From NCBI GenBank assembly GCA_902766395.1, contig CACXDL010000039.1, positions 1 to 35,006 of the forward strand: a DNA stretch of 35,006 nt, read 5' to 3'. This DNA comes from an uncultured bacterium (GTDB taxonomy: Bacteria; Cyanobacteriota; Vampirovibrionia; Gastranaerophilales; Gastranaerophilaceae). Made by a program: the position numbers and the translations under genes. Shown piece by piece: positions 1-35,006 of this stretch (position 1 is the first letter of the stretch; each line of letters starts with the position of its first letter). The notes beneath the pieces were generated by a model that ran no database searches, was not told where the DNA came from, and worked only from the letters and a program-made list of their open reading frames with translations.

Positions 1-162
1 AAAAGTTTTCAAAAACAACACAAATTAATTATATTTTTTTATGTTTAATAATCAACTACACTGTTACAAATAATCATATAGGGTGTGTCTTTACACGAGC
101 AAAAGCCGAAACGGTTCTGCCTGTGGCTACCTTTTTTCAGGACATTTGCTCGGAAGGGTTTT

Positions 163-200
163 ATGTCATTGCGAGGGCGAATGCCCGAAGCAATCCAGCT
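163..200. repeat. REP-like palindromic element
   Basis: The core at 169-193 is an imperfect inverted repeat. TTGC pairs with GCAA and GGGC pairs with GCCC around a GAAT loop. Dispersed intergenic elements of the form 'tcattgcgag ... gaagcaatcc' are known from many bacterial genomes. This copy fits that pattern. Whether it is multi-copy in this genome cannot be seen from one window. Confidence 0.55.
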
Positions 201-321
201 TTTGCCAATTTTGCAAGGTCGGAAATTGGTTAAATATAAAAGTCCGAAATGTCCGGTTTTGGTAACAAAAATGTCCGCTTTCTTGCACATCTTGTCCCAA
301 TAATTGCACTCAAAAGTTATT

Positions 322-403
322 GTTGGACAAGTATGCCCAACCTACAGACTCACACCGGTCAGCTACTTTTCATTAATAGAAAATCGGTGCAAAGAATTGC
401 ACC
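322..403. repeat. Two short hairpins of intergenic-repeat type
   Basis: GTTGG at 322-326 pairs with CCAAC at 337-341. GGTGCAA at 386-392 pairs perfectly with TTGCACC at 397-403 around the tetraloop AGAA. Each is followed by a CCTACA string. The similar layout suggests two related repeat units. No T-run follows either stem, so they are unlikely to be terminators. Confidence 0.4.
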
Positions 404-516
404 CTACAAACTTGCGAGCAAAGTGCGGAGTGCTTTTGCCAAGTGATAAAATCACGCAGGCAAAACACGTAGGTACGTTTCGTGCGAGCGAGTCAAGACA
501 GTTTATTCATGTCCAA

Positions 517-1311
517 TTATAAATAATTTACATATGTAACAACTTCAACATTATCTTTGTTAAACATTAATCGCCTGTATTCTTCACCGTTTTCGTTGAT
601 ATCGCTTTGTGAAACAAATTGACAATGCTCATCAAACTTATTTTCCCCATAATAGTACCAAATTCCTTTTGTTTCTTTTTTATTAGCATCTAATACATCT
701 ATGTGTATACTGCGATTATTTTCTTCATCCCCTGTATATTCTATATTGTAATTAATATTGTTATCATTTAAATATTTTATATACTCTTCAGGAGTTGTAT
801 CAAATGTTAATGATTCTTGCAAATGGTGTATTCTTTCATCATTTTTATCATATACTTGCAGATTACAGTTTATATTCCCGTTATAATCTCTGCTTGTCTG
901 TTTACATAATTTCCCATTTTTATATTCTGAAACTTCATATCCACTCCAAGAATTATGATTACCATTATCATAATGTATTGTTAATTCTTCCTGACCTTGT
1001 TTATTTTTTAGAATTAGTAATGTATTGCCCATCGAACAAGAGGAATCTATTTCAAAATCCTTGCCTTCAACTTTTCCCTGTGTTTCAAACCATTGAACCA
1101 TATCTTTTAAAGACATTTGGGGAATTGTTTTATTTTTATTAATAAAACTCAGACCATAAGCACGTGAAGCAGAGCTTATGCCTGAACTCATGTACTCATT
1201 TGAATAATTTTTACACTTGTTATCTGAACAAGCAAGCTGTTCAGCTTCATGTTTGTTACCTTTGAGCGAAATATTACAATTATGGAATGGTATACTGTTA
1301 ATTTTATTCAT
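517..1311 (-). CDS. Unknown protein, 264 aa
   Basis: I do not recognise this protein. It has no signal peptide or membrane segment and is rich in Asn, Lys, Glu and Tyr. A region from about residue 70 contains alternating polar/aromatic stretches such as HYDNGNHNSWSGYEVSEYKN, which look like short beta-strand repeats of a beta-rich or YD-like fold; this is a guess. The start is the ATG at 1311 (MNKINSIPF), preceded by TTAGGTAG at a suitable distance. An upstream in-frame TTG at 1326 is less likely. The N-terminus carries a short NISLKG string resembling N-terminal tags I associate from memory with Gastranaerophilales proteins. The gene stands alone, with repeat-rich DNA on one side and a gene remnant on the other. 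Confidence 0.7.
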   Translation of the reverse strand: MNKINSIPFHNCNISLKGNKHEAEQLACSDNKCKNYSNEYMSSGISSASRAYGLSFINKNKTIPQMSLKDMVQWFETQGKVEGKDFEIDSSCSMGNTLLILKNKQGQEELTIHYDNGNHNSWSGYEVSEYKNGKLCKQTSRDYNGNINCNLQVYDKNDERIHHLQESLTFDTTPEEYIKYLNDNNINYNIEYTGDEENNRSIHIDVLDANKKETKGIWYYYGENKFDEHCQFVSQSDINENGEEYRRLMFNKDNVEVVTYVNYL

Positions 1312-1391
1312 AGAACTACCTAACAAATCTACTAAATATATAAAATATTTTTTCCCTCAAAAATTGCTTTATTTTTGTCAACATTAAGAAT

Positions 1392-1819
1392 TTGTTACCA
1401 TCTAACATTCAATATTTTTGTAGAAAATCACTCTGCAATTTTTTTGATAAAGGATTTCCGTTTGTAGGATGCAAATTTTGCACCAAAATAATTCTCAAAA
1501 ACACTGTTCTTTCTTATCAAACCGACTGTTATTTACATTTGTTTAAAAGTTCGGAAGACGAAATAACCAAAGCAAGTGTAAAATTATTTAAAATCTTAAA
1601 AAATATTGTTAATAAAAGTTCTCGTTTTTTCGTAGCGTAGGATATCTTTTAGATAAAAAAAATACATCTTTATCAAATAAAGATATCGATCAAATGGAAA
1701 ATCTTATTTCAAAGTTTGTAAGTTCTGCACAAAAGACTGAAATTATAAAGAAGACCCAAAAAGATAAAATATTAAAACACATCAACTATAAAGACATAAA
1801 AATAAACAACACGTTATAG
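1392..1819 (+). pseudogene. Probable frameshifted gene remnant
   Basis: One frame reads from about 1392 to 1640. It includes a protein-like stretch (SSEDEITKASVKLFKILKN) and ends at a TAG just after a T6 run at 1625-1630. Adding one T at that run would join it to a second open frame that continues to the TAG at 1817-1819 (GYLLDKKNTSLSNKDIDQME and onward). Both halves have hydrophilic, Lys/Ser/Asp-rich composition typical of real proteins here. There is no ATG or ribosome site at the 5' end, so the start is also missing. The product is unknown. An alternative is chance open reading in AT-rich DNA. I see no other feature in the intergenic stretch 1312-1878. Confidence 0.4.
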
Positions 1820-1878
1820 CTCTACTTTTGACGGGTTTTGAAACTAGCTCATTATTTTTTTACAAAAATCCCATTATA

Positions 1879-2583
1879 TTATAATTTATCCCACATTATT
1901 GAATGGTCTAAATATTTATCACATTTTTCAAAACATTTTGCGGATTTAAAATGTATTCCACCTTGATACGCAGGATGCAACGATTTTATAACGCAAAAAT
2001 TATCTTCTGCGTTTGGGAATATTTTTAAGATGCTCTGTGCTTTATCACCCCACAAAATAATCGCCAGTTTTTGATTATGATCCTTTTTATATTCAAATAA
2101 TCTGTTTAGAATATACAAAATAAAAGGACGCCAAGCAGCGATATGATATTCAATTTCTTTTTGGTTTTTATTTTTATGAGTTAATCCCATATTTAAAAGC
2201 AATACTCCTTGCTCCGCCCATCCGGTTAATTCGTTTTTTTTGATATTCTTTTTTATATTTAAACCCAATTCAGAATTTATTGCTTCAAAAATTCTAGCCA
2301 AAGAATATGGTGTTTTAGTTGCTCTACTTGAAAAAGCTAAACCATGAGCATCATTCGCATTAGGATAAGGATCCTGACCAATTATCAAGACTTTTACCTT
2401 TTCAAGAGGTGTAATCTCTAAAGCATAAAAAACCTCTTCTAACTTTGGTTTTTCGCAATTTTTCAGACAAATATTTATACTCTCATCTGAAATAAAGCGA
2501 AGAAAATCTTTCTGGGAGATCCACCCATTTTTTTCTAATAGACTGAATTTATTTACAAGAAAATCTTTTATATTTGCATCCAT
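1879..2583 (-). CDS. ung: Uracil-DNA glycosylase (family 1)
   Basis: This enzyme removes uracil from DNA and starts base-excision repair. At 234 aa it has the usual length. The water-activating motif GQDPYPNANDAHGLAFS has its catalytic Asp at residue 71. LLLNMGLTHK and AIILWGDKAQ follow, and the C-terminal His loop is at 203. Two motifs deviate from the textbook family: GQDPYP replaces GQDPYH, and HPAYQGG replaces HPSPLS, so the minor-groove intercalating Leu is not evident. The core is intact, so I expect an active enzyme. It lies 17 bp after trpS on the same strand and is probably co-transcribed. No strong ribosome site precedes the ATG, which fits translational coupling. Confidence 0.93.
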   Translation of the reverse strand: MDANIKDFLVNKFSLLEKNGWISQKDFLRFISDESINICLKNCEKPKLEEVFYALEITPLEKVKVLIIGQDPYPNANDAHGLAFSSRATKTPYSLARIFEAINSELGLNIKKNIKKNELTGWAEQGVLLLNMGLTHKNKNQKEIEYHIAAWRPFILYILNRLFEYKKDHNQKLAIILWGDKAQSILKIFPNAEDNFCVIKSLHPAYQGGIHFKSAKCFEKCDKYLDHSIMWDKL

Positions 2584-2600
2584 AGTTATCTTTTCGAAAA

Positions 2601-3683
2601 TTAACTAAATTTTTCTACTTGTGAGCGAATTAAAGCCTCATCCGAAAAATAGTTTATTTTCATTGCCTCTTTCATTTCTTTCAATGTTTGAGAAGCCTTG
2701 GCTCTTGCAACTTTACTTCCCTCTTCCAAAATCTTATAAATATACGGAATATCTTTTGAATAGTCAATTCTCCTCTCTCTTATAGGGCGTAAAACATCTT
2801 GCAACACATTATTTAAGAATTTTTTAACCTTAACATCACCAAGTCCGCCGCGCATATAATGAGCCTTGAGCTCTTCTAAATTTGAATATTCTGGCAAATA
2901 TTTTTCAAAATCTTGATCTGTAGAAAAAGCATCTAAATACGTAAAGACCGGATTGCCTTCAACATGTCCCGGATCCTCAACACGTAAGTGAGTCGGATCG
3001 GTGTACATAGACATAATCTTCTTTTTAATATCCTCTTCACTATCAGATAAATAAATACAATTACCTAAAGATTTACTCATTTTGGCTTTCCCGTCAGTTC
3101 CTGGCAAACGCAGACAAGCACTGTTATCAGGCAGTAAAATGTTGGGTTCTGTTAATGTTTCACCATAAACATAATTAAACCTGTGTACAATTTCTCGTGT
3201 TTGTTCTATCATTGGAGCCTGATCCTCTCCGACAGGAACAGTTGTAGCTTTAAATGCGGTTATATCGGCAGCCTGACTTATCGGATATGTAAAGAAACCG
3301 ACCGGAATACTTTTTTCAAAATTTCTCATTTGGATTTCTGTTTTTACGGTAGGATTTCTCTGTAATCTTGCAACTGTAACCAAATTCATATAATAAAAAC
3401 TCATCTCGCAAAGTTCCGGAATTTGAGATTGTATAAATAAAACGGATTTTTTAGGATCAAGCCCGCAAGCTAGATAATCCAGCGCAACTTCAATAATATT
3501 TTGCCTTACTTTTTCAGGATTTTCCATATTATCTGTAAGAGCCTGAGCATCAGCTATCATTATATAAATTTCATCGTACTCACCACTATTTTGAAGTTCT
3601 ACCCTTCTTTTTAATGAACCTACATAGTGGCCTACATGTAATCTTCCTGTTGGTCTATCCCCGGTTAATATTATTTTTGCCAT
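2601..3683 (-). CDS. trpS: Tryptophanyl-tRNA synthetase
   Basis: This class I aminoacyl-tRNA synthetase charges tRNA-Trp. The HIGH signature appears as GRLHVGH near the N-terminus within [16 protein letters not shown]. The KMSKS loop appears as KMSKSLGN about two thirds along. At 360 aa it is slightly longer than the common ~330-aa form. The start is the ATG at 3683, preceded by AGAGGT with 5-nt spacing. An in-frame TTG one codon upstream would sit too close to that site. It leads a two-gene operon with ung. I see no T-box or Trp-rich leader upstream. Confidence 0.96.
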
Positions 3684-3736
3684 CAAATACCTCTTTTAAA
3701 TCGTAGTAATAAATTTATTATAATTAAAAATAAACA

Positions 3737-4906
3737 CTATAGCAAATTGCCAGGAATATGAGGAAAATCTTTTCTTATAATTTGCCCTTGTTTATCATAG
3801 TTTTGTTTGGCTTTAGCACCGACTTTTTCTGCTTTAATTTCAATATAATTTTTTCGGTAAAGCTTTTCATCTACATTCACCGGAACATAATTTTGTATAG
3901 ATTTTGTGTATCTTTCAGCTTCTCTTCGCATTTTTAAAGTTTTTAATTTTCCGAATTTTTGTAAAATATCTATTTGCCATACACTGTTGCCTCCCGTATT
4001 GCGGGCATGCAAAAACCATTGCCATACATGTTCTACTTCATGACGAGAAGTTTCTGCCAATTTTGATTTAGATAGAAATTTATAATTTTTATTAAATTTT
4101 ATTATCCCTTCTTCTCCATTAAAAATGGCAGAGACCGTCTCTTCATCTTCTTTCGGAGTATAGTTTGGATTTACTTTAACATCTATTCCTGACAATTTTC
4201 TTTCTTTCAAAAAGCGGGCAACAAACCCGAATTTGGCACTTTCTATATCCAAAACCCTAAAAGGAAGAAAGCTGTCATTTTTGGGGATTCTAACACCCTC
4301 GCCTTTTATTGAGCCTTTCTCAACACTATCAGTAAGACTATTTACAACATAGCTTAATACTTTATTTTTTGCATTTTGAATTTTGTCATTTACAATATGA
4401 GGAAATTCTGTTATTGTATGTATCTCTTTTGTAGGTTTATCCATTCCGGAAATTTTTGTTTGAGATAAAATTTTTTCACCTGTGCATGAATTATCTGAGA
4501 AATGATTCGTTAAAAGTTGCAAAGGGGTCCACAATATAGTTCTTGGAGGTTGTTTTCTTTTATTCGCCTTCAACATTTGTTCATAGGCTTTTAACATACG
4601 CTTGTGTATTTTATATTCTTTTACAGTCGTTGATTTTACAACTTCAGATTCACCAATTGTATTTTCGCTATAGGAATATAATCTGTTTCTTAAATAACTA
4701 TTTCCATCATCAAAAGCTCGTTCAATGATATTACCTTTAGAATCCCTGAATGTCGTTATACGCTTAGTTCGCTCAGGATGCCTTTTTACACCTACCCATA
4801 CTTCTTCAACAGTACAAGGAGTCTGAGTCGATAAGCGAACAGCATCTCCCTTATATTTTACAAAACTGCGCCTTATAGGCTTTAACATTAAATAACAATC
4901 GTGCAT
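3737..4906 (-). CDS. Unknown protein with HExxH metallopeptidase-like motif
   Basis: The family is unrecognised (389 aa). The notable feature is HEVEH at residues 289-293, in the context SRHEVEHVWQWFLHARN. It is followed 60-70 residues later by YIEIKAEKVGAKA (residues 354-366), where E356 or E360 could be a third zinc ligand as in gluzincin-type peptidases. The N-terminal 280 residues are basic and probably loosely folded. There is no signal peptide or membrane segment. The start is uncertain: neither the ATG at 4906 nor the next ATG at 4888 has a ribosome site. The hairpin at 4915-4945 ends only 9 nt upstream, leaving no room for a normal promoter downstream of it. The peptidase role is inferred from the motif alone. 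Confidence 0.75.
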   Translation of the reverse strand: MHDCYLMLKPIRRSFVKYKGDAVRLSTQTPCTVEEVWVGVKRHPERTKRITTFRDSKGNIIERAFDDGNSYLRNRLYSYSENTIGESEVVKSTTVKEYKIHKRMLKAYEQMLKANKRKQPPRTILWTPLQLLTNHFSDNSCTGEKILSQTKISGMDKPTKEIHTITEFPHIVNDKIQNAKNKVLSYVVNSLTDSVEKGSIKGEGVRIPKNDSFLPFRVLDIESAKFGFVARFLKERKLSGIDVKVNPNYTPKEDEETVSAIFNGEEGIIKFNKNYKFLSKSKLAETSRHEVEHVWQWFLHARNTGGNSVWQIDILQKFGKLKTLKMRREAERYTKSIQNYVPVNVDEKLYRKNYIEIKAEKVGAKAKQNYDKQGQIIRKDFPHIPGNLL

Positions 4907-4914
4907 ATAATATA

Positions 4915-4945
4915 AAAGACCGTAAAAATATTTTTTGCGGTCTTT
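4915..4945 (-). terminator. Stem-loop after the 49-aa gene
   Basis: AAAGACCG (4915-4922) pairs perfectly with CGGTCTTT (4938-4945) around a 15-nt AT-rich loop. Read on the minus strand it lies 8 nt after the small gene at 4953-5102 and just before the HExxH gene. The following T-run is short, so it may terminate incompletely or act as an attenuator between the two genes. Confidence 0.55.
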
Positions 4946-4952
4946 ATTAAAA

Positions 4953-5102
4953 TTATTTATTATTTACTATTACAATGGTTGCTTCAGCTAACGTGCCAGA
5001 ACCACTGTTAGTAAAATGAATTTCTTTTGGAGGAATTTCTTTTGGTTTAAAATCGTCTTTTTGATAACCATATAAAAACTTCATAAATTCTTTACTATAC
5101 AT
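4953..5102 (-). CDS. Small unknown protein, 49 aa
   Basis: This small open frame starts at the ATG at 5102 (MYSKEFMKFLYGYQKDDFKP) and ends with ATIVIVNNK. It is preceded by TAGGGAAAAGT, a good ribosome site at proper spacing, and followed by a stem-loop, which is the arrangement of a real gene. The N-terminal half is charged and aromatic. A Pro-rich centre (KEIPPKEIHF) leads to a Ser/Gly-rich and then hydrophobic C-terminus. No signal peptide is visible. Its position directly before the HExxH protein on the same strand suggests co-expression, for example a substrate, peptide or regulator of that protein. That link is speculation. Confidence 0.55.
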   Translation of the reverse strand: MYSKEFMKFLYGYQKDDFKPKEIPPKEIHFTNSGSGTLAEATIVIVNNK

Positions 5103-5295
5103 ACTTTTCCCTAACTGCACACTTATAATGCTTTACCACACATATATAATAAAACATATTTTTTGAGAATTTTGCGTCCTTTTTATAAATTGTTACAAAC
5201 TTAACAGTTTAAAGACTACCCGACAGAATAAGTAAAATTTCTAATGTTTAAAAAAGAGTTGAAAGTACATAATTAAGTGTTTGTTTTTTAAAACT

Positions 5296-5317
5296 GCTTT
5301 TGTTTAAAAGCAAAAGC
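5296..5317 (+). promoter_or_regulatory. Inverted repeat in the SLH gene leader
   Basis: GCTTTTG (5296-5302) pairs with CAAAAGC (5311-5317) around TTTAAAAG. It sits 10 nt before the very strong ribosome site AAGGAGG (5328-5334). A 5' stem just upstream of a strong site can stabilise mRNA, or it may be an operator. Either reading is inference. Confidence 0.35.
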
Positions 5318-5339
5318 ATATACTAACAAGGAGGTAAAA

Positions 5340-7304
5340 ATGTCAATTAAAAAACTAACTGTGGCAGCTGCGATTGCTGTTGGAATAGCAACAAGTTCCT
5401 TGAATTATGCAATGGCAGCTTGTCCTTGTTCACAAGAAACAATGCCCGTAGTTACAGGTGCAGATTGTGAAAAACCGAAATGCGAAAAGAAAAGAAAACC
5501 GGATTGCGGTTGCAAAAAGAAAAAAGGATGTCCTGTAAAAACAACACCATGCAACGACGAAATCAGCTGTGATAAACCGGCGATTCCTTCAAATGCTCTT
5601 TGTCCACAGGCAGATAAACCTGCAAGAGATGAAATGAAACAGGTATACGGATATCCACAGGCAATTTATGGTACAAATAATTATGTCGGAGAACCGGCTA
5701 ATTCCATCTTTTCAACAGAAACAGCAATGAAAGGCTGCCCTGCTTCACGTATGTCATCTGCGATTAGCGGTGTAACTATTTCATCACAAACAGAAAGTCA
5801 ATTAACAGGCGCAGCAGCACAAATGCCTTGCCTTAACGATTTACCAAAAGTATACAATGGAGTAAGCGTAAACAGGGGAAGTGACTGTGGTTGTCCAATA
5901 GATTTTCAATCTGCCAATTCAATAAATGCGATTAAGAAATCATTGGTTCCATATACTATTAAAGAAAATATTACCGGTGCGGCTGCTCCGACAGCAAGTA
6001 CTGTTGGAGGTTGTATGTTCCCTGATGTTCCAAACGGATATTGGGCAGCCTGCGGTATTGATAAATTAGCATTAAACGATGTTGTTGTAGGTTACCCTGA
6101 TGGTTTATTTAAGCCTAACAGAAACATATCCAGAGCTGAATTTGCAACAATGTTAGTTAAAGGCTTCAATATGGATGCTCATGGTGCAACAACAAATAAA
6201 TTCTCTGATGTTGCTCAAAGTAATTGGGCAAATGCCGCTATTGCCAAGGCTGTAAATAATGACTTGTTAAGAGGTTATCCAAATCACACCTTCAGACCTA
6301 ATGCAAATGTAACCCGTGTTGAAGCATTAACATCTATTTCAAAAGGTATGACCTGTGATATTGACTCTGCAAAGGCAGATCAAATTTTAAGCCAATATTC
6401 AGACGGTAACAAGGTTCCTAACTGGGCAAGAATACCTGTCGCCAAATCCCTTCAAAACGGTGTTTTAAAAGATTCACCAAATCCTAACTTAATTATGCCT
6501 AACAGAGATGCAACAAGAGCAGAAATTGCTTCTATGATGCAAACAGCCCGTGTAGCGCTTGGTTATGATACAAATCCTCAGACAGCAAATGCAGCTTGCC
6601 CTGTTTGTCCTATTGAAAAAAATGCTTTGATTGAACAGGAAGAAATAGTCAAAATTCCTACATTAAAATTATCAATGATAGATCAATTAACTGCAAAATC
6701 TTCTCACGTTGGTCAGTATTTTAGAGCCAATACTCTGGAAGATGTAACTATCAACGGTAAAAAATATCCTTGCGGTTCAACAGTAACCGGTCAGGTTGTA
6801 GAAGTTATCAGACCTTCAGGTTGTAACAAAGGTGCGTTAAAACTTGCATTTACAAGCATTTCTAACGGCAATTGCAAAACTAAATTACCAAAACAAATTT
6901 TACAGGCTCAAGTTAACAAACAAAAGAATGTTAACCCTGTTGCAAGACTTGTTGAAATGCCATTTACTTGGGCCGGCTCACTAATTGGTGTTGTCGGAAG
7001 AACTGCAGGTGGCATCTTAACTAACATCGGTAACGCTGCAGAAAATGTAACAAATGATGCCGGTTATATGTTAGGTCACTCTTTCCAAGGACAATTTGGA
7101 GCAGCATCACGTAACTTAGGAGATGGTTTATGGGAAACAGTCAAAGCTCCTGTTGATATAACAAGGACAGCTGTTTCCGGAACAATGGGTCTATTCCAGA
7201 CTACAGGGGACGAATTTGCATACCTTGTTGACCCTAAAGGTTACAAAATATCAGCAGTTAACCCTAGAGAACATATTACTATTGCCTTTGGTTGTAATGA
7301 ATAA
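5340..7304 (+). CDS. Secreted Cys-rich SLH-domain envelope protein
   Basis: A 654-aa exported protein. A signal peptide covers residues 1-27 (ending NYAMAA, then Cys28); a lipoprotein form is possible, but the lipobox is poor. Residues 28-90 hold ten cysteines (28, 30, 43, 48, 56, 58, 64, 71, 77, 88) in a Lys/Pro-rich segment. Three SLH domains follow at about 226-279, 287-336 and 352-405, each with the F/YxD and RxE core (e.g. NRNISRAEFATML). In diderms such domains tether outer-membrane proteins to peptidoglycan-linked polymer. A C-terminal region from about 458 (LEDVTINGKKYPCGSTVTGQ) appears related to the protein at 12735-13898. AAGGAGG at 5 nt from ATG implies high expression. A terminator follows. 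The role is presumably structural; exact function unknown. Confidence 0.9.
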   Translation: MSIKKLTVAAAIAVGIATSSLNYAMAACPCSQETMPVVTGADCEKPKCEKKRKPDCGCKKKKGCPVKTTPCNDEISCDKPAIPSNALCPQADKPARDEMKQVYGYPQAIYGTNNYVGEPANSIFSTETAMKGCPASRMSSAISGVTISSQTESQLTGAAAQMPCLNDLPKVYNGVSVNRGSDCGCPIDFQSANSINAIKKSLVPYTIKENITGAAAPTASTVGGCMFPDVPNGYWAACGIDKLALNDVVVGYPDGLFKPNRNISRAEFATMLVKGFNMDAHGATTNKFSDVAQSNWANAAIAKAVNNDLLRGYPNHTFRPNANVTRVEALTSISKGMTCDIDSAKADQILSQYSDGNKVPNWARIPVAKSLQNGVLKDSPNPNLIMPNRDATRAEIASMMQTARVALGYDTNPQTANAACPVCPIEKNALIEQEEIVKIPTLKLSMIDQLTAKSSHVGQYFRANTLEDVTINGKKYPCGSTVTGQVVEVIRPSGCNKGALKLAFTSISNGNCKTKLPKQILQAQVNKQKNVNPVARLVEMPFTWAGSLIGVVGRTAGGILTNIGNAAENVTNDAGYMLGHSFQGQFGAASRNLGDGLWETVKAPVDITRTAVSGTMGLFQTTGDEFAYLVDPKGYKISAVNPREHITIAFGCNE

Positions 7305-7323
7305 TATTAGTTGTTAAAACTAT

Positions 7324-7360
7324 AAAACAGACTCACAAATATACTTGCGAGTCTGTTTTT
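7324..7360. terminator. Bidirectional rho-independent terminator
   Basis: AAAACAGACTC pairs with GAGTCTGTTTT around a 14-nt loop and runs into T5 on the plus strand and A4 (T on the other strand) on the minus side. It lies between the convergent SLH gene and the permease gene and can serve both. Confidence 0.85.
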
Positions 7361-7370
7361 CTAATATTTT

Positions 7371-8705
7371 TTATCTTAAATATGCCAAATACAAATATAC
7401 AGAGCTTATAACAAGTGAAATAAAAGTGACTAAAGCACCGTATTTCATAAATCTGAAAAATGAAATTTTATGACCTTTCGAAGCTGCAGTTTCGCTTACT
7501 AATACGTTGGCTGCTGCACCTATAATAGTTAAATTCCCGCCTAAGCAAGCACCAAGTGATAATGCCCACCATAGTGCATGAACGTGTCCTGTTATGGCAT
7601 TTGGGTTTGCCGGATTTATAAGTTCTGAAATTAATGGAGCCATAGTAGCTGTGTAAGGAATATTGTCGATAATTCCTGACAATATACCTGAAGCCCACAG
7701 TATTATCATCGTTGCGACTTCTAAGCTGCCATGAGTTAAGGTAATTAAACCATCTGCCAAAAATTTGATACCGCCGTTTGCTTCAAAACCGCCAATGATT
7801 ATAAATAAACCCACAAAGAAAAATATTGTAAGCCATTCAACATCACGGTAAATTTCTTTTGGCTTTTCAAATAAAAGTAAGAATGATGCACCGGCTACAG
7901 CAAAGACAAAAGCAGGTATATGTGTCATATCGTGAGTGACAAATCCTATAATTACAAGTCCGATTGTTGCAACGGAGCGAATCATAAGACCTTTATCAGT
8001 GATTGTTTGAGAATTGTCAATTGTTGCGATGTGTTCCATTTTTTCAGGAGTAGCTTTAAGCCCTTTTCTAAATAAAAATATCAAAACACTTATTGCAATT
8101 AAAAATATTACGGTTACAACAGGGGTTAGTTCTTTTACAAAATCCATAAAACTTAAACCTGCTCTTGTTCCGATAATAATATTTGGAGGATCGCCGATCA
8201 ATGTTGCTGTTCCTCCAATATTTGAAGCTAAAACTTCAGTAATTAAAAACGGAATAGGATCTGTATCAAATTCTTTTGCAATAACAAAGGTTATTGGCAT
8301 CATAAGAACAACAGTCGTAACATTATCCAAAAATGCTGAAGCAATAGCTGTAAAAGTCGCTAAGGCGAATAAAACTGTCTTTGGATGGCCCTTTGTAAGA
8401 TGTAAAAGTTCTAAAGCCAGCCACTTAAAAACCCCGCTTCTGCTTGAAATGTGAACGATTATCATCATGCCGATAAGTAAAAATATTACCTGAAAATCAA
8501 CATGTTCAAAAACGCCCTTGATATATGTATTTGTGTTTGGATTAATATGCCCCTCGAACGGAATTAAACCAAGCAGCATTGTTAGTGAAGCGCCAAATAG
8601 TGCCACAACAGATTTTTGAATTTTTTCACTTGCAATAAAAATATAGGCTATTACTAAAATTAAGCCTGAAATAAGCATTGCATTCGAGTTTATAAACTCT
8701 AACAT
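7371..8705 (-). CDS. ArsB/NhaD-type ion transporter
   Basis: A 444-aa polytopic membrane protein of the ion-transporter (ArsB/NhaD/SLC13) superfamily. About 11 hydrophobic segments are evident. Family-like features include the repeated helix-loop signatures LIGDPPNIIIGTRAG and NLTIIGAAANVLVSE in the two halves, plus SAFLDNVTTVVLMMPITFV and SGIIDNIPYTATMAPLI, whose conserved DN pairs line the transport site in relatives. Substrates in the family range from arsenite and sodium/proton to organic anions. There is no arsenic operon around it, so I do not assign the substrate. The start is the ATG at 8705 with GGAG upstream. It appears monocistronic and convergent with the SLH gene. Confidence 0.88.
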   Translation of the reverse strand: MLEFINSNAMLISGLILVIAYIFIASEKIQKSVVALFGASLTMLLGLIPFEGHINPNTNTYIKGVFEHVDFQVIFLLIGMMIIVHISSRSGVFKWLALELLHLTKGHPKTVLFALATFTAIASAFLDNVTTVVLMMPITFVIAKEFDTDPIPFLITEVLASNIGGTATLIGDPPNIIIGTRAGLSFMDFVKELTPVVTVIFLIAISVLIFLFRKGLKATPEKMEHIATIDNSQTITDKGLMIRSVATIGLVIIGFVTHDMTHIPAFVFAVAGASFLLLFEKPKEIYRDVEWLTIFFFVGLFIIIGGFEANGGIKFLADGLITLTHGSLEVATMIILWASGILSGIIDNIPYTATMAPLISELINPANPNAITGHVHALWWALSLGACLGGNLTIIGAAANVLVSETAASKGHKISFFRFMKYGALVTFISLVISSVYLYLAYLR

Positions 8706-8766
8706 CTTCTTCTTTCTCCATGTAAATGTACATGCTTGATTATAGCATGAACAAACTACAAAGTAT

Positions 8767-10137
8767 CTACAACTGATGCCTTACGATAGCATAAATATCA
8801 TTAAAAATAATCAATATCATAAATATTATAAGCAACAGGAAGAAAAATGTACTTACCTTATCTATGGTTTCTTGCTTTACAGGTTTACCCCGCAATAACT
8901 CGATAAGTAAAAACATAAAATGCCCACCATCAAGAGCAGGTATAGGTAAGAAATTTACCAAGGCCAAATCCATCGATATCATTGCAGTTAACAAAAGTCC
9001 TGAGAAAAAGCCGCTGTTATGAATAACATCGCCGCCGATCTTTGCAATTACAACAATACCATGTAGGTCTTTAGCCGGAACTTTACCTGTAAATAACTGC
9101 CACAAACCGTACAACAGCATATATGTCTGCTCATATATATAATCAATACTGCCTTTTAATATTGATGAAGGAGTTTTTGTCTTTACTAACACCTGACGAG
9201 CATCAAGCATTACACCAATTACACCTTTTTCATTCGGATATACAGGTTTTAATTCTATTTGTTTTCCATTTCTTTGAACTGTTATATAAAGAGGCTTGAC
9301 ATTATCTGATAAAGCATATGCAACATCAGTAAGCGTATAAGTACCGTCAGCTACAATTTGTTTCGCATCTGCCTTAAGAGAATTTCTTAATTTAATCTGC
9401 CTGTCAGACATTTTTATTTCTTCATTACGATATATTGAATATCCCTTTAAAGCTTCTTTTTTTATATTTAAAGCCTGCTCAGGCTCAATTTTTATCAGAT
9501 TAACCTGAACACCTTTTGGAATTAATCTTTCTGCCCCGTAATCTTTATTTAATTTCAATAACTTATCTAAATTCTTATCTGCAAAATCTTTTGAAACTTT
9601 TCCGTCATTTTTTGCACTATTTTTCGCAAATAAGGTAAATGCATATGTATTTTGAATTTTTGAACCATTTATCGCAACAATTTTATCTCCTTTTTGTAAA
9701 CCGCTTTGCCAAACAGATTCGCCCTTTTCTGCCGCAATTTTACTTATGTATATATCATATACTCCGGAAGGTAATTTACCCCATACTCCGGCTGTAAACA
9801 TAACAAGCAGAATTGCAGTAATTATATTGGCAATTACACCCGCAGAAATCACAATCATTCGCTGCCATACAGGTCTGTTTGCAAATCTATCCTTTGAATC
9901 AGCAGGTAATGAAGAATCTTTGTCATCGTCAGGAAATGCAACATATCCGCCTAATAAACAAGCGTGAACAAGAACTTCTACATCTCCGATTTTTTTACTC
10001 CACAATGTCGGACCTATAGGCAAACCAAATCCAAATTTATCAACTTTTATACCTAAAGCCCTTGCAGCTAAAAAATGTCCGGCTTCGTGCACTAAAATCA
10101 GGAAACTGAGTAATAAAATCATTATGACAATTGACAT
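8767..10137 (-). CDS. rseP: RseP/RasP-type site-2 intramembrane metalloprotease
   Basis: This inner-membrane zinc protease cuts membrane-anchored regulators or leftover signal peptides. HEAGH lies at residues 17-21 in the first membrane helix. A PDZ-like segment surrounds GLQKGDKIVAINGSK (about 155-170). The second active-site motif NFLPIPALDGGHF carries LDG at 402-404, followed by two closing helices. At 456 aa it has the family's length. The start ATG at 10137 is preceded by AGAGAGG. It is the last gene of the kdsA-MBL-pheS row. In cyanobacterial relatives these proteases act on anti-sigma factors; the target here is unknown. Confidence 0.93.
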   Translation of the reverse strand: MSIVIMILLLSFLILVHEAGHFLAARALGIKVDKFGFGLPIGPTLWSKKIGDVEVLVHACLLGGYVAFPDDDKDSSLPADSKDRFANRPVWQRMIVISAGVIANIITAILLVMFTAGVWGKLPSGVYDIYISKIAAEKGESVWQSGLQKGDKIVAINGSKIQNTYAFTLFAKNSAKNDGKVSKDFADKNLDKLLKLNKDYGAERLIPKGVQVNLIKIEPEQALNIKKEALKGYSIYRNEEIKMSDRQIKLRNSLKADAKQIVADGTYTLTDVAYALSDNVKPLYITVQRNGKQIELKPVYPNEKGVIGVMLDARQVLVKTKTPSSILKGSIDYIYEQTYMLLYGLWQLFTGKVPAKDLHGIVVIAKIGGDVIHNSGFFSGLLLTAMISMDLALVNFLPIPALDGGHFMFLLIELLRGKPVKQETIDKVSTFFFLLLIIFMILIIFNDIYAIVRHQL

Positions 10138-10177
10138 TTTTAATAAACCTCTCTAATGTAATTATATAATTACTTTC

Positions 10178-11215
10178 TTATTTGAATTGTTGTGAAAATC
10201 TTACATCATTGTTAAAGAACAAACGAATATCATCAACTGCATATTTTAACATCGCAAGTCTTTCTACCCCCATACCAAAAGCAAAGCCGGAATATACGTC
10301 AGGATCTATTTCAACCCCTCTCAATACATTTGGGTCAACCATACCTGCGCCAAGGATTTCTAACCATCCTGTCCCGGAGCAAGTTCTGCATCCCTTGCCG
10401 CCACACATTATACACTGAACATCAATTTCTGCAGAAGGTTCTGTAAATGGAAAGAAACTGCTTCTGAACCTTGTAGGTCTACTTTCTCCAAAATATATTC
10501 TTATAAATTCATTTAATACCCCTTTTAAATCTCCAAAGGTAATATTTTTATCTACATATAATCCTTCAATTTGGTGGAAGAAATTATTTTTTCTTGAATT
10601 TATATTCTCGTTTCTGTAAACTCTGCCCGGAGCAACCATACGGATCGGAGGCTTTTTTGCTTCCATCGCATGAATTTGTGCACCTGAAGTTTGGCTTCTC
10701 AATACAACATTAGGCGCAACATTGGTAAAAAATGTGTCCTGAACATCACGTGCCGGATGATCTTTAGGTACATTTAACATATCGAAATTATAATATTCTG
10801 TTTCTACTTCCGGCGCAAATTCATCCGGAACAACAGAAAAACCAAGACTCTGGAAGATTGAACAGATTTCATTTGTTGTTGAAGTAAGCAAATGTGCATG
10901 GCCTCTTGGAATATACTGCCCCGGCAATGTCACATCTATTCTTTCTTTTTCAAGCTTTTCATTTAGTTCCTTTTCATAAAATAACTTAAACCTGTCAGAA
11001 ATCGCACTTTCCAACTTTTGAGTAATTTCGTTGGCTAAAGCCCCAACAATTTTTTTATCCTCGACAGGTAAATCCTTTAAACCTTTTTTTATTTCATTAA
11101 ACTCGCCTTTTCTGCTAAGATAAGTATTTTTTATTTCTTCCAAATCTTTTACATTCTTAGCTTTTTCAATAGCTTCTGAGGCTTGTGAATAAATTTTTTC
11201 TAATTGTTCTTTCAT
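10178..11215 (-). CDS. pheS: Phenylalanyl-tRNA synthetase alpha subunit
   Basis: This is the catalytic subunit of the class II alpha2beta2 enzyme charging tRNA-Phe. The N-terminal coiled coil (about 1-90) is followed by the catalytic core. HPARDVQDTFF, RVYRNENIN, and the PheS segment CIMCGGKGCRTCSGTGWLEI are all present, then GMVDPNVLRGVEID and the C-terminal GFAFGMGVERLAMLKY (motif 3). At 345 aa it has the standard length. The start ATG at 11215 has AAGGA upstream. pheT is not next door as it often is; the neighbour is the site-2 protease, so pheT must lie elsewhere. Confidence 0.97.
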   Translation of the reverse strand: MKEQLEKIYSQASEAIEKAKNVKDLEEIKNTYLSRKGEFNEIKKGLKDLPVEDKKIVGALANEITQKLESAISDRFKLFYEKELNEKLEKERIDVTLPGQYIPRGHAHLLTSTTNEICSIFQSLGFSVVPDEFAPEVETEYYNFDMLNVPKDHPARDVQDTFFTNVAPNVVLRSQTSGAQIHAMEAKKPPIRMVAPGRVYRNENINSRKNNFFHQIEGLYVDKNITFGDLKGVLNEFIRIYFGESRPTRFRSSFFPFTEPSAEIDVQCIMCGGKGCRTCSGTGWLEILGAGMVDPNVLRGVEIDPDVYSGFAFGMGVERLAMLKYAVDDIRLFFNNDVRFSQQFK

Positions 11216-11228
11216 TATATTATTCCTT

Positions 11229-11861
11229 TTATATCATACTATTTATTTCATTAAATCTTTTTTCAAATTTTATTGATGTTTTGCACCCATGTCCGGGATA
11301 TACGGAAGTTTCTTCAGGTAGTGAAAATAATTTGTCGCATACACTATGACGAATTTGATCAAAATTACCACTTTTTAAATCTGTTCTTCCAACACTGCCA
11401 TGGAAAAGGGTATCTCCGGAAAACAGTTTTCCATCGTTTGAAAGAAAACACATACCGCCTTTTGTATGTCCCGGAGTTGAGATAGCTTTTAGGCCAATAT
11501 TACCAATATTAAAAACATCTCCGTCTTTTATCGTATTAGTAACAGAATACACTTCAGGGATTCTTACTCCTCCCATCATCATAGTCATCTCAGGAGCATA
11601 CTCTAATTGTTCAATATCATCTTTGCCAACATAAATTTCAGCACCAAAGACTTGCTTAAACTCATTGCATCCCAGAATATGATCAAAGTGTCCGTGAGTC
11701 AACAATATATATTTTAAATTTACACCTAAGCTTTTTATATCCTCAATATAATCAAAATCAGGAGCAGAACAATCAATTAATACCGCATCTTTAGACGCCT
11801 CATCGATTAACAAATAATTGTTAGCCTCAATAGGCCCTTTTACAAAGGTTTTCATTTGCAT
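11229..11861 (-). CDS. MBL-fold hydrolase, glyoxalase II-like
   Basis: A metallo-beta-lactamase-fold hydrolase of the short YcbL/GloB-like type (210 aa). The zinc-binding signature HGHFDH lies at residues 56-61, followed by TPGHTKGG, FSGDTLFHGSVGRTDL and VYPGHG, supplying the remaining ligands. Relatives hydrolyse thioesters such as S-lactoylglutathione; the true substrate cannot be read from sequence. Start choice: the ATG at 11861 overlaps the kdsA stop by a few bases, and AGAGG lies about 12 nt upstream. A TTG at 11870 is too close to that site, and the ATG at 11855 is possible. It sits between kdsA and pheS in one transcript. Confidence 0.9.
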   Translation of the reverse strand: MQMKTFVKGPIEANNYLLIDEASKDAVLIDCSAPDFDYIEDIKSLGVNLKYILLTHGHFDHILGCNEFKQVFGAEIYVGKDDIEQLEYAPEMTMMMGGVRIPEVYSVTNTIKDGDVFNIGNIGLKAISTPGHTKGGMCFLSNDGKLFSGDTLFHGSVGRTDLKSGNFDQIRHSVCDKLFSLPEETSVYPGHGCKTSIKFEKRFNEINSMI

Positions 11862-11862
11862 T

Positions 11863-12693
11863 CTACTCAATGCCTCTTACAAGTTTATATATTTTATTAC
11901 ACATTGAGAAAAGCTCTTTTGCATCTTTAAGAGCAACCATATTTGGTCCGTCACATAAAGCTTTTTCTGGATCCGGGTGAATTTCAAAAAATAAAACATT
12001 TACTCCGGCAGCCACAGCTGCTTTTGCCAACAATGGCACAAATCTTCTGTCACCACCTGAAGATGTTCCGTTCGCTCCAGGCAACTGCACACTGTGGGTT
12101 GCGTCAAAAACAACAGGATAACCATACTGCTGCATTATAGAAATCCCTCTAAAATCAACAACCAAATTGTTATAACCAAATGTTGTTCCCCTATCGGTAA
12201 CCAATATATTTGTGTTACCGGAATCTTCTACTTTTTTTATTAAACTTTTCATCTGCTCAGGGGCTAAAAATTGGCCTTTTTTAATATTTATAATTTTATT
12301 GGTACGGCCAGCCGCAACAAGCAGATCCGTTTGCCTGCACAAAAAAGCAGGAATTTGCAATATATCAACAACCTCAGCAACTGCTTGAGCCTGCCTTGGC
12401 TCATGGATATCGGTTACTATAGGCAAATCATATTTTTCTTTGACTGCCTGTAGCATCTTTAAGCCTTTTTCCATTCCCGGACCACGAAAAGAAGTCAGAG
12501 AAGAGCGGTTTGCCTTATCAAAAGATGACTTAAATACAAAATTTATACCTAAATCTCTTGTGATTTCTTTTAAACCTGCTGCAGTTTCATCAAGTATTTC
12601 CGGGCTTTCAATTGCACAAGGACCGGCAAGAATTGTTAACTTATCACCGCCTATTTCAAAATCCCTTAATTTAATTCTTTTTATATCGTTCAT
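11863..12693 (-). CDS. kdsA: 3-deoxy-8-phosphooctulonate synthase
   Basis: This enzyme condenses arabinose-5-phosphate with phosphoenolpyruvate to make Kdo-8-phosphate for lipopolysaccharide. Clear motifs are LAGPCAIES, FKSSFDKANRSS, IPAFLCRQTDLLVAAG, RGTTFGYNNLVVDFR, FDATHSVQLPGANG and IHPDPEKALCDGP. Cys26 in GPCAIES matches the metal-ligand Cys of the metal-dependent class (as in Aquifex) rather than the Asn of the E. coli class. It implies an LPS-bearing outer membrane. No ribosome site precedes the ATG. Instead a perfect TATAAT ends 6 nt upstream, so the mRNA may be leaderless. It leads the kdsA-MBL-pheS-rseP row. Confidence 0.96.
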   Translation of the reverse strand: MNDIKRIKLRDFEIGGDKLTILAGPCAIESPEILDETAAGLKEITRDLGINFVFKSSFDKANRSSLTSFRGPGMEKGLKMLQAVKEKYDLPIVTDIHEPRQAQAVAEVVDILQIPAFLCRQTDLLVAAGRTNKIINIKKGQFLAPEQMKSLIKKVEDSGNTNILVTDRGTTFGYNNLVVDFRGISIMQQYGYPVVFDATHSVQLPGANGTSSGGDRRFVPLLAKAAVAAGVNVLFFEIHPDPEKALCDGPNMVALKDAKELFSMCNKIYKLVRGIE

Positions 12694-12699
12694 AACCGA

Positions 12700-12728
12700 A
12701 TTATATTAAAAATAAACCCAAAAAACAA
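12700..12728 (-). promoter_or_regulatory. Putative leaderless promoter of kdsA
   Basis: TATAAT at 12700-12705 is preceded by TTGTTT at 12723-12728 with a 17-nt spacer. Only six bases separate the -10 from the kdsA ATG, so transcription would start at or next to the A of ATG. Confidence 0.6.
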
Positions 12729-12734
12729 GCTATT

Positions 12735-13898
12735 TTAAAAATCCATTTCCATGAAATTTTCATCACGTTTATAATTATTTTTAGCTTTTTCATGTCTTAC
12801 TTTTGCATTTTTCTTTTTTGTTTTCTCAGGCAAATTGCGATATGCGTTATCTAAAGAAATTTTGGTAATTGGTTTACCGGTTTTTCTGTCATTGAAAACC
12901 AACCAAAACTTTCTGTGCAAATTATCAACAGAGAATGAAACTTTTTCTATTAATTTATCTCCAGGTTTTATTTGACGAAACATCAATTTTGTATCCCCAA
13001 AAATGGAAGGACTAAATTTTACACCATAATCATTTACTAAAAACATATCAAAACCTGAAAGAGTCTTATCAGACATATTAGAAATAAATAAGGTTAATGT
13101 ATATGTATTTACCTCTCCAAAAGGATCTTTACCCTGTCGAATATTATTAATTTCAATCTTCAACCCATCATAAAGAAGTTCTTCTTGCTTTAGTGATTCA
13201 GCCTTATAAACAGGTAAATCCACACTTGTATTTATTTTAACTTTAATTTCATCCCCCGGAGCAATCATAACATCATTACCTTTGCGAATCAACGCCATAG
13301 TCAGACCAACAGCACCTCCTATAGCGGCACCTCCCGCCAGAGTATACCCTTGAGAAGCAATAGCCGCTTCAAGCCCTAGCCAGTTTAAAGCCATTAATCC
13401 TCCGACAGCTCCTCCTGCGACTGTATATCCGACATCTTGAGCAACAATTTTCCCAGCCTCTGCAACCGGATGGAGTTTTGTTGTCATCTCTCCTTCAATC
13501 GGAATTTCCCTGCCATCTGGAGTTACCAAATAATCAAAAGTTAAAGACATTGTTGCAGCTCTTCCCATTCTCTTTGCTTTTCCGGTAGAAGAAATTTTTC
13601 CATGAGCCAATGTGCCTCTTGGAATTATAATACCTTTATCTCCATATACATCATCGGTTACTTCTGCAAAAAATTCATCACCTTCAATCGAATAAGATGA
13701 ATCCAGAACCTGAGATACGGTCATATTTATAACATCTTTACGGTCTAAAGTTTCTATTTTCCCTGTAAAAATTTCACTTTCATTACCCTGATAAATTTCA
13801 GTTTCAGAGACACCACCTTTTAAAGGAGTCTGGGCAAATACAGGGACTGTACTAAAAGTCATCAAAAATATTAAAAATACGCACAAAAACCGTTTCAT
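12735..13898 (-). CDS. Secreted protein sharing a domain with the SLH protein
   Basis: An exported protein of unknown function (387 aa from this start). A classic signal peptide, MKRFLCVFLIFLMTFS to VFAQ, begins at the ATG at 13898. An upstream ATG at 13916 adds six residues and lacks support, while a TATAAT ends exactly 6 nt before 13898. After the signal comes a beta-rich segment (IIIPRGTLAHGKISSTGKAK, then LTFDYLVTPDGREIPIEG), a Gly/Ala-rich hydrophobic hairpin (about residues 165-205), and a strand ending DEIKVKINTSVDLPV. This order parallels the C-terminus of the protein at 5340-7304 and loosely resembles the beta-barrel of VirB10/TrbI proteins. The remainder (about 235-340) looks like an Ig-like beta-domain, followed by a very basic tail. 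Confidence 0.8.
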   Translation of the reverse strand: MKRFLCVFLIFLMTFSTVPVFAQTPLKGGVSETEIYQGNESEIFTGKIETLDRKDVINMTVSQVLDSSYSIEGDEFFAEVTDDVYGDKGIIIPRGTLAHGKISSTGKAKRMGRAATMSLTFDYLVTPDGREIPIEGEMTTKLHPVAEAGKIVAQDVGYTVAGGAVGGLMALNWLGLEAAIASQGYTLAGGAAIGGAVGLTMALIRKGNDVMIAPGDEIKVKINTSVDLPVYKAESLKQEELLYDGLKIEINNIRQGKDPFGEVNTYTLTLFISNMSDKTLSGFDMFLVNDYGVKFSPSIFGDTKLMFRQIKPGDKLIEKVSFSVDNLHRKFWLVFNDRKTGKPITKISLDNAYRNLPEKTKKKNAKVRHEKAKNNYKRDENFMEMDF

Positions 13899-13904
13899 AC
13901 TGAA

Positions 13905-13934
13905 ATTATACATCATTATGAATTATTATGGCAA
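13905..13934 (-). promoter_or_regulatory. Putative leaderless promoter
   Basis: TTGCCA (13929-13934), an 18-nt spacer and a perfect TATAAT (13905-13910) end 6 nt before the ATG at 13898. This is the best two-box promoter in the window and supports that start for the secreted protein. The ATG at 13916 would lie inside the promoter. Confidence 0.65.
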
Positions 13935-13940
13935 ATTTTG

Positions 13941-15506
13941 TTAACCCTTCTGGTTTTCTACTTCTTTTGCCAATTCTTCAATAAAACTATTTATAACTGC
14001 AGGCTCAAAACAAGAACAAGAGTTCCATATAAGAGTTGGCCTTGCCTGTGTTAACAAAGGACTTGGATAATCATTGTGACACTGCCCTTTAAGCATGTTG
14101 GTTGATCCGTCAACTTCAGTTGTAAATTTTGAACAGCAACTACAAATCTTCAAAACCTGCCCATAATCATTCATTTTTGATTTTAATTGCTGCAAAGCAT
14201 CAATCATTCTTAAATGAGAATCCGTTGTATATTTTTTATTCCTATATGTAAACCTTATTTTAGCCAGTCCGCTTTCTGTTGAAATAAATTCCAGTTTGCA
14301 AGGTCGGTCACCATTTTTTGTCAAAACTGCAGCTTCAATTGCTAACTTATCAGCATCTTTATCTCCGCTGGCTCCTAGCTTTTTCAATAGCATACGAACC
14401 AATGGAAAGTTTTTTATTATATGGCATATCGAATAAAACGGATGAAACAAAAGCAAGCATATTTCTCTTGGCTTTAATTTTGCATTTACCAAACTTAAAC
14501 CAAAAACAGCAAGCAAAATTATGGCAGAAAATATTACTGTTTTGCACTTCACTATAAATGTATAATTATACGAATATCCAATTAACAAAACATAAGAAAC
14601 AAATAAAAACCAAAAGTTTGGATTTAACAAAGAAAAAACATGTTCTATAAAGGAGAATCTTGTTGTTTTAAGGTTAGGAAGATTTTCTCCAATAAGTAAA
14701 AATCTTTTTGTTAAACGGGGATTTTTGAACGAACAATCTTGTCCATGAACAAAAGATCTTATATTTGGATTATAAACACACTTGTGTCCTGTTCTTGAGA
14801 GTAACAAACTAAACTCTAATTCCTGATTTATATCTTTAAAATCTACCTCTTCGAGTTCATCAATAACAGATTTTCTAATTATGAATAAGCCGGAATCAAT
14901 GGTTGTAGCCAAAGAACATAGAGTTCTTGCCTGCTTAAAAAAGTTCGCAATATATTTTTTATAAACAGCTTTTATTTTATCAAGAATATCTAAATTTGCT
15001 CTGTCAATGAGCAATTCCCCAGTTACGGCATCATATTTTTTCATTGCAACATTCGCAAGAGTTAAAAAATCACACTCTATATCACGAGTACCATCAATAA
15101 ATATATACGAATCAATTTGAGAATCATTTCTTATTGATTCCAAAAGCATATTCACAGCTTGAGTTTTACCCAATGTACCTACATCCTGAATATTCAAAAC
15201 ATGTACAAATCTGTCATTTTCAAATATTCTTTCAGATCCGTCATTGCAATTATCTAATACCGCATATACTCTAAAATTTCCAAGAGGATAATCCTGCATT
15301 TTAAACTGTTTTACTAAATTTTCCAGACTTTCACGGTTGTTATGAGAATAAATAATTACTGCAAAATTATTTTTTACTCCATCATACATTGAATATTTTT
15401 TTTCAATAAGAAATGGTCCATCCTTTAAATTTCTTAAAGCCAACACGAGCATATAGAATGTATAAATAAGTACATACACATATAAAATACTTAGAATAAA
15501 ATTCAT
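13941..15506 (-). CDS. Membrane GT2 glycosyltransferase with Cys-rich C-terminal domain
   Basis: A 521-aa family-2 glycosyltransferase. An N-terminal membrane helix (about 3-24) precedes a GT-A domain (48-270) with YSHNNRESLENLVKQF, VLDNCNDGS (a nucleotide-binding Asp), FIDGTRD (the DxD-like position) and NQELEFSLLL at the acceptor/base position. Three to four helices follow (about 292-365). An unusual C-terminal region (380-521) is soluble and carries CSCC at 455-458, Cys476 and CSC at 497-499, suggesting a metal or Fe-S site. Donor and acceptor are unknown; the context of Kdo and envelope genes suggests a cell-surface polysaccharide. The ATG at 15506 has AGAGG upstream. Confidence 0.85.
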   Translation of the reverse strand: MNFILSILYVYVLIYTFYMLVLALRNLKDGPFLIEKKYSMYDGVKNNFAVIIYSHNNRESLENLVKQFKMQDYPLGNFRVYAVLDNCNDGSERIFENDRFVHVLNIQDVGTLGKTQAVNMLLESIRNDSQIDSYIFIDGTRDIECDFLTLANVAMKKYDAVTGELLIDRANLDILDKIKAVYKKYIANFFKQARTLCSLATTIDSGLFIIRKSVIDELEEVDFKDINQELEFSLLLSRTGHKCVYNPNIRSFVHGQDCSFKNPRLTKRFLLIGENLPNLKTTRFSFIEHVFSLLNPNFWFLFVSYVLLIGYSYNYTFIVKCKTVIFSAIILLAVFGLSLVNAKLKPREICLLLFHPFYSICHIIKNFPLVRMLLKKLGASGDKDADKLAIEAAVLTKNGDRPCKLEFISTESGLAKIRFTYRNKKYTTDSHLRMIDALQQLKSKMNDYGQVLKICSCCSKFTTEVDGSTNMLKGQCHNDYPSPLLTQARPTLIWNSCSCFEPAVINSFIEELAKEVENQKG

Positions 15507-15559
15507 AACATAATCCTCTTTGAAAACATTTTAATAAAAAGATACTTATTTTTCAAATC

Positions 15560-16150
15560 TTAAATTTCTATATAAATTTCCCCTTGCCTAAAAATGCGTA
15601 ATTCATTATTCATAACTCCAGCAACAGTAGATTCTATACCCTTAGCCTCGTAGCCATAATCAGGAATTATAATGTCCGCAAGCCCTTCCATATTTTTTAT
15701 GGCCTGCGAATATGTTTTTGCTGAAGGTTGATGCGATAAATTTGCACTTGTTGTTGCCAAAACATGACCGGGGATAATTTCACAAATTCTTTTGAATACT
15801 TCATTGTCAGGTACTCTGATACCAACTGTTTGCATCCCAGAAGTAATATAATCCGGCGTTTTTTCACTTTTATCGGTTACGATAGTCAGTGCTCCTGGGA
15901 AATATTTTTTTATTAAGATATGCCCAATTTTTGGAATTGGTTTGACATAATCCAGTAAATTATAAATTTCATTTGACATAAGTATAAGAGGTTTTTGAGC
16001 CTCTCTTTTCTTTATTTCATAAATTCTTTTTACAGCTTTTTCGTTATTAGGAAGGCACCCCAACCCCCAAACAGTGTCTGTTACATACGTTATAACTCCG
16101 CCTGAAAGCAAAATGTCGCAAATTTCTTTTTCATTTTCCAGATTTATCAT
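15560..16150 (-). CDS. tsaC: Threonylcarbamoyl-AMP synthase (YrdC/TsaC)
   Basis: This enzyme makes threonylcarbamoyl-adenylate from threonine, bicarbonate and ATP, the first step of t6A37 modification of ANN-decoding tRNAs. The short (196-aa) YrdC-only form is present, without the Sua5 extension. Characteristic pieces are TDTVWGLGC, KKREAQKPLILM (the Lys/Arg triad), TTSANLSHQPSAKT and GIESTVAGV. There is no ribosome site; a TAAAAT box ends 6 nt before the ATG. The downstream GT2 begins 53 nt later on the same strand. Confidence 0.94.
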   Translation of the reverse strand: MINLENEKEICDILLSGGVITYVTDTVWGLGCLPNNEKAVKRIYEIKKREAQKPLILMSNEIYNLLDYVKPIPKIGHILIKKYFPGALTIVTDKSEKTPDYITSGMQTVGIRVPDNEVFKRICEIIPGHVLATTSANLSHQPSAKTYSQAIKNMEGLADIIIPDYGYEAKGIESTVAGVMNNELRIFRQGEIYIEI

Positions 16151-16156
16151 AATTAT

Positions 16157-16162
16157 ATTTTA
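16157..16162 (-). promoter_or_regulatory. Possible leaderless -10 box of tsaC
   Basis: TAAAAT (5 of 6 matches to TATAAT) ends 6 nt before the tsaC ATG, in a gene without a Shine-Dalgarno site. I see no good -35 box at 17-18 nt, so this is weaker than the kdsA and 13898 cases. Confidence 0.35.
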
Positions 16163-16175
16163 CAACAAATAAAAT

Positions 16176-16195
16176 GCCCTGGAGTGGTCCAAGGC
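16176..16195 (-). terminator. Stem-loop between the GH57 gene and tsaC
   Basis: GCCCTGGA and TCCAAGGC pair with one mismatch around GTGG. On the minus strand it is followed by ATTTTATTT, a modest T-rich tract. It lies about 60 nt after the GH57 stop and could end that transcript, although the tract is not a clean T-run. Confidence 0.45.
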
Positions 16196-16255
16196 TTGTA
16201 ATATAAAATGAATTGTAAAAAAATCTGTATAATAAAATTATTGATTATATAGAGT

Positions 16256-17983
16256 TTAGTCCGTATATAAAGGTGCTAACTTAGCAGACTGCTGAGGAAT
16301 AACCCCTTCTTCTATAGACATATACACTCTGTAATCTATATCTGCAAAGCAATTATCAATGCTTTCAATTTCTTTTAATTTTGCATCATCAATGTTGCCA
16401 CTTTCTATCATATTTGCAATGAAATCGAACCTGTCAACATGTTCTCTGAATCTGTCTGTTGCGTAATCTTTAGCCTGCCAAGTTGTAATCAAAAATGGCC
16501 AATCTGAACTTTGTAATAACAGGTTTTCTCTTGCCAATTGATTTAGAGCTCTGTGCAGTAATTTATCTTCAGGTATAGTTTGGTATTTATCCGCAATTTC
16601 AGTTATACGTTTTTCGCAAGAATGAATAATCGGCCACATCCATTCGGTTAAATGGTTGTTCCAAACATAGAAATGTCCACCTTGTCCCCAAGAAGATTCA
16701 GGAATCTGAATAGCTTCCACAGGAGGATGAGCCTGTAAATATTCCCCTGCTGTCATTCTTTCAATTTGAGGTAAGAAATTATTTAATTTTCTTATTACCT
16801 GTTTAATAAATTCAATACCTTCAAACCACCAGTGACCGTACAACTCTGTATCAAATGAAACCATAATCAAACCTTCTTTACCATTATGTGATTGTTTATA
16901 GTCATTTAATAAATGATAAAGCATTGTTGTATAGTGATCAGAATTTGAATTAACCTGATTTAATGCTAATACAGGGTCATATAGCATTTTGTCACCTAAA
17001 TCTGTAGTTGGTGAAGTTATTCTCCAATAATTCATACCGGATTTATCATCTTTTTTATGAAATTCTCTGTAGCACCCGTCTCCAGGATATCCGTCAGCAG
17101 CAGACCATACCTGATAGCCAGCTCTGTCATTTCTTCCCATAACGGCAACCTGTGCATCAGGTAACCAATATGCTGAATATGTATCGTATCCGGTCGGTTC
17201 TCTTTCAGGTAACGGAATATATTCAATATTTCCGTAAATACCAACTACACGTCTGCAACCTATGGAATTTCCACCTTCAATAACGTGTGATTCTGTGAAG
17301 AAATATTCGATATCATTATTTTGTAAAGTTACTTCTATTGCAGGTCTCCAGTGTTTTTGTCCGTCTTTACCGACATATTCATACCCTTGGCGGTATGCAC
17401 ATTCAGGTAACCAAGCACCTTTTGCCTTTTTGCCAAATAACCTTTTTGTCGTATCAGAACCAACTTTGAATTGCGCATTCAAATTGTTATCAGTAGCAAG
17501 CAACGGAGAAAATCCATGAGTTGCACCGGAAGTTGTAATTTCAATACAACCCAAATCCTGCAAATTTTTAAATGCTGCAATTAAATCTTTGTTATATTTA
17601 TTTATAAAAGAATTTTTAATATTTGAATACCAGTCAAAATAATATTTTGCAAGATATTTTAAATGTTGAGAATATGGAACCTTTGGATCCGGATATCTTT
17701 CTAAATCTTTTGAAACACTTTTGATTTTTTCATCAAGATATTCAACAAAACCATTTTGCAAATATTCGTCATTTAATTGCTCCGCAAGAATTGGAGTAAT
17801 ACCAACTGTTAATTTTGCTTTAATTCCTTCGTCATAATATAATTCTGAAATTGCATTAACTAATGGAACATAAGTTTCAGCCATACACTCATATAAGTTC
17901 TCTTCGCCAAAAGGCCACATTCCGGCTTTGCGATAATAAGGTAAATGCGAGTGTAACATAAATACAAATTGACCAGTTGCCAT
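16256..17983 (-). CDS. GH57 alpha-glucan enzyme, probably branching enzyme
   Basis: A 575-aa glycoside hydrolase family 57 protein. It begins MATGQFVFMLHSHLPYYR, with the HSH metal/active-site strand at residues 11-13. GITPILAEQL is typical of the branching-enzyme subgroup. The nucleophile is expected in AWLPECAYRQG (Glu194) and the acid/base in VSFDTELYGHWWFEG (Asp378). A helical C-terminal domain with WPFLITTWQAKDYA completes the match. The likely role is introducing alpha-1,6 branches into glycogen; 4-alpha-glucanotransferase activity is an alternative within the family. Start choice: the ATG at 17983 has GGAGGT at 6 nt, and a frame extending to 18028 has no site. Confidence 0.9.
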   Translation of the reverse strand: MATGQFVFMLHSHLPYYRKAGMWPFGEENLYECMAETYVPLVNAISELYYDEGIKAKLTVGITPILAEQLNDEYLQNGFVEYLDEKIKSVSKDLERYPDPKVPYSQHLKYLAKYYFDWYSNIKNSFINKYNKDLIAAFKNLQDLGCIEITTSGATHGFSPLLATDNNLNAQFKVGSDTTKRLFGKKAKGAWLPECAYRQGYEYVGKDGQKHWRPAIEVTLQNNDIEYFFTESHVIEGGNSIGCRRVVGIYGNIEYIPLPEREPTGYDTYSAYWLPDAQVAVMGRNDRAGYQVWSAADGYPGDGCYREFHKKDDKSGMNYWRITSPTTDLGDKMLYDPVLALNQVNSNSDHYTTMLYHLLNDYKQSHNGKEGLIMVSFDTELYGHWWFEGIEFIKQVIRKLNNFLPQIERMTAGEYLQAHPPVEAIQIPESSWGQGGHFYVWNNHLTEWMWPIIHSCEKRITEIADKYQTIPEDKLLHRALNQLARENLLLQSSDWPFLITTWQAKDYATDRFREHVDRFDFIANMIESGNIDDAKLKEIESIDNCFADIDYRVYMSIEEGVIPQQSAKLAPLYTD

Positions 17984-18318
17984 TAAATTACCTCCATTCT
18001 GCTGAATAATACATTTAATATACTTCAATTATGTATAAAATATATATACCACAAACGGGCAAAAAAAATAATACTATTTAACTAATTCTCTTGAATAATG
18101 TTACAAAATGAAATAATTATAATTTCATTATTATTTTTTAGTCAGCCTTTAGGAGAAGAAATATGCAGCCCCTCTCCTGTGGTAGGATACAAACGAACAC
18201 GCGAGACTTGTCGAGCGTTGTGAGTCTGTATGCATGGCTGAGGGTAGGGGTGAAGTAGATTAAACTATTCAAACCTCATCCTAATTTTTTCCCGCTATTT
18301 AAGAGAAGGAAAATTAAA
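17984..18318. other. Intergenic region with repeat debris
   Basis: No gene is visible in these 335 bases. The left part should hold the GH57 promoter (AT-rich, no confident boxes). The 9-mer TGTTACAAA is at 18099-18107. A less AT-rich repeat-like segment occupies about 18166-18256 and is listed separately. Confidence 0.5.
18166..18256. repeat. Interrupted intergenic repeat
   Basis: The flanks CAGCCCCTCTCCTGTGG (18166-18182) and GGCTGAGGGTAGGGGTGA (18236-18253) resemble the two halves of a common dispersed palindrome of CCCTCTCC...GGGTAGGGG type. About 53 bases rich in CGAG and GCG words lie between them. This reads like one repeat inserted into another. Copy number cannot be judged here. Confidence 0.4.
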
Positions 18319-18588
18319 TTATTTTTTAAATTTATCTATAATACCCTTTAGCCATGATTTTTCTTCAGGATAATCAAAAATATCTTTATTTATTTTCTTT
18401 GAGCTAAGTTCAAATGAATCTGACATATTTTTACTTTTGTCAAATAAGCTTCCCTTATCTTCTTTTTTCTTTTGACGCCCTCCGCCCATCATATAACCAA
18501 GGTTGCCACCGCTGCCGCCATCGTTGTTTGTATTAGCTGCTGCTTTGATTATTGGTTCGGTTCTTCCAACATTTACATCAAAACTCAT
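18319..18588 (-). CDS. Small basic protein with Gly-rich segment, 89 aa
   Basis: The family is unrecognised. It starts MSFDVNVGRTEPIIKAAAN and continues into a Gly/Asn-rich stretch (NNDGGSGGNLGYMMGGGRQ). A Lys/Asp-rich linker and a C-terminal amphipathic segment ending KSWLKGIIDKFKK follow. There is no signal peptide and no cysteine. The ATG at 18588 is preceded by AAGGGA at a proper distance, so it is likely translated. It is divergent from the gene at 18814, with two TGTTACAAA words in the shared upstream region. Confidence 0.75.
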   Translation of the reverse strand: MSFDVNVGRTEPIIKAAANTNNDGGSGGNLGYMMGGGRQKKKEDKGSLFDKSKNMSDSFELSSKKINKDIFDYPEEKSWLKGIIDKFKK

Positions 18589-18813
18589 GACATTTTCCCT
18601 TTAGTTGTTCCCTTATATATATAAAGTATTTTTTTATTAATTTTTGTTAATAAATCGTTGATATTGTTACAAAAATTTATATTTTAAAAGGCGTAAAAGT
18701 TACACTATATCAAAAATATCAGATTTATTAAATTATGTTACAAATATCGCGCAATATTTAAATTTTTTTATACAGCGTGCCGATATAGAAGGTAAGTACT
18801 TCGGAGATTAGAC

Positions 18814-19719
18814 ATGTCATTAACGATAGATTCCACATTAGATTTTTTGCGAATGAGACTCGGTATATCCGAGGCTCGAATGATGGAATATGTAGGGAAA
18901 AGTGTAAAAGAAATCCTTGATGCTGAGGCTGCTCAGGGAAATCAGGCCGCAATTCAACTTGCGGCGGATATGTTTTCAAATCCAAGCCAATTGATTGAAT
19001 TATTCCAGTTGGCAGATCCTCGCAATAAGTTAGTAATAATTAAAACAATGACTTCTTCCCAGATGGCAAAGCTTGTGCCAATGTTGGAACAGGATGATTT
19101 GGTTCAGGGTTTAAGATATTTTACAATGGATTCTTTAATGGATATGTTGCAAAAAATTCCTAAAGAAGAACTGGTAAAAACTGTTTTCCAGATGTTTTCA
19201 GAAAAACAAATTATTGAGCATATGCCGCTAGAACAATTGGACAAATTACTCACAAGTACGGATATGGACAAAGGTCTTGTGTTGAAGAATTTGAAAGCTA
19301 TTCCGGAAATGTATTTGCAACAAATTTTAGAAAGCGTTACAGGGAAACAAGCCCCTACAAACCAAATTGACTTAATTAATGAAATTTCACACCTTGGAGA
19401 TGCTGACTACAAACAAGCTCTTAAAAATTTTGAACCGGAACAAAAAAGAAAACTTTCATTATTAATTACAAGCAGCGACAATAAATATTATTTGAGCTTT
19501 GATGCCGATGCATATACTCATATGATTTCGAGAGACCGAGAAAAAGAAGACACCGTCAAGGCCATGGGAGTAATTAAACCTGAATATTTGCATAAAATGA
19601 TGGAAGAATTACCTCCTGATTTGCTTGCAATTGTTATAACTCAAATTGATACCGAAAAATTTGCAGATGCATTAATAAATAAATATCCTGAAATACTTGC
19701 CAAATTTATTGCAGGTTAA
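18814..19719 (+). CDS. Helical-repeat protein, MgtE_N/FliG-like
   Basis: A 301-aa soluble all-helical protein. From about residue 60 to 165 it has short repeated helix pairs such as MAKLVPMLEQDDLVQGLRYF and LVKTVFQMFSEKQIIEHMPL. A similar unit returns at the end (YLHKMMEELPPDLLAIVITQ, then FADALINKYPEILAKFI). This is the pattern of the MgtE N-terminal and FliG-middle superhelix, used for protein-protein contact. It has no membrane part, so it is not a transporter. The ATG at 18814 has CGGAG at 7 nt. The pilT gene follows 119 bp downstream on the same strand, which makes a partner of the pilus machinery a reasonable but unproved guess. Confidence 0.8.
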   Translation: MSLTIDSTLDFLRMRLGISEARMMEYVGKSVKEILDAEAAQGNQAAIQLAADMFSNPSQLIELFQLADPRNKLVIIKTMTSSQMAKLVPMLEQDDLVQGLRYFTMDSLMDMLQKIPKEELVKTVFQMFSEKQIIEHMPLEQLDKLLTSTDMDKGLVLKNLKAIPEMYLQQILESVTGKQAPTNQIDLINEISHLGDADYKQALKNFEPEQKRKLSLLITSSDNKYYLSFDADAYTHMISRDREKEDTVKAMGVIKPEYLHKMMEELPPDLLAIVITQIDTEKFADALINKYPEILAKFIAG

Positions 19720-19784
19720 TTTAATTATCATTTTGGATGTTTAAAGTAAATATTATGCCGGTATATGCTGTAATAGTATGAATA

Positions 19785-19828
19785 TTGTATATACAATTCT
19801 TTTTTTTATTATAATATTGTATATACAA
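19785..19828 (+). promoter_or_regulatory. pilT promoter with twin palindromic operators
   Basis: The perfect palindrome TTGTATATACAA occurs at 19785-19796 and again at 19817-19828, inside a 16-bp direct repeat (AATATTGTATATACAA) spaced 32 bp, three helical turns. A perfect TATAAT (19810-19815) lies between them. Its -35 position falls in the first palindrome (TTGTAT, spacer 19). The predicted start point and the first bases of the ribosome site AAGGAG fall in or next to the second. This is the layout of a repressor-controlled promoter. Confidence 0.65.
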
Positions 19829-19838
19829 GGAGAATATT

Positions 19839-20909
19839 ATGACATTTGATTTTAATGATTTTTTAAAAAAGGTTGCAAACATGAATGTTTCTGATATTCA
19901 TTTATTGCAAAATGAGCATCCTATGCTGCGTATAAATAACAAAATTACAAAGATTAATATGCCCCAATTAACAAAAGAAGATATGTACAGCATATGCAAA
20001 CAAATATTACCTACAAGTTATCAAGATAAAATAGAAGAAATTTATGATCTTGATTTTGCTATGGAAATTCCCGGACTTTCCAGATATAGGGTTAATTTGT
20101 CAAAATCAACAGGTTGTTTTAAGATTGTTATGAGGTTAATCCCTTTGCAAATTAAATCCCTTGAAGAATTAATGGTTCCAAAATCAATAGAGGAATTTAC
20201 AAAATATAATAACGGGCTTGTGGTTGTAACAGGTGCAACAGGTTCAGGGAAATCAACGACAATCGCAGCCATGTTGGATTATATAAATCGAACTACGAAC
20301 AAGCATATTATTACATTAGAAGACCCTATAGAGTTTGTATATAAAGGTAAAAAGTGTACAATATCTCAAAGGCAAGTCGGAATTGATACGCCAAGCTTTG
20401 CTGATGGTATAAAATATGCCCTTAGACAAGATCCTGATATTATATTTATCGGAGAAATAAGGGATAGTAATACAATTACGGCTGCGTTGAATGCTGCTGA
20501 GACAGGACACCTCGTATTTGCAACGATACATACAAGAAGTGCTGTTCAGACTATTAACCGTGTTATTAACATGTTTCCTGCAGAAAGCAGAGATTTTATC
20601 CGTTGTCAATTAGCTAATGTTTTGGTAGGCACTATATCGCAAAAATTAATTCCTACTGCTGACGGAAAAGGGAGATTGCCTGCTTGTGAAGTTTTAGTCA
20701 ATTCTTCAACTGTAAAAGACTATATAGAAAAAAATAAACTTGATGATATATATGATGTAATGTCAAAAGGTCTTACAAGCGGTATGTCTACTATGAATAT
20801 GGCATTATATGAATTATTTTCTTCAGGACGTGTAACTCGAGAAACCGCAGAAGAATATTCTGATAATCCAAACGAATTGCTGGCAATGATGCGAGGGGTT
20901 ACAAGATAA
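19839..20909 (+). CDS. pilT: Type IV pilus retraction ATPase PilT
   Basis: A hexameric cytoplasmic ATPase that depolymerises type IV pili for twitching and DNA uptake. At 356 aa it matches PilT, not the longer PilB. Walker A is GATGSGKST (about residues 131-139). The Asp box contains TLEDPIEFVY and Walker B is RQDPDIIFIGEIRD. The His box is AETGHLVFATIHT. The C-terminal PilT-type AIRNLIRE motif is not preserved; VKDYIEKNKLDDIYDVMSKG occupies that position, so a PilT-like paralogue is possible. AAGGAG lies 6 nt before ATG. It converges on pncC with a 17-bp gap. Confidence 0.94.
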   Translation: MTFDFNDFLKKVANMNVSDIHLLQNEHPMLRINNKITKINMPQLTKEDMYSICKQILPTSYQDKIEEIYDLDFAMEIPGLSRYRVNLSKSTGCFKIVMRLIPLQIKSLEELMVPKSIEEFTKYNNGLVVVTGATGSGKSTTIAAMLDYINRTTNKHIITLEDPIEFVYKGKKCTISQRQVGIDTPSFADGIKYALRQDPDIIFIGEIRDSNTITAALNAAETGHLVFATIHTRSAVQTINRVINMFPAESRDFIRCQLANVLVGTISQKLIPTADGKGRLPACEVLVNSSTVKDYIEKNKLDDIYDVMSKGLTSGMSTMNMALYELFSSGRVTRETAEEYSDNPNELLAMMRGVTR

Positions 20910-20926
20910 TTTAATTCTAAAGGCAA

Positions 20927-21415
20927 TTAGGAAATTTTGTTATCTAAAAGAATTGAAAGAGCCAATTCCAAAGCTTTGTGCGCAAATTTTTGTTTCATAT
21001 CTTTTCGGGGAATACTTGGAGATAATTTTATTTCTTTTACAGTTACAATACCTTTATATTTGACCGAGCAATACATCAAGCCCACCGGCTTTTTATCAGA
21101 ACCACCTGTTGGACCGGCAATACCAGTAGTGCACAAAGCAACATCACACCCCGTCACTTCCTGCAAACCCTCAGCCATTGCCTGAGCACATTCTGCACTA
21201 ACAGCTCCATAATTATTTAAAATATCCCATGAAACATTTAAAACAGAATTTTTAGCCTCGTTTGCATATGTGACAAAATTTAATTTTATATATTCAGAAC
21301 TTCCGGAAACATCTGTGAGTCTGGAGCTTACAAGACCTCCTGTGCATGATTCAGCAGTTGCGATTGTTAATTTATTTTCTTTTAAAATTTGCCCTAATTC
21401 TTCTTCTAATGTCAT
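20927..21415 (-). CDS. pncC: Nicotinamide-nucleotide amidase / CinA C-terminal domain
   Basis: A stand-alone CinA C-terminal domain (162 aa), the enzyme form that deamidates NMN to NaMN in NAD recycling. Signatures are TIATAESCTGGLVSSRLTDV and CTTGIAGPTGGSDKKPVG. The N-terminal competence-associated CinA domain is absent. It starts two bases after the radA stop, with AGGA in the radA end, so translation is probably coupled. It is the last gene of the lptC-to-pncC row. Its link with dprA and radA fits the historical competence association of CinA. Confidence 0.92.
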   Translation of the reverse strand: MTLEEELGQILKENKLTIATAESCTGGLVSSRLTDVSGSSEYIKLNFVTYANEAKNSVLNVSWDILNNYGAVSAECAQAMAEGLQEVTGCDVALCTTGIAGPTGGSDKKPVGLMYCSVKYKGIVTVKEIKLSPSIPRKDMKQKFAHKALELALSILLDNKIS

Positions 21416-21417
21416 AT

Positions 21418-22791
21418 TTAATCCTGATTAGATGGTGATATACATGCAGTTATTGCATCCATTAGTCTTTTTACCGGAACCGTTTTGATTTTACCATTAC
21501 CAACATTTCTATTTGCATAAGGTATAATAGCTTTTTTAAAACCGTTCATTGAAGCTTCGTTTAATCGTTTTTCTATATTTGCAACAGGATGAATTTCTCC
21601 TGACAATCCAATTTCGCCTATTATTACGGTCTGAGAATCAACAACAACATCTCTTGCACACGTTGCTATTGCAATTGCAATTCCCAAATCTGCGCTTGGC
21701 TCATCTACTTCTATGCCACCCATAACATTTACATAAACATCCTGATTTGAAAGATTTAGACCAACTCTTTTTTCCAAAACAGCTAAAATTTGAAGTAATC
21801 TGCTGTAATCAATTCCGTTAGCTACACGTCTTGGAGAAGGGTATGGTGTTGCTCCAACTAAAGCCTGAATTTCAACTAAAAGAGGACGAGTTCCCTCATT
21901 TGTAACAACGATGGCGCTGCCAGGAATTGAATCCTGAGAACGCTCATTTAAAAATAATTCATTTGGATTTTTTACTTCAATTAAACCCTTCGATGCCATT
22001 TCAAAAATGCCAACTTCTGAGGTTGTACCAAATCTGTTCTTCATAGAACGGAGCATTCTGTATGATTTATATTTATCACCCTCAAATGAAATTACAGTAT
22101 CGACCATATGCTCTAAAACCTTTGGACCGGCTATATTACCTTCTTTTGTAACATGTCCGATAATAAGCATTGTTATATTTTTATTTTTTGCTATCTGCAT
22201 TAAAATATTACAACATTCTCGAATTTGAGAAACACTGCCGGCTGTACTCGAAATTGTTTGAGAGTATATTGCTTGTATACTGTCAATAACAACAACATCA
22301 GGTTTAATCTCATCAATCTGAGACTTTATACATTCCAAATTTGTTTGGGGGTAAATATATAAATTATCTGAATTTATTTCAAGACGGTTTGCTCTTAGTT
22401 TAAGCTGTCCTGCGGATTCTTCTGCCGTTACATATAGAATTTTTTGTCCCTGTTTTGACAGTTCACCACTTGTTTGTAATAAAATCGTTGATTTTCCTAT
22501 TCCCGGATCACCTGCGATTAACACAATTGACCCTTGAACTAAACCTCCACCCAAAATACGGTCAAATTCTGAAATATTTGTACTTACACGAATTTCTTCA
22601 CCTATATGTATATCTGAAATTAATGATGGTTTTGTATCGTCTGTAATCAGATTTTGAAAATTCTTTTTTTCGCCATCTTGAATTTCTTCCACAAATGAAG
22701 CCCAAGCTCCACACTCAGGACACTTACCCAAATAGCCGGCAGTTTCATAACCACAGTTTTGACATACCCATTTTGACTTAATTTTTGCCAT
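21418..22791 (-). CDS. radA: DNA repair protein RadA
   Basis: A RecA-like, DnaB-type branch-migration helicase for recombination and transformation. A C4 zinc finger has cysteines 10, 13, 24 and 27 (CQNCGYETAG ... CPECGAW). Walker A is GDPGIGKST at 94-102. The RadA-specific MKNRFGTTSEVGIFEM motif and a C-terminal Lon-like domain (YVNVMGGIEVDEPSADLGI) follow. At 457 aa it is full length. The start overlaps the topA stop as TAATG, and GGGTGA upstream supports it. Confidence 0.97.
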   Translation of the reverse strand: MAKIKSKWVCQNCGYETAGYLGKCPECGAWASFVEEIQDGEKKNFQNLITDDTKPSLISDIHIGEEIRVSTNISEFDRILGGGLVQGSIVLIAGDPGIGKSTILLQTSGELSKQGQKILYVTAEESAGQLKLRANRLEINSDNLYIYPQTNLECIKSQIDEIKPDVVVIDSIQAIYSQTISSTAGSVSQIRECCNILMQIAKNKNITMLIIGHVTKEGNIAGPKVLEHMVDTVISFEGDKYKSYRMLRSMKNRFGTTSEVGIFEMASKGLIEVKNPNELFLNERSQDSIPGSAIVVTNEGTRPLLVEIQALVGATPYPSPRRVANGIDYSRLLQILAVLEKRVGLNLSNQDVYVNVMGGIEVDEPSADLGIAIAIATCARDVVVDSQTVIIGEIGLSGEIHPVANIEKRLNEASMNGFKKAIIPYANRNVGNGKIKTVPVKRLMDAITACISPSNQD

Positions 22792-25097
22792 TATTCACCC
22801 GCGTTTTCTTGAACTTGATCTTTTTTGTAATGGCATTTTAGTGAAGAACAGCAAATCACTTCTCCACTTTTTAAAACTTTTTTAACAAGTAAAGAGCCAC
22901 ATTCAGGACATTTTTCACCCGTTGGTTCATTCCATAAAACAAAATCGCACTGAGGATATTGGTCACATCCGAAAAATACTGTTCCTCTTTTTGATTTTCT
23001 TTCAACAATTTGTCCGTTTCCACATTTAGGACAGGTTACACCGGTAGATTTTCTGTATGGCTTTCTGTGACCGCATTCAGCAGATGTACATTCAAGGTAC
23101 TTACCGTAAGGACCGGTTTTAAACTTCATATCAGAACCACATTCCGGACATTTTTCATCGCAAACCTCTGGCGGTGTATCTGTATTCTCATCAGATGAAG
23201 AATCCATTTCCTGCAAAACATTTAATGACATGGTAGTTTTACATTCAGGATAACCGGAACAACCAAGGAACTGATTCCCGCCTTTACTTGTTCTTAGCAG
23301 CATTGGTTTCCCACAATTAGGACAATTTATATTAGATGAGATTGTAATTTTTTGTGCTGTCTGCATAACATTATTAACATCATTTATAAACGGAGTATAA
23401 AAATCTTGCAAAACTTTTACCCAAACGGCTTTTTTATCTGCAATTTCATCAAGTTTTGATTCCATTCCAGCGGTGAATTTATAATCCATAATTTTTGAAA
23501 ATTCAGCGACTAGCTGTTTTGAAACCGCACGTCCTAAAAGAGTCGGATACAGCGCTTTATTCTTCTTCTCGACATATTTTCTTGTCTGAATTACTGTAAT
23601 AATTGTTGCATAAGTAGAAGGACGTCCGATCCCGTATTCTTCTAACGCCTTTACCAACGATGCTTCATTATATCTTGGAGGAGGCTGCGTAAAGTGCTGC
23701 TTTGGCTCTACTTTTTTGCAATTTACCCTATCCCCTTTTTCCAAATCCGGAATTTTTGCATCAGCCTCTTTGCCTTCTTCTTCCTCATCATCATTATATA
23801 AGGTCAAAAAGCCATCAAACATTATCTTACTTGTTCCGGCTTTCAGGGTATAATCCCCCGCCTCAATTTCTATTGATTTATTAGCAATTTCAGCTGGTGC
23901 CATTTGGGAGGACATAAATTTCTCCCAAATTAATTTATATAATTTGTACTGGTCATTGTCTAAATATTTTTTTATACTGTCAGGAGTTCTTTCAGGGTAA
24001 GCGGGACGAATTGCCTCGTGTGCGTCCTGAACATTTTGTTTGCCTTTTGCATAAATATTTGGTTCTTTCGGATAATATTTTTCGCCGTAATTTTGCAAAA
24101 TAAAATCATGAGCCATATTTTGAGCATCATCAGAAACTCTGACAGAGTCGGTTCTCATATAAGTGATTAAACCAACAGGCGCTCCGTCAATTTCGATACC
24201 TTCATAGAGTTTTTGTGCAACCTGCATGGTTTTTGAAACCCCAAACCCGAGTTTTGAGCTGGCTGCTCGCTGCATTGTTGAAGTTATAAAAGGTGCTGTT
24301 GGTTTGCGTTTCATTGTCTTTTTATTTACCTTTGCAACTTCATACAAAGTATTAGGAGCAGACAAAAACTCGACAATTTTATTCGCTTCTTCTTTATTTT
24401 TTACAGTTTTTTCTAAAGATTTGCCCTTTATTTTTGATAATTCTGCCTCAAATTGTTTCCCGTTTTTATCAAGTAGAGTATGAATAGACCAGTATTCCTG
24501 AGGTATAAACGCTTCAATTTCTTCTTCTCTTTCACAAATCATTCTCAAAGCAACAGATTGAACACGTCCTGCAGATAGCTTTCTGTTACCCATCTCTTTC
24601 CACAAAACCGGACTTAACTTATAACCTACTAATTTATCTAAAATCTGTCTTGTCTGCTGGGCCTTTACCATATCCATATCTATTCCGCGAGGATTTTCAA
24701 CAGAATATTTGACCGCCTTTGGAGTAATTTCATTAAACACGATACGATATATTTTATCATCCGGAACTTTTAATATCTGACGTACATGCCAAGCTATAGC
24801 TTCTCCTTCACGATCGGGGTCGGAAGCCAGGTATATTTTATCAGCTTTTTTAGCTAAATCATTTAATTTACGAACAACTTGTTGTTTCCCGGGAATAATT
24901 TCAAATTTTGGTTCAAAACCATTATTAACATCAAATCCCAAATTTTCTGTTGCAGGGTCTTTTGTTGGTAAATTGCGGACATGCCCATAACTTGCCTCTA
25001 TTTGAAAGCTGTCACCTAATATTTTTTTTATAGTTTTTGATTTTGCCGGAGATTCGACTATTACTAATGCTTTTTCTTTTTTTGCTGCCTGAGCCAT
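22791..25097 (-). CDS. topA: DNA topoisomerase I
   Basis: A type IA topoisomerase that relaxes negative supercoils (768 aa). The TOPRIM domain begins LVIVESPAKSKTIKKIL, with the metal triad ASDPDREGEA at 91-100. The active-site Tyr is Tyr313 in LITYMRTDSVR. Four C-terminal zinc ribbons (from about residue 600) each have paired cysteines: CPNCG, CPECG, CPKCG and CPECG. Four is at the upper end for the family. The ATG at 25097 has AAGGGA upstream. It follows dprA by 49 bp, a common bacterial pairing, and overlaps radA by one base. Confidence 0.98.
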   Translation of the reverse strand: MAQAAKKEKALVIVESPAKSKTIKKILGDSFQIEASYGHVRNLPTKDPATENLGFDVNNGFEPKFEIIPGKQQVVRKLNDLAKKADKIYLASDPDREGEAIAWHVRQILKVPDDKIYRIVFNEITPKAVKYSVENPRGIDMDMVKAQQTRQILDKLVGYKLSPVLWKEMGNRKLSAGRVQSVALRMICEREEEIEAFIPQEYWSIHTLLDKNGKQFEAELSKIKGKSLEKTVKNKEEANKIVEFLSAPNTLYEVAKVNKKTMKRKPTAPFITSTMQRAASSKLGFGVSKTMQVAQKLYEGIEIDGAPVGLITYMRTDSVRVSDDAQNMAHDFILQNYGEKYYPKEPNIYAKGKQNVQDAHEAIRPAYPERTPDSIKKYLDNDQYKLYKLIWEKFMSSQMAPAEIANKSIEIEAGDYTLKAGTSKIMFDGFLTLYNDDEEEEGKEADAKIPDLEKGDRVNCKKVEPKQHFTQPPPRYNEASLVKALEEYGIGRPSTYATIITVIQTRKYVEKKNKALYPTLLGRAVSKQLVAEFSKIMDYKFTAGMESKLDEIADKKAVWVKVLQDFYTPFINDVNNVMQTAQKITISSNINCPNCGKPMLLRTSKGGNQFLGCSGYPECKTTMSLNVLQEMDSSSDENTDTPPEVCDEKCPECGSDMKFKTGPYGKYLECTSAECGHRKPYRKSTGVTCPKCGNGQIVERKSKRGTVFFGCDQYPQCDFVLWNEPTGEKCPECGSLLVKKVLKSGEVICCSSLKCHYKKDQVQENAGE

Positions 25098-25146
25098 GCT
25101 TTTCCCTTTTACCTGATATCAATATATTTATAAAGCTGTTACAGGA

Positions 25147-26235
25147 TTATACTTTCTTATACCTATCCCCATTAACTTGTTTTATTATCCCTTTAAGCTC
25201 CATAGTTGTCAAGTTCATCAGAAGATTTTCCAAATTCATCCCGGACAAAGACAAAAGTTCATCCACACCTTTTTCCTCTATTTCAAGAGCATTAAATATA
25301 ACTTCTTCTTCATTAGTCAGAGTTGGTAATGAAAGTTGTACCTGATTATTTGGTTTCTGTATTTCCCAATTAAGAGCATTTAAAATATCTTCGCTTTCGG
25401 TAACTAATGTTGCACCATTTTTTAACAGCTTATAAATCCCCTGGGTATTCGGATTAGAAATTTCACCGGGGATACACATTAACTCTCTGCCTTGCTCAAG
25501 AGTCAGATTTGCCGTAATCAATGCTCCACTTTTTATACCTGCTTCAGCAACTAATGTTCCGTAACTTAGACCTGAAACAATTCTGTTTCTTTGAGGAAAA
25601 CGAAATTTTATTGGTTCAAAAGTCGGATAATATTCTGTTACAACCGCACCATAGCCATTTTCTATATTTTCATATAAAGACTTATTCTGAGTTGGGTATA
25701 TATAGTCAAAACCACTCGCAATAACACCAATCGTTTTTAAATTATTCTCAATTGCTGAGGTATGAGCGACAGTATCTATTCCTGAAGCCAGTCCTGAAAC
25801 TATACATATATCGGTGTTTCTTAATCCGGATATTATTTTCTTTAAATTATCTCTGGAAGAACTGCTTGCCTTCCTTGACCCAACTACTGCCAAAGTTTTA
25901 TCCAAATTACATTCTGATAATTTACCCTTATAATATAAAACAACCGGAGGATTTTCTATATTTTTAAGCATTACAGGATATTGCTCATCTTCAAGAGTCA
26001 AAAAATTTATCCCTTTTGACTCGATGTTTGCAAAAACTTTGTCTACATCAACCTTATCCCGCAATTTAATAAAATTTTCAGCCTTTTTGACTGACAAACC
26101 ATCAATACATTCCAACTCTTTTAAATTGCAATTAAATGCTTTTTCAATATCCCCAAAATAATCGTACAGTCTTTTTACAAAACGACTGTCAACCTGTTCT
26201 ATAGATGAAAACGCTATCCAGTATTTTTGTTTCAT
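25147..26235 (-). CDS. dprA: DNA-processing protein DprA
   Basis: A RecA loader that protects incoming single-stranded DNA in natural transformation. The Rossmann core has VVGSRKASSSSR, IVSGLASGIDTVAHTSAIE, VIASGFDYIYPTQN, FRFPQRNRIVSGLSYGTLV and SGALITANLTLEQGRE. An N-terminal helix-hairpin-helix/SAM-like part (ECIDGLSVKKAENFIKL) and a C-terminal winged-helix (VIFNALEIEEKGVDELLSLS) are present. Full length is 362 aa. Its ATG overlaps the stop of the upstream TPR gene as TAATG. With PilT and RadA nearby, the strain plausibly takes up DNA; ComEA/ComEC are not in view. Confidence 0.96.
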   Translation of the reverse strand: MKQKYWIAFSSIEQVDSRFVKRLYDYFGDIEKAFNCNLKELECIDGLSVKKAENFIKLRDKVDVDKVFANIESKGINFLTLEDEQYPVMLKNIENPPVVLYYKGKLSECNLDKTLAVVGSRKASSSSRDNLKKIISGLRNTDICIVSGLASGIDTVAHTSAIENNLKTIGVIASGFDYIYPTQNKSLYENIENGYGAVVTEYYPTFEPIKFRFPQRNRIVSGLSYGTLVAEAGIKSGALITANLTLEQGRELMCIPGEISNPNTQGIYKLLKNGATLVTESEDILNALNWEIQKPNNQVQLSLPTLTNEEEVIFNALEIEEKGVDELLSLSGMNLENLLMNLTTMELKGIIKQVNGDRYKKV

Positions 26236-27008
26236 TATACTGTATCTTTCCTGCTGCTTAGCCTTTCAATAATCTTTGAAATATTCTCTTTTTCTTCCTG
26301 AGGAATATCCATATTCATATAATCTTCAAAATATTCTATGGCATCCTCATAATCTTCTCTTGCCATATACAGAATTGCTGCCTTTTTGTAGGCTACAGCC
26401 ATTCTGTTATTCCTTGCAATTGCTTTTAGGAAATTTGACAAAGCTTTGTCGATTTCATCATTTGCCTGATATGCCTCTCCAAGATAATAATATATCCATT
26501 CGTTTTCATCCTTATATTCAAGGATATTTTCAAAATTTTCTATAGCAGAATCATAATTGCCAAGTTCAAAATATACTCTGCCTAAATCATAATAAGCATC
26601 ATAGTTGTTTGGTTGTTTATCCAGTATATATTCTAATTCATCTATTGCCAGATCCAACTTTGCATCTTCCATATAAAATCTTGCCAGATAATGTCTGAAA
26701 ACCAAATCATCAGGTAAACTATCAATAGCATATGAAAGTATATTTATCCCTTCAGCATAACGTCCTTGTTTATAATAAATATCTACAAGATTTATATACG
26801 CCTGAGGGATTTGAGAATTTAACTCGATACTTCGCAGATAATTTTTTTCTGCTCTTTCGTCATTCCCATCATTTGCATAGCACAACCCTAAATTATTGTA
26901 CAGTTCTGCATTCCCCGTATCTTGTTCCAAGGCTGCTGTAAATAAATCAATAGCACCTTTATAATCTTTATTTTTAAAACATTCCAGCGCTTTTTCTACA
27001 GTTTCCAT
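26235..27008 (-). CDS. TPR-repeat protein
   Basis: A 257-aa soluble protein made almost entirely of tetratricopeptide repeats, about seven 34-residue units. Examples are AELYNNLGLCYANDGNDERA, AYYDLGRVYFELGNYDSAI and WIYYYLGEAYQANDEIDKAL, with the conserved small/aromatic positions. There is no signal peptide, so it is cytoplasmic. It should act as a scaffold; partners are unknown. AAGGTGA precedes the ATG by 4-5 bases. It lies 9 bp after the LptA-like gene and overlaps dprA by one base. Confidence 0.9.
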   Translation of the reverse strand: METVEKALECFKNKDYKGAIDLFTAALEQDTGNAELYNNLGLCYANDGNDERAEKNYLRSIELNSQIPQAYINLVDIYYKQGRYAEGINILSYAIDSLPDDLVFRHYLARFYMEDAKLDLAIDELEYILDKQPNNYDAYYDLGRVYFELGNYDSAIENFENILEYKDENEWIYYYLGEAYQANDEIDKALSNFLKAIARNNRMAVAYKKAAILYMAREDYEDAIEYFEDYMNMDIPQEEKENISKIIERLSSRKDTV

Positions 27009-27017
27009 TTTTTCACC

Positions 27018-27998
27018 TTATAAACCCAGACTCATATTGTCATCACCAGAGCCTATATTTTTAATTACTGTCCTTGTATTTCCCTGGGCATCAAAACTTT
27101 TCGGTTTCATTGTCATCTTTATTTTATCTGCATAAATCGTTCTTACCCCTTGAGTAATACTTGACCTTCCAATAAAATAGACTTCATTTGGTTTATTTTT
27201 TCTTGCGGCACTTGTTCCAGGATAAATAGATACTTTTGGCCCTGCTGCGTAATAATCCTGATACCAGATTCTTACATTTCCGCTGGCATTAAATACCGAA
27301 CGATTTTGGTTATATTCCTGATAATTTGATTTTAAAACAAGTTTTGCTCCGTCATCCATAACTGCATTTGATGTGGTATTTCCGTATGCTGTCAGATTTC
27401 CAGATGCAGCTTCATAGACAAATTTATCAGCAAAAGATTCATTATTTTCTTGTTTTACACGAGCATTACCTGTTAACACAAGTCTTTTTAAATCTCCGTT
27501 TTTGTCAGTGGTTATTTCAGCATCATTTGAGAATGTTTCAATTTCCTTATACAACATTGTAACTGTACCATGAGCAGTCATAACACCAGTTTTTGTGTTG
27601 TATTCCTGAGAGTTAGCATTTATAACAACAATAGGAGTTTTTCCTTCAAATACAATTGATTGGGTATCACCCTCTGCTCTTACGGTTTTATTAATAAGCG
27701 ACACCTTTAAAATATTCGCTTTTACTTCTCTTTTTTTATTCTTTTTTATTTCGAATGCATAAGGTTTGTTATAAAAGGTTGCAGTATCAAGTTTTTCACC
27801 ATTTACAACATTTACATCTGCACTATCTCCGACGACTTTCATTTCATCAATAGTTACTTTAACATCACCCTCAAATTTAATTTTTTGATCGGACTCAACA
27901 TAATTTTGATTCTTTGATTCAATGACCAAATCAGATGCTTTTACAACTACACCCGTCACCAACAATAATGTAAAAATTAATGTAAAAAACTTTTTCAT
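27018..27998 (-). CDS. lptA: OstA/LptA-like periplasmic LPS-transport protein
   Basis: An exported beta-jellyroll protein of the OstA/LptA family that would bridge LPS across the periplasm. The signal peptide runs from MKKFFTLIFTLLLVTG to about KA. Repeated strands follow the family pattern xIxFEGDVKVT, MTAHGTVTMLYK, LTGNARVKQ and FNASGNVRIWY. At 326 aa it is nearly twice E. coli LptA, so it may hold two OstA-like units in one chain. Start choice: the ATG at 27998 follows the lptC stop by one base with GAGGA upstream; longer in-frame starts (28016, or TTG at 28040) overlap lptC. The pairing with lptC is strong support. Confidence 0.88.
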   Translation of the reverse strand: MKKFFTLIFTLLLVTGVVVKASDLVIESKNQNYVESDQKIKFEGDVKVTIDEMKVVGDSADVNVVNGEKLDTATFYNKPYAFEIKKNKKREVKANILKVSLINKTVRAEGDTQSIVFEGKTPIVVINANSQEYNTKTGVMTAHGTVTMLYKEIETFSNDAEITTDKNGDLKRLVLTGNARVKQENNESFADKFVYEAASGNLTAYGNTTSNAVMDDGAKLVLKSNYQEYNQNRSVFNASGNVRIWYQDYYAAGPKVSIYPGTSAARKNKPNEVYFIGRSSITQGVRTIYADKIKMTMKPKSFDAQGNTRTVIKNIGSGDDNMSLGL

Positions 27999-27999
27999 A

Positions 28000-28581
28000 T
28001 TACTTTTTTTCCTCATAAACTTTTGAAACTGTGTTTCCAATTATTTTAAACTTTTCATATCCCGGACTAATTATAATTTTATCAGCAGTGGACATCAACT
28101 GAGCATCTTTTTTTATTACCACATGTCCTTCAGCAACAATAGGAGATGAAGAATTAATCCATACAAGTTTATCTGCATTCAACGTTATACCGCCATCAAG
28201 CACAACATGTGTATCTTTATACAAAGTAATAACATGCGTTTTAGAGTCATAAGTCCCTTTAGATGACTCCAAACTCATTGACACTTTGTTATCTTTATAA
28301 AAATTCGCCAAGACATTGTTCAATTGGGCAATACCGTTATTTGAATCCCATTTACCGGTTTCACCATATATTTCCCAATATTTTTTTTCATCTTTTGTTT
28401 CCGTAAGAATAACTCCCTGAACAATTGCCTGCTGCTCATCCTGTTTTCCGGCAATTTGTTGCCTTGTAAAATCATGAGTAATTACTTTTGCAGAAATAAA
28501 TGCCCACAACAAAATCCCAAACAACGTTAGAGCTATAGAAACATAAAGACGTTTTTTCTTTGATAACTTTTTAAAATCCAT
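28000..28581 (-). CDS. lptC: LPS export protein LptC
   Basis: A bitopic inner-membrane protein that passes LPS from the LptBFG transporter to LptA. One N-terminal helix (about residues 12-30, LYVSIALTLFGILLWAF) is followed by a periplasmic beta-jellyroll (GVILTETKDEKKYWEIYGET, THVITLYKDTHVVLDGGITL). Length is 193 aa, normal for the family. The ATG at 28581 is preferred over the GTG at 28587. No ribosome site is present; an extended -10 TGCTAGAAT ends 6 nt before ATG, just past the DUF378 terminator. It heads the row lptC-lptA-TPR-dprA-topA-radA-pncC. Confidence 0.9.
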   Translation of the reverse strand: MDFKKLSKKKRLYVSIALTLFGILLWAFISAKVITHDFTRQQIAGKQDEQQAIVQGVILTETKDEKKYWEIYGETGKWDSNNGIAQLNNVLANFYKDNKVSMSLESSKGTYDSKTHVITLYKDTHVVLDGGITLNADKLVWINSSSPIVAEGHVVIKKDAQLMSTADKIIISPGYEKFKIIGNTVSKVYEEKK

Positions 28582-28587
28582 AGCCAC

Positions 28588-28596
28588 ATTCTAGCA
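28588..28596 (-). promoter_or_regulatory. Putative leaderless promoter of lptC
   Basis: The extended -10 element TGCTAGAAT ends 6 nt before the lptC ATG. The region upstream is the T-run of the DUF378 terminator, so a -35 box is weak or absent; an extended -10 can compensate. It would drive the long lptC-to-pncC row. Confidence 0.5.
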
Positions 28597-28600
28597 CAAA

Positions 28601-28635
28601 AGAATAAAAAAGAACCGATTATTATAAATCGGTTC
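28601..28635 (-). terminator. Terminator of the DUF378 gene
   Basis: GAACCGATT and AATCGGTTC form a perfect 9-bp stem (28612-28620 with 28627-28635). On the minus strand it is followed by six T residues and TATTC. It ends the DUF378 transcript about 25 nt after its stop. Confidence 0.85.
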
Positions 28636-28659
28636 GTAAATTTTAATAATATTATTATC

Positions 28660-28860
28660 CTATACATTATAATAGATATCTCTATTTATAAACAATAATA
28701 TTAACGCGCTTATACCTACCAAATCATATATTATTCTGGTCATTAAGGTCATTTCTCCAAAAATAGAAGCAACTAAATCAAAATTAAAAAAGCCTATTAG
28801 CCCCCAATTAATCGCGCCTATAATAACTAATATATAGGTTATAACTCTTAAAATATGCAT
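28660..28860 (-). CDS. DUF378 small membrane protein, 66 aa
   Basis: A short integral membrane protein of the DUF378 family, function unknown. The sequence starts MHILRVITYILVIIGAINWG, and the NWGLIGFFNFDLV segment is the family hallmark. A second helix (YDLVGISALILLF) follows. The ATG at 28860 is preceded by a near-perfect AAGGAGGTG, suggesting strong translation. An in-frame start at 28881 would overlap that site. It stands alone with its own terminator. Confidence 0.88.
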   Translation of the reverse strand: MHILRVITYILVIIGAINWGLIGFFNFDLVASIFGEMTLMTRIIYDLVGISALILLFINRDIYYNV

Positions 28861-28931
28861 ATCGCACCTCCTTTTAAACAATTATTTAAGGAGTTATAAG
28901 ATATTTCATCGGATATTTGGATAATATAATA

Positions 28932-30338
28932 TTAAAATCTGAAATATATAAACGGGTTATAAGTCCCTGAAGCTATAGATGCACTTGAAAGAATAAGTAA
29001 AATTAATAGCCATACATTAACAGCTATATGTCCCCATATTGTTTTTTGATTTGTGATGTTTTTGAAAAATGGAATTGAACATACTATTGCTATTATCAAA
29101 GTAATAAATTCAACGGAACTTATAAAGTAATGCATAGAAAATACCATTTCTTCCGAATCACTCACAAGACCAAATAAATTCAAAATATAAGAAAATGCAT
29201 ATTCTAAATTATCACTTCTAAATATTATCCAACCAAACATTACAACAAGCAAACAATACAAGTTAAAAAGGAAACTATATCTGCTATGTTCATGCTTATT
29301 CTCTAATTCTTTAAATTTCAAAAGTTTTTCTAATATTATAAAAAATCCGTGCCATAACCCCCAAACAACAAATGTCCAGCTTGCACCATGCCAGATACCT
29401 GTCAACAAAAATACAAATCCGAGATTTCGAACAGTTTTAATTATACCTTCTTTATTGCCACCCATTGGAATATAAACATACTGCTTAAACCACGTCGAAA
29501 GAGAGATATGCCATCTTCTCCAAAATTCGGATACAGATTTTGAAATATATGGATAGTTAAAGTTTTCCATAAATCTGAAACCTAAAATTAATCCTAAGCC
29601 AATTGCCATATCCGAATATCCAGAGAAATCAAAATATATCTGCATTGAATACCCCAAGGCTCCAAGCCAACCTACTATAGGGATAAATGAATCCGGATTT
29701 TGTGCAAATATTTTATCAACTAAAGAAGCCATAGTATTTGCAATCAGAACTTTTTTAGCAAGACCAAAAATAAATCTTTTTACACCATAACGAACTTTTT
29801 CAATATCGATTTCTCTTGAATCAATTTGTTCTGAGATATCATGATATTTTATTATCGGACCGGCAACCAATTGTGGAAATAAACAAATATATAATGCTAC
29901 CTTTAACAAATTATACTGAGCCCTACATTCTTTTCTATAAACATCTATAACATAAGATAAAGCCTGAAATGTATAAAACGAAATACCGATAGGCATAACA
30001 ACATTTATAAAGTTAAAATTTGCATGACATATACTGTTTATATTTTCAACAACGAAATTAAAATACTTAAAATAGCCCAATATGCATAAGTTTAACAAAA
30101 CTGTAATCCACAAAAAACATTTGGAAAATTTCTGAAATTTTGCAATAAATATTGCTCCAATATAGTTTATTAATATTGTAAGCATCATTATTAAAGCATA
30201 TTTTGGTTCTCCCCAAGCATAAAAAATAAAACTTGCAATAAGCAATATAATATTGTGAAACTTTTTATCCAATAACAAAATAAGCAACAAAACTACCGGC
30301 AAAAAAACATATAAAAAAGTCATTGAACTAAATAACAT
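28932..30338 (-). CDS. MBOAT-family O-acyltransferase (AlgI-like)
   Basis: A 468-aa polytopic membrane-bound O-acyltransferase. It acetylates or acylates extracellular polysaccharide in the AlgI/DltB branch. The key segments are FPQLVAGPIIKYHDI, YFDFSGYSDMAIGLGLILGF, NFNYPYISKSVSEFWRRWHI, and the active-site His in LLTGIWHGASWTFVVWG. Start ATG at 30338 has AAGGA upstream. The usual partner (an AlgJ/AlgX-like SGNH protein) is not adjacent. The target is likely an envelope polymer; this is inference. Confidence 0.92.
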   Translation of the reverse strand: MLFSSMTFLYVFLPVVLLLILLLDKKFHNIILLIASFIFYAWGEPKYALIMMLTILINYIGAIFIAKFQKFSKCFLWITVLLNLCILGYFKYFNFVVENINSICHANFNFINVVMPIGISFYTFQALSYVIDVYRKECRAQYNLLKVALYICLFPQLVAGPIIKYHDISEQIDSREIDIEKVRYGVKRFIFGLAKKVLIANTMASLVDKIFAQNPDSFIPIVGWLGALGYSMQIYFDFSGYSDMAIGLGLILGFRFMENFNYPYISKSVSEFWRRWHISLSTWFKQYVYIPMGGNKEGIIKTVRNLGFVFLLTGIWHGASWTFVVWGLWHGFFIILEKLLKFKELENKHEHSRYSFLFNLYCLLVVMFGWIIFRSDNLEYAFSYILNLFGLVSDSEEMVFSMHYFISSVEFITLIIAIVCSIPFFKNITNQKTIWGHIAVNVWLLILLILSSASIASGTYNPFIYFRF

Positions 30339-30380
30339 AAGCTTCCTTCTGATAATATGCCACCAATATTATATAACATA

Positions 30381-30402
30381 AAAGACCACTTACGTGGCCT
30401 TT
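30381..30402 (-). terminator. Terminator after the initiator tRNA
   Basis: On the minus strand AAAGGCCAC pairs with GTGGTCTTT (one G-U pair) around GTAA and is followed by TTTATG. It lies 9 nt past the tRNA 3' end. Confidence 0.7.
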
Positions 30403-30410
30403 TTAATAAA

Positions 30411-30487
<77 letters not shown>

Positions 30488-30585
30488 ATATATTCGCTTA
30501 CCTGGAAGAATAAGCCTTCCAACAAAATTATTATGTAATGCTAAAAATTAAAAATCAAGTATTAAGAATAATTTATTAAAGTCAA

Positions 30586-31587
30586 TTATTTTGTAGTAAT
30601 AATACCAACAATTTGAGAAGGATTTATTTTAAGACAGTCAAGTTTTTCGCAAGAAGTTTGTCTGCGGGTCCACAAACATGGTTTCAAACCACAATTATCA
30701 TTTGCCTTAATCGGAATAACATTATCATTTCTTGGAATCAAAACAGAATCATCAGTAGGCCCAAAAATTGCATATGTTTTTATTCCCAAGGCCACTGCAA
30801 TATGCAAAGGAGCAGAATCCGAGCATAAAAATTTTTCGGCAGAAGAGATTAACTCAGCCAATTCTTTAAGACTTCCGGTTGTTCCATATAAATTTTCAAA
30901 ATTTTGTGTTCTTACAGTTTGCAAAATTTCATCTATACATTCCTTGTCATCAGGTCCTCCTGTGAGTATAACCTTTTTGCCCTCAGCGACCAGTAAATCT
31001 ATAACTTTTGCCCAAGTTTTTGCAGGTATAGTTTTTATACACCCCTTTGCGATACTCATCTTACTGACCCCGGGATGAATTAAAACAGAGTTAGCAATAA
31101 CATCACGCCTGTTAATTTTAATCTCTGGCAACGAAGTATTATAAGCAGTAACATCCCTAACTAAATCATGGTACATTGCACAAGCATACTGTTTTTTATT
31201 CAAGGTTTTAGCATAAGTTAGTAATTTTCGGCTTAATATTCCTGTATCATAACCACAGCGAACCCTTATTCCCATGATAAACAACAAAATACTTATAAGT
31301 TTATTTCCACCTGAAGACACCACCATATCATAGTTTCTTGAATACACTTTAAATACAAGTTTTATTAACTCAAGGTATTTATGCTTGCCTTTTACCTCAA
31401 CAGGAATAATCTCGGAAATAATATCTGTAAGAGTCTTTATACCCGCGCTGCGAGGTTCGAGAACAAGGTCTATTTTTGCATCAGGATACTCTTTTTTTAA
31501 AGATATCAAAGTAGGAAGGAAAAATATTTCGTCACCAATTCCTCCGAAATTTATACATAATATCTTATTTATCCCATCTAATCCCAT
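30586..31587 (-). CDS. GT9 heptosyltransferase-like protein
   Basis: A family-9 glycosyltransferase (333 aa), the group that adds ADP-heptose to the LPS inner core. The N-terminal acceptor domain begins KILCINFGGIGDEIFFLPTL. The C-terminal donor domain has VLIHPGVSKMS, KVILTGGPDDKECIDEI, GTTGSLKELAELISSAEKFL, SDSAPLHIAVALGIKTYAIF and FGPTD, all typical. It fits with KdsA and Lpt in making LPS core; which sugar it adds is not determinable. No ribosome site is seen. A perfect TATAAT ends 6 nt before the ATG. It is divergent from the sigma-factor gene. Confidence 0.9.
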   Translation of the reverse strand: MGLDGINKILCINFGGIGDEIFFLPTLISLKKEYPDAKIDLVLEPRSAGIKTLTDIISEIIPVEVKGKHKYLELIKLVFKVYSRNYDMVVSSGGNKLISILLFIMGIRVRCGYDTGILSRKLLTYAKTLNKKQYACAMYHDLVRDVTAYNTSLPEIKINRRDVIANSVLIHPGVSKMSIAKGCIKTIPAKTWAKVIDLLVAEGKKVILTGGPDDKECIDEILQTVRTQNFENLYGTTGSLKELAELISSAEKFLCSDSAPLHIAVALGIKTYAIFGPTDDSVLIPRNDNVIPIKANDNCGLKPCLWTRRQTSCEKLDCLKINPSQIVGIITTK

Positions 31588-31593
31588 GCTTAC

Positions 31594-31623
31594 ATTATAC
31601 AGGAAATCATGATAATTTTACAA
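31594..31623 (-). promoter_or_regulatory. Putative leaderless promoter of the GT9 gene
   Basis: TTGTAA (31618-31623), an 18-nt spacer and a perfect TATAAT (31594-31599) end 6 nt before the ATG at 31587. There is no Shine-Dalgarno site between. Confidence 0.6.
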
Positions 31624-31732
31624 TTCAACTACATGTATTAGAAAGACTTTATTTTTATATAAATCTTTTCATCTTTTTAAATGATGTTAAAAATTTGCAT
31701 TCTTATAGAATAAAAATGTAAGAAGGAAATAA

Positions 31733-32569
31733 TTGGGTAGGTTAATGGAACAGGAATTTAATTTTTCTTCATATAGCAGCATTAAGCGTCTTGGGGAAGA
31801 TGAGTTAGCTGCGCTATGGGAAAAATATCTTACAAACAAATCCGACAAACAAACAAGAGATCAAATAATCGTACAGTATATCTACCTTGTCAGATATGTT
31901 GTCGGACGCGTAAAGGTTTCTTTACCTTCATCAATTTCAGTTGAAGACATTGCAGGATACGGGGTAGAAGGATTAATTAACGCTGTAGAGAGATTCTCTC
32001 CTCAAAAAAATTCAAGATTCGAAACATATGCACTTATAAGAATTAGAGGAGCAATACTTGATAAAATAAGATCTCAGGATTTTCTGCCAAGAAGTATTCG
32101 CAAAAAAATTAAAGATATTAAACAGGCGACCGAGACACTTAAACAAGAACTAGGCAGAGCCCCAACAACAAATGAAATTGCCCAATATCTTGATATGGAA
32201 CCCGCAAAAGTTTCACAAATAATGTCTGAAGATGTAACAATTACTTCTATTTACGAAAAACGAGGCAACTCGGAAGACAGTATGGAAATAATTGACACTA
32301 TAGAAGATTCGAATAAACTAAACCCACATGAAATAGCCGAAGAACACAATGTAAAAACAGACTTGCAGAGGGCACTTATGAGATTACCGGAAAGAGAAAG
32401 AGTATTGATGGTTTTGTACTATCAAGAGAACATGACAATGAAAGAAATAGGACAAACACTGAACATGTCTGAATCACGCGTATGCCAACTTCATGCTCAG
32501 GGACTTATGAAACTCAAAAATATTCTGAATGAAAACAGAGCATCCAGACTCCAAAAATCTATCGTTTAA
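31733..32569 (+). CDS. FliA/WhiG-type sigma factor
   Basis: An alternative sigma-70 family factor of group 3 (about 278 aa). Regions 2-4 are all recognisable: region 2 (EDIAGYGVEGLINAVERFSP, FETYALIRIRGAILDKIRSQ), the region 3 helix (LGRAPTTNEIAQYLDMEPAK) and region 4 (LPERERVLMVLYYQENMTMK, then IGQTLNMSESRVCQLHAQGL). The FLPRSIRKK stretch is typical of FliA/WhiG. Start: the TTG at 31733 has AAGGA at 5 nt; the ATG at 31745 has only a close TAGG and would trim four residues. In cyanobacteria the related SigF controls pili, which makes pilus or envelope genes plausible targets. No anti-sigma gene is adjacent. Confidence 0.93.
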   Translation: MGRLMEQEFNFSSYSSIKRLGEDELAALWEKYLTNKSDKQTRDQIIVQYIYLVRYVVGRVKVSLPSSISVEDIAGYGVEGLINAVERFSPQKNSRFETYALIRIRGAILDKIRSQDFLPRSIRKKIKDIKQATETLKQELGRAPTTNEIAQYLDMEPAKVSQIMSEDVTITSIYEKRGNSEDSMEIIDTIEDSNKLNPHEIAEEHNVKTDLQRALMRLPERERVLMVLYYQENMTMKEIGQTLNMSESRVCQLHAQGLMKLKNILNENRASRLQKSIV

Positions 32570-32586
32570 TGACATCCACATGAAAC

Positions 32587-32615
32587 TTGATAAAGAACAA
32601 AGTTTATATTAACAT
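32587..32615 (+). promoter_or_regulatory. Possible leaderless promoter of ftsY
   Basis: TTGATA (32587-32592), a 17-nt spacer and TAACAT (32610-32615, 4 of 6 to consensus) end 6 nt before the ftsY ATG, which has no ribosome site. This is the weakest of the group. An alternative -10 TATATT lies 5 nt upstream. Confidence 0.3.
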
Positions 32616-32621
32616 CCAAAT

Positions 32622-33542
32622 ATGTTTGGATTTTTTAAAGATAAATTCGAAGATTTAAAACATACGGTTTCTAATACCGCAAAAACACTTGTGGGAAACG
32701 TATTGACCAATATTGACACTTCTGAGGAACAATACTCTGAATTTACACTGGATGATATAGAAGAAACTCTCATTAGTGCCGATTTAGGAGTTAATTATGC
32801 AAGTGAGCTTGTTGACGATTTAAGATCTAAAAAGAATTCTAAACCGGCTGAATTAAAAAGCTATCTTAAAGAAAATTTTATTAAAACACTGAATGAAGCC
32901 GGAACAACAGAACTAAATTATGTAGAAAATGCTTTAAATATATATTTTATAACAGGTGTAAACGGAGCAGGAAAAACAACCCTCATTGCAAAGTTAGCAT
33001 ACAAATTTAAACAGTCTGGGAAGAAAGTCCTTGTCGCAGCAGGGGACACATTCAGAGCAGCAGCAGAAGAGCAGCTAAATATTTGGTCAACAAGAGCCGG
33101 AGCAGATATTGTAAGACGAGATAAAGCGGATCCGGCATCTGTAGTTTATGAAGCAATTCAAAAAGCAAAAAATGAGAGCTATGATGTAATTTTAGTTGAT
33201 ACAGCAGGACGCCTGCAAAATAAATTTAATTTAATGGAAGAATTAAAAAAAATAAAGACAGTAATTGATAAACAGGCTCCGGAATCATTAAGAGAAAGCA
33301 TCCTTGTTATAGATGCAAACACCGGACAAAATGGTTTGCAACAAGCAAAAGTTTTTGGTGAATGTGTAAATTTAACTTGTGCAGCTTTAACCAAGCTTGA
33401 TGGCAGCGCAAAAGGAGCAATAATATTAGCAATCGCAAAGGAAATGAAGTTACCTGTAAAACTTGTCGGAGTCGGAGAAAAAATGGAAGACCTGAAACCG
33501 TTTGTCCCTGAAGATTTTATCAAGGCTATATTTGAGGAATAA
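32622..33542 (+). CDS. ftsY: Signal-recognition-particle receptor FtsY
   Basis: The SRP receptor GTPase that docks nascent membrane-protein ribosomes. An N domain (1-95, with LISADLGVNYASELV) is followed by the G domain: G1 GVNGAGKTT (112-120), AAGDTFRAAAEEQL, DTAGRLQNKFNLMEELKKI (193-211) and TKLDGSAKG (257-265). It ends GVGEKMEDLKPFVPEDF. It lacks the long acidic A domain. The NKFNLMEEL and TFRAAAEEQ strings identify FtsY, not the flagellar FlhF, despite the neighbouring FliA-like sigma. The following M14 gene begins one base after its stop codon. Confidence 0.96.
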   Translation: MFGFFKDKFEDLKHTVSNTAKTLVGNVLTNIDTSEEQYSEFTLDDIEETLISADLGVNYASELVDDLRSKKNSKPAELKSYLKENFIKTLNEAGTTELNYVENALNIYFITGVNGAGKTTLIAKLAYKFKQSGKKVLVAAGDTFRAAAEEQLNIWSTRAGADIVRRDKADPASVVYEAIQKAKNESYDVILVDTAGRLQNKFNLMEELKKIKTVIDKQAPESLRESILVIDANTGQNGLQQAKVFGECVNLTCAALTKLDGSAKGAIILAIAKEMKLPVKLVGVGEKMEDLKPFVPEDFIKAIFEE

Positions 33543-34193
33543 ATGAATATACTGCAATCTACGACAACAAAACTCGGTAACAGAATAAACTTGTTTGGTC
33601 AAAAGCAAAATGGGGAAAATATTCTCATAATAGGAGTATTCCATGGTGATGAACCTCAAGGCCAACACCTTATTGATAAATATTTATCGAGCAAACATTA
33701 TTTACAAACAAAAAATAATTTATTGTTCATACCTTGCTTAAATCCTGACGGTTTACAAAATAAAACAAGAACAAATGCAAACGGTGTTGATTTAAACAGA
33801 AATTTTCCAACAAAAAACTGGGGGGGGGATACAAGCAGTGCAGGAGATAACCCTCAAGATTATTACGGAGGGAAATCAGCAGCAAGCGAGCTTGAAACAC
33901 AATTTGTTACTGATATCATTGAAAAATATAAACCTAAAATAATACTGACATTGCACGCCCCATACAAAATCGTAAATTATGACGGGCCGGCAAAAGATAT
34001 TGCTAAGAAAATTTCAAATATAATAGGCTATCCTGTTGAAGCAAGTATAGGTTACCCAACCCCCGGAAGTTTTGGAACATATTGCGGTGTAGAAAGAAAT
34101 ATTCCGACTATCACACTTGAACTAGACGAAAAAATACCGGTCGCACAACTTGAACAACCGGTATTTGAAATTTTTGATATGCTTAAAAATTAA
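33543..34193 (+). CDS. M14-type zinc carboxypeptidase, MpaA-like
   Basis: A 216-aa zinc peptidase of family M14, closest in style to MpaA-type murein-peptide amidases. Metal ligands are His34 and Glu37 (GVFHGDEPQG) and His138 (LTLHAPY). Arg86 in GVDLNRNFP binds the substrate carboxylate. Glu193 in ITLELDE is the catalytic Glu. There is no signal peptide, so it would act in the cytoplasm on recycled wall peptides. A run of nine Gs (33820-33828) encodes Trp93-Gly-Gly; slippage there would remove His138 and Glu193. ATG follows the ftsY stop with GAGGA. Its stop overlaps the convergent gene by three bases. Confidence 0.9.
   Translation: MNILQSTTTKLGNRINLFGQKQNGENILIIGVFHGDEPQGQHLIDKYLSSKHYLQTKNNLLFIPCLNPDGLQNKTRTNANGVDLNRNFPTKNWGGDTSSAGDNPQDYYGGKSAASELETQFVTDIIEKYKPKIILTLHAPYKIVNYDGPAKDIAKKISNIIGYPVEASIGYPTPGSFGTYCGVERNIPTITLELDEKIPVAQLEQPVFEIFDMLKN
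33820..33828 (+). repeat. G9 homopolymer inside the M14 peptidase gene
   Basis: Nine consecutive G residues lie in frame in AT-rich DNA, at codons 93-96. Runs of this length slip during replication in many bacteria. The current length keeps the gene open. Confidence 0.8.
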
Positions 34194-34582
34194 AACCAGG
34201 TAAATGGATTATACCATTTAAAACCGTTATCCGGAGTCTTAGCATTTTGATCCTGCTGTGTTACTATGCTTCTTACTCTGTTTAAATCTGCCTTATCTTT
34301 ATCAGCATTTGTAAGTCCACCATCATTGACTAAACCTGCCATTTTTTGATATTCCAAAAATTGTTTTTCAGTAATTTCATGATTGTCATGTACCGTACCT
34401 CTTTTGGCTCCATCTGTAACAACAAATTTACCGTTATCATTTACTTTGCTGGAACCGTAGTAATACCCAAGCTCATCGACAAAATTAAATTCAAAACCGC
34501 TTTGAACTTTTATTTTTTTTACTTCTCGGGTACCGTCATTTTTAATTACTGTAAATTTTACTTCAGGTATTTTCTCACCCAT
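34190..34582 (-). CDS. Unknown soluble protein, 130 aa
   Basis: The family is not recognised. It begins MGEKIPEVKFTVIKNDGTRE and forms a small beta-rich N-terminal part (about 1-60). Then come a helical, charged part (HEITEKQFLEYQKMAG) and an Asp/Asn-rich stretch (NADKDKADLNR). It ends in NGFKWYNPFTWF, an aromatic tail. There is no signal peptide. The ATG at 34582 has AAGGAG at 8 nt, a strong site. The stop codon shares TTAA with the convergent M14 gene, so antisense effects are possible at the 3' ends. Confidence 0.75.
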   Translation of the reverse strand: MGEKIPEVKFTVIKNDGTREVKKIKVQSGFEFNFVDELGYYYGSSKVNDNGKFVVTDGAKRGTVHDNHEITEKQFLEYQKMAGLVNDGGLTNADKDKADLNRVRSIVTQQDQNAKTPDNGFKWYNPFTWF

Positions 34583-34726
34583 AATCAATACTCCTTATTT
34601 TGTGCATCCACTTCGTATATACTAATTAAGTATTTTTTATATACATAATTGCCATTTAAAATAACACATATTCACATATCTTTACATTTGTTTGTAGTAA
34701 AATATTTTTACAGAAATGAGGATTTT

Positions 34727-35006
34727 ATGCAAATATTTAACACATATTCAGGAAAATTAGAAGAATTTAAGCCGATAGAAGATAACAAAGTAAAAATGTA
34801 TGTTTGCGGGCCAACAGTATACGATTATGCACACTTGGGACATGCAAGATGCTACATAACCTGGGATGTCTTGTACAGATACTTAAAGTTTAAAGGTTAT
34901 GATGTAACATACTGCAGAAATGTCACGGATGTTGACGACAAAATTCTTAAAAAAGCCGAAAAAGAAAATAAAACACCACAGGAAGTTTCTCAATACTGGT
35001 ACCAAC
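34727..35006 (+). CDS. cysS: Cysteinyl-tRNA synthetase, 5' part
   Basis: The N-terminal 93 residues of the class I synthetase for tRNA-Cys, cut by the window edge. The zinc-Cys motif and HIGH signature appear together as YVCGPTVYDYAHLGHARCYI, followed by NVTDVDDKILKKAEKE. The ATG at 34727 has GAGG at 5 nt. The bases before it (34583-34726) carry no recognisable leader or T-box. Confidence 0.96.
   Translation, partial: MQIFNTYSGKLEEFKPIEDNKVKMYVCGPTVYDYAHLGHARCYITWDVLYRYLKFKGYDVTYCRNVTDVDDKILKKAEKENKTPQEVSQYWYQ

Follow-up and report, generated by a model that had tools for sequence, protein, structure and literature searches.

Two identical, perfect palindromes bracket a putative promoter in the 35,006-nucleotide stretch of DNA analysed here (the window), which homologs and synteny assign to a genus of the Candidatus Gastranaerophilales (Melainabacteria). 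This raises the question of whether they form an operator, which gene such an operator would control, and where the corresponding regulator might be encoded.

Palindromes and promoter layout

The operator-like 12-bp palindrome TTGTATATACAA occurs at positions 19785-19796 (O1) and again at 19817-19828 (O2), with a start-to-start distance of 32 bp and a gap of 20 bp, each copy being contained in one of two identical 16-bp direct repeats on the forward strand (AATATTGTATATACAA; 19781-19796 and 19813-19828). A -10 region lies between the palindromes at 19807-19815 (forward strand), where the hexamer TATTAT (19807-19812) overlaps a perfect TATAAT (19810-19815). O1 is located over the -35 position and is centred near -32 relative to the predicted transcription start at about 19822, which itself is covered by O2, at a distance of 3.05 helical turns from O1. 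O2 ends at position 19828 and is immediately followed by a GGAG ribosome-binding site (19829-19832, forward strand) and the ATG of a PilT-like gene at 19839. In these respects, the layout agrees with an earlier note on this DNA, which had described twin palindromes in direct repeats, a perfect TATAAT between them, and a second palindrome at the start point reaching the ribosome site. The same note had placed the first palindrome at the -35, which is correct for the position, but the -35 element itself is poor; the putative hexamer within O1, TTGTAT, matches TTGACA in three of six bases and is separated by 19 nt from TATAAT or by 16 nt from the overlapping TATTAT. Because of this weak -35, the promoter is absent from the list returned by a consensus promoter scan.

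The pair is rare. Elsewhere in the 1.70-Mb host genome there is no exact copy of TTGTATATACAA, and its 10-mer core TGTATATACA occurs five times in total; the exact pair (10-30 bp apart) was found neither in the 45 other genomes of the genus nor anywhere in the order among the 382 other genomes searched. When the window was simulated 300 times with a third-order Markov model, two of the simulated windows contained any pair of identical perfect 12-bp palindromes within 60 bp, making an origin by chance unlikely. Sites with one mismatch lie mostly within genes, and the intergenic ones are never paired; a wider regulon in the host was, hence, discarded.

On the basis of this arrangement, the two palindromes probably constitute a double operator, through which a dimeric repressor would block the promoter of the PilT-like gene. 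Both the binding of a protein and repression by this binding are what we infer from the sequence. One repressor dimer would occupy O1 over the -35, while a second dimer would bind O2 three turns further along the same helical face, covering the start point beside the ribosome site; together, the two dimers would exclude RNA polymerase and, thus, exert steric repression. A site at about +1, as is the case for O2, is a position typical of repressors. The promoter blocked in this way would serve solely the PilT-like ATPase, and the earlier proposal of an operator-like layout giving this gene a promoter separate from the upstream gene stands up on both counts.

An extra PilT-family gene at a variable locus

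The gene downstream of the palindromes (19839-20909, forward strand; 356 amino acids) encodes a PilT/PilU-family ATPase, scoring 438 bits against TIGR01420 (cut-off 319.1). In common with the known type IV pilus retraction ATPases of this family, it possesses Walker A and the Asp and His boxes, along with the catalytic Glu of the Walker B region, and its nearest solved structures are those of PilT. It differs from them in being a third, divergent copy at a lineage-specific locus. The ordinary pilT of the same genome is found on another contig (C26) and is 53% identical to the paralog, and a further PilT-like gene is present on contig C76 (41-42%). No ortholog of the paralog was found in 383 genomes of the order, 137 of which contain matches at E <= 1e-125, one per genome except for the host genome, which has two. 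In both trees, the paralog forms a long branch and is placed outside the clade of ordinary PilT proteins of the order; it would, hence, be either a fast-evolving old copy or an acquisition from an unsampled relative. A plasmid source was rejected, as plasmid matches covering a quarter of the query did not exceed 68% and those covering a tenth did not exceed 73%; a viral source was likewise rejected, no viral relative having been found.

The designation of the gene as pilT in the earlier note is, therefore, right as to the family but misleading as to identity; the rest of its interpretation, comprising the layout, the separate promoter and a window devoid of a matching regulator, holds. Since the gene is an extra paralog without ortholog, conservation upstream of pilT in relatives says nothing for or against an operator. 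The ordinary pilT promoters have TTGTGC or TTGTCA about 17 nt from TATACT or TATAAT, and no palindrome was seen at the loci inspected.

The upstream neighbour (18814-19719, forward strand) codes for an MgtE_N-domain protein and is present as a single copy in 45 of the 46 genomes of the genus; downstream, the convergent cinA follows on the reverse strand (20927-21415). In relatives, these two genes likewise converge, often at a distance of 0-50 bp, and the gap is nearly closed in many of them, while in the host genome it is occupied by the promoter and the PilT-like gene. The paralog is, thus, a lineage-specific insert between two conserved convergent genes. Other species carry other cargo at this place, namely a protein with a match to the ParE toxin together with a small upstream gene (genome G021), a CHAP-domain protein (G031, with genes of similar size and placement in G029, G032 and G040), or a pilin-like gene (G033 and G038). 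The palindromes were also considered as what is left of a ParDE promoter like that of G021; this was rejected, as the promoter there is without the site and the 12-mer lies inside parE. A weak, AT-rich 18-bp repeat (83%) covers two stop codons, that of the upstream gene (19709-19726) and that of the paralog (20899-20916). The ends of a mobile element were dismissed, given that nothing beyond this repeat flanks the insert.

A recurrent operator word and the search for its regulator

At least two regulator families unrelated to each other are known to have this word, or its core, in their operators. In the trehalose operon of Bacillus licheniformis, the box of TreR, a repressor of the GntR/HutC type, is identical to the 12-mer TTGTATATACAA, and two boxes are present at one promoter (PMC11356801). 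The AbrB/MazE-like Phd antitoxin of the Phd-Doc pair of Enterococcus faecalis binds an operator with the core TGTATATACA near its TATA box (PMC13034048), which resembles the arrangement in the host; there, however, a single palindrome controls a toxin-antitoxin pair, whereas two palindromes precede a pilus ATPase here. Viral contigs scanned for the exact pair yielded five cases, of which three, on unrelated contigs, precede small regulator or toxin genes, i.e., those for a DUF6290 protein, for a ribbon-helix-helix (RHH)-like protein (a label based on reading the sequence, without Pfam support) and for a BrnT toxin. These pairs are reminiscent of RHH or BrnA-type antitoxin operators of phages and mobile elements, from which the host locus differs in having no adjacent toxin-antitoxin gene and no BrnT in the genome. 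Among the matches listed in viral contigs, some of which are near-duplicate loci, the flanked 14-mer ATTGTATATACAAT precedes a gene start in 33 of 121 cases, more often than a composition-matched control palindrome (12 of 121; Fisher p 0.0008). Judged by its occurrence with TreR and Phd, by the viral pairs and by this enrichment, the word is a recurrent operator sequence that does not name its regulator. In one viral contig (L206), an array of TTGTATATACAA sites at 2778-2898, spaced mostly by 22 bp, precedes an RHH-like gene. An intergenic site of the host, ATGTATATACAA (G000:C31:2708-2719), is identical to the second of the TreR boxes given for B. licheniformis; a secreted-protein-like gene starts 116 bp downstream of it.

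In line with the earlier note, which had seen no matching regulator gene in the window, no gene for a DNA-binding repressor is present among the window proteins scanned; the sole gene of regulator type is that of a sigma factor (31733-32569). The earlier note had further suggested looking for site copies next to a TetR, MarR, GntR or XRE gene. The host genome encodes one GntR-family protein above the cut-off (C1:3553-4689; 378 amino acids), which consists of four tandem GntR-type winged helices, has no effector domain according to Pfam, with no UTRA among the Pfam matches listed, and belongs to the core of the genus (45 of 46 genomes). It is unlinked to the site and differs from TreR, of which no cognate representative was found in the genome. 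The promoter block of its gene, GCAAAAA...CTTGATGTTTTTTTACACATAGTATAT, is strikingly conserved. As cognate regulator, this protein was rejected, being core to the genus while the pair is unique, and having a promoter of its own without a TTGTATATACAA site. BrnT (PF04365) is absent from the host genome, and its three RHH_1 proteins, 62 amino acids each, have no site upstream of their genes; hence, neither was retained. Likewise, none of the three other exact TGTATATACA sites in the genome adjoins an evident antitoxin gene.

Local repressors usually autoregulate, and it speaks against the operator reading that no copy of the pair was found at any regulator gene examined. We infer that the regulator is encoded elsewhere, either in sequence missing from the draft genome, which is 93% complete and could, therefore, lack the gene, or by a gene without a matching site of its own. 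Comparison with the other systems points to an RHH, an AbrB-like antitoxin-type or a TreR-type GntR protein at least as much as to the TetR, MarR, GntR or XRE families. That the species has an inducible retraction motor, with a third PilT switched separately by a regulator new to the group, possibly the genus core protein with its four tandem winged helices matching the four half-sites present here, would be a long shot.

Alternative readings of the palindrome pair

An absence of function, with the palindromes being either a coincidence in AT-rich DNA or a relic brought in with the inserted gene, is unlikely. The region is indeed AT-rich, no regulator was found among the window proteins or among GntR, BrnT and RHH_1 in the genome, and a paralog without ortholog in the order offers no conservation to support the sites; the scarcity of such pairs in the simulated windows and in the other genomes searched, together with the close fit of the palindrome positions to a promoter, speaks against it. 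It is also quite unlikely, though possible, that the palindromes act in RNA, such that a read-through transcript pairs the two repeat copies by the ribosome site and efficient translation is limited to transcripts from the local promoter, in which copy 1 is missing. The upstream gene shares the strand, no forward-strand terminator is listed by the scan, and folding of positions 19720-19838 (-22 kcal/mol for this segment as a whole) joins both copies in a stem of 13 bp. However, the z-score of this fold is just -1.58, the stem stops before the GGAG, Rfam gave no match, and RNA pairing does not require each copy to be perfectly palindromic; this reading is, thus, not stronger than that of an operator. 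A terminator formed by the first palindrome and a T-run was rejected, with a hairpin of just -1 kcal/mol.

Activator sites are usually centred at -41.5. A protein that rescues the weak -35 (three of six bases) from the first copy would have its site near -32 instead, and the second copy on the start point would block transcription, making activation a very doubtful explanation. The double operator is a credible assignment for this lineage-specific paralog; the kind of switch is ordinary and already known, while the gene under its control is unusual. If real, it would mean that a pilus retraction motor has an on/off switch to itself in relatives of the cyanobacteria that live in the gut and lack photosynthesis, a group for which we know of no studied pilus regulation.

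The promoter region also contains a 38-nt imperfect repeat (74%) at positions 19720-19757 and 19804-19841, 84 bp apart, with both copies ending in AATATTATG; the repeat may reflect an older duplication of the promoter-start region.
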